This document shows, piece after piece, positions 1 to 38,743 of a stretch of 38,743 bases of DNA (its first letter is position 1; each line of letters starts with the position of its first letter). The notes under the pieces are model-generated. The model was not told where the DNA came from and searched no databases. It worked only from the letters and a program-made list of their open reading frames with translations. The position numbers and the translations under genes were made by a program. The DNA comes from a virus, in IMG/VR virus record IMGVR_UViG_3300042343_001635, positions 1 through 38,743 of that record; one strand, 5' to 3'.

Positions 1-1718
1 TGCCCTCCACCAGGTTCGGAATGTAAATGTATAGTATCAGATGGGGTAGCTTGTAATCCAACACGACCGGTAGCATCATCTATTTGGATTTGATTATTTT
101 CTCCTAATGTAGAAGTTCCGGCTGAAATAAAACTAAATAAAGGGCCGCTAAATGAACCTTGATTGTTGTTGTATAAATTAAGAGAGTGAGAAGCGGCGGC
201 ATTCCTTTTAGAAAGGTGCCAATAATTATTTTGAGTACCACTACCACTAGTTCCTATATTAAAAGCTGCAAATTTATCACCCACAGTAACAATTGATAAT
301 TGAGCTTGAGCACTTGTACTACTACCACTATTAACAATCTGCAGCCCAGTAGAAGGTGTTAAACCATCTCCTGAGCCGGAGTTTTGGAATATAGTAAATG
401 TTGAAATATTACCACCAAGAAAACCAGCAGATGATGTAGTGTTTATTCCAACTCTACCACTACCTGTTACAAATAATATGTTAGCGTTTGTTGGTGAACC
501 TACTCGTAATAAGGTAATATTACTAGCACCACTTATATGTAGTTCTGCGGTTGGTGTTGTAGTTCCTATACCCACCTCAGTTGTTGGAGTTATTTTAACA
601 TTATTTGTAAATGTAGAGCCATTCCAACTTCTTAGTAACATACCACCATCCGCACTATCACGATGAATGTTAGGGAATGTAGCGCCACCTGCATTTATAC
701 TAACACCAGTGTTTCCATCAACAACTAAATTATGAACAGGCGTTGCTGTGCCTATACCAACATTACCACTACCTGATACGAATAAAGCAGAAGGTGCGGT
801 GGATGAAGATACTATTAATAATGCTTCATTATTAGCACCCGATATATGTAATCTTGCGTTTGGGGATGTGGTATTTATACCTATAAGACCTGATGTGTTG
901 TTTATTTGAAATCGCACCGTACTATATGAGACATCTTCGATTGTAAAGTTAGAATTAGGAACAACGCCCATTCTCCAACTATAACTGCTACCTCTATTAA
1001 ATCTAATTGCACTTCCCTGCGATGCATCCCCTATCAAATGCACTAACTCATTTGTAGCGGATGTTCCACTTATATGCAATCTTACAGTTGGTGTTGTCGT
1101 ACCTATACCTACATTACCACTACTACTTACATAAAGATGTGATGTATTAAATGCAGATGTACCATCATTCAGCATAGTTAGCAATGCTGTTGCTGCGGAA
1201 TTTTCTACTCTAAGTGCGGTTGTTACAGAGGTTGCTCCACTACCCCTAATTTCTAATTTTGCCGATGGAGATGTTTCACCAATACCCACAAACCCAGTAG
1301 AACCTACCATCCTCATTATTTCAGATGGGGCTGCAATACCATTTGTGGATGTAAAAAATCTTAAATCATTTGTACCCCCTCCAAAAATATCGGGATAAGC
1401 AATTGAATCCATATAAGCAGAGCCTCTAAATCCAAAACTTGCGCTTTGTAAAAACCCTAACCCATCATTATGATATGTTATGAATGATGTATATGTACCT
1501 ACAAAATTACCACCTATACCACGACCGGCGCCAATGTTTATATTCCCACCTTCTACAGTAAGTGTGGATAGTGGTGATGTAGTACCTATACCGACCCTAC
1601 CACTACCACTAATAAAAAAAGCCGATGCGGCTGAAGGTGAAGATACTTGTAACAAACTGGCGTTATTTGAGCCAGTTATTATAGCATTATCTATTATGGT
1701 GGGTGAAAATATATCCAT
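1..1718 (-). CDS. Tail fibre protein, N-terminal part (runs off left edge)
   Basis: An open frame starts at ATG 1718-1716 and reads without a stop for 572 codons to the window edge, so the C-terminus is missing. The product begins MDIFSPTIIDNAIITGSNN and is built from repeated short beta units of the type SGNVGIGTTTPT...LHISG, separated by Ser/Thr/Asn-rich spacers. This is typical of trimeric beta-structured tail fibres of T4-like phages. One segment (GSGATSVTTALRVENS) closely matches the fibre gene at 13066-13836, so modules are shared. The start lies 3 bp after the stop of the 933-residue gene, which suggests the same transcript. No receptor-binding tip or chaperone domain is visible in the part present. 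Fibre function is inferred from composition and neighbours. Confidence 0.85.
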   Translation of the reverse strand, partial: MDIFSPTIIDNAIITGSNNASLLQVSSPSAASAFFISGSGRVGIGTTSPLSTLTVEGGNINIGAGRGIGGNFVGTYTSFITYHNDGLGFLQSASFGFRGSAYMDSIAYPDIFGGGTNDLRFFTSTNGIAAPSEIMRMVGSTGFVGIGETSPSAKLEIRGSGATSVTTALRVENSAATALLTMLNDGTSAFNTSHLYVSSSGNVGIGTTTPTVRLHISGTSATNELVHLIGDASQGSAIRFNRGSSYSWRMGVVPNSNFTIEDVSYSTVRFQINNTSGLIGINTTSPNARLHISGANNEALLIVSSSTAPSALFVSGSGNVGIGTATPVHNLVVDGNTGVSINAGGATFPNIHRDSADGGMLLRSWNGSTFTNNVKITPTTEVGIGTTTPTAELHISGASNITLLRVGSPTNANILFVTGSGRVGINTTSSAGFLGGNISTFTIFQNSGSGDGLTPSTGLQIVNSGSSTSAQAQLSIVTVGDKFAAFNIGTSGSGTQNNYWHLSKRNAAASHSLNLYNNNQGSFSGPLFSFISAGTSTLGENNQIQIDDATGRVGLQATPSDTIHLHSEPGGG

Positions 1719-1721
1719 TTA

Positions 1722-4523
1722 TTAATAGAATATTAGGGTTCTAAAATGTGGTGTATCGTTACTCCTCAAATAGTATAAATAATCTAATCCATCCTCACTC
1801 GTTTTTAATATCATTCTCTGAGATTGTCTTGCGGTTGAGTTACCTGCGGGCAATGTAGTTGCACCATTTTCCATAATATCTCTATCAGTATCTATGTAAA
1901 CGAACTGAGCAGAAACGTTAGGTTGGATATAAATACGATTTTTACCATCGTAACTTATATTTGTTCCATCGGTTAAGTTAAAGTTGGTAGCGTGATGCCA
2001 AGATGGTATAAACGAATACTCATACATCATCGTTGCTATGTTGTATTTTACAAATCTCAATGTGGAGTTTGCTTCAAACATATAAATGTATTTTCCCAAT
2101 GAGCTAGTAGGAGTTAAGTTACTACCACTTTCTCTACCATATATCCATTTCATATCAGCCCCCCCAGCACCTGATGTTGTTGAAGTTGTATTTCTTCTAC
2201 CAGTTGGTAAAATACTATATACAGTTGTTGTATCAGGAGTTGCCGTTGTACCAGCAGCAGTATTTGTAGTACTAAATGTTATTGTATTATTGGTATTTGA
2301 TGAAATTGTTGTTTCTTGCCCCACACCCGTTCCTGCTAAAAATCTAATTTGTGCACCCACCCAAAAGTTGGTAGGCCAGTTTTTAGTTGCATCAACAAGA
2401 GTAGATGCAGTACCACCTGTCGCAGTACCAAAACCACGAGATGATGATAATTCAAATGCTATTATAACATTGTTTTGGGTTGAGGCTGCGTTTGCTGAAA
2501 GTGATGCGGTTATAAATCCTCCCGATGCGGTTTGAAATGAACGGAATTGTGATGCAGCAGTAATACCACTACCCGTTATAGGTGAACCAATGGGAACTTG
2601 TGATAATGTACCAAATTGAGATGCACTTATATAAAGGAATGGTTGTCCACTAACAGTACTACCAGTTAAGTAAAAGCTACTTGTACCAGTTGTTATACCA
2701 GTATCTAATCCATAACTTGCTCCAAATGCTTGGTCACTTAATATGTTATATCCCCATACGGCTGTATTACCTGTTAAGGTGGTAGCGGATGCTTGTGCTG
2801 TTGCCAATGTTAGAGATTGTGAGGTATTTGCTGTAATTCTTGAATAGTTAGTCGTAGGTCCGGTTGGTGAACTACTCCATACTTGCACTATATCACCTAC
2901 CCACTCATTTGTTACCCAGTTTTTAGATGTATCAAATAATAGTGTAGTTGTATGTGTGTTTAACACCGCGTTTGCTGAAGGTGTACTACCCATTGCATAA
3001 GTGAATGCGGTTGGTTGTGAAGTACCCGTTAAAGTAGCTGAAAGCGGGTATGATGATGTTGCTATAAATGTTCCATTATAAATTGCTGCATCAGCACCAG
3101 TTGCACCGCTGATTGTTATTCTATCTCCCGTCTCAAATGGATGTCCTGTAATTGTGGTTACAGTGGCTACATTGCCGGTTCTTGTAATTGCTGATATAGG
3201 AATCTGAAAACTAAAGGATGAAGAATATCTAACTGAAGCAACGTTTGCTACACCTTCATCTAATCTTTGTGATGGGTAAAATGAATTGTTTAAGTTGGAG
3301 AATTGCCCAACGGTAGCAAAATTACCACCATTTATATAAGATTTATCATCATCTACTATAATTTGGTATTGATTTGAACCGCTTGGTGCTACATCTAAAT
3401 CAGCTGCAAATTGTAGAGTATTAGGTGTATTAGATACTATTAATCTTTCAATTCCATTTGTTTTATTTACAAACCTATAATTTCTCCATTGATTAACGCT
3501 CCAGTTTTGTGTTGTGTCTACTGCTGAACGAAGTGAACCACTTGTTAAAGACCCCGTAACAAATGGTGAAGTTAATTCAGATGAAAGGGGTTCATATTGT
3601 AGGGTAGTTAAAGCTAAAAAGTTAGGCATTACACCTGTTTGACTATGTAATGGAAACCAGTTAGAATATAATGGATCGTATCTATATGCTAAAAAGAATG
3701 CATTAGTAGATATATTTTGAACACTAACCAATGAACCAATGATTATTTCAAATCTTGAACTCTTATCTAAATTAGTGGTCCAAGGGGTATCTACCGTAAT
3801 AGTGCTTCGTTGAATAACACATCGGGTCGCAGTTCCTATTGAAATTGAGTTTGCATCATATACATGGTTATATGCCTGATTTGGGTCGGTTACATGCCAC
3901 TCTGCATTAGCAAAGAATAGAGTATCATTGTTATTATATAATACCCTTCTAACAAAGTATTGTTGCGCCGTTCCTAGATATGCTTTTACTTGATAACCTC
4001 TCCATTGATTAGGCACCCATTTTTTAGTGGTATCAGTTATTGAAGTTACACCTGTTGAGGTGTTTGTATAAGTTGCAGTCGGAGTTAAATATTCCAAGTT
4101 TTCGGGTTGAGTACAAGCAGTAATAGTTCTTTCTTGCCCTCTACCCAATCCTGCTATTACTTTTATTTTCAACCCTACCACAGCACTTTCGTTGATAAAT
4201 CCACCTGTTGCGGTTGAACTACCACTTGCCCCTGCTATAAAATTACCATAGTGCCCCTGACTTAAATCCCACGAACCATTTACAGTTGATGCTGGTGAGT
4301 TGGGTAGTAAACCACCTAATGTTGTCCAAGAATCACCATAAGTGTCATATAGGTACATTGTTGTGGCCGAAGTGTGGAATGTATATCTATTATACCTACT
4401 ACCCGTTGCTGCTGCTGGGAAATTGTAAACACATGCGGCTGCTGCGGTAGTATAAGGTGAATACCTCATCCATTCCCATACGGGTTGGTCTACCATTGTT
4501 TTTAATCGTTTTGTTAGTGCCAT
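1722..4523 (-). CDS. Large virion protein with repeated DTTKNW...W units
   Basis: This 933-residue protein has no recognised enzymatic motif. Its N-terminus (MALTKRLKTMVDQPVWEWMRY) is followed by at least four copies of a unit with consensus D-[TA]-[TS]-[KQ]-[NK]-W-x(3)-[NQ]-x-W-x-[GN], then a beta-strand stretch and T[IL]xxNTxxx[IL]xF. They begin near residues 164, 338, 533 and 713, about 180 residues apart. A degenerate fifth unit sits near residue 120. The C-terminal ~130 residues (from ADMKWIYGRE) contain aromatic-rich strands that could form a propeller or lectin-like tip. The gene sits between fibre genes and is 3 bp from both neighbours. A fibre or baseplate-appendage role is inferred from position and beta-rich composition. 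Confidence 0.8.
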   Translation of the reverse strand: MALTKRLKTMVDQPVWEWMRYSPYTTAAAACVYNFPAAATGSRYNRYTFHTSATTMYLYDTYGDSWTTLGGLLPNSPASTVNGSWDLSQGHYGNFIAGASGSSTATGGFINESAVVGLKIKVIAGLGRGQERTITACTQPENLEYLTPTATYTNTSTGVTSITDTTKKWVPNQWRGYQVKAYLGTAQQYFVRRVLYNNNDTLFFANAEWHVTDPNQAYNHVYDANSISIGTATRCVIQRSTITVDTPWTTNLDKSSRFEIIIGSLVSVQNISTNAFFLAYRYDPLYSNWFPLHSQTGVMPNFLALTTLQYEPLSSELTSPFVTGSLTSGSLRSAVDTTQNWSVNQWRNYRFVNKTNGIERLIVSNTPNTLQFAADLDVAPSGSNQYQIIVDDDKSYINGGNFATVGQFSNLNNSFYPSQRLDEGVANVASVRYSSSFSFQIPISAITRTGNVATVTTITGHPFETGDRITISGATGADAAIYNGTFIATSSYPLSATLTGTSQPTAFTYAMGSTPSANAVLNTHTTTLLFDTSKNWVTNEWVGDIVQVWSSSPTGPTTNYSRITANTSQSLTLATAQASATTLTGNTAVWGYNILSDQAFGASYGLDTGITTGTSSFYLTGSTVSGQPFLYISASQFGTLSQVPIGSPITGSGITAASQFRSFQTASGGFITASLSANAASTQNNVIIAFELSSSRGFGTATGGTASTLVDATKNWPTNFWVGAQIRFLAGTGVGQETTISSNTNNTITFSTTNTAAGTTATPDTTTVYSILPTGRRNTTSTTSGAGGADMKWIYGRESGSNLTPTSSLGKYIYMFEANSTLRFVKYNIATMMYEYSFIPSWHHATNFNLTDGTNISYDGKNRIYIQPNVSAQFVYIDTDRDIMENGATTLPAGNSTARQSQRMILKTSEDGLDYLYYLRSNDTPHFRTLIFY

Positions 4524-4526
4524 AAT

Positions 4527-5045
4527 TTAACTGAATTCTAATTGGTTTCTTAAAGTTGCGTATGCTATTCTGGATTGTAGCACGAATACTGATTCGGGTG
4601 CTGATATAGTTGAAACTCCTGAAGGCCCATTTATAAATGTTTCTCCACGAGTTAGTACGGTTCCTGAACTGCCCCCAATATCTACTTGTTGTCTACCAAC
4701 AGAGTCTTGTCTTGATATTGGTTCTAATAATTTAACCATTCTACCTAACAATGCCGTTTGGTCACTCAAGTATTGAAGAGTTTCTTGTGATGCGGGGGTG
4801 TATTGGTTTTCTAAAAATATCTGTAAACTATCACTATCACTCATTAGTGATGTATTATATGTTAATGTTAATACATTATTTGTTATAGTCCCCCCATAAT
4901 TAGGGTCTGCAAAATTGTAGACAATAAGATTATCCGTTACATTTGTTATTAGTAACAACTGCGGTAATGTTATCGTCTCCGATGTATTAAATGTAATTTG
5001 CTTTGCAGCTGCATTAAATGTGTAATCTTCAAATAGTATTTTCAT
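4527..5045 (-). CDS. Small structural protein (hypothetical)
   Basis: This 172-residue protein is not recognised by family. The first ~85 residues are beta-rich (MKILFEDYTFNAAAKQITFN onwards). A helical region around residues 88-112 (ETLQYLSDQTALLGRMVKLLEP) could be a trimeric coiled coil, and a Gly/Ser-rich C-terminus follows. The order strand domain, short helix, tail suggests an adaptor or attachment protein in the fibre complex, but that is inference. A strong Shine-Dalgarno-like tract (AGGAAGGGG) lies 3 bases before the ATG. The gene is 3 bp upstream of the 933-residue protein and 9 bp downstream of the 60-residue gene. Confidence 0.75.
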   Translation of the reverse strand: MKILFEDYTFNAAAKQITFNTSETITLPQLLLITNVTDNLIVYNFADPNYGGTITNNVLTLTYNTSLMSDSDSLQIFLENQYTPASQETLQYLSDQTALLGRMVKLLEPISRQDSVGRQQVDIGGSSGTVLTRGETFINGPSGVSTISAPESVFVLQSRIAYATLRNQLEFS

Positions 5046-5054
5046 AACCCCTTC

Positions 5055-5237
5055 CTATTTTTTTATAATTCTACATAATTTTGGATAATTTTCAATTTGT
5101 AGTTTTTCCATATATCTCTCAGCCTCATCATACGAAGGAAAAAGATGTATTGGGTTATTTTCCGCATCAACTAATGAAGCCCACATAGAGCTGTTACCCT
5201 CTAAAAATTGTATTTGTATTTCGTATAGTTCGTTCAT
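5055..5237 (-). CDS. Small hypothetical protein, 60 residues
   Basis: This is a short ORF with ordinary globular composition (MNELYEIQIQFLEGNSSMWA onwards; charged C-terminus LCRIIKK). It fills the space between two fibre genes with 20 bp and 9 bp flanks. The segment PSYDEAERYMEKLQIENYPK resembles the small alpha/beta proteins common in phage genomes that lack a known role. No Shine-Dalgarno sequence precedes the ATG. Instead the TATTTATA element ends only 3 bases upstream, so the true start or its expression is uncertain. Function is unknown. Confidence 0.6.
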   Translation of the reverse strand: MNELYEIQIQFLEGNSSMWASLVDAENNPIHLFPSYDEAERYMEKLQIENYPKLCRIIKK

Positions 5238-5240
5238 AGA

Positions 5241-5248
5241 TATAAATA
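5241..5248 (-). promoter_or_regulatory. TATTTATA element before 60-residue gene
   Basis: An exact octamer ends only 3 bases before the ATG at 5237. That is too close for an ordinary leadered transcript of the 60-residue gene, so it may serve the 172-residue gene at 5045 or mark a mis-called start. Role inferred. Confidence 0.3.
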
Positions 5249-5258
5249 TTAAAAAATG

Positions 5259-7034
5259 TTAAAGAACAATTGCATACGCAAGTGACAGTGCCAATGAGTT
5301 ATTTTGTGCTATACTACCAATTGTAGCACTTGCAAAACCCGATTTTGGTGTTGAAAATGTTATAACTGATTGATTTGTGGATGTTCCTTGAATTGAATCC
5401 GGTATAACAACCTCATAATTATTATCATAAACAGTAATTACAGGTGTTCTGAAATCAAGATTATGATTAAATGTCCAAGTGGTTGATGCGGCCGATTGTG
5501 TAAATGTAGCAAAATTTTGTCCAGAGAAATATGATGCTGTTAATGCAAACGATGATGTTTTTGAGTTTTCCGCCCAACTCGATGTTCCAAAAAGAGAACC
5601 AGTAAATGATGTTGCAGTTACACCCCCGTTTACTTGAAGAGTATTTGTTGGGGTTGTTGTACCTATACCTACATTACCCGATGAGGAAATGAATACTCGT
5701 GTTGTATTGTTAGTTTCTAATTGTAAATTATTGGTATCGGTTGTACCAATAGTCATAGTAGTACCTAATGTGTTACCATCGTTTAGGATTACTGCGCTTG
5801 AACTATAAAATAACCTATTAGATGAATTTGTCCATAGGAATGTAGAACCGGGAGCAGTGGTTTGTTCTGATAATGAAAAGTTAATTCCTCTATGGTCAAA
5901 CCCCGCCGAAGCTTTAAGAACATTCTCAAAAACAACCGGTCCACCACCAGGTGCGACTTGACTCCTATAAAAATTACTTGTAAAAGAACCTGTTGTTATT
6001 ATCCCCAATATCGGGTCTTGAACCGTTTTGGTATCTACGCCAATGGCATTAAAGTTAGACCCAGTAACATTCCCATTAAATGTTGTATTTCCGTATATTG
6101 AAAATCCCTGAGGAGGAGCAGAAGTTTGTGTAAATGTAGAACCTACATCTATTTTTACTGCTTTATATGTTGACCCTATACCTCCATATACTTCTAATAA
6201 ATTGCCCCTGCTGCTAAGAGGTGTATTAGCTGTACCTCCACCTACTACAAATAAATGGTCAGGACTATTTAATGGAAAATTAAAATGGCCTATTGTGACT
6301 TGACCTGAAGCTGAAGCAATAGTACCTATACCCATTGCTACTGATGAATCTCCTCTTGCCCACGAACCCGACCCTGCTGCAAACGAAGCCATACCATCTG
6401 CATCGGTTTCTATACCCATACTGAATGCTGCCTGTCCACTTGCGGTTGTATTGATACCTGCGGCGTGTGAAGCAAGTCCTGAAGCAAGTGTACCAATGCC
6501 TTCTGCTATGGAAGCCGTTCCCAATGTTCTACTACCCGAACCAAAAACGGATGAGTTTGGAGCACCAACAGCGGTTATTGAAGGATTTACACCTGATAAG
6601 ATTGATACTGCTTCCAATGTTGTTGATACACTCGCATAAGGTGATGCGAGAGATGGTATCTTAATAGCAAAATCCGTAAAGGGTTCTGCGCTACTACTTG
6701 CTATTTCACAATACCAATCTTCATCCGTATTTAAACTAAATGAACCAGTGGACATTCCACTTGCGGTGATGCTTAATATAACATCGTTTGTGTTTACTAC
6801 CCAATTGGATAGTGTGTACATACCAATGTTTAGGTTTCCATCCTGTTGTAGAAAAACTAAACTATCTACAGATGATGTTCCTGCATTTACATTTTTTATA
6901 GTACATCCACCAGGAACAACAAGTTTTAAAGAAACTGCTCCAAGTTGAACGGATGAAGTATTACTTAATATGGAAAAAGCATAATTATCAACTGTTGTAT
7001 TTAGTGAGCCGGATGTGGTTAATGTTAATGCCAT
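5259..7034 (-). CDS. Tail fibre/adhesin with YadA-like head repeats
   Basis: This 591-residue beta-rich protein has four visible parts. The N-terminal ~150 residues form a cohesin- or Big-like beta domain (VSLKLVVPGG, VVNTNDVILSITASG). Residues ~165-265 are YadA-head-type units with short periods (ASGLASHAAGINTTASGQAA). Next come GNVGIGTTTPTNTLQVNGG units of the kind seen in neighbouring fibres. The C-terminal domain of about 80 residues (from TFTQSAASTTWTFNHNLDF) resembles a small beta-sandwich tip. YadA-head units fold as a left-handed trimeric beta-roll in bacterial adhesins, and a trimeric phage fibre is the natural reading here. The leader ACGAGAAATAAAAT before the ATG is only a weak ribosome site. 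Receptor specificity cannot be read from the sequence. Confidence 0.83.
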   Translation of the reverse strand: MALTLTTSGSLNTTVDNYAFSILSNTSSVQLGAVSLKLVVPGGCTIKNVNAGTSSVDSLVFLQQDGNLNIGMYTLSNWVVNTNDVILSITASGMSTGSFSLNTDEDWYCEIASSSAEPFTDFAIKIPSLASPYASVSTTLEAVSILSGVNPSITAVGAPNSSVFGSGSRTLGTASIAEGIGTLASGLASHAAGINTTASGQAAFSMGIETDADGMASFAAGSGSWARGDSSVAMGIGTIASASGQVTIGHFNFPLNSPDHLFVVGGGTANTPLSSRGNLLEVYGGIGSTYKAVKIDVGSTFTQTSAPPQGFSIYGNTTFNGNVTGSNFNAIGVDTKTVQDPILGIITTGSFTSNFYRSQVAPGGGPVVFENVLKASAGFDHRGINFSLSEQTTAPGSTFLWTNSSNRLFYSSSAVILNDGNTLGTTMTIGTTDTNNLQLETNNTTRVFISSSGNVGIGTTTPTNTLQVNGGVTATSFTGSLFGTSSWAENSKTSSFALTASYFSGQNFATFTQSAASTTWTFNHNLDFRTPVITVYDNNYEVVIPDSIQGTSTNQSVITFSTPKSGFASATIGSIAQNNSLALSLAYAIVL

Positions 7035-7068
7035 ATTTTATTTCTCGTTCTTTTTGTATAGGGGTGGT

Positions 7069-10000
7069 TTATAATGTAGATGGTGTATAAGAACCGTTGA
7101 CATCCCCATAAGCAAGAGCTTTTAGGTTTTTATTAATAGGTGTGCCATTCCACACAACAGATTGTGTTTCATATACCCAGTTCCCCACATTAAATGAAGA
7201 TATTCCACCGCTAAAACGACGGTTGGCTGTCAAAGCATCCAAAGAATTGATGGTGTTGGAGCCGTTTACATCAGCTGCTTTAAGTCGGAGCCCCGTCAAA
7301 GGAGTCGCACCGGTGAAGTGTCTCGTAATAGCCAATGCATCCGACCCATTCACACCACCCCATGGTTTGGTGGTGCGACCAACCAAATAGTATTCTCCAA
7401 TCGGTAGTGGAACTGGGTTCATACCGGGGGTGACCAAAACATTCTGAACATCCATTGTATAATTACCAGCACTATTGGTTTGTACGCTTATAAGCGGAAT
7501 AGTACTACCAGTTGGATAAAGGCGAACTTCACTAAAAGTCATTGGTGTTCCTGCAGTATTATCATATTTAAAACTGCCGCTAATTATGTATGTTGATGTA
7601 GATAGAACCTCTATAGTACCTGATACTGTACACCCATCTGTATTTGAAATTGTGTATGTGTATGTTTGTGCGTTTGCGTTAGCATCGATAGTACCACCAA
7701 TTGTTATTGTATGTGGTGAGGTTGGGGCAACTGAATAAGTAATCCCTGCAGGTAACCCAGACACAGTTATTATCGGGTCATCGTTATTATAAACTATATT
7801 TGTGATAGGGGATGATTGTAATACTGATTGGTTATCATATCCTGATGATAGGAATAGTCTGGTATTGCATGGTGGTGGTGGTGCGGTCCCTTCTAAGCTA
7901 GATGAAAAATAATAAATTTGACCTGTAGCTTCATCATATGTTAAAACATGATTTCTATAGCTTTGAGATAAATACTGAAATTTTACATCAGCGAATAGAA
8001 ATGAATTGTTATAATTAGGATTGGGTGTAACACTAAAACTACCCGTTATTTGAACTTGAGGAGCGATACCTGCCATAGCACCACCATAGGCTACTAATGT
8101 GTTACTTCGATTGCCAGGATCAGAACCATTACCAATTACAAAAGAGTAATTTTGGTTTAGTTGTTGATTATATGAACCAATAGCATGTTGGTGTGAGGAC
8201 GAAACAATTAATCCTTCTCCCTGTGCAAACCCATTTAATAAATAAACTTCGTTTAATTGACCGTGTGCAAACCCATAACTTTGCCTAAATAGAGTATTAT
8301 TATTTCTTGGTGGTGAGGTAGTAGATACACCTGGTCCACCATACTCATTTGGTCCTCCAAAATTACTTTCACCATATACATCTAAAGAGTATGATGGTGG
8401 TGCGCCTATACCAAGCCCAATACCCTCAAAATCACCAGGATTTTCATTTTCGTAAAATTTATTTCTTACATATATCCAATTTTTATATGCGTTAGAATCA
8501 TACGGCCCATTTATAGTAAAAATAACATCACCATCAAAACTTGCAGAATGAACCTGTGCAGTTGTTATTTCATCTAAAGTAGTGTTACCTGTGGGAGCTG
8601 TGATTTTATCCGAAGAAATGTTTCCAGATATGTTTGTTGCTGCTATAGTTCCTTGTACTAATAATGAGCCTGTAATTTGAACAGATGAACCTGTTAAATC
8701 TACAAACATAATATTACTTCTATTTGCAGCACTCGTTCCATTACCAATTATAAATGAACCTGTCCCACCAAGAGGTATATTATATCTTCCAATTACATGT
8801 TGAAAACTTCCAGATGATATAGTTCCTTCTCCGGCTACATATGAACCAATCGCAAGAGGTGATGCGAATGAACCCGAACCTGCGGTATGCGACCACTTTG
8901 CCCAAGCTTTTGTAAAATAACCTTCCGCATGCGCCCCATCAGCACCTTTTACTTCACTTTCTATACCTTCTACATGAGAGTAGTTTGAGGACTGAATTAA
9001 GTTATTGTTTCCTTCAGCATGCGAACCAGTTGCACTTGTTATCGTATTAAAAGAACCCTCCGCGTGCGAACTATATGAACCACCATCAATTGTGGCATGG
9101 TCCCCCTCCGCATGAGAATATAATGAATCTTCTATGGTATTTCTACTCCCTTCAGTATGAGAGTAATGTGAATTTTTAATTTCAGGGGAATTCGTGTCTC
9201 CTTCACCTTCACCTTCTGCATGAGAATATTCTGAACCAGCAATTACATTTCTATAACCTTCAGCATGAGAACCATCTGAATCTTGTTTTATTAGGTTTGC
9301 AACACCTTCAGCATGCGAATATGGTGAGTTTGTTTCAATTTCATTATCATAACCTTCTGTGTGAGAAGCCACAGAATATGTTCGGGTTGATTGACCTTCT
9401 GTGTGTGCATATATTGCCGATGAATGGGCTACAGTAGCATAACCCTCTGCGTGAGAACTATCAGCATTGGCCTCACTATCATTTCCTTCCGCGTGAGAAT
9501 ATAATCCAGATGCTAATGTTGAAAACCCCTCTGCATGAGAATATTCTCCCAAAGCAGTTGTAACAGCCCCTTCTGCGTGCGAACCAACACCACCTGCGTT
9601 TGTAGAACCACCTTCCGCATGAGAGTTTGAGCCTGATGCGATTGTAAGATAACCTTCGGCGTGAGAGTAATCACCATATGCTCTCGTATCACGCCCTTCA
9701 GCGTGAGAGTAATCTCCCGCAGCCCACGAAAAATAACCTTCAGCATGAGCAGCTTGTCCAGAAGCTGTTGTATAATAACCTTCAGCGTGAGCGTAACTGC
9801 CTGATTTTGCCCATGGAAAAACATCAATTATACCCACATATGTTTTATAACCTTCCGCGTGCCCAGCTATACCCCTAACAATTGTATCGTGCCCTTCAGC
9901 ATGTCCTGCTGAACCCTCAGCTTTAACAATAGAACCACTTCCCTCTGCGTGTGAATAAAAAGCACCATTTTCGGTTATTGTATAAAATCCATGTGCATGA

Positions 10001-11616
10001 GATTGAGAGCCGGATGGTGAAACTCCAACACCTTGTCCAAATCCACCATTGTTATAGTCGTAAAAAAATGTTTGTGGTGCACCAGTTCCACCAAATGTAC
10101 TATTAGAATTATATTGTATATCGAAATTTATACCACCAGGAGTACCGCCACCACCAGCAACCAAAGATGATGTGGACATATAGGTGAGTTCTTTAGTACT
10201 TGCATTAAATACAACTACCTGTGTTTGAGTGGATGATTGTAACTCAGCGGAAAATCTTCCACCAACATGCAAAAGAGTTTGGGGGTTGTTAGTTCCAATA
10301 CCTATAAAGGAATTATTATTTTGAAAAATATTTGATGATGATAAAAAGTTTGAACCACTATATAATGCAATATATGTCGGAGTCCCACTTCCAGACAATA
10401 AATTAGATGGTAGTGTTACTCCACCCCCGCCACCATAAGAGCCGGTGAGTTTTATTTGTCCTGTTGTATTATCTCTAACCAATACTGAATTTGATACATT
10501 CCCCGCAGATGATGCGGAAAAGTACAAACTACCACTTAAATGAACATTACTACCCGATACTAAAACATTTCGATTGCTTACTTCTATAAATGTATTAGTT
10601 GAACCCTCAACTTTTAGTAAAGATTCAGTATCACTATTTCCTTTAACTTGTAATCTATATGTTGGTTCAGTTACATTTAATCCTACATTACCACCAAAAT
10701 AAGATCTTGTAGAACCTGATGTAAATATTGCCCAATTATTACTTCCCGAATTCAATAAATTTATGTGAACCCCATACAAATTTGATATAGCTCCCTCTGA
10801 ACCAGAACTATTTAGTATGTTAATATTATATGCGTTGGTAATTACACTAGGTTGAACAGTAGAGTCAATTTTAGTTTGAATCGCTGATGCGGATACAATT
10901 GTTGTACCACTGGTATTTTCTACTCTACTAAAAAGACCAATATAAGGAGATTCGTTGGTATAAATATGTAATTTTGCTGATGGTAATGATACACCCGTAC
11001 CGATACCTATTCTACTACCACTTTCATATATAGATGATGTAGTAATTGTATTAGGACCACTCCACCTAGTTATATAATTTGTTGTTCCACTACCACCAAC
11101 AAAAGATGATGTTGAAAAATAAGTGAATCTGCCTGATGCGGTATCATACCCTATAATATTAGGTTGAGATACATTTGGTAGTGAACTTGCGGTTATAGTT
11201 GTTGTCCATAAAGAACCACTTACTTGAAGGGTGTTTGTAGGTGTTCCTGTTCCGATGCCTACATTACCACTACCTGATACATAAATTATATTATTAACCG
11301 CAGGTGAATCTATTTCAAATAGTCCACTATTACTTGCGCCTGATATGTGTAGTTTTGCCTGAGGTGTTGCTAATCCCATCCCCGTTCTACTGCCGGAAAC
11401 AATTATGGCTTCTTGGTTGAATGTTCCCATTTTAATGGTATTGTCTGAAAAGACTTCCATAATGGGTATCCCCGAAATATCGTTTACGGAGAATAGTGAA
11501 CCTGATAACGAATCGGTTATTGAGAACAATTGTCCTTGCGAACCCTGAACATCAAATATGTTAGAGCCTGAACCTTGTACTATGAGCCCTTTACGGACTT
11601 TGAATTCGTTTGCCAT
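7069..11616 (-). CDS. Giant tail fibre adhesin with HAEG repeats and dockerin-like C-terminus
   Basis: At 1515 residues this is the largest protein in the window. The N-terminus (MANEFKVRKGLIVQGSGSN; VNDISGIPIMEVFSDNT) is of a type found at the base of T4-like phage fibres. Residues ~80-480 hold VGIGT-type beta units. Residues ~550-915 carry about 23 copies of a [SAG]-H-[ATV]-E-G unit, a YadA/hemagglutinin-like beta-roll. After further fibre units and a PPPPC linker come an Ig-like domain (VSGLPAGITYSV, YTISNTDGCTVSGTIEV), a carboxypeptidase-regulatory-like beta domain, and two dockerin-like segments (VNGSDALAITRHF; DVNGSNTINSLDALTANRRF), ending GDVNGSYTPSTL. Those last ~270 residues resemble secreted Bacteroidota surface proteins and suggest acquisition from a host. 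The SD is AAGGAAA, 8 bases before ATG. Confidence 0.88.
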   Translation of the reverse strand: MANEFKVRKGLIVQGSGSNIFDVQGSQGQLFSITDSLSGSLFSVNDISGIPIMEVFSDNTIKMGTFNQEAIIVSGSRTGMGLATPQAKLHISGASNSGLFEIDSPAVNNIIYVSGSGNVGIGTGTPTNTLQVSGSLWTTTITASSLPNVSQPNIIGYDTASGRFTYFSTSSFVGGSGTTNYITRWSGPNTITTSSIYESGSRIGIGTGVSLPSAKLHIYTNESPYIGLFSRVENTSGTTIVSASAIQTKIDSTVQPSVITNAYNINILNSSGSEGAISNLYGVHINLLNSGSNNWAIFTSGSTRSYFGGNVGLNVTEPTYRLQVKGNSDTESLLKVEGSTNTFIEVSNRNVLVSGSNVHLSGSLYFSASSAGNVSNSVLVRDNTTGQIKLTGSYGGGGGVTLPSNLLSGSGTPTYIALYSGSNFLSSSNIFQNNNSFIGIGTNNPQTLLHVGGRFSAELQSSTQTQVVVFNASTKELTYMSTSSLVAGGGGTPGGINFDIQYNSNSTFGGTGAPQTFFYDYNNGGFGQGVGVSPSGSQSHAHGFYTITENGAFYSHAEGSGSIVKAEGSAGHAEGHDTIVRGIAGHAEGYKTYVGIIDVFPWAKSGSYAHAEGYYTTASGQAAHAEGYFSWAAGDYSHAEGRDTRAYGDYSHAEGYLTIASGSNSHAEGGSTNAGGVGSHAEGAVTTALGEYSHAEGFSTLASGLYSHAEGNDSEANADSSHAEGYATVAHSSAIYAHTEGQSTRTYSVASHTEGYDNEIETNSPYSHAEGVANLIKQDSDGSHAEGYRNVIAGSEYSHAEGEGEGDTNSPEIKNSHYSHTEGSRNTIEDSLYSHAEGDHATIDGGSYSSHAEGSFNTITSATGSHAEGNNNLIQSSNYSHVEGIESEVKGADGAHAEGYFTKAWAKWSHTAGSGSFASPLAIGSYVAGEGTISSGSFQHVIGRYNIPLGGTGSFIIGNGTSAANRSNIMFVDLTGSSVQITGSLLVQGTIAATNISGNISSDKITAPTGNTTLDEITTAQVHSASFDGDVIFTINGPYDSNAYKNWIYVRNKFYENENPGDFEGIGLGIGAPPSYSLDVYGESNFGGPNEYGGPGVSTTSPPRNNNTLFRQSYGFAHGQLNEVYLLNGFAQGEGLIVSSSHQHAIGSYNQQLNQNYSFVIGNGSDPGNRSNTLVAYGGAMAGIAPQVQITGSFSVTPNPNYNNSFLFADVKFQYLSQSYRNHVLTYDEATGQIYYFSSSLEGTAPPPPCNTRLFLSSGYDNQSVLQSSPITNIVYNNDDPIITVSGLPAGITYSVAPTSPHTITIGGTIDANANAQTYTYTISNTDGCTVSGTIEVLSTSTYIISGSFKYDNTAGTPMTFSEVRLYPTGSTIPLISVQTNSAGNYTMDVQNVLVTPGMNPVPLPIGEYYLVGRTTKPWGGVNGSDALAITRHFTGATPLTGLRLKAADVNGSNTINSLDALTANRRFSGGISSFNVGNWVYETQSVVWNGTPINKNLKALAYGDVNGSYTPSTL
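8878..9960 (-). repeat. Coding tandem array of ~23 HAEG units
   Basis: Within the 1515-residue fibre, the core [SAG]H[ATV]EG recurs about every 14 residues, from SHAEGSGSIV to a degenerate last copy SHTAGSG. Spacers are variable (TTASGQAA, TRAYGDYS, TIASGSNS). Spacing is usually 14 residues, with longer loops at several positions (for example around KTYVGIIDVFPWAKSG and EGEGDTNSPEIKNSHYSH). This fits a left-handed beta-roll with one turn per unit and loops protruding at insertions. Confidence 0.85.
11158..11196 (-). repeat. 39-bp exact direct repeat, copy 1
   Basis: These 39 bases are identical to 13744-13782. They encode part of the shared module ITASSLPNVSQPN in two different fibre genes (1515-residue and 256-residue). 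The coding region downstream of each copy is also similar at protein level (GYDTASGRFTYFSTSS versus GYNTTSGTFTYFSTSS). This marks a recent duplication or recombination between fibre genes. Confidence 0.85.
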
Positions 11617-11660
11617 GTTTTATTTCCTTTTTTCATTGTCCAAAAGGGATGTGTGATGTA

Positions 11661-11668
11661 TATAAATA
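11661..11668 (-). promoter_or_regulatory. TATTTATA element upstream of giant fibre
   Basis: An exact coding-strand TATTTATA lies 44 bases before the start codon of the 1515-residue fibre, in a 71-bp gap. The same octamer sits in front of several other genes in this window. A promoter or processing role is inferred only from recurrence and placement. No clear -35 partner is visible. Confidence 0.4.
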
Positions 11669-11687
11669 TGTTGAAATAGTTTTTTGT

Positions 11688-12380
11688 TTATATCCCAAAA
11701 CGTCCTCTCATTGCATTGAAGTTTTGTTGGATTTGTGGTAATGTTAGAGCAGCATTGTACATTTTGTAACTTGCTATACTACCAGTAAAAAATTGAGTTG
11801 AATTATTGTTATCTCTTCCTAAATTCCAAGTATTTGTGGGCCATATTGTATCCCCTAACCAAGTCAAACTTCGAGATGCTTTTAATTCACCATTTAAGTA
11901 AATGTATGAATTTGTTGGGGTAGCTTGAAATACTATATTATTCCAAGAACCATCATCTCTAATATTAGTATTATGGGTATATGTTAAATTTTGAGATGAT
12001 GATCCTGAACTTATTGAGAGTACTACACGATTAGTTAAGTCAAAGTATGCTCTAATACCATAAGTAAAACCAAATAAACCAGGTGTTGTTCCTGTTGTTG
12101 GTACAGTACCTTTACTTTGGGTCCATAAATCTATTGTAAAACTAGTTAATGGAAAAAATGTGTTTCCTGTTCCAAATGAAATAGTATCGTTTATACCATC
12201 AAAGTTAAATACCCCACCATTTTGTGAACCGTATGTTGCTCCTGATGTAGTTCCATTTTTGCTATTTCCACTTAAATCTCTCCAAGTAGTACCTGAGCCG
12301 GGGTATGATGTAGGATTAGCAGCATCTACTGATATTACTAATCCTGTTTCTATTGTGTTAGGTCCACCAAAAGTTGCCAT
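11688..12380 (-). CDS. LamG-like (concanavalin A fold) lectin domain protein, copy A
   Basis: This 230-residue single-domain protein opens MATFGGPNTIETGLVISVDA, then AANPTSYPGSGTTWRDLSGN, the usual start of phage and bacterial LamG/laminin-G-3 modules. The fold is supported by FNFDGINDTISFG, FTIDLWTQSKG, WNNIVFQATPTNSYIYLNGEL and the terminal SYKMYNAALTLPQIQQNFNA. It is a paralogue of the next gene at 12384-13061. It has no signal peptide or enzyme motif, so sugar binding at the tail tip is the likely role. It lies 3 bp from copy A's partner and 71 bp upstream of the giant fibre. No Shine-Dalgarno sequence precedes the ATG, so translational coupling is likely. Confidence 0.85.
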   Translation of the reverse strand: MATFGGPNTIETGLVISVDAANPTSYPGSGTTWRDLSGNSKNGTTSGATYGSQNGGVFNFDGINDTISFGTGNTFFPLTSFTIDLWTQSKGTVPTTGTTPGLFGFTYGIRAYFDLTNRVVLSISSGSSSQNLTYTHNTNIRDDGSWNNIVFQATPTNSYIYLNGELKASRSLTWLGDTIWPTNTWNLGRDNNNSTQFFTGSIASYKMYNAALTLPQIQQNFNAMRGRFGI

Positions 12381-12383
12381 ATC

Positions 12384-13061
12384 TTATAATCCAAATCGGG
12401 TTTTAGTTGCATTATAGTTTTGTTGGATTTCACTTGCGGATAATAACCTATTATATTGTCTTGTAATTGAAACATCGCAATTTAGATAATAAAATTCACC
12501 ACTAAAATCTCTATTTTGCCTTCCAATAGACCAAGTAGTTATCTGCCCAGAACCTATATCATTGGTTTGAAATTCGGATGTATCTAAAGCACCGTTTACA
12601 TAGTAAGTACAATAATAACTGTTTCTTAATACTGTTGTAATTTGATACCATCCTCCCAATGATAATGTTGTAGATGATTGGACGGCTGAACTATCATCCC
12701 AATACCAAGAAAACTTTCCATTAGATAAAACCATAAGAGCACCAGTGGTGTTTTTTTGTCCTGCTAATAATCCACCTTGAGTTACAGGGTAAGAGTTTAT
12801 TCGTGTCCATATTTCCAATGTTCTATCGGCTGTGGGTAATAAATACAACCCAGTATTTGTTATGGTGGCGTATTGGTCAGTTCCATTAAATCCTAAATAA
12901 TTACTATCAGCGGTTGGTGTATTAATTAAAGACCAATTATAAGAATTCCCACTTAAATCCTGCCAAGTAGTACTGCCACTTATATAGGATGTAGGATTAG
13001 CAGCATCCAATGCTAAAACTAACCCGTCAGTAACTACATTTGGTCCTCTATAAAATCCCAT
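12384..13061 (-). CDS. LamG-like (concanavalin A fold) lectin domain protein, copy B
   Basis: This 225-residue paralogue of the gene at 11688-12380 has the same frame: GPNVVTDGLVLALDAANPTS, TTWQDLSGN, YLGFNGTDQYATI, RTLEIWTRINS, YYVNGALDTSEF and the closing ITRQYNRLLSASEIQQNYNA. The central loops, which carry specificity in LamG folds, differ strongly from copy A. Two lectin-like genes side by side between fibre genes suggest alternative or combined receptor binding. Spacing to the upstream 256-residue fibre gene is 4 bp with no Shine-Dalgarno sequence, again pointing to coupling. Carbohydrate binding is inferred from the fold. Confidence 0.85.
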   Translation of the reverse strand: MGFYRGPNVVTDGLVLALDAANPTSYISGSTTWQDLSGNSYNWSLINTPTADSNYLGFNGTDQYATITNTGLYLLPTADRTLEIWTRINSYPVTQGGLLAGQKNTTGALMVLSNGKFSWYWDDSSAVQSSTTLSLGGWYQITTVLRNSYYCTYYVNGALDTSEFQTNDIGSGQITTWSIGRQNRDFSGEFYYLNCDVSITRQYNRLLSASEIQQNYNATKTRFGL

Positions 13062-13065
13062 AATA

Positions 13066-13836
13066 TTATATCATTCTTGATAATGCTTTTACAGACCAGT
13101 CGTTGGTGGATGAAGATGCATATAATATAATATTTGAACCACTTAATGCAACTGAAAGGTTTATTTCTGCGGTATTTCCTATATCGTTTGTTGATACATC
13201 GTTCCATTCCACCGAAGTTCCGTTCCAAACCGAAAATACAGTGCCCGCTCTTGCATTAGTTGATTTATTCAATACATAATCAAAGAATGCTGCCCGGTAT
13301 GAACCCGTAGATACACTCATCACAGTTCTGATCGAACCACTATCTATATCGGTATTTTGTCCATAAGTGTATAGTGAGCCTGTTGATATTTGAAAATTAC
13401 CTTCAACATGCAATGATGCGGATGGGGTAGTTGTGCCTATGCCTACATTACCGTTATCTAAAACTACTAAACTTGCACTTGCATTGCTGTTTTCAACTCT
13501 AAGTGCTGTCGTTGCGGATGTTGCTCCGCTGCCTCTGACCTGTAAACGCGATGTTGGGGAAGTTGTCCCAATACCTATGTTTCCACTACTTTCATATATT
13601 GATGATGTGGTGATTGTTGTACCACCACTCCAACGAGTTATGTAATTTGCTGTTCCACTTCCACCAATAAGTGAACCACCACTTACTAACGAAGAGGTTG
13701 AAAAATAAGTGAATGTTCCTGATGTGGTGTTATAACCTATTACATTAGGTTGAGATACATTTGGTAGTGAACTTGCGGTTATGTTTAGGACATGAACTGC
13801 ACTACCAGATTGTAATATCTTTTTCCATGAAGGCAT
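13066..13836 (-). CDS. Short tail fibre protein
   Basis: This 256-residue protein starts MPSWKKILQSGSAVHVLNIT, paralogous to the start of the 778-residue fibre (MATWKKVIVSGSQAHLQGIT), so both probably dock at the same kind of site. A module SSLPNVSQPNVIGYNTTSG follows that is almost the same as in the giant fibre, then two VGIGTTTP-type units. A C-terminal beta domain of ~95 residues (from SGSIRTVMSVSTGSYRAAFF to SVKALSRMI) resembles small beta-sandwich tips of phage fibres. The gene follows the largest gap in the window, and its leader holds several inverted repeats. The SD-like sequence is GAGTGAG close to the ATG. Confidence 0.85.
   Translation of the reverse strand: MPSWKKILQSGSAVHVLNITASSLPNVSQPNVIGYNTTSGTFTYFSTSSLVSGGSLIGGSGTANYITRWSGGTTITTSSIYESSGNIGIGTTSPTSRLQVRGSGATSATTALRVENSNASASLVVLDNGNVGIGTTTPSASLHVEGNFQISTGSLYTYGQNTDIDSGSIRTVMSVSTGSYRAAFFDYVLNKSTNARAGTVFSVWNGTSVEWNDVSTNDIGNTAEINLSVALSGSNIILYASSSTNDWSVKALSRMI
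13744..13782 (-). repeat. 39-bp exact direct repeat, copy 2
   Basis: Identical to 11158-11196 and in the same reading frame of the homologous fibre module. The two copies are about 2.6 kb apart and flank both LamG genes. Recombination between them could delete or duplicate the lectin pair together with parts of the two fibres. Confidence 0.85.
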
Positions 13837-13996
13837 ACACTCACTCTTTTTTTAACTATACAATATGGTTGGATACACATACTAAGTGAGTAGTATATGG
13901 GCCCACTTCCTTGTTCAGGCCAATATTGTACTTTTTGGTTTATACTCTAATATAGTATAAATATATAAAAAAAATTAATTAGTGTTTATTTCCAAA
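13837..13996 (-). promoter_or_regulatory. Structured 160-bp intergenic leader
   Basis: This is the longest non-coding stretch in the window. It contains a TATTTATA element at 13956-13963, an 8-bp inverted repeat (13939-13946 with 13954-13961), a long-range stem (13859-13866 with 13923-13930, extended by two GC pairs with a bulge), and inside it a 9-bp hairpin (13876-13884 with 13891-13899, one wobble pair). The hairpin loop CTCACT is complementary to AGTGAG in the ribosome-site region just before the ATG at 13836. A regulatory leader RNA is a plausible reading. Some of the inverted repeats could instead end transcription of the upstream 778-residue fibre gene. Confidence 0.45.
13956..13963 (-). 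promoter_or_regulatory. TATTTATA element upstream of short fibre
   Basis: An exact coding-strand TATTTATA sits 119 bases before the start of the 256-residue fibre, inside the structured leader and overlapping one arm of an inverted repeat. If it is a promoter -10 element, the transcript would start just upstream of the long-range stem. Role inferred from recurrence. Confidence 0.4.
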
Positions 13997-16333
13997 TTAA
14001 ACATATATCCAAATTTCACCATCGGTAGTGTTTATATGCATATTACCATATCCAAAAGAAGAACTACCAAAAGTTGGTGCGTTTGAATCGGTTGGAGATA
14101 CTCCTGATGATGAAACCGTTACCATAAAATCAGTTGGGGTTACATTCATTGAAGCCGTTCCTACACCCAATGCTACACCCCATCTGTTTGCTAAACCATT
14201 CGCTCCACCACTACCACTATTGAATACGAAAGCAGAGCCACTACCAGCAGCACCTTCAATAATTATACCACCTTCGGATGCGGGTGCTTGAGAACCTGAA
14301 CTTCTTCCTAAAACGATAAACTTATCTTCTATTGATAAGGTAGATGTGTTGATTATTGTTGTTTCTCCATTTACTGTTAGGTCACCACCAACGACAACAT
14401 TTCCTGTTGTGGTTATAGCAGCAGCCCCAACTGTTCCCGTAAATGTTGGTGAAGATGAGAATACCAAATTACCTGTTCCAGTTTCATCCGTTACTGCGGC
14501 TGCTAAGTTGGCTGATGATGGTATGTTTAAGAATGTTGCTACACCCGTACCTAATGTTTGAGTTGCCACCCTATTTGAAGATGTGATAACCAGCATGGTG
14601 CTTGAAAGTGCAGTTGCGGGTAATTGGTTAGCTAACGTAATGGTTTGTGCGTTTACAGTTACACTATCACCAATTGCATCCCCTAATGTAGTATTACCTG
14701 CTATTGCAACAGTTCCATTGGTAGCACCCATATTAATACTAGCTGCTCCACCAAAGTTAATTGTAGTTGTAGTTCCGTTTAATAAGTTAACGGTAGTGTT
14801 AGTTGATGTTATATCACCACCATTTGCTGCTAAAGTACCGCCAACAGTAGCATTCCCACTCGTTGTAAGTGCTTGACCAAATAACCCAGCAGAAGAACTT
14901 ATATTAGATGATGCGGTTATATTTACTGCGGTTATACCACCACCTACTTGAAGAGTGTTTGTTGGGGTAGCCGTATTTATACCGACTAAAGTAGCACCAT
15001 TACTTGCGGATATTTTTAAATCGGGTCTATTAGAACCACTATAACTAAATAAAATACCTCCACTTAAAACATGAGACCCTGTTGTAAAAGCTTCAAACCT
15101 TAAAGCCTGGTTATAAGCGCCTATTTGGGCCCAACTTGCGGATAATGGTGTTGTTGTTGCACCTGTGGTATAAGAACCGAATCCAATTTTAGGTCCTTCG
15201 GTATCGGAAAATACATAAGTCCCGTATGAGTTTACATCGGTACTTACTCTACTTCCAACAACTATACCTTCATTCCCACCCGAACCAGAAACATTTAATC
15301 TTCCCGCAAATATTGGTGATGATCCTGTATCTGTATATCCAACTATAAATCTAGGATTAGCTTCGGTGGTCATAACAATTGAAGAGGTTGTTATTGTATT
15401 ATTATCAGACCACATGGTTAAACGTTGGCCTACACCAACACCATCTATTGTTGTTGGTAGTGCAATAGATGATGTATTGAATTTAGTGATGTTACCACTA
15501 GAATCAATACCAAGAACTTGTACTTGTGCAAGTGTTGGTAATGCACTCGCGGTTAGATTTGTTGTTGAAATACCAGTCCCGCCTACTTGAAGAGTATTTG
15601 TTGGGGTTGTTGTACCTATACCTACATTACCTGTAGATGTTATTCTCATTCGTTCAGTAACTAACGAACCACTTTGATTTGTTCCAAATGCAAGGAAAGC
15701 ATCGGGAGTAGCATCTTCAGAAACGGCTTCTATAAAAGCTTTGGTTGTACCAGAGCCAGTAGTATCCGTATCATTGGAACTAAATATAATTCTTCCAATA
15801 GGTTGATCGGTAGTCGAGGTGGTGTCTGCGTCTAATAGCTGTATAAAATTAAGAGAATCACTACCCCCAACCGAATTGTAGGTTTTTTGATTACCACCTG
15901 CACCACCGTTACTTGATCTTACAATTATAGATGCAGTAGTACCTACATTAGATGCATTAATATATAAACTGGGATTTGTTATTGTATTTGATGAATTAAG
16001 TTGGAGTAGCCCTAATGTTGGAGTTGTTGTACCTATGCCTATAGCACCACTACTACTAATAGTCATTGCTACCGAGCCACTTGTTTCAAATTGTAAATTT
16101 TGGTTATCGTTAGTACCTAAAACAGCAGCAGCACCAAATGAGTTGCCACCTTGTACAAATGCATTTGGGTTTACTATGGAAGATGTATTAAAATATGATA
16201 ACACACCCGTTGTTGGGTCATAACCAACAATTTGCCCTGTGGGTACAGCAGTATTATTTGTTAGATTACTAGCAGTTATACCTTGTAAATGGGCCTGCGA
16301 ACCAGATACTATTACTTTTTTCCATGTTGCCAT
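13997..16333 (-). CDS. Tail fibre protein, 778 residues
   Basis: The protein starts MATWKKVIVSGSQAHLQGIT and is paralogous to the 256-residue fibre at its N-terminus. Several VGIGTTTPT-LQV units and GGNA-type strands occupy residues ~90-560. A later region (TVNLLNGTTTTINFGGAASI) resembles collar-type beta repeats. The C-terminal ~110 residues (DKFIVLGRSSGSQAPASEGG, NRWGVALGVGTASMNV, ending TDGEIWIYV) match a tip type common in T4-like phage fibres. A good ribosome site (GGAGAG) lies 6 bases before the ATG. The gene follows the small 79-residue gene with a 26-bp gap. Confidence 0.87.
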   Translation of the reverse strand: MATWKKVIVSGSQAHLQGITASNLTNNTAVPTGQIVGYDPTTGVLSYFNTSSIVNPNAFVQGGNSFGAAAVLGTNDNQNLQFETSGSVAMTISSSGAIGIGTTTPTLGLLQLNSSNTITNPSLYINASNVGTTASIIVRSSNGGAGGNQKTYNSVGGSDSLNFIQLLDADTTSTTDQPIGRIIFSSNDTDTTGSGTTKAFIEAVSEDATPDAFLAFGTNQSGSLVTERMRITSTGNVGIGTTTPTNTLQVGGTGISTTNLTASALPTLAQVQVLGIDSSGNITKFNTSSIALPTTIDGVGVGQRLTMWSDNNTITTSSIVMTTEANPRFIVGYTDTGSSPIFAGRLNVSGSGGNEGIVVGSRVSTDVNSYGTYVFSDTEGPKIGFGSYTTGATTTPLSASWAQIGAYNQALRFEAFTTGSHVLSGGILFSYSGSNRPDLKISASNGATLVGINTATPTNTLQVGGGITAVNITASSNISSSAGLFGQALTTSGNATVGGTLAANGGDITSTNTTVNLLNGTTTTINFGGAASINMGATNGTVAIAGNTTLGDAIGDSVTVNAQTITLANQLPATALSSTMLVITSSNRVATQTLGTGVATFLNIPSSANLAAAVTDETGTGNLVFSSSPTFTGTVGAAAITTTGNVVVGGDLTVNGETTIINTSTLSIEDKFIVLGRSSGSQAPASEGGIIIEGAAGSGSAFVFNSGSGGANGLANRWGVALGVGTASMNVTPTDFMVTVSSSGVSPTDSNAPTFGSSSFGYGNMHINTTDGEIWIYV

Positions 16334-16359
16334 ATTACTCTCCTAATGTAATTAAATTA

Positions 16360-16599
16360 TTATTTTTTTTGGTTTTGGTTTTCTTTCAGTTGTAAAAATT
16401 GGTTTTGAAGTTTAATGATTGTATTATAAACTAATTCAACATCACCAACAGTAAAAGTTAAATCTTTTAATGATGTCAATAAAAAAGTTATTTCATCAAA
16501 ATTTAAATCATTTTTATCTCCACTTTTTATATATTCAACAGTCTCAGGTTGATTAGAATCTGGTTGTTGTTTTACTCTTAGTTTGTCAAGTATGGACAT
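16360..16599 (-). CDS. Small hypothetical protein, 79 residues
   Basis: This small hydrophilic protein (MSILDKLRVKQQPDSNQPET onwards) has a predicted helical C-terminal half (LDFDEITFLLTSLKDL-type heptads, ending QLKENQNQKK). It is similar in style to small fibre-cluster proteins of marine T4-like phages, but I know no function for it. Its start is well supported by GAGG 7 bases upstream and by a promoter-like element 27 bases upstream. It begins the transcript segment that continues into the 778-residue fibre. An assembly helper for the fibre is one possibility, without direct evidence. Confidence 0.72.
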   Translation of the reverse strand: MSILDKLRVKQQPDSNQPETVEYIKSGDKNDLNFDEITFLLTSLKDLTFTVGDVELVYNTIIKLQNQFLQLKENQNQKK

Positions 16600-16626
16600 T
16601 TTGAAACCTCATATTATAGTTTAACT

Positions 16627-16638
16627 TATTTATAAATA
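16627..16638 (-). promoter_or_regulatory. Candidate late promoter, overlapping TATTTATA and TATAAATA
   Basis: The 59-bp gap before the 79-residue gene contains the palindrome TATTTATAAATA. On the coding strand it includes the canonical T4 late -10 box TATAAATA (16634-16627) and also TATTTATA (16638-16631). The distance to the start codon is 27 bases and a GAGG ribosome site lies between. gp55 is encoded in this window, so a late promoter here is reasonable. Confidence 0.5.
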
Positions 16639-16658
16639 GTATTTATTTTTTTTATGTG

Positions 16659-17297
16659 TTACATTCCCAAGTAAAAATTTCCATCCGATGAATAATACAT
16701 CCCACCAGTTATAGGGGTTGGTGGTGTATCAAATTTACCCAATACCATAACACCCTCTGAATTGATTTGTGCTGCAACGAAACTTCCCGATTTAATGATA
16801 AAGAAATCAGGCATTTCCGATGATATCTTTGTTTGGATTTGATTTGATTGATTATATATTACTACACTTGATGTGTTTATTCTTACATTTCCCAATTGGA
16901 TGTATTCATCTCCCCCAAAAACTTCTGCAACTACACCAGTACTATCTACAAAACTCAAACTCCGACTCACATAAACATCACTCCAAGCAGCGGTGGCGCT
17001 ACCAACGGAGTGTATAGATGTATTTCCCGAAACAACATGTGGAATTAAAGAACCTGAAAAGTTTACTGAGCCTGAAAATGAACTTCTACCAATTATTAGG
17101 AGATTTCCTAAAAGGTTTACCGAACCAGTTGTGGTTGTATTGGTAGTAACAGCCGCTTCAATTGATTGACCCGAACTACCTGATTTTTTTAGGAATATTT
17201 TACCATCAGCAGTATTTACAGCTAACTCACCCAATTCTAATGAGGATGTGGTTGGTACATTTCCACTTCCAAGGTTTCTTCTAAGTAAAATTGACAT
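16659..17297 (-). CDS. Tail fibre-like protein with tropism-determinant-type N-terminus
   Basis: This 212-residue protein has an N-terminal segment (MSILLRRNLGSGNVPTTSSL, then LELGELAVNTADGKIFLKKS) that matches the short anchoring domain of major-tropism-determinant and other phage tail-fibre proteins. Ser/Gly-rich beta units follow (LLGNLLIIGRSSFSGSVNFS, SATAAWSDVYVSRSLSF), and the terminus (GGMYYSSDGNFYLGM) looks like a small tip. The ATG overlaps the stop of the 484-residue gene, which indicates translational coupling. It probably forms a short fibre or a fibre-baseplate connector. Confidence 0.8.
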   Translation of the reverse strand: MSILLRRNLGSGNVPTTSSLELGELAVNTADGKIFLKKSGSSGQSIEAAVTTNTTTTGSVNLLGNLLIIGRSSFSGSVNFSGSLIPHVVSGNTSIHSVGSATAAWSDVYVSRSLSFVDSTGVVAEVFGGDEYIQLGNVRINTSSVVIYNQSNQIQTKISSEMPDFFIIKSGSFVAAQINSEGVMVLGKFDTPPTPITGGMYYSSDGNFYLGM

Positions 17298-18751
17298 TAG
17301 TAAAATCCCCCATCAACATTTAACGCAAAGGATGCGGTTATAGAATACGAACTACTTATAGGTGTTCCATTTTCCCATACACCTGCATTATATACCAACG
17401 CCTGCCCATTTGTGGGGGATGTAATAGTTACATTTGTTAAATCATCCAAAGTAGTTACAGCGCTTCCACCACCACCAGCTGCACCAACATTATTATAGCC
17501 AGCAAGAAAAGCATCTTTTTCTTCAATAAAATATGGCGATTCATCATTTAGTGAATTTACAAATTCTACTTTTATATCATTTAAATCATTTTCCTTTTCT
17601 GCTTGATACACAAAGGTATGTGTAGACTGTGTAAAATTTGTTGCAATGTTTGAGTAAATATCTGTTATAGATGAACTAATTCTAGAACTTAAAATTTTTG
17701 TACCAACAAATTTATATTGGTTAGTTGTCTCAAATGATTTTGGTCTAATATAAACATTTATTTTATCAACATTACCAATTATTGGATTAACATCTTTTAA
17801 GGTGATGTGTAAAAGTGATTGTAAAAATTGTGTTTGCGAACCTGTTGTAGGAACTTCTATTGTAAAACTACCTGTTGAAAATGATGTAAATGTTTTTAAT
17901 ATAGATTCAAGTTTCGTTGTTACCGATGCGGTTAGTGGATTTGAAACACGCGCTGTTTTACCATCTATCAAAGATTGTACAGAAGCGGTATAATTTATAG
18001 GTTTTAATAATCCAGCCGAAGCTTCTGCGGATGTTATCGTTGGTGATAAAGTTATATTCTGTAAATTAAAATATACTTTATTTCCAGCCAAATTAGAACC
18101 AAAGTTATATGATGATGTTGTTGGTAATCTTAAAAATACATTTTCACCACTAAAATCTGAAGAATATACGATGGTTTCATTTATAGATTCACTAACCAAT
18201 AATAGCTGACCGTTTTCGTCTGCGAAATTTAAATAAGATGAAATAGATTCTGATATTGATATTGTAGGTAATTCATTATTGGAGAATAGAATAGGAGATT
18301 CCGACCTATAATTTCTAGTTATTGGTATTTTTCTTCTCCACCGTATGTTTATAGTATTTTTAAACTCATCAGGTATTTCTTCACCATTTTCAGTTCTATC
18401 CGCAATACCACATATTATTACCTCACCAACCCCATTTGGGGTATTGTACATATCATTTCTTTGACCATACACCCACACCGAAATATAGCGTGATAAATCG
18501 CCCGGCTCATAATCAGGTATTTCATAATAAACCGATTGACCGTTTACATCTAAAATTTCAATAAATAGTTCAGAACCTGGCTGTAGTGTTACTCTGCTTG
18601 GTTTTACCCTAACGCCATTTTTTCCTCTACCAAAAAATTTAGGAAATTCGGTTATACCAAAATATGCTTCAGAAGTTAATGAAGTATCTTCAATATAAAC
18701 TGGTACTGATTCTAAATTTTGTTTAAACCGTCTTTTAAGTTCTAATGACAT
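17297..18751 (-). CDS. Virion appendage protein, 484 residues
   Basis: This protein has no enzymatic motif. The N-terminal half (YFGITEFPKFFGRGKNGVRV, PGSELFIEILDVNGQSVYYE, YISVWVYGQRNDMYNTPNGV) forms beta domains of a kind seen in baseplate or long-fibre proximal proteins. The middle has threonine- and serine-rich strands. The C-terminal tail (DDLTNVTITSPTNGQALVYN, then WENGTPISSSYSITASFALN) is the modular motif common at fibre ends. It is the first gene of the fibre block, right after the recombination nuclease. A strong ribosome site (GGGAGA) precedes the ATG and a TATAAATA box lies 51 bases upstream. A baseplate-proximal fibre is the best guess. Confidence 0.78.
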   Translation of the reverse strand: MSLELKRRFKQNLESVPVYIEDTSLTSEAYFGITEFPKFFGRGKNGVRVKPSRVTLQPGSELFIEILDVNGQSVYYEIPDYEPGDLSRYISVWVYGQRNDMYNTPNGVGEVIICGIADRTENGEEIPDEFKNTINIRWRRKIPITRNYRSESPILFSNNELPTISISESISSYLNFADENGQLLLVSESINETIVYSSDFSGENVFLRLPTTSSYNFGSNLAGNKVYFNLQNITLSPTITSAEASAGLLKPINYTASVQSLIDGKTARVSNPLTASVTTKLESILKTFTSFSTGSFTIEVPTTGSQTQFLQSLLHITLKDVNPIIGNVDKINVYIRPKSFETTNQYKFVGTKILSSRISSSITDIYSNIATNFTQSTHTFVYQAEKENDLNDIKVEFVNSLNDESPYFIEEKDAFLAGYNNVGAAGGGGSAVTTLDDLTNVTITSPTNGQALVYNAGVWENGTPISSSYSITASFALNVDGGFY

Positions 18752-18766
18752 TCATTTCTCCCATAA

Positions 18767-21700
18767 CTATAAGTATTTTATTGAAGAAAAAGAGTTTATT
18801 TTATTTATATCAATTATCTGGTCTACCATATCCCTCGTTTTATCTATGTGGGATATCGTAATAATAAAATCAAATTGAGTTTTTAAATAATCAAATAGCA
18901 AATACAAAGAATTAAAATTATCAGTATCCAGTGAACCAAACCCCTCATCAATAGCGATAAAGTTTGGACGGGGTAGGTTGGATATACTAATTAATGCGGT
19001 TCTGATTGCGATTGAACTCACAAACTTTTCCATACCACTTGTCAACTCTAATGGCCAATACTTATCATCTCCATAGCAAATATATGAGTTGATGTTTTTA
19101 CCATCGGTATCTAATATGATTTGGAAATCCACTATAGGTTGAAGAATATTGTTAATTTCAATCTCCAACGTTGGTAATATTTCTGCTATCAATCCATATG
19201 GAATACCATCCCGCTTAACTGCTGATAAGTAGTGTTCGTATCCATTATACTTTAATTCCATTTGATTTAATTTTTTTACAGATTCATTTACAGACTCAAT
19301 TGTATTTTTTTGAACACGTAACTCACCCAACAAATCTATTAAATCGGTTGTAACCTTATTTAATTCGGATTGAGTTTCCAATCTTTTTTGTTTTAGTGAA
19401 TTAATTTCTTCATTAAGTTTGATGTTGAATTCAACCGATTTTTCTTGCTTTTTGGCTTTTTCAATGTTCGCAGATATTTTTTCGTATTGAGATTCGTATT
19501 GGTTATAATCGGATTTAGAATCATTTAATTCAGATAAAAGATTGTAGTATTTGCGGTTTACCTCTTGCTCTTTTTCTTTGACCTGATTTACCTTATCCAA
19601 CTCCGTTTTTACATCACACCCCTTTTGTGTTTGAACTTTTTCTGATAGTTCGGTTTCTAATACGGATATCTTTTTAGTTAGTGTTACTATTTTAGTTTCC
19701 AATTCCAAACTTTGCTTTGCAAATGGAGTGTTTTTATTTTTAACACAATGTTCACAATTATCATCGTATGTAAAAGAACCAATACCATCCAAATGCTTTT
19801 TGGTATGTGATAGTTCAATCTGATACTTTGATATGGTTTGTTTTATTAATGCGATATCCCGCTCTAAAACACGCCATTCATTATCTTTTGCTTTTAATTC
19901 ATCTAAATCATACTCTTTATAGAACTCGCCAATTCTTTCAAGCTTTTCCTCTAATGGTTTTACTTGGGATTGTAACTCCCTTATATTGGATGATATTGTT
20001 CCTATAGAATTCCTACAATCTTTTAATTCGGCATTTAATAACTCTAAGTTCAGATTACCATCCACCACAATTAACTTTGCAGACTTATCCTCAATTTGGT
20101 TGTGTATATTGTTAAGATTAGTTTCAAAATTTATTTTTTTGTTTTCCAAATCAGAAATAGAACCTGTTATAGATTGAGATACTAATTCGGCCTTAGCCAA
20201 CTTTGTTGGAAAATCTTGCCCCTTATAATCTTTCAGTAAGGTTGATAACTCCTTTATTTCTTCACTTGCTACTGAATACAATTGCTCAAACACATCCATA
20301 TCCAAAAATTGAGCAAGTAACTCTTTTCGTTCTTTTTGTGATTTATCAATAAAACCACTATTGTTAAATTGAGTTGAGAGAGCAGTCAATATGAAATCAT
20401 CATATGTTCCTACATACTGCCTAATAACTGAATTTGTATCTCTTCTTTCATCACCATTCAAACTTTCAATATCACCCATATCATTGAATGTGTAAAATTG
20501 AGTATCAACTTTTACAGTTCCCTTTTTGGTGGATTTATTTGCGGTTCTCTCAATTACATAATCCCTGCCATTTAGTTCAAAGATAAACTTACAATAAAAA
20601 TTGTTTTTAGAATAATTCATCACATCAACTGCTTTTGATGTTCGGGAGCACTTATCAAAAATACAAAAGGATAAAGCATCCCACAAAGAAGATTTACCAC
20701 TTGCGTTGGGAGCAAATACACCATACGCCCCTTTCATATTTTGAAAGTTTATATAGTTATCTTCCCCATAAGAAAACATATTTGAGAATTGAAATTCTTT
20801 TGGAATCCAAACCGAACTCCGAATTGCATGAGGATTTACAATCTTTGAGTTTATATCAGCGTTTATACCTTTGACAACTTCTAAAGCTTCTGAATCAATA
20901 CCAAACTTTTGGGTCAAATAATCTTCCAATAGTTTATTTTGAAATCCAACATCCCTTACATTATGTAGAGTTATATGTTCTCGTTTTCCAACTTCGTTTG
21001 TAGATAAAACTTTCTGAATACTTAACTCTTCTATTTCATATTTCTTTTTTAAAGAAGATACAATTTTATTCAACTGTGATGTGGTTGTATCTTTAACCCT
21101 TAATCTTAATCTTGGCTTTGGGCAAATGTAATTATTTGATACGATTTTACCATCTTCAATATCAATAGTTCCATACCCATACGCATTCTCAATATGAACG
21201 AATGTGGAGGACTTTGTTGGTACATCCCATACCAATATCCCATGCTCAGGATAAATTGATTCTGAGTGGTTCTGTGTAATCAGGGAGCCTGGGTACTTTA
21301 TAGTATCCACACCTGATACTGAATTATTGGGAACATGGATATCTCCCAAAAGAACAATATCATATCCTTTAAAAGAATCCACCGTAACTTTTTTGTTATC
21401 AATCTTAAATCCATGCTCAGTTTGTATTCCATCAACGGGTCCGTGATAAAGAGCGATTTTAAAATCCCCATCAACGCCCGAACTATTTGTAAATCCATCC
21501 GATGAATCGAATACTGATTTGTGTGCGAATACGATGCCACCAAACTCAAAGGTTGTAGTGTTTTTGTAGTAATATAAGTTTGGGTGATTTAAAGCATCAA
21601 CAATTGGTGATAACGCATCTAACCGAGAAGGGTTATTTAGATTTGCATCGTGGTTGCCAGGAATTAAAATGGTGGGCATGATATCCGATAAATTTCTCAA

Positions 21701-21907
21701 AAAGTTTTGAGTCATATGTACCACCTCCGGCGTCATATCGGTTTTAGCGTGAACTATATCCCCAGCTAATACAATAGCAGAGTCTTCAGTTACAACTGAT
21801 TTTAAGTAATCATATAAACGATTAAAAACTAAAGAATACTCTTTATGTCTTTTTAAGTTTCGTATATGAACATCAGCAATATGATAAATCTTATTTAACT
21901 TTTTCAT
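18767..21907 (-). CDS. gp47-gp46: Fused gp47-gp46 recombination nuclease/ATPase (Mre11-Rad50/SbcD-SbcC type)
   Basis: This single 1046-residue ORF combines two proteins that T4 makes separately (gp47, 339 residues; gp46, 560 residues). Residues 1 to ~350 are a calcineurin-type nuclease: IADVHI (D12, H14), GD at 49-50, GNHD at 84-87, and later YHGPVDG and LLGDIH. From ~residue 370 a Rad50/SMC ATPase follows: Walker A GVFAPNASGKSSL (~400), long coiled coil, zinc hook CEHC (~720), signature LTSGMEKF (~957), Walker B FIAIDEGFGSLD (~987) and a switch histidine in TISHIDKT (~1020). All key motifs are present, so both halves look active. In T4 this complex resects DNA ends for recombination-dependent replication. 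The ATG overlaps the primase stop (ATGA) and has AGGAG upstream. Confidence 0.95.
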   Translation of the reverse strand: MKKLNKIYHIADVHIRNLKRHKEYSLVFNRLYDYLKSVVTEDSAIVLAGDIVHAKTDMTPEVVHMTQNFLRNLSDIMPTILIPGNHDANLNNPSRLDALSPIVDALNHPNLYYYKNTTTFEFGGIVFAHKSVFDSSDGFTNSSGVDGDFKIALYHGPVDGIQTEHGFKIDNKKVTVDSFKGYDIVLLGDIHVPNNSVSGVDTIKYPGSLITQNHSESIYPEHGILVWDVPTKSSTFVHIENAYGYGTIDIEDGKIVSNNYICPKPRLRLRVKDTTTSQLNKIVSSLKKKYEIEELSIQKVLSTNEVGKREHITLHNVRDVGFQNKLLEDYLTQKFGIDSEALEVVKGINADINSKIVNPHAIRSSVWIPKEFQFSNMFSYGEDNYINFQNMKGAYGVFAPNASGKSSLWDALSFCIFDKCSRTSKAVDVMNYSKNNFYCKFIFELNGRDYVIERTANKSTKKGTVKVDTQFYTFNDMGDIESLNGDERRDTNSVIRQYVGTYDDFILTALSTQFNNSGFIDKSQKERKELLAQFLDMDVFEQLYSVASEEIKELSTLLKDYKGQDFPTKLAKAELVSQSITGSISDLENKKINFETNLNNIHNQIEDKSAKLIVVDGNLNLELLNAELKDCRNSIGTISSNIRELQSQVKPLEEKLERIGEFYKEYDLDELKAKDNEWRVLERDIALIKQTISKYQIELSHTKKHLDGIGSFTYDDNCEHCVKNKNTPFAKQSLELETKIVTLTKKISVLETELSEKVQTQKGCDVKTELDKVNQVKEKEQEVNRKYYNLLSELNDSKSDYNQYESQYEKISANIEKAKKQEKSVEFNIKLNEEINSLKQKRLETQSELNKVTTDLIDLLGELRVQKNTIESVNESVKKLNQMELKYNGYEHYLSAVKRDGIPYGLIAEILPTLEIEINNILQPIVDFQIILDTDGKNINSYICYGDDKYWPLELTSGMEKFVSSIAIRTALISISNLPRPNFIAIDEGFGSLDTDNFNSLYLLFDYLKTQFDFIITISHIDKTRDMVDQIIDINKINSFSSIKYL
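18802..18809 (-). promoter_or_regulatory. Candidate T4-type late promoter box before fibre block
   Basis: The coding strand reads TATAAATA here, within the last codons of the fused nuclease and 51 bases upstream of the 484-residue structural gene. That is the canonical T4 late -10 box in sense orientation, at the point where early-type genes give way to fibre genes. It could also be chance within AT-rich coding sequence. Confidence 0.35.
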
Positions 21908-22848
21908 TTTCTCCTAAACATTTTATACTCCACTAAACTTAACAAATTCAATTCAGGTGTATTGTATATTTTTGTGTTTATCTTATCGTAACCTAATTCA
22001 GATGCGTCCTCCGAACCCAACTGAACTAAGTGAACTTTAATCCCCCAACCCATTAGTTTTTCGCATAGTTGGATAGAGTTATTAATAGCATCGGAATCTA
22101 AGCAAACATAGATACGGGACACTTTTTTATCTAAAATTTTCTTTTCTAATTTAGGTGGAATGGTTTTACCAAAAATAGGAATTGCGTTTCTACGAATTGC
22201 GATTGCATCAAAAACACCCTCACAAATAACAATTGGTTCATTCCAATTCACATACAAATCAAACCCAATAATATCTTTGGATACTTTTGGATTTTTATGC
22301 TTTTGTGGTGTATCATAAAAAGCCCTACTAACAAAGTAATTTAACATACCATCTGAATCGTATGAGGGAATAATAATTTTATTACTATATTCACCCTCAA
22401 CACAATACCCCATTCCATACTTAACAATATCACCAGGTCGGATTCCCCTACCTAAAATGTAATTTAAGGCGTGCGAATAAATAACGGACTTGGATGATTC
22501 CCAAAGAGGAGTAAACTCTTTTGGTAGTTGAACAAATGTTTGTTGTTGTGTTAATTGTTCAGTCGGTTGTGTGTATTTTCCAATGTTTCTGAAAATAGAA
22601 TTGTATTCATCCCATATTTGCGAAGATACATTTAGTTTTTTAAAGAGAGAACGAATCGTTTTTCCCTTTTCATCCGATATCCAACAATGCCAAGGGTTAT
22701 CACCAGCAGCCGTTGTTTTTATGTTTATTTCAAGCTTTGGTTTGTAATGTTCGGCAAATGGTGAATAAAAAGCATAGTTATCCCCAGTGGTTTTTTTACT
22801 TTTACCCAAAACCCGTTCTAATAACTCAATCAATCTTTCTTCTACCAT
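21904..22848 (-). CDS. gp61: DNA primase, T4 gp61-like (Toprim)
   Basis: This 314-residue protein is close to T4 gp61 in length. The Toprim core is clear: IVICEGVFDAIAIRR (~residue 208) with the catalytic Glu, then IYVCLDSDAINNS (~252) with the DxD metal site. A typical upstream core is present (YILGRGIRPGDIVKYGMGYC, NKIIIPSYDSDGMLNYFVSR). In the N-terminal domain the zinc-ribbon ligands are largely replaced: S29, A32 and S58 stand where Cys is expected, and only C55 remains in WHCWISDEKG. It would synthesise RNA primers for lagging-strand replication together with a helicase encoded elsewhere. It overlaps the Mom-like gene by 23 bp and the nuclease gene by 4 bp, so one transcript is likely. 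Confidence 0.93.
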   Translation of the reverse strand: MVEERLIELLERVLGKSKKTTGDNYAFYSPFAEHYKPKLEINIKTTAAGDNPWHCWISDEKGKTIRSLFKKLNVSSQIWDEYNSIFRNIGKYTQPTEQLTQQQTFVQLPKEFTPLWESSKSVIYSHALNYILGRGIRPGDIVKYGMGYCVEGEYSNKIIIPSYDSDGMLNYFVSRAFYDTPQKHKNPKVSKDIIGFDLYVNWNEPIVICEGVFDAIAIRRNAIPIFGKTIPPKLEKKILDKKVSRIYVCLDSDAINNSIQLCEKLMGWGIKVHLVQLGSEDASELGYDKINTKIYNTPELNLLSLVEYKMFRRK

Positions 22849-23440
22849 TTCTTAAATCGTAAGTATAAATATACTTTGGTAAGTTAGTAATTATTTTTAC
22901 ATTCTCATCACCCGCTTTGTATCTCCTATTTATTTCAACCCCATAAGGTCTATCCAACATAGAAAGGGTTCTAATGTGAAATGATTTACCATCCACCTCC
23001 AATGATTTTGATGGAGATGTTTCACCTAAATAATTAAAATTAGAAGCACGATAGATAACCCCCTTATGCCCCTGATTTTGGTCTGCGTAACTTATTATAT
23101 ATTCCCAATCGGTATTTTTTTGTAACCACTTGATTGTTTTAGATATAAAATAGGATTCAGCGTTTTTTGGTGTATCATCTACCAAACACAACCTCCGTAA
23201 CTCCAAAACCTTATCGGGACGGGATGGGTGATATGTCTGCCCAGCAGATGGACCTGCGGGGCGTGTGTAAATACAAACCCCAATTATTTGGGGCATACCA
23301 AAATTTCCTTCCCTAAGTAGAATAAATGCGTGTTTTGTTTGTATATTTACATAATCAGAGTAGTGCCACTTTTTCAAAAAGGCACGAATGTTCTCATTAA
23401 ATGTAGTATGTTCTACTGTGTATGTTTTTACTAAACCCAT
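22826..23440 (-). CDS. Mom-like DNA-modification acyltransferase (GNAT fold)
   Basis: The product resembles phage Mu Mom and its relatives, which use a GNAT-type fold to add a carbamoylmethyl group to adenine N6 and so protect phage DNA from restriction. Numbered from ATG 23440 (204 residues), visible elements are WHYSD (~25-29), a strand IIGVCIYTRPAGPSAGQTYH, LELRRLCLVDD (~78-89) with KNAESYF, and SYADQNQGHKGVIYRASNFN (117-136). A longer reading to 23449 would need a TTG start three codons upstream. The ATG is preferred, although neither start has a Shine-Dalgarno sequence. It sits between endonuclease I and primase. Whether it modifies DNA or acylates something else cannot be decided here. 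Confidence 0.78.
   Translation of the reverse strand: MGLVKTYTVEHTTFNENIRAFLKKWHYSDYVNIQTKHAFILLREGNFGMPQIIGVCIYTRPAGPSAGQTYHPSRPDKVLELRRLCLVDDTPKNAESYFISKTIKWLQKNTDWEYIISYADQNQGHKGVIYRASNFNYLGETSPSKSLEVDGKSFHIRTLSMLDRPYGVEINRRYKAGDENVKIITNLPKYIYTYDLRNGRRKID
22864..22871 (-). promoter_or_regulatory. TATTTATA element upstream of primase
   Basis: An exact octamer within the end of the Mom-like gene, 15 bases before the primase start. It is embedded in a perfect dyad, AGTATA-TT-TATACT. The position suits a promoter for primase and the fused nuclease. Role inferred from recurrence. Confidence 0.35.
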
Positions 23441-23468
23441 TCTACACAATATACAACATAAAAGTTAA

Positions 23469-23888
23469 TTATCCAAATAAAAATGTTTTGGGTTCTTCAT
23501 TTACCCATTCTATTGGAACTTGCTTCGTAGCCCACTTAAAACCATTTTTATCTGCCCACATACCATATGTAGTTTTTGACCTTTTATTTAATTTTGCGTT
23601 TGGGTTCTGAAATACAATTCGTATATCCAAATCAGGCTTTTGGGCTTTTATTAGTAGATGTTTTTTTCTATCCTCTAAAGTAAACCTACCTTTTGTTTCT
23701 ATGAAAATACCATTCGGTAATCTGAAATCAGGTTTGTATGTATGATTTGTTGCGGGTTTAGTGTATTGTATTTGGTGTTTTTCGTATTCACCATCAATAC
23801 CTATTTGTTTTAATTCTTCCGAAACTTTATCCTCTAAACCCGAGCGATGCCCTTTGGTTCTTTGGATGTGACCCCAATTTTTTGGCAT
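23469..23888 (-). CDS. Endonuclease I, T7 gp3-type Holliday-junction resolvase
   Basis: This 139-residue protein is close to T7 endonuclease I (149 residues). All four catalytic positions are present with one residue offset: E19 (SGLEDKVSEEL), D54 (YKPDF), E64 and K66 (GIFIETKGRF). The flanking DRKKHLLIKAQKPDLDIRIV block and the C-terminal KQVPIEWVNEEPKTFLFG are also typical. It resolves branched DNA, including four-way junctions. T4 uses the unrelated gp49 for this, so a T7-type resolvase in a T4-like genome is a replacement, as seen in some marine T4-like phages. The start lies 2 bp after the stop of a structural gene and a TATTTATA element is 26 bases upstream. Confidence 0.93.
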   Translation of the reverse strand: MPKNWGHIQRTKGHRSGLEDKVSEELKQIGIDGEYEKHQIQYTKPATNHTYKPDFRLPNGIFIETKGRFTLEDRKKHLLIKAQKPDLDIRIVFQNPNAKLNKRSKTTYGMWADKNGFKWATKQVPIEWVNEEPKTFLFG

Positions 23889-23890
23889 AA

Positions 23891-24775
23891 TTAATCTATA
23901 TCAAATTTTACATTTATAAATAAATCCGTAATTGTACTTTTCTTTAACGGAACTCCCAACTTTGCAACAGCCATCATTTCTTCATCATCATTATATAACC
24001 CAATGGTTGTTATGTAAGGTGAAAATGTAGAAGAGGTTGTAAATCCAGCTCTCGTTCCATATGAGCCGCTGATAATTGATGTTGGGTGGATAGATACATT
24101 AAATTCATCTTTTCCAATATGACAAAGTAAGCTAACTTCTTCTATTGCTTTAGTTGCTTTATAGTTTACAGTAAACCCTTTATTGGATGTATAATCCCAA
24201 TTACCATTACCCAAAAAGGTGTGTTGATTATTAGAACCAGTATTTGTCATAACAATCAACCCCTGTTTATAAAAAACATAACCATATGTCGCAGATGATG
24301 AAACTATAGTTCCCCATTCATCTTCTACTTTTACATCCGTATAGTATCTATAATTTGTAGTTGAGCCTGAATAGTTTGTTATGTTTACGGATGATGGTTT
24401 TATTTCAAACCCGTATCTATAAACAGGAATAGATAAAACTGATGCAGTATCATATAATTTTATCCTAACATCATCTGCAAAGTACAATTGATTAAGGCTT
24501 TTCCATAAACTTTTTTGATAAACACCACTTAACCCATCGTATGTAGAACTTTGTGTTAAATCGGTGGATGTAAATTCAAACGCGCCACTAACAGCAGGTT
24601 TTATCGCTCTTAATGTGGATACTCCAAATGATGTATAATGGTTTGAATCCGTTACCTCATAGCTTTTATGGGTAATAAACTTACGTTCTTGTGAAAATAA
24701 TTGGTCTATTCTTTTAAACCCAATACTAATAGTTTCGGAATCACCACCCCTTAATACAATTTTTTTTTCTGCCAT
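23891..24775 (-). CDS. Structural protein, paralogue B of tandem pair
   Basis: This 294-residue protein has a C-terminal signature SPYITTIGLYNDDEEMMAVA followed by KLGVPLKKS and NVKFDID, almost the same as the end of the preceding gene at 24789-25862. The rest is beta-rich, with aromatic strands such as RYYTDVKVEDEWGTIVSSSA and NYKATKAIEEVSLLCHIGKD. The N-terminus is MAEKKIVLRGGDSETISIGF. Proteins with this ending occur among uncharacterised virion proteins of T4-like marine phages. Position between the baseplate genes and the DNA-metabolism island fits a baseplate or neck component. No Shine-Dalgarno sequence is visible, and 13 bp separate it from its paralogue. Confidence 0.8.
   Translation of the reverse strand: MAEKKIVLRGGDSETISIGFKRIDQLFSQERKFITHKSYEVTDSNHYTSFGVSTLRAIKPAVSGAFEFTSTDLTQSSTYDGLSGVYQKSLWKSLNQLYFADDVRIKLYDTASVLSIPVYRYGFEIKPSSVNITNYSGSTTNYRYYTDVKVEDEWGTIVSSSATYGYVFYKQGLIVMTNTGSNNQHTFLGNGNWDYTSNKGFTVNYKATKAIEEVSLLCHIGKDEFNVSIHPTSIISGSYGTRAGFTTSSTFSPYITTIGLYNDDEEMMAVAKLGVPLKKSTITDLFINVKFDID
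23915..23922 (-). promoter_or_regulatory. TATTTATA element upstream of endonuclease I
   Basis: An exact octamer in the last codons of the 294-residue gene, 26 bases before the endonuclease I start. It coincides with the switch from structural to DNA-metabolism genes, where a separate promoter would be useful. Role inferred. Confidence 0.35.
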
Positions 24776-24788
24776 TAATCATTACGAT

Positions 24789-25862
24789 TTAAAAATCTAA
24801 TTTTACTTTTAAAAGAATCTCATTAGCAAACGATTTCAAAATAGGTTGCGATAGTTTTGCAACTGCTAATAATTCATTTGGGTCATTATATAATCCAATT
24901 GTAGTAATATATGATTTTGGGTCACTAACAAATGTTGGTTGAGATAATGTGTAAACACCATTTGCCGAAGATGTTACATAAGATGGGTTGTTACTAAAGT
25001 TAAACTTACTGTTTCTAACTCTTAAAAAGTAATAAGTAGATTTAACTTCTTCTTCATTTCTGGCTTTAAATGCGTTATTGGTTGAATCAACTGCCGCTGA
25101 CCTACTAATAGCAGAAAATAACTTAAATGAGTTGTTCCCATTTGCATTTGATGCAGTTGCGGTAGTCATTGATGCGGATACATCTAATGCGGTACCTGAT
25201 AATACAATTACACCTCGTTGTGGGTAAACACGCCCATAAGTTAAAGTAGTAGAAGGAACACTTACACCAGATGATAATGAACCTGAAACAACATTATAGT
25301 ATTCTTGTTCAGCGGAATTTAATTGTGCTGTATCATCGGAATCATCTATTAATTTTATTTGCTTACCAGAACCACTCAATGTCAATTCCCAGTTTCCTCT
25401 ATCTAATTTATCCTTTAATCTACTTCTTTTGAAATTGATAACATAAATTGAGTTTTCTTCACCCACACCTGTGAAATTGAATTTTGTGGTTGATGATGGT
25501 AAAAGTGTTTGTTGATATTGTGCATAAATTGCACGAGATGGTGAATCGGCAAATCCAATACCCGCAGCAGTAGAACCAATAGAACCACTACCCAAAGCAT
25601 GTCCATAGGCTACTGAAAACTGAACTTCTCTTGTTGAATCACTACCAACTTTATCGTAAACATCATAATAATATTGACCCGATGAAGCGCTTTGTGCGGA
25701 TGATGTAAAGAATGTAGCCAATGATGCGGCATTACCGCTAAATAAACCACGTGTTATTCTTTGTGAACTAGATGCGGTATCATCGGTTGTTATTCGTTCA
25801 AATGTAAAAAGCGAACTTATTGGGACCACCCCACTTCCCAATTGTATTGTTTTAGTTGCCAT
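24789..25862 (-). CDS. Structural protein, paralogue A of tandem pair
   Basis: This 357-residue protein starts MATKTIQLGSGVVPISSLFT. It shares the C-terminal block SYITTIGLYNDPNELLAVAK, LSQPILKS and KVKLDF with the downstream gene, so the two arose by duplication. The middle contains VQFSVAYGHALGSGSIG, KFNFTGVGEENSIYVINFKR and YGRVYPQRGVIVLSGTALDV, the last resembling RYGFxxxPQxGxxVL-type strands of phage virion proteins. No catalytic residues stand out. It is probably a baseplate-associated or neck protein, without a certain T4 counterpart. A weak AGGAA ribosome site precedes the ATG. Confidence 0.8.
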   Translation of the reverse strand: MATKTIQLGSGVVPISSLFTFERITTDDTASSSQRITRGLFSGNAASLATFFTSSAQSASSGQYYYDVYDKVGSDSTREVQFSVAYGHALGSGSIGSTAAGIGFADSPSRAIYAQYQQTLLPSSTTKFNFTGVGEENSIYVINFKRSRLKDKLDRGNWELTLSGSGKQIKLIDDSDDTAQLNSAEQEYYNVVSGSLSSGVSVPSTTLTYGRVYPQRGVIVLSGTALDVSASMTTATASNANGNNSFKLFSAISRSAAVDSTNNAFKARNEEEVKSTYYFLRVRNSKFNFSNNPSYVTSSANGVYTLSQPTFVSDPKSYITTIGLYNDPNELLAVAKLSQPILKSFANEILLKVKLDF

Positions 25863-25888
25863 CTATTTTATTCCTATTTTTTTATGTA

Positions 25889-26491
25889 TTAAAAACCTCT
25901 TACTGTTGTAGCTTGTGTTGTTGTAGTGGTTACATTAGGTGTAACTGTTACATTGATATCTACTCTACCGCCAGTTGTATTACCAACCACAATTATTTTT
26001 GTAGATTGGGTTATTTCGGGAACTAACCCGGTTGTAGCCTCAAATTCAAAAGTGTTAGCATTGATTACATTGATTGTTCCCAATCTATCATCCAAAAGAG
26101 TTACAGTATATTGTTGTGTAGTATCACTAATTTTAAATATAACAGAACCAGCGCCCGTAGGTAACACACTTCGTTGCGGAACACTAATACTTGCAGGAGT
26201 AACAGAGAAAATTGGAACTGATGTTGTGTTTTTAGGTAAGGTTAATAATTTATACCTTAAAGCAAAATTTTCATCGGTAATAGCCTCTAAAACAGGCATA
26301 TTTTCAATTATTTCACCATAATAATCTGAACCTAATGAGTGTGCTGTGTTCCAAAGTGTGTAATCCACCTCATCATCACCCAAAGCAAATTGAGTAATTT
26401 CAAAGTTACCACGACCTGATGCTAAATACTCTCTGCCTTTTTTGGTTAAAATAGCATCAACTGTAACAGATGTATTATCTAAATATCCCAT
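25889..26491 (-). CDS. Structural protein with Ig-like C-terminal domain
   Basis: This 200-residue protein opens MGYLDNTSVTVDAILTKKGR, then YLASGRGNFEITQFALGDDE and VDYTLWNTAHSLGSDYYGEI. This N-terminus is conserved among virion proteins of T4-like environmental phages. The C-terminal ~100 residues (FSVTPASISVPQRSVLPTGA onward) look like a small Ig/Big-type beta-sandwich with a Thr/Val-rich end (TTTTTQATTVRGF). A tail or baseplate decoration role is likely. A TATTTATA element lies 22 bases before the start and AGGAA serves as ribosome site. Confidence 0.8.
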   Translation of the reverse strand: MGYLDNTSVTVDAILTKKGREYLASGRGNFEITQFALGDDEVDYTLWNTAHSLGSDYYGEIIENMPVLEAITDENFALRYKLLTLPKNTTSVPIFSVTPASISVPQRSVLPTGAGSVIFKISDTTQQYTVTLLDDRLGTINVINANTFEFEATTGLVPEITQSTKIIVVGNTTGGRVDINVTVTPNVTTTTTQATTVRGF

Positions 26492-26513
26492 ATAATTTCC
26501 TAATTTTGTTTCT

Positions 26514-26521
26514 TATAAATA
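26514..26521 (-). promoter_or_regulatory. TATTTATA element upstream of 200-residue structural gene
   Basis: An exact octamer in the 50-bp gap, 22 bases before the start codon and 11 bases before an AGGAA ribosome site. The spacing is normal for a promoter -10 element. Role inferred from the other copies. Confidence 0.4.
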
Positions 26522-26541
26522 TAGATTTTTAAAATTAAATT

Positions 26542-29500
26542 TTAAACCCGTAATCGTCCCGACGAAGCTGCCCCACTTCCAATTCGAGGAGATGTTGTTG
26601 GTGTTGATACTATTGTATCTTGAACGGATACATTTTGAGGTGCGACTCTTAATACAAATGGGTCTGCTACAAATGTTTCAACGCTTGGTAAACCATCAAT
26701 TGATGTAACACCACTATTACAACCATTAAATCTCAAATTTGCTAAACTTAATGGTAATTCATCGGTTTGTGTTGCTACAGGTGTTAATGATGATGAATAG
26801 AATTTACCCAATGAAGCAGAGAGAGATGATGAATAAAAATAATTAACTATGCTGGCATATGGTGAGAGTCTTTGACCCATAATAGAACTCGTTGGATTGT
26901 ATTGCCATTGCGGGTTACTAACATTTGTGTATAACCCCGTACTCCCACTTAAAATTGGGTAGGTATATTTGTAAATTGAACTCTCATGATAATCTTTTGT
27001 ATCCACTGTAGCCAAGTAATCATTTTTTGTGGCCGTTACACTTTCGGGTAACATAGATATTGTAGTTAAATAATCCACTCTACTATAAGACCATTTATCA
27101 CCCCGCTTGTATTTGTTTCTTTCCAAAATATGCGGTTCTAACAATACACCACCAACATACTCACTTCTCGCAGGTATTAATTGTTTTACTTGTTGGAATA
27201 TGCTATGGTCATACAATGATAACATATCCAATAAAAGTCCAATCGCAGTTCCACGCTTTTGAGCAGAACCAGAGGGGGCTGTTAAATTAACATACTTTTG
27301 AAAATATACATTTGCCCTATATCTTAATTTAGAATAATCTTCATTGAATCTATCGTCCGGGTCGCCAATTAAATCATCAACTTCAAAGTATCCTTCTGAA
27401 TTGTATATATCATTATTTACAACATCCGTTGGTGAGAAATACAATCCAACTAAATTTGAATCGGTTTGGGTATAATCATATTGAGATACTTCAGCGGTTT
27501 TTTCAACATCCAATGAACCACTTAAAACTGAAGATTCTATTCTTACTTTATTGTTATTTAGGTTTAACGCGCCCACCGATGGAACTCTTATAAATTGAGT
27601 ATCCACTTCACCAACCAAATCGGCCGATGTGTGGTTTGGTAATGATGCGGTTAATGGTGCTCCACCCAATGTGGTTTTGAAAAATTGGTTTGGGTGAGAT
27701 GATGAAATAGCTGTTGATATGGTATTAAACCCACTATCAGGAAATATTCTATAAACCAAATCGGTATATGATGATATACTATTTAAATCAGTTGTGTTAT
27801 CATCCGAAAAATACGCTTCAGTATTCAATGCGTGCTCTTTGAATATTTCTTCAGAAAGGGATGATGAATAATATCTAATCTCTTGAATTGATGCAGTTGA
27901 TGAATAGTTACCAACACCATCACCAACAATGAATTGAGTTGAACTACCAAGTATACTATTTGGTGCGGAACTTTGAGCGGATAATGAAGATAGGATATTT
28001 CCAAAATCATCTTTGAATGCCGCTCTAATTGTGGTTGAACTACCAGATATAATACCAAACGCACCATCTCTTGCTACTAAGTAGCTCATATAAGATGAAC
28101 TCATAACTGTTGTAGAACCTGTCTTTGCCAATATCCTAGCTTGTCCGCCTGAATAATTCCATTCAAAGTTTAAATCAGTTCCACCCCCCGTTAATCTACC
28201 AATAGTAAAATCACCCAATGGCATTTTACCAATTACCTCAATGGTGTTTGGCCTACTACCATTAATAGTTCCAAAAGGGTTTCTTATTGGTTTAGAATCC
28301 GTTGTTTCTACTTTATAGATAAATCTTTCATCTTCGTATTTGTTTGGTGAATCAACGATTGTAGGCCCGCCGTATTCTCTTATTTTTAAAAATGTTTCAG
28401 GTATACCATAACAAGCCAAAAGGGCTTTGATTGAACGAGGCGTACCTTTTGATTTATAGATATATGGTAAGTTGTTCAATACCCTACGCCAAACTTCGGC
28501 TCGTATTTTTTCTTTTGATTTAGTTTCTAATCCACCAGTTGTTACTGACCTGTTTCCCAATGAATCAGTTCCTAAAACATACTCCCAAAGGTTTGATTCA
28601 CCCCAACCATTGGATAAATTCCACCCCATTGATTTTGCTACATCGTACAACAAATCATCCGACATACCATCTTCAGGATGCTCTTCTCTTTTATTTACAT
28701 CTGTCAGCCCTTTTGTATAAGTCCACAAAATATCAAAATGATGTCCTATCATATTAATGAATAATATGTAATCTTCATTAAGCGGGTCTTCTCTTAAAGC
28801 AAATGGGATTAGGTTAATTAAAGCTGATTGGTTTTGTGCATCATAAAGTGATGCCGAACTATAGACACCTTCATACCAACTTTCGGCTTGAGAGCTTGTT
28901 GTTGCATAAAATACTGTTGGATATGATGATATTTTTGGATATGGTACAATTGGATTATCAGTTGTTGAGTAATGGGTATATAAAGAACCTGTTACTTTGT
29001 TATACATCCATTGTTCAAAACCATCAAACCCACCAATTAAGGTGTCTCTTCGTGTGATTGATTGTGATATGTTTGTAAGAGCGTGCGAACCTGAAACCTG
29101 TTGTAGGGTTGCTATTCTACTATTATACCCCTCAATTGTTTGTAATTTACTAAAGAAATTATCAACTCTTTCAGTTGCGGATGAATAGTGAACAAAGTTA
29201 CTAAAATCAGAATAATCAATGTTTAATTTTATATTTCCAAACGAACCGCTAAAATATTTATCTATAATTTGCTGAGAGGTAGATAGGTTTGCATCTAACA
29301 AATCGTTCCATGCTTTAAAATCAGTACCATCTGATTTACCATACTTATCCAACTCAATATTAAAATTCGGCTCTAAAAGTTGTTTTGATGTAATCTCATC
29401 TAACTGATTATACGATACTATTTTTTCTATATACGATTTTTGCAATCTACCATCAATTGATAAACTTTGCCCAACAGTCACACCACCATCTAAAGGTGAT

Positions 29501-30504
29501 ACTAATTTTATGTATAAATCAGTAATATCTACTAATGAACCATTAAGTTGATTTTGTAATCTAACATTTGTAAAGTTTACACCACTTATGGGTGTGGTTG
29601 ATGTAGTATCAGTTTGCGCTGGTATATATACACCCGTTCTAGTGTTGGGTGGTTGTGTACCACCATTCCATAAATAAAATGGTGCTTCTAAAAGATATGA
29701 TGGAAATGCTGATGTATAACCAATTGTAAAATCGGTTTCAGTATATTTTTCTTGAACCCATTGTGGTTGGTTATTTTCATTCAGTTCTAATTTAAAGAAA
29801 GCCAGTCTTCCTGTAGTAGTGGTTTGGTTACTTGTAAAAAATTCTCTGAATAAAACACCTCTATTTGATTCTGGAAAGTTTGTAGGTTTCCATATCGTAG
29901 ATTGATTATTATAATTGCCTGTTGGTAATGAAATTGGTGTAATTCCCTCACCAACAAAATTTATATAAGATATATCGGAAATAGTATCATTCCCAAAATT
30001 TAATAAAAACTCAGGCTTATTATCTACAAATAAAGAACTGGTGTTAAAATTAAACTCTTGAATACTTTTAATTAATTGTAAATTAAAATTATTTGGATTC
30101 TCGATTCGTACTTCAGTTCTATCCGAAGATATTTCCGATATTGTTAAGTCGTACCTCGTAGGTGATTCAATTTCAGTAGAGCCTGCAAAATTATATATAG
30201 GATTATATACCATTGTATATATCCCACTATCATAACCAAGTTGTCTTAAATCACTTTCAGGAGAAAATCCAAATTTTGTTTTTTGGTTTTGAATGAAAAT
30301 TCTTTTATACGATGATTTTACTAAATTATTTTCAGAATCGTATATGTGTAATTCTAATAACGCAGGTCTAGATTTTATGGATATATCAGAATTTGATAGA
30401 GAGCCTGACTGAAATGTGTATCTATCTAATTCGGTAAAGGTTTCTCCATACACAGGCTCTGTGCTTAGTACATCGGTTATATTTGTAAATCTATCTAATG
30501 ACAT
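26542..30504 (-). CDS. Large baseplate protein in gp7 position, with tail-protein-I-like and LamG-like regions
   Basis: This 1320-residue protein follows gp6 and two smaller genes, the place where T4-like phages carry gp7 (1032 residues in T4). Direct gp7 similarity cannot be shown by eye. A block near residues 580-740 (NEDYILFINMIGHHFDILWT, SDDLLYDVAKSMGWNLSNGW, NNLPYIYKSKGTPRSIKALL, GIPETFLKIREYGGP) is typical of phage tail protein I/wedge arm proteins. Next comes a LamG-like segment (PNTIEVIGKMPLGDFTIGRL to STASIQEIRYYSSSLSEEIF). A C-terminal region has PARSEYVGGVLLEPHILERN, common in virion proteins of phages infecting Bacteroidota. It probably bridges baseplate and fibres. No Shine-Dalgarno sequence is seen. 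Confidence 0.82.
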   Translation of the reverse strand: MSLDRFTNITDVLSTEPVYGETFTELDRYTFQSGSLSNSDISIKSRPALLELHIYDSENNLVKSSYKRIFIQNQKTKFGFSPESDLRQLGYDSGIYTMVYNPIYNFAGSTEIESPTRYDLTISEISSDRTEVRIENPNNFNLQLIKSIQEFNFNTSSLFVDNKPEFLLNFGNDTISDISYINFVGEGITPISLPTGNYNNQSTIWKPTNFPESNRGVLFREFFTSNQTTTTGRLAFFKLELNENNQPQWVQEKYTETDFTIGYTSAFPSYLLEAPFYLWNGGTQPPNTRTGVYIPAQTDTTSTTPISGVNFTNVRLQNQLNGSLVDITDLYIKLVSPLDGGVTVGQSLSIDGRLQKSYIEKIVSYNQLDEITSKQLLEPNFNIELDKYGKSDGTDFKAWNDLLDANLSTSQQIIDKYFSGSFGNIKLNIDYSDFSNFVHYSSATERVDNFFSKLQTIEGYNSRIATLQQVSGSHALTNISQSITRRDTLIGGFDGFEQWMYNKVTGSLYTHYSTTDNPIVPYPKISSYPTVFYATTSSQAESWYEGVYSSASLYDAQNQSALINLIPFALREDPLNEDYILFINMIGHHFDILWTYTKGLTDVNKREEHPEDGMSDDLLYDVAKSMGWNLSNGWGESNLWEYVLGTDSLGNRSVTTGGLETKSKEKIRAEVWRRVLNNLPYIYKSKGTPRSIKALLACYGIPETFLKIREYGGPTIVDSPNKYEDERFIYKVETTDSKPIRNPFGTINGSRPNTIEVIGKMPLGDFTIGRLTGGGTDLNFEWNYSGGQARILAKTGSTTVMSSSYMSYLVARDGAFGIISGSSTTIRAAFKDDFGNILSSLSAQSSAPNSILGSSTQFIVGDGVGNYSSTASIQEIRYYSSSLSEEIFKEHALNTEAYFSDDNTTDLNSISSYTDLVYRIFPDSGFNTISTAISSSHPNQFFKTTLGGAPLTASLPNHTSADLVGEVDTQFIRVPSVGALNLNNNKVRIESSVLSGSLDVEKTAEVSQYDYTQTDSNLVGLYFSPTDVVNNDIYNSEGYFEVDDLIGDPDDRFNEDYSKLRYRANVYFQKYVNLTAPSGSAQKRGTAIGLLLDMLSLYDHSIFQQVKQLIPARSEYVGGVLLEPHILERNKYKRGDKWSYSRVDYLTTISMLPESVTATKNDYLATVDTKDYHESSIYKYTYPILSGSTGLYTNVSNPQWQYNPTSSIMGQRLSPYASIVNYFYSSSLSASLGKFYSSSLTPVATQTDELPLSLANLRFNGCNSGVTSIDGLPSVETFVADPFVLRVAPQNVSVQDTIVSTPTTSPRIGSGAASSGRLRV

Positions 30505-30510
30505 ACTATT

Positions 30511-30729
30511 TTATATTACGAACCTATTAACATCGTTACTGTAACCGATTATGGTTGGTGCTTCAATTTCTAACTCAGTTATTTCGGCACTCTGATTTAT
30601 ATAAAAAGATTGCGATGTAAATAATTTTACATTTTTTTCCAACGCAATTACACCATAAGTATCAGTTGAATTAACAATCTCATACGATAGTATTCTTCCC
30701 TGTCTATTTCTTTTTATTTCTCTTTCCAT
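30511..30729 (-). CDS. Small hypothetical protein, 72 residues
   Basis: This compact beta-rich protein (MEREIKRNRQGRILSYEIVN, then TDTYGVIALEKNVKLFTSQS) ends in PTIIGYSNDVNRFVI. It lies 6 bp upstream of the large gp7-position gene, and its ATG touches the stop of the DNRLRE-like gene, so it is co-translated with structural genes. A small baseplate or adaptor protein is likely, but the family is not recognised. Confidence 0.7.
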   Translation of the reverse strand: MEREIKRNRQGRILSYEIVNSTDTYGVIALEKNVKLFTSQSFYINQSAEITELEIEAPTIIGYSNDVNRFVI

Positions 30730-31823
30730 TATCTAATCACCTTAAAGTAATATTCATTATCGTAATATTTTTCAAGCCCATCAGAATCAACTCTGAATAC
30801 AAATCTATAATACCTTTCAGGTTGTAGTGTATTAAACCACATATCAAAATAGTTTCCATTTGAATCACATTCTATCTTTGTATAAGTAGTGTTAAATGGT
30901 ATAATTTCTAAATTAGTTTCAACATCTCTAACCGACCAATATGATGATGTAGGTAAGTATTTAATGGTTGATAACGCCCCACTATTACTAAATGTTCTTT
31001 GCGGATATCGTTCCCTACCATACACTCTAACTCTATCCTTTGAATTTTGTTTGTATTCCGATTTAAGATTTTTGGTGTATATCAAAATATTTTCAACCGT
31101 TAGAGCTGATAACGAACCTGTCTGAAATTGCGAATCATCCCATCTAACTTCAAAAGTTGGTACATAAATCGTATGAGTTTCTGTTGAAAAGTATTTTGAA
31201 ACTCCAAATTTAACCGAAGATGTTTCATCGGTATTAGACCTTTTAATGATAAATCCGTTATTTGTTCTATTACCACTAAAGATATCATTTACATATTGAG
31301 TTACTTCAATGTTTATATCAGAAACATTTCTACTGAAAGATTGTGAGTAGGATACACCACTAACAGATGATGTGAACCAAGTTCCACCACCCTGATTAAC
31401 TGCCCAATATGAGCCTGAGTTTATAGGTGATGCTACACTCCAACTTACATTTGTACTTCTATAAACCCAATTTGAATCATTTTCATTATGAGGTGTATCG
31501 GGCAAAGAACCCAATCCTTCATTCCAACTTTGCGATATTGGGTAAACATAAAGGTTGTATTCGGATGGAATTTCTCTTTCATCCGATGAAATAAGATTTA
31601 AATAGTATTTTACACTTCCTGATATTACTCCACTTGCAACCGATTGAGATATAGCAGATAAATCAAACTGAATTAATATTCTACTATTACCAATCAATGT
31701 GGTATCATCGGTATCAAAAAACTTACCTACCTCCAATACTTCATCTTTTCCAACATTTTGAAATTTTCTTGTTGAATCTTCATATATGGTAGTATCTTTT
31801 TGAGGATATATTCTATAAATCAT
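30729..31823 (-). CDS. Virion protein with DNRLRE-like beta domain
   Basis: This 364-residue protein has an N-terminal ~230 residues that fit the DNRLRE/CBM-like domain plan: MIYRIYPQKDTTIYEDSTRK, a strand with SRILIQFDLSAI, YNLYVYPISQSWNEGLGSLP with the characteristic WNEG, then DINIEVTQYVNDIFSG and NNGFIIKRSN. The C-terminal ~130 residues (from FEVRWDDSQF to YYDNEYYFKVIR) form another beta module with fibronectin-like spacing. Bacterial relatives of this domain bind carbohydrate or surface polymers. Here it is encoded between gp6 and the gp7-position gene, so it is likely a baseplate-attached part. AGGAG lies 6-7 bases before the ATG. Confidence 0.8.
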   Translation of the reverse strand: MIYRIYPQKDTTIYEDSTRKFQNVGKDEVLEVGKFFDTDDTTLIGNSRILIQFDLSAISQSVASGVISGSVKYYLNLISSDEREIPSEYNLYVYPISQSWNEGLGSLPDTPHNENDSNWVYRSTNVSWSVASPINSGSYWAVNQGGGTWFTSSVSGVSYSQSFSRNVSDINIEVTQYVNDIFSGNRTNNGFIIKRSNTDETSSVKFGVSKYFSTETHTIYVPTFEVRWDDSQFQTGSLSALTVENILIYTKNLKSEYKQNSKDRVRVYGRERYPQRTFSNSGALSTIKYLPTSSYWSVRDVETNLEIIPFNTTYTKIECDSNGNYFDMWFNTLQPERYYRFVFRVDSDGLEKYYDNEYYFKVIR

Positions 31824-31832
31824 TTATTTCTC

Positions 31833-33740
31833 CTAAAATAACGGAACAACCCTGCCTCTAATATCTAAATCAGGAAACTTAACCTCAAAAATAGATGGGT
31901 CTTTTGCTGGGTATATGATACCATTTCGTGTTGCTTTTTTTATATCATAAACATTTGATGAGTATATACCATTATACTTATTAACTATTTGTAATCCACC
32001 CTTACCATTTAAATCGGGTCTAACAACAGTCTGAACACCATCTATTCTATCTAATAAAACATATATATCCGATAATAATATAGGTCTATTTATTTGGCTG
32101 TTTTGTTTATTGAAATATGTTTTTAATTCATTTATACATTTTAATAAAACTTCGTTTGAATTATAGTTTGGTAATACAACTATTTCAAAATCAATACCAA
32201 TGTTTATAATATACGCATCTTTGATGTACACCGCATCGGTCAACATTCTATAATATGAAATGTAATTTTTAAGATTTTGTTTGGTTGCCGAATTTAATTG
32301 TGATATATTTCCACTACCATCATACCCAAGAACATATAAATTTATTGCGAGTGGATTTGGAACTTGGAGAGTTTCAGCCGATGAAGATTTTATTTGATAA
32401 TCAGGCGCCACATATGCTTTTGCTACTGCACCAAATTGTGGTGGCATTGCGTACGCCCTTACAACATAATCTTCAGCAGTAACAGTTCGGTTTTGTGCTG
32501 CAAAAAATGCCATAGCACTATTTCTGATATCATCAACCTCTTCGTTTGATTTACCACCCGATGCGGCCTCTTCATTCGTAACTGCAACAGAATTTCTGAC
32601 TGTATTTAATTGTTGGGTATTAGACGGGGTTGTTTGATTTTCAAATTCTATATTTGTAATTTGAGTTAAGTCTTTAGATATTACATTATCAATCACACCC
32701 TGCCCAACTCTATAGGTTACAGTTAAGGTTGTATTTGCAGGCGCTACCCCATATGTTTTTGTATATAAAAAGTTTGAAGGGTCTATTGTTTGTGATAAAT
32801 CACCTGTTGCTTTGTATAAATTAGAACCAACATTGTCTGGGTTGGGTAGTATCTCTTCATCAGCATTTGATGATACACCTGCTCCAAATTGAATTGTTAT
32901 AGAACCATCTTCATCAGTTCGTGTAATATATCTTTTAGGAACTTTTTTTAATCTTAAAAGGTATGGTGTTTCCGAACCATATTGATTTAAGTTAAGTGTA
33001 TAATCGGATGTATTTTGGATTTGTTCAAAAACAGTATCTTGTGCTAAATAATCTACCTTTGTCCAAACATCTCCATCGGAATCAACTATTTTTACAACAT
33101 CAATAATACCAACATCCTCAATCTTAATTTTATTGTATGGTGTTGGTGAACCAAATATAAATTCAGATGTTTTATCTTCACCACTAACCACAGGAACGCT
33201 CTTTTTGAAAAGATAATAAACAGGTTCATCGGTATTTTCGTTTATTTGATATACTGATATTTCGGTGGGGTCAAAAGATGATGAATATGCAAAATCAACT
33301 TTTCTAGTTGTAGAAAATACCACATTTGGGTTTTGTGTTGATGATACCTGCATACCCTCTTTAATTTTTAGAGTGTAATCCAAGTCGGGTCTAACATTAT
33401 TGCCGGAGCCAATAGCAGGGACTAATTGATATACTATTAAATTAGTTGTAGCCGGTGAGTATAATTTTGGGTTATATCCAAGCGATTGTGCTAACTGAAA
33501 TAAGTTTGAATTTTCTTTTACTTGAGTAATAATTGATTCTCTTAACTGAGTATCCGTATAATAGGATAGAACATCCCCAACATACGATGCCATTTCTATA
33601 AACATCATTCCAGGAGATGATTCGTTAAAATCATTATAGGTATTTGGGTAATATTGTTTAGCAAAATCTACAAGATTTTTTCTGAAGCCAGAAAAATCTC
33701 TGCCAATTAAACTAACGTCTTTTTTTTCATCATTTAACAT
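31833..33740 (-). CDS. gp6: Baseplate wedge protein gp6
   Basis: This 635-residue protein is near T4 gp6 length (660). The N-terminal block DFAKQYYPNTYNDFNESSPG, MMFIEMASYVGDVLSYYTDT and QLRESII is the classic gp6 start. The central gp6/gpJ-like region has AAQNRTVTAEDYVVRAYAMP, and the C-terminal portion contains ISYYRMLTDAVYIKDAYIIN and LSDIYVLLDRIDGVQTVV. In T4 the gp6 dimers form the inner ring of the baseplate and with gp7 build the wedge core. It lies 9 bp after gp25 with AGGAG 7 bases before the ATG. Assignment is firm. Confidence 0.95.
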   Translation of the reverse strand: MLNDEKKDVSLIGRDFSGFRKNLVDFAKQYYPNTYNDFNESSPGMMFIEMASYVGDVLSYYTDTQLRESIITQVKENSNLFQLAQSLGYNPKLYSPATTNLIVYQLVPAIGSGNNVRPDLDYTLKIKEGMQVSSTQNPNVVFSTTRKVDFAYSSSFDPTEISVYQINENTDEPVYYLFKKSVPVVSGEDKTSEFIFGSPTPYNKIKIEDVGIIDVVKIVDSDGDVWTKVDYLAQDTVFEQIQNTSDYTLNLNQYGSETPYLLRLKKVPKRYITRTDEDGSITIQFGAGVSSNADEEILPNPDNVGSNLYKATGDLSQTIDPSNFLYTKTYGVAPANTTLTVTYRVGQGVIDNVISKDLTQITNIEFENQTTPSNTQQLNTVRNSVAVTNEEAASGGKSNEEVDDIRNSAMAFFAAQNRTVTAEDYVVRAYAMPPQFGAVAKAYVAPDYQIKSSSAETLQVPNPLAINLYVLGYDGSGNISQLNSATKQNLKNYISYYRMLTDAVYIKDAYIINIGIDFEIVVLPNYNSNEVLLKCINELKTYFNKQNSQINRPILLSDIYVLLDRIDGVQTVVRPDLNGKGGLQIVNKYNGIYSSNVYDIKKATRNGIIYPAKDPSIFEVKFPDLDIRGRVVPLF

Positions 33741-33749
33741 TTACTACTC

Positions 33750-34184
33750 CTAAACTATTGATAATCCACCCTGATTATCAACTTCTAAAATTATTGTTTG
33801 GTTAGCACCTTGAGATGTAACTCTAAAATTTATTTTTATACTAACTTTATTAAAATCCGGCTCCGAATTGACTTCTATCGCATTTAATAAAATATAAGGT
33901 AGCCAAAAACTAATATCGTTTGTAAGGGATTCTTCCAATAAAGAATCTAACTCCGATTGAATATTTTCAAATAGTAATGAATAAATATCCGAACCAAAAA
34001 GTGGTTGAAAAGGCCTTTCACCTTTTGTTGTTAATAATAGGTTTTTAAGATTAGATATAGCCTGTTGTTCGGTTGTGTAACTTGATTTAAACATAGGACT
34101 ACCACCCAATGGCAGCATTACACCAACCGCTTTATTTGGTTTTAAATCAATTGGATTAATCCTATATTGTAATCTCTGAGCCAT
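33750..34184 (-). CDS. gp25: Baseplate wedge protein gp25
   Basis: This 144-residue protein is close to T4 gp25 (132). The family motif is present: EQQAISNLKNLLLTTKGERP followed by FQPLFGSDIYSLLFE (residues ~39-72), corresponding to the conserved EPR-type core, then an RxT-type end (NQTIILEVDN). gp25 is also the conserved sheath-initiator component in type VI secretion (TssE family). It joins the wedge to gp48/gp54 and starts tail-sheath polymerisation. It lies 9 bp before gp6 and 3 bp after the 165-residue gene, consistent with the T4 order gp25-gp6. The ribosome site AAAAGG precedes the ATG. Confidence 0.95.
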   Translation of the reverse strand: MAQRLQYRINPIDLKPNKAVGVMLPLGGSPMFKSSYTTEQQAISNLKNLLLTTKGERPFQPLFGSDIYSLLFENIQSELDSLLEESLTNDISFWLPYILLNAIEVNSEPDFNKVSIKINFRVTSQGANQTIILEVDNQGGLSIV

Positions 34185-34187
34185 TCA

Positions 34188-34685
34188 TTACCTTTTCTTT
34201 TTATTATTCATTACCTGCATTAACGCAGAATAATCTTTTGTAAGTGCATCTACAACTGCCGCACCTGCATCAGTTTTTGCTAAAGTTTCCATCGGTATTG
34301 CTCTGCCCTCTGAATCTTGAACAACGGATTCTTCCATCATTCCCATTCCCTTCATAGAACCAAATGATTGTGCCATATCAGATGTAAAAGACCTTCCACT
34401 ATTTATATCTCTCCACTCACCGCTTTGATAAGTTTCATTAAGTATAGAAGATATTGGCGAACTATTGTTAAATAGTTTTTTTTGAGTCTGTGGTTTCTTT
34501 GTTTCAAATAAGTGTTCTACATCCAATGGGTCTTTTTCCATCAGTTTTGTAGATTGCTTTATTGGTTGTTGTTTTAGTTCTTTAATAATAGATTCTTTTA
34601 AAAACTTCTTTTCTTCAGCGAATTTTCTTTTAACCTCGCTTTCAACCAACAGTTTAATAGCCTGAATTAGTTTTTTTGTATCCAT
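34188..34685 (-). CDS. Hypothetical baseplate-cluster protein, 165 residues
   Basis: This highly charged protein starts MDTKKLIQAIKLLVESEVKR, with a helical, Lys/Glu-rich first third (probably coiled coil), a Ser/Thr-rich middle and a Met/Gly-rich segment FGSMKGMGMMEESV. The C-terminus is basic (MNNKKKR). Proteins of this appearance occur next to gp25 in T4-like environmental phages without assigned function. Its place between the gp5-like gene and gp25 suggests assembly of the hub or wedge. A near-match to the TATTTATA element (34689-34696, one difference) lies just upstream of the ATG. Confidence 0.72.
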   Translation of the reverse strand: MDTKKLIQAIKLLVESEVKRKFAEEKKFLKESIIKELKQQPIKQSTKLMEKDPLDVEHLFETKKPQTQKKLFNNSSPISSILNETYQSGEWRDINSGRSFTSDMAQSFGSMKGMGMMEESVVQDSEGRAIPMETLAKTDAGAAVVDALTKDYSALMQVMNNKKKR

Positions 34686-34712
34686 AGTAATAAATATAAT
34701 GTTTTGTAATAA

Positions 34713-35654
34713 TTAACCAATACCATTTTTAAGCTTTGATAGTATTGTAGCTAGTTGTGGATGTGGTCCGGTTGGCCCAACCGCAGTTGGAAATGTTCCC
34801 TGTGCTAAAGTTTCTATAGCAGAAATAATTAAATTAATTGTAGTTGTATATTGTGATGTAGATATCGCTACATCCTTTTTTGATGATAGGATAATATTAT
34901 CAGATTTACTATTAAATATTAACCTATCTGAGTTAATAATAACTTGTGGTTTATTAAATTGTGATATGTTAGGTATAGATACCCTATTTGCGGTTTTTAA
35001 AGATACCCGCTGTTTTGTAGTCATCCAAATAGATGAATCATCATCATTTACATTTTCAACTACAAATTTATCGTATCCCTTTTTATTAGTATCGTTTTGA
35101 GTATTTCTTATAATTGTTATTGGTGCGCCAGAATCAGATGCGTTCCAAGTTGGTAATTTCTGAGCATCGGTTTGTTTGGGTGTATAACCAAATCTAATAG
35201 ATTGACCAAACCTACCTTCAAGTATTGTATCGCCAATATAAGGTTGTAATTGTGATAAAGTGTTTACTTCAGAAAACCCTTTACCAAAATTATTGTTTTT
35301 ATCATTTGTAGATGAAGCATTCGGTATTGGGTTCAAATAAGAACTTACCTCAAATGATTGTGCAGTATTTGTAATTCCTTTTGGAAGGGGGTTGTTATTT
35401 AGCGACCTTTGTAAAAAAGTAGGTGAAATATAATAAAAAGAAAATCCGCCACCAAGAGGAGCGGATATAGAACTTAACGCACTAATTAAATAAACTTGCT
35501 CCCCAATAGTGGGGATTGATTTAATATACGGATTTAAGGGATACGCAAAATCATTTGATGCACCACCAGTAGAGCGTTTAACCGAAACCCCAATTTTGTA
35601 AATATCATTGGGATTACCATCTTTTAAAAATACTTCAGTTACCTCACCAAGCAT
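34713..35654 (-). CDS. Baseplate hub/puncture protein, gp5-like OB-fold with beta-rich C-terminus
   Basis: In this 313-residue protein, residues 1-70 (MLGEVTEVFLKDGNPNDIYK, then KRSTGG..YPLNPYIKSIPTIGE QVYLIS) match the N-terminal OB-type fold of gp5/VgrG spike proteins. Next comes GDTILEGRFGQSIRFGYTP, then a DDSSIWMTTKQRVSL segment, and KPQVIINSDRLIFNSKSDNI with ILSSKKDVAIS, regular short strands as in spike beta-helices. The lysozyme domain of T4 gp5 is absent, as in many T4-like environmental phages, so it would act as a spike or hub rather than a peptidoglycan hydrolase. It lies directly before the gp25-gp6 pair. The ATG overlaps the stop of the preceding gene (TAATG). Confidence 0.75.
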   Translation of the reverse strand: MLGEVTEVFLKDGNPNDIYKIGVSVKRSTGGASNDFAYPLNPYIKSIPTIGEQVYLISALSSISAPLGGGFSFYYISPTFLQRSLNNNPLPKGITNTAQSFEVSSYLNPIPNASSTNDKNNNFGKGFSEVNTLSQLQPYIGDTILEGRFGQSIRFGYTPKQTDAQKLPTWNASDSGAPITIIRNTQNDTNKKGYDKFVVENVNDDDSSIWMTTKQRVSLKTANRVSIPNISQFNKPQVIINSDRLIFNSKSDNIILSSKKDVAISTSQYTTTINLIISAIETLAQGTFPTAVGPTGPHPQLATILSKLKNGIG

Positions 35655-36013
35655 TATTCATCCTCATCCTGTTTTAGGGATTCCAATTTTTCATCTACAT
35701 CTCTACTAGCTTCTAACAACTGCTTCTTTTCTTCTTCTGATAATAACAACCCATCATCAGAACCACCCTTATCTAAAAGTTTTTGTGCGATAGCAGCCAA
35801 CCTTACCAATTGGTCATCATTCTTTACTGATACTTCTAAATATTCCTTAATCAAAGGAACTACTACAGATGCATCATTCAAATTTTTAACCAATGGTTCT
35901 AACTGAGCAATTAGTAATTTTATTTGTCGGTCTTTTTTACGGGAATTATCATAAACATCTTTTAATAAAGATGAAAATGTCGTCCCTTTAAATATATCAT
36001 CATCCTTCGTCAT
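35654..36013 (-). CDS. Conserved small protein following gp55
   Basis: This 119-residue acidic protein is almost wholly helical: FSSLLKDVYDNSRKKDRQIK, LIAQLEPLVKNLNDASVVVP and LIKEYLEVSVKNDDQLVRLA, with a Glu/Lys-rich tail ending KQDEDE. Similar proteins occur next to gp55 in T4-like environmental phages, but I know no experimental role. Its size is close to the T4 late-transcription co-activator gp33 (112 residues), yet no clear gp33 motif is visible, so that name is not assigned. The start overlaps the gp55 stop by 14 bp, with AGAGAGG upstream, so the two proteins are coupled. Confidence 0.78.
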   Translation of the reverse strand: MTKDDDIFKGTTFSSLLKDVYDNSRKKDRQIKLLIAQLEPLVKNLNDASVVVPLIKEYLEVSVKNDDQLVRLAAIAQKLLDKGGSDDGLLLSEEEKKQLLEASRDVDEKLESLKQDEDE

Positions 36014-36731
36014 AATACCTCTCTATGTTATGATTTAATTTTAAAATACCCTTTTTAGTATATTCAGTATTTAATTCTACAAATATTACTTTCATTTTTC
36101 CTATAACTCTTGTAATATATTGCGTATTTACTCCTGTCCTATCTCTAATAAGTATATAAAGAGCCTTTTTATTGTAAGAGTATAAATCCTTCCGATTACG
36201 GAATAGTTCATTAACCGAATCAGCTATTCTTCTATCCCTTTCCTTTACAAAAAGTTTATTTAAATTTGAATCTATATAATCCACAAAGAAATCCATAAAA
36301 TCTGATTTTTCTTCTACTGCTTCATACTCCGCAACTTCGTTGGGAACATTCCTACCAATATCAACAGCATCCAAATCTTCTTGGATTTTCATTTTTGCGT
36401 AATTGGCATTATTCTCATTAAATAAAAAATTTCTTGCAATTACAGTGAAATAAGAAAATGCTTTTCCTTTATCACCCTTAAACTTATGCATCTTTTCATT
36501 TAGAAACGCAACCACCGATGCTTTTACATCTTCATACGAATCATCAAAGTAATAGGTTTTATATGTATGTATTACATTTTCTGCTAACTTATCAAACGGA
36601 TATTGTATAAATCTATTGTAGATACGATTTTTTTTATCAATATCATCCAAATTATTATATACATTTATAGCCATTTCAGTTATAGCTGTAAAATACCTAT
36701 TGCTCTTCGGTGATTTCGCTTTTCTGCCCAT
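36000..36731 (-). CDS. gp55: Late-promoter sigma factor gp55
   Basis: This 243-residue protein has the gp55 core: NRIYNRFIQYPFDKLAENVI, then HTYKTYYFDDSYEDVKASVV and the signature MHKFKGDKGKAFSYFTVIAR (near residues 90-110), which correspond to sigma region 2. T4 gp55 is 185 residues, so this one carries a longer C-terminal part ending NHNIERYYDEG. It binds host core RNA polymerase and recognises the late -10 box, coupling late transcription to replication in T4. The ATG lies inside the end of the preceding gene (35-bp overlap). The start is supported by MGRKAKSPKSNRYFTAITEM, which matches how relatives begin. Only a weak ribosome site is present, so coupling is likely. Confidence 0.93.
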   Translation of the reverse strand: MGRKAKSPKSNRYFTAITEMAINVYNNLDDIDKKNRIYNRFIQYPFDKLAENVIHTYKTYYFDDSYEDVKASVVAFLNEKMHKFKGDKGKAFSYFTVIARNFLFNENNANYAKMKIQEDLDAVDIGRNVPNEVAEYEAVEEKSDFMDFFVDYIDSNLNKLFVKERDRRIADSVNELFRNRKDLYSYNKKALYILIRDRTGVNTQYITRVIGKMKVIFVELNTEYTKKGILKLNHNIERYYDEG

Positions 36732-37011
36732 AATATCCGTCTAATTCTTCTATTATACTATACATTTCTCTAAATACATAACCCGTCTCATCATCGGCTT
36801 CAAACGAACCAATTCTATCTATGGATTTCATTCTATCCATTGCGTTTTGAATTCTCTCTTGCATTGAATCCAAAAGTGTATCTGCCTGAGTGTATTCTTT
36901 TTCTAACTCATCCAAATTTTCTTCAACTGCTTCTAACTTCCGTAATAGATTCCATACAAAGAAACCTAACACTATATCAGTTAAAAACAATATTACTAAA
37001 AGCGTTACCAT
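36697..37011 (-). CDS. Membrane-anchored coiled-coil protein
   Basis: This 104-residue protein has one N-terminal hydrophobic helix (VTLLVILFLTDIVLGFFVW, about residues 2-20) followed by a long acidic coiled coil (LRKLEAVEENLDELEKEYTQ, ADTLLDSMQERIQNAM). It has a signal-anchor shape with the coil on the cytoplasmic side if the positive charge (LLRK) stays inside. Similar proteins sit next to gp55 in marine T4-like phages with no known role. It lies 1 bp from the HD-domain gene and overlaps gp55 by 35 bp. Holin or spanin function is possible but not indicated, because there is no second helix or lipobox. Confidence 0.75.
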   Translation of the reverse strand: MVTLLVILFLTDIVLGFFVWNLLRKLEAVEENLDELEKEYTQADTLLDSMQERIQNAMDRMKSIDRIGSFEADDETGYVFREMYSIIEELDGYYGQKSEITEEQ

Positions 37012-37012
37012 A

Positions 37013-37819
37013 TTAATCCTCCATTATATCTTTAAACGCATCAAACACCATATCAACTTTTGGTTTATCATCCTCTGATTTTTCAGACACAATTTTTTCA
37101 AATTTAGATAACCCCGATGGTTTTCCATTTGTACCAATAGTTCCTCTTGTACCTTTTAACTTTTTACCTTCAATTACCCAACGAGTGTATTCATACTTTG
37201 ATGCCATAAAATCTGCCTGGTGTAGAATATGGGGTAAAAATGTTTTTAATTGGTTTTCAGCCTGAAAAGTTTTATAGTAACTTTCGGTGGATGAATCATA
37301 CAACCCATCTGTCAGTCGGATAGCAAGATATTCTTCTTCAGTACATTTTACGCCAAAATGATTTAGTAGAAAGAATGTACGGTCTTGAATTTCCATCCAA
37401 TGTAAATTTGGGTTTGATTTATAAATCTTACCCTGATTCTTTACATGCCATTCCGAATCATTCTTTTTATACCAATCATCTTCAACCGAACCCACCTTAC
37501 CTAAATCGTGATGTAGTGCTGCAAAGACAACCGATTCTCTTGTAATATCATCAGTAACCATATCCAACTCTTTCCAAAGTTCAAATACCTTTAGAGCATT
37601 GCGAGTTACCCTCATTATATGGTCAATATATCCGCCGGGAAAAGCATTATGAAAATGCTCAAAGGATGAGGCGGGTGTATAGATAATCCTTTCTTCAAAA
37701 TGGTCATACATTTTGTTTAGGGCATCTAATCGTTCACCACTAAATTCTTGACTGATAAATTTTCTGAACTTTTTATAATTTTCCAGTAGTTCTTCTGGAG
37801 AGAAAAAATCAAAATACAT
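37013..37819 (-). CDS. HD-domain phosphohydrolase
   Basis: This 268-residue protein carries the HD-superfamily metal site: H67 in GGYIDHIMRV, H104-D105 in ALHHDLGKVG (residues 101-110), and a later D203 in HILHQADFMAS. The N-terminal ~60 residues (EELLENYKKFRKFISQEF) are helical. Family members hydrolyse nucleotides, nucleic-acid ends or cyclic dinucleotides, and in phages they are often linked to dNTP pools. The exact substrate is not visible. The gene is 2 bp from the ClpP-like gene and 1 bp from the coiled-coil gene, so it belongs to the same unit. A regulator of host nucleotide signalling is an alternative. Confidence 0.83.
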   Translation of the reverse strand: MYFDFFSPEELLENYKKFRKFISQEFSGERLDALNKMYDHFEERIIYTPASSFEHFHNAFPGGYIDHIMRVTRNALKVFELWKELDMVTDDITRESVVFAALHHDLGKVGSVEDDWYKKNDSEWHVKNQGKIYKSNPNLHWMEIQDRTFFLLNHFGVKCTEEEYLAIRLTDGLYDSSTESYYKTFQAENQLKTFLPHILHQADFMASKYEYTRWVIEGKKLKGTRGTIGTNGKPSGLSKFEKIVSEKSEDDKPKVDMVFDAFKDIMED

Positions 37820-37821
37820 AA

Positions 37822-38445
37822 TTAAATAATTTTATCAATAATACCCAATTCAAGTGCTTCTGCAGCGGATAAAAATAAATCACTTTGTTGATTTGACTGC
37901 CACCACTCTTTTGGTTTATTTGTGAATTCAGCCATCATACTATTACACTCATCTTCCAACCTATCCGCAAATTTGGCGTTTGATTTTACATCGCTTAATT
38001 TACCTGCTGCAAAGGTTGATAGTTGGTGAACCATAATCTTTGAATGCTTTGATGCTGCTCTAACCCCAGTACCTGCTGCGAGTAGAAGAGCCGCTGCTGA
38101 CATTGCGATGCCCCTACAAATGATATTAAATTTCATATCTTTGTTTCCTCTGATATAATCAATAATACCAAGAGTTTCTACAACATCACCTCCGCCCGAA
38201 TTTAATAGGATGTTGATTGTGGTTGTTTCGGTATTTACTTTTTTTAGTAGCCGTACTTTAGCAATAAATTCAGGCAGTAATCCCATCTGAATTTCATCGC
38301 AGATTACAATTACATTATCGGTTAAATCAATACCGTAATCAAACTCCCTAAAAAAATGTTTGTGCGGGTCAGTATCATCACCACTTTCATTTTTGTAATC
38401 AAATTTTACATTTGAAGGATTGGTATTATAAAGTTCATCTATCAT
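37822..38445 (-). CDS. ClpP-like serine protease
   Basis: This 207-residue protein is near ClpP length. The catalytic triad reads S116 (RGIAMSAAALLLAAG), H140 (SKIMVHQLS) and D189 (SNQQSDLFLSAAEALELG). The family signature INILLNSGGGDVVETLGIID precedes Ser and ELGIIDKII closes the chain. Phage ClpP-like proteins act as head maturation proteases in some families or as scavenging proteases. T4-like phages normally mature heads with gp21, which is not in this window. It follows a 70-bp gap with a possible Bacteroidota-type -7 box. No Shine-Dalgarno sequence is present. It probably forms an oligomeric ring in the cytoplasm or works in the head, and the choice is not decidable here. Confidence 0.9.
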   Translation of the reverse strand: MIDELYNTNPSNVKFDYKNESGDDTDPHKHFFREFDYGIDLTDNVIVICDEIQMGLLPEFIAKVRLLKKVNTETTTINILLNSGGGDVVETLGIIDYIRGNKDMKFNIICRGIAMSAAALLLAAGTGVRAASKHSKIMVHQLSTFAAGKLSDVKSNAKFADRLEDECNSMMAEFTNKPKEWWQSNQQSDLFLSAAEALELGIIDKII

Positions 38446-38494
38446 AAATTATCGTTTAAATTTTATACAATATACAACAAAAAATGTATATTAC

Positions 38495-38502
38495 CAAATA
38501 TA
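38495..38502 (-). promoter_or_regulatory. Possible Bacteroidota-type -7 box (TAnnTTTG)
   Basis: The gap 38446-38515 contains coding-strand TATATTTG, an exact match to the Bacteroidota -7 consensus TAnnTTTG, 49 bases before the ClpP-like start. No -33 TTTG partner is visible at the usual distance, so confidence is low. If true it would be a host-sigma promoter for the ClpP-HD-gp55 unit. Confidence 0.3.
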
Positions 38503-38515
38503 TTTTTAATTATTT

Positions 38516-38743
38516 TTATCTATATCTATCAGCGCCGGTTTTTGCATAAGTGTGTGTTGGTGTTGGTGTTGGTGTTTTTGATTCTTCACTATATAGATTT
38601 AATGCTTCTTCAGTAGTTGGTTCAAATACTACATCAGGTCTTTCTTCTTTAGTTTCTACAACCGGTTCTTTAATTTCTTCTTTAGAATTGATAACTATTT
38701 CTTCTTTGATTGGTATTTCTTCAATAGGTTTAATTTCCACTAT
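38516..38743 (-). CDS. Acidic Glu/Pro-rich protein, C-terminal part (runs off right edge)
   Basis: At least 75 codons are open to the right edge. A GTG codon at 38740-38738 could be read as a start, but the frame continues beyond it (ATA at the edge), so the gene is probably truncated by the window. The visible part is rich in Glu, Lys, Pro and Ile (IKEEIVINSKEEIKEPVVET), then a PTPTPTHTYAKTG segment and a basic end DRYR. It is low complexity and probably disordered. Function is unknown; a scaffold, linker or tail of a membrane protein would all be possible. Confidence 0.55.
   Translation of the reverse strand: MVEIKPIEEIPIKEEIVINSKEEIKEPVVETKEERPDVVFEPTTEEALNLYSEESKTPTPTPTHTYAKTGADRYR

Follow-up and report, generated by a model that had tools for sequence, protein, structure and literature searches.

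A single open reading frame in 38,743 nt of viral DNA (the whole of the stretch analyzed here, positions 1 to 38,743 of IMG/VR record IMGVR_UViG_3300042343_001635, hereafter the window) joins an Mre11-like nuclease to a Rad50-like ATPase. We consider it highly probable that its product is a single-chain phage Mre11-Rad50 (SbcD-SbcC) enzyme of M2R2-like form, which processes DNA ends to feed recombination-dependent replication. The fusion is genuine, and chance or assembly error is excluded because the junction lies within one ORF in 86 of the 87 best-scoring IMG/VR loci. This agrees with the first-pass annotation, which had proposed a natural, nuclease-first fusion of gp47-like and gp46-like proteins.

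Domain layout and conserved motifs

The ORF runs for 1046 codons from an ATG to a single terminal stop. The first-pass annotation had its coordinates and its uninterrupted two-domain content right and left the strand unstated; the gene lies on the minus strand. Its parts are as follows.

18767..21907, minus strand: single ORF, Mre11-like nuclease plus Rad50-like ATPase, 1046 aa (Pfam, PHROG)
21188..21907, minus strand: calcineurin-type nuclease domain, residues 1-240, with D12, H14, D50, N85, H86, H155 and H191 (Pfam Metallophos, conservation, SbcD 7dog)
21335..21346, minus strand: GDIH, residues 188-191 (conservation, alignment to solved SbcD)
20978..21187, minus strand: predicted capping domain, residues 241-310, approximate (AlphaFold2 model)
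20840..20950, minus strand: predicted helix-loop-helix, residues 320-356, with helices 320-334 and 339-356 (AlphaFold2 model)
20813..20839, minus strand: nine-residue linker, residues 357-365 (constant length in alignment)
20228..20812, minus strand: Rad50-type ATPase N-lobe, residues 366-560 (alignment to solved SbcC/Rad50 chains)
20690..20707, minus strand: Walker A NASGKS, residues 401-406 (conservation)
19217..20227, minus strand: predicted coiled coil, residues 561-897 (AlphaFold2 helices)
19745..19756, minus strand: CEHC zinc hook, residues 718-721 (conservation)
18770..19216, minus strand: Rad50-type ATPase C-lobe, residues 898-1046, including signature and Walker B (conservation)
19028..19042, minus strand: ABC signature TSGME, residues 956-960 (conservation)

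The nuclease motifs (D12/H14, G49-D50 and G84-N85-H86-D87) and ATPase motifs (Walker A at 401-406, C718-E-H-C721, LTSGMEKF at 955-962 and D987-E988) listed in the first-pass annotation were all located in the ORF. Pfam Metallophos matched residues 6-193 above its cut-off (2.7e-9) and PHROG 77 (SbcC-like) matched residues 345-1045 (5.9e-53), while SMC_N and AAA_23 fell below their Pfam cut-offs on the ATPase half. The window protein thus has the Metallophos fold, DxH, GD, GNHD and distal His of Mre11/SbcD nucleases, as well as the bipartite ABC ATPase (Walker A, signature and Walker B), coiled coil and CxxC hook of Rad50/SbcC. Conservation among 65 distinct fusions is nearly complete at these positions: D12, D50, N85, H86, H155, G188, D189, H191, N401, G404, K405, C718, C721, S957, G958, M959, E960, D987, E988 and H1020 are kept in all 65, H14 in 64, and S406 in 63, with T in the other 2. 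The coiled coil is the least conserved portion. At the signature, the fusion has TSGME, whereas aligned split phage proteins mostly have SxGE or SxGQ.

One catalytic motif departs from the usual form. Residues 188-191 (GDIH) align to the GHIH or GHLH of solved SbcD chains, and Asp189 replaces the first of the two metal-binding histidines of GHxH. Because T5-like protein D12 (GDLH) and, according to PMC3175470, Mimivirus R555 also have Asp here, the motif appears to be a variant inside the Mre11/SbcD family rather than the mark of an outsider. With Asp at this histidine position, the nuclease may differ in metal binding and activity. We rejected GDIH as a hallmark of fused proteins: PAU (GHIH) and XacN1 (GHFH) are fused, and T5-like D12 is split.

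In the AlphaFold2 model, residues 5-300 matched S. aureus SbcD 7dog (Z 25.1, 276 residues, rmsd 3.6) and residues 367-1046 matched E. coli SbcC 7yzo (Z 31.7, 350 residues, rmsd 3.7). The 7yzo alignment starts at SbcC residue 1, and the first residue of solved SbcC/Rad50 chains falls opposite fusion residues 365-367. Confidence was low at residues 300-311 (pLDDT below 50), and a pTM of 0.49 leaves the placing of nuclease relative to ATPase in the model unsupported. The helix-loop-helix at 320-356 is likely the Rad50-binding part of Mre11, judging from the model and from the T. maritima complex as described in PMC3175470. The nine-residue linker that follows showed 0 gaps in 414 alignment cells and no inserted column across 46 aligned fusions, and its residue identities vary. 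This single-chain order, nuclease ahead of ATPase, with a helix-loop-helix and a linker within the estimate of about 9-12 residues for natural fusions, is the arrangement that PMC3175470 gives for R555-like proteins.

The junction and the origin of the fusion

The first-pass annotation had itself cautioned that an assembly or sequencing indel might have merged two separate genes. The IMG/VR relatives sampled were the 87 best-scoring loci, the second scan having taken the best 80 of at least 558 relatives. Complete fusions in one closed ORF numbered 77, and 9 loci leave the fetched stretch; the one locus not spanning the junction, L019, stops before it, and L031 has a TAA inside the coiled coil, distant from the junction. 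Among 119 loci picked by ATPase signature alone, 83 were fused (GDIH in 81, GDVH in 1, motif not found in 1), 32 were not callable, 3 were chance matches and 1 was the contig of L031 with its TAA in the coil. No callable locus of either sample was split at the junction, the opposite of the refuting condition set by the first-pass annotation (relatives that always keep the two genes separate here). The samples overlap, as 33 of the 116 loci new to the signature scan share an identical signature neighbourhood with the first sample, and 11 loci were examined from one match list of 90 records. The junction is also in one ORF or CDS in Mel-JY01, LR756501, PTm1, pT24, PAU and MA9V-1. It is, moreover, under purifying selection. 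Across residues 340-380, dN/dS was 0.110, 0.069, 0.034 and 0.125 for the four more distant window pairs, and across residues 320-370 it was 0.049-0.161 for five further pairs. The two closest window pairs gave 0 synonymous and 1 non-synonymous change at 340-380 and, at 320-370, a value of 0.278 resting on one change of each kind. Together with the constant linker length, these data leave a merging indel scarcely credible.

Other collections added little. Two loci came from 130 pattern stretches in the Genome_contigs scan, of which L095 is without a nuclease domain and L096 leaves its contig. A plasmid collection yielded one weak match to the ATPase only; the plasmid fusions named in PMC3175470 had no match at 1e-5 in this collection, which may lack those plasmids. 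The interrupted LR756508 copy gave no relevant Rfam match for a group I intron, with two irrelevant matches below threshold. RNA families and tRNAs were not found in the window.

As the simplest origin, the first-pass annotation had favored a lost stop codon in a T4-type operon. The nuclease-first order is that of T4, and such a fusion exists in XacN1, whose protein falls with T4-like proteins and is an independent fusion inside that clade. We compared half-trees of 11 split pairs, 20 chosen members of the set of 65 distinct fusions, and 4 other proteins. In neither half-tree does the window's lineage fall within the T4-like gp46/gp47 clade, so this origin is unsupported for the window, and no T4-like split pair was seen branching inside its family. 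In none (0%) of 200 bootstrap trees did a single split separate all 24 fused proteins from the rest. Genes 46.1 and 46.2 intervene between T4 genes 47 and 46 (443 nt), and the event must be old, since identities within the fused family are as low as 42%. We therefore regard recent loss of a stop codon in an operon of the T4 47-46 type as very unlikely. Stop loss in some other adjacent gene pair is possible. T5-like nuclease and ATPase genes overlap by 14 nt, and the nearest split nuclease in the nuclease tree is T5-like (88/82, on a very long branch), although not so in the ATPase tree.

An internal start or cleavage could yield free nuclease and ATPase acting as an ordinary two-part complex. 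In-frame ATG codons occur at residues 377 and 391 and TTG codons at 327, 331 and 408, and M377 is 97% conserved. However, a start at 377 would delete strand 366-375, which opens the ATPase in the AlphaFold2 model, and by eye no strong Shine-Dalgarno sequence lies in the 20 bases upstream, although some phages use weak ones. We regard this reading as very unlikely. Less likely still is a defence-like SMC-nuclease of the Lamassu type, aimed at rivals rather than at replication: PADLOC's LmuB profile hits the ATPase half (3e-21), but the match is limited to the shared SMC/Rad50 part (397-1022), three scanned neighbours had no PADLOC match, and primase and endonuclease I genes share the operon.

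Gene neighbourhood and proposed role in replication

Three genes lie immediately upstream of the fusion.

21904..22848, minus strand: DnaG-type primase (Toprim), with a 4-nt overlap with the fusion start (phrog_47, 2.9e-34)
22826..23449, minus strand: Mom-like DNA modification protein (Pfam Mom, 3.3e-34)
23469..23888, minus strand: T7-type endonuclease I, third gene upstream of the fusion (Pfam Phage_endo_I, 2.7e-55)

The primase precedes the fusion in 85 of the 87 best-scoring IMG/VR loci, the remaining two beginning inside the fusion, and endonuclease I is present in 73. Endonuclease I, primase and fusion likely form a replication operon. The primase and the Mom gene sit between endonuclease I and the fusion; a Mom-like gene was found in 19 of these 87 loci, namely L068 and the window's 18 closest.

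In related phages, the slot after the primase is taken by one of two alternatives, the fusion and a PD-(D/E)XK exonuclease; among the 149 loci of 160 that could be called, none had the two together within 3 kb. This alternation is new in this analysis. In immuto-like phages, the exonuclease occupies the fusion's place in the operon. The 160 primase loci combine the best 80 of at least 421 with a second set, found from the immuto primase, of the best 80 among 253. The exonuclease-to-fusion ratio among them is therefore uninformative on abundance; the exonuclease search used a single query sequence. This either/or slot suggests that the enzyme resects DNA ends for replication coupled to recombination, and it offers a direct test of the enzyme's use to the phage. 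Immutovirus has no phrog_77 match whatever, so the enzyme is replaceable. Across whole genomes the fusion and the exonuclease do not strictly exclude each other: fusion-bearing G004 also shows a weak match to phrog_298 (1e-5) at another place. Recurrent swapping between the two is not supported: the primase tree needs two changes, but its starred branches force only one. That tree had 158 rows and was built by a quick method with two long-branch warnings, and L095 was labelled a fusion in it.

In eight IMG/VR relatives (97-187 kb), the fusion was the sole phrog_77 match in each, and Metallophos was confined to it in seven; G004 has two additional small phosphoesterase ORFs. Mel-JY01 has two further, weak phrog_77 matches, and LR756501 has a separate SbcC-like gene in addition to its fusion. 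Of 11 records searched, 9 gave a RecA-type recombinase: 8 of the 10 that carry the fusion and, weakly, Immutovirus. The two shortest gave none.

Under the favored reading as an end-processing Mre11-Rad50 enzyme, the nuclease domains would hold two chains together in an M2R2-like head, and each chain's helix-loop-helix would grip the base of that chain's own coil. The active sites would open and close as ATP is bound and hydrolysed, and broken or terminal phage DNA ends would be trimmed or nicked for a phage RecA-type recombinase. Such processing could feed recombination-dependent replication, as is thought for T4 gp46/gp47. Two-gene Mre11-Rad50 complexes are already 2:2, so the 1:1 stoichiometry first suggested as a benefit of fusion stands only as a slight gain. 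A compact Mre11-Rad50 that occurs naturally as one chain would be handy for structural and single-molecule work, since its nuclease and motor must stay together.

Comparison with known systems

The first-pass annotation had treated the fusion as unusual, which does not hold: PMC3175470 reported natural Mre11/Rad50 fusions as early as 2011, and phrog_35725 is already a fusion-length family (1376 positions, of which the 1318-aa PTm1 protein covers 8-1369). By title and abstract, PMC3175470 was the only report to describe such fusions among those listed by our literature search on fused phage Mre11-Rad50, SbcCD, gp46-gp47 and R555. That study could confirm fusion in only a few long environmental sequences, and in it R555-like genes on aquatic scaffolds adjoin phage primases and endonucleases. 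The fusion is now seen in one ORF across dozens of contigs, with gene context.

T4 gp47/gp46 share with the window protein the two domains, their order and a likely role, but are encoded by two genes with 46.2 and 46.1 between them, carry GHFH and SEGEK motifs and form a separate clade. XacN1 ORF305 is a 1099-aa single-chain fusion like that of the window, but it lies within the T4-like proteins. E. coli SbcCD shares the fold of the ATPase half, whereas the nuclease half aligned with S. aureus SbcD instead, and the two E. coli genes overlap by 4 nt rather than forming a single ORF. The PAU-like jumbo phage proteins (PTm1, pT24, PAU and MA9V-1; phrog_35725) have nuclease and ATPase in one CDS and group with the window in both half-trees. 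They are longer, however (about 1300 aa versus 1046 aa); PTm1 shares 21% identity with the window protein and has no primase match adjoining its fusion, and PAU has GHIH where the window has GDIH.

In BFVD, the named matches at ranks 1-9 were all from large viruses of eukaryotes and came before pT24 and PTm1. Tupanvirus ranked first (8.6e-73, 26% identity), and ranks 1-5 were Tupanvirus, Harvfovirus, Yasminevirus, Terrestrivirus and Catovirus proteins of 969-1389 aa, with low TM-scores (0.2-0.6) among BFVD matches. It is conceivable, though doubtful, that the window protein stems from an old virus-borne, obligately single-chain branch spanning phages and giant viruses of eukaryotes, with GDIH as an altered metal site, assembly in cis and a replication-operon slot that in sister phages has gone to a PD-(D/E)XK exonuclease. 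If so, two unrelated nucleases would perform the same resection job. Mimivirus R555, likened to the window protein by published description only (PMC3175470), has nuclease first and ATPase second in one chain of 1351 aa with a longer coil. It has His for Asp in GDxxD and Asp at the position of P. furiosus His206, and the window protein likewise has GDIVH and GDIH. The window protein probably works like, and belongs with, the R555-like virus fusions of 2011.

The fused gene and its product

The window is a linear viral record of 38,743 bases, and its features of interest are as follows:

7069-11616: tail-fibre-like protein of 1515 aa with many HAEG repeats
11688-13061: two adjoining Laminin_G_3 lectin-like proteins (230 and 225 aa)
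18767-21907, minus strand: fusion of an Mre11/SbcD-type nuclease and a Rad50/SbcC-type ATPase, 1046 aa
22826-23449: gene for a Mom-like DNA modification protein, flanked by endonuclease I and primase
37822-38445: ClpP-like protease (3.4e-32)

The tail-fibre-like protein carries a dockerin type I match at residues 1420-1467 (9.1e-7), which is odd in a phage virion protein. The two Laminin_G_3 proteins perhaps arose by duplication, and the ClpP-like protease is possibly a prohead protease.

All of the motifs that the first-pass annotation had named in the fusion were found at the residues it gave. Pfam Metallophos matched residues 6-193 above its cut-off, the Pfam ATPase models remained below theirs, and the SbcC-like PHROG 77 profile matched residues 345-1045 (5.9e-53). 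An AlphaFold2 model built from a 46-sequence alignment (mean pLDDT 80.9, pTM 0.49) runs from the nuclease through a capping domain and helices 320-334 and 339-356 to strand 366-375, where the SbcC/Rad50 part starts; because the pTM is low, the placing of nuclease against ATPase is not established. In structure comparison of the model, SbcD aligned with residues 5-300, and the first residue of SbcC and Rad50 chains with solved structures fell at 365-367. The linker between the domains (357-365) varies in residue identity but has no gaps or insertions across the 46 aligned sequences.

The window fusion is a genuine gene and not an artefact. Two IMG/VR scans with the fusion as query, the second limited to the best 80 of at least 558 relatives, gave 87 loci of best-scoring relatives, and a script found the whole fusion within a single closed ORF in 77 of them, with the ORF leaving the end of the stretch in nine. 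The nuclease-ATPase junction was crossed within one ORF in 86 of the 87 loci, bearing out the natural single-chain fusion proposed at first; the sole other locus (L019) stops at residue 137. One contig (L031 and L223) has an in-frame TAA in the coiled coil at 8494, which may be an error or a true nonsense mutation, with the rest of the fusion intact. Several contigs are near-copies, and the complete set of 81 proteins (including those of the window, Mel-JY01, LR756501, and PTm1) contains 65 distinct ones.

As the fusion itself had served as the query for these loci, a second sample was drawn by the ATPase signature alone, using a DNA pattern for TSGMEKF that gave 119 loci among the matches listed. 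The first-pass annotation had held that relatives with the two genes always separate would speak against a fusion, but none of these listed loci was split at the junction: 83 were fused, 32 were uncallable since the stretch ended inside the ORF, three were chance matches without any fusion similarity, and one was the contig with TAA in the coil. The two samples overlap, as 33 of 116 new signature loci have a signature neighbourhood identical to one in the first sample. Across residues 340-380, dN/dS was 0.110, 0.069, 0.034, and 0.125 for four more distant pairs with the window, and the two closest pairs showed 0 synonymous changes and 1 non-synonymous change.

Distribution among named phages and origin

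Both domains lie in one ORF in Mel-JY01 (1066 aa), LR756501 (1202), PTm1 (1318), pT24 (1310), PAU (1301), and MA9V-1 (1326), and MA9V-2, PTm5, and LR756503 matched the fusion at search level. XacN1 ORF305 is also a fusion (1099 aa; L109, 2430-5729), annotated merely as a recombination endonuclease subunit. In LR756508 (L021, 3953-8178), an ORF-bearing insert cuts the gene within the nuclease, directly after the GDIH codons. The insert's ORF is Cys-rich, 305 aa long, and by eye resembles a homing endonuclease; Rfam gave no intron match. LR756501, a 735-kb phage (L022, L106), has a separate 566-aa SbcC-like gene in addition to its fusion. In a yak rumen MAG contig (L095, 1524-3953), the primase is followed by an 809-aa ORF that keeps the ATPase and the region from about residue 299, with the nuclease domain absent.

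T4 gp46 relatives occur in 3283 phage records. Thirteen further phage loci were read, T4 by accession and the rest from lists of fusion and T4 gp46 relatives. Nuclease and ATPase are separate in 10 of these, in some of which the nuclease lacks such annotation and was assigned from place and motif. The remaining three are XacN1, phage G (in whose stretch just an SbcC-like gene is seen), and LR745206 (a separate nuclease of 372 aa).

Trees of 24 fused and 11 split proteins were built from the ATPase head (356 columns) and the nuclease (241 columns). One group of 23 fused proteins appears in both (support 98/98 and 92/78), as does the grouping of XacN1 with T4-like split proteins, and all fused proteins fell on one side in 0 of 200 bootstrap trees; fusion thus happened at least twice among the proteins sampled. 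The window's fusion is the wider of these, and that of XacN1, among T4-like proteins, is independent of it. The origin first suggested, loss of a stop codon in a T4-type operon, is unsupported, as the fused group stands apart and XacN1 alone sits with T4-like proteins. The nearest split protein to the fused group is T5-like D12 in the nuclease tree (88/82), and the T5-like protein sits with other split ones in the ATPase tree. Long branches in several rows, and a warning of joined long branches for the nuclease tree, leave the deep branching order unsure.

Gene neighbourhood and the operon slot

The window fusion likely sits in a replication operon. Among the 87 loci of best-scoring relatives, primase lies upstream in 85 (the other two start inside the fusion); endonuclease I (gp3) is present in 73 and the Mom gene in 19. 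The fusion is the sole phrog_77 match in each of eight IMG/VR relatives of 97-187 kb and the sole Metallophos match in seven. A RecA-type recombinase was found in 9 of 11 records: 8 of 10 with the fusion, among which LR756508 with its interrupted gene is included, and Immutovirus, where the match is weak. The shortest two records are those that lack it. Mutation of T4 gene 46 or 47 makes the phage deficient in recombination and replication, and SPN3US SbcC is essential (PMC5105663); the T4 complex requires ATP hydrolysis for processive 3'-5' exonuclease activity past the terminal base (PMC6265447).

Immutovirus carries a related primase, a related baseplate protein and no phrog_77 match. The fusion's slot holds another gene:

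L113 26447-28151 (with the primase): PD-(D/E)XK exonuclease (phrog_298), directly after the primase

We picked 160 loci by primase, using a mixed query (best 80 of at least 421) and an immuto query (best 80 of 253), and their exonuclease-to-fusion ratio is no measure of abundance: the mixed-query loci had the fusion in 34, a nuclease whose ORF leaves the contig in 12, and the exonuclease in 27, with 7 ending too soon, and the immuto-query loci had the exonuclease in 76, with 3 ending too soon and 1 other. Among these best-listed primase matches, none of the 160 had fusion and exonuclease together within 3 kb downstream of the primase, and none had a split nuclease/ATPase pair after it. The exclusion is not strict genome-wide: in one IMG/VR relative with the fusion (G004), phrog_298 matches weakly (1e-5) at another place, though it matches nowhere in the nine remaining fusion records. 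The primase tree needs two neighbour changes, one of which is forced by the starred branches. A shared role of fusion and exonuclease in DNA-end processing is supported but not proved, and the finding most worth retaining is that the two replace each other in a single operon slot.

Comparison with described fusions

The window fusion is of a kind known since 2011 and is well conserved. At BFVD ranks 1-9, where TM-scores were low, every named match is a large virus of eukaryotes, and ranks 6 and 7 are nameless; jumbo phage fusions follow at ranks 10 and 12. Asp189, which replaces the first His of GHxH, probably occupies the position of P. furiosus His206, as alignment with solved SbcD chains suggests. 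According to a comparative study, almost all jumbo phages have SbcC and SbcD; fusion is not mentioned in the text consulted (PMC7824862). Mimivirus R555 and twelve other fusions, one from a Bacillus phage, have been described, and R555-like genes on aquatic scaffolds adjoin phage primases and gp3-type endonucleases, neighbours of the same kinds as in the window; R555 also has, by the description in the text consulted, the same two residue changes as the window fusion (PMC3175470).
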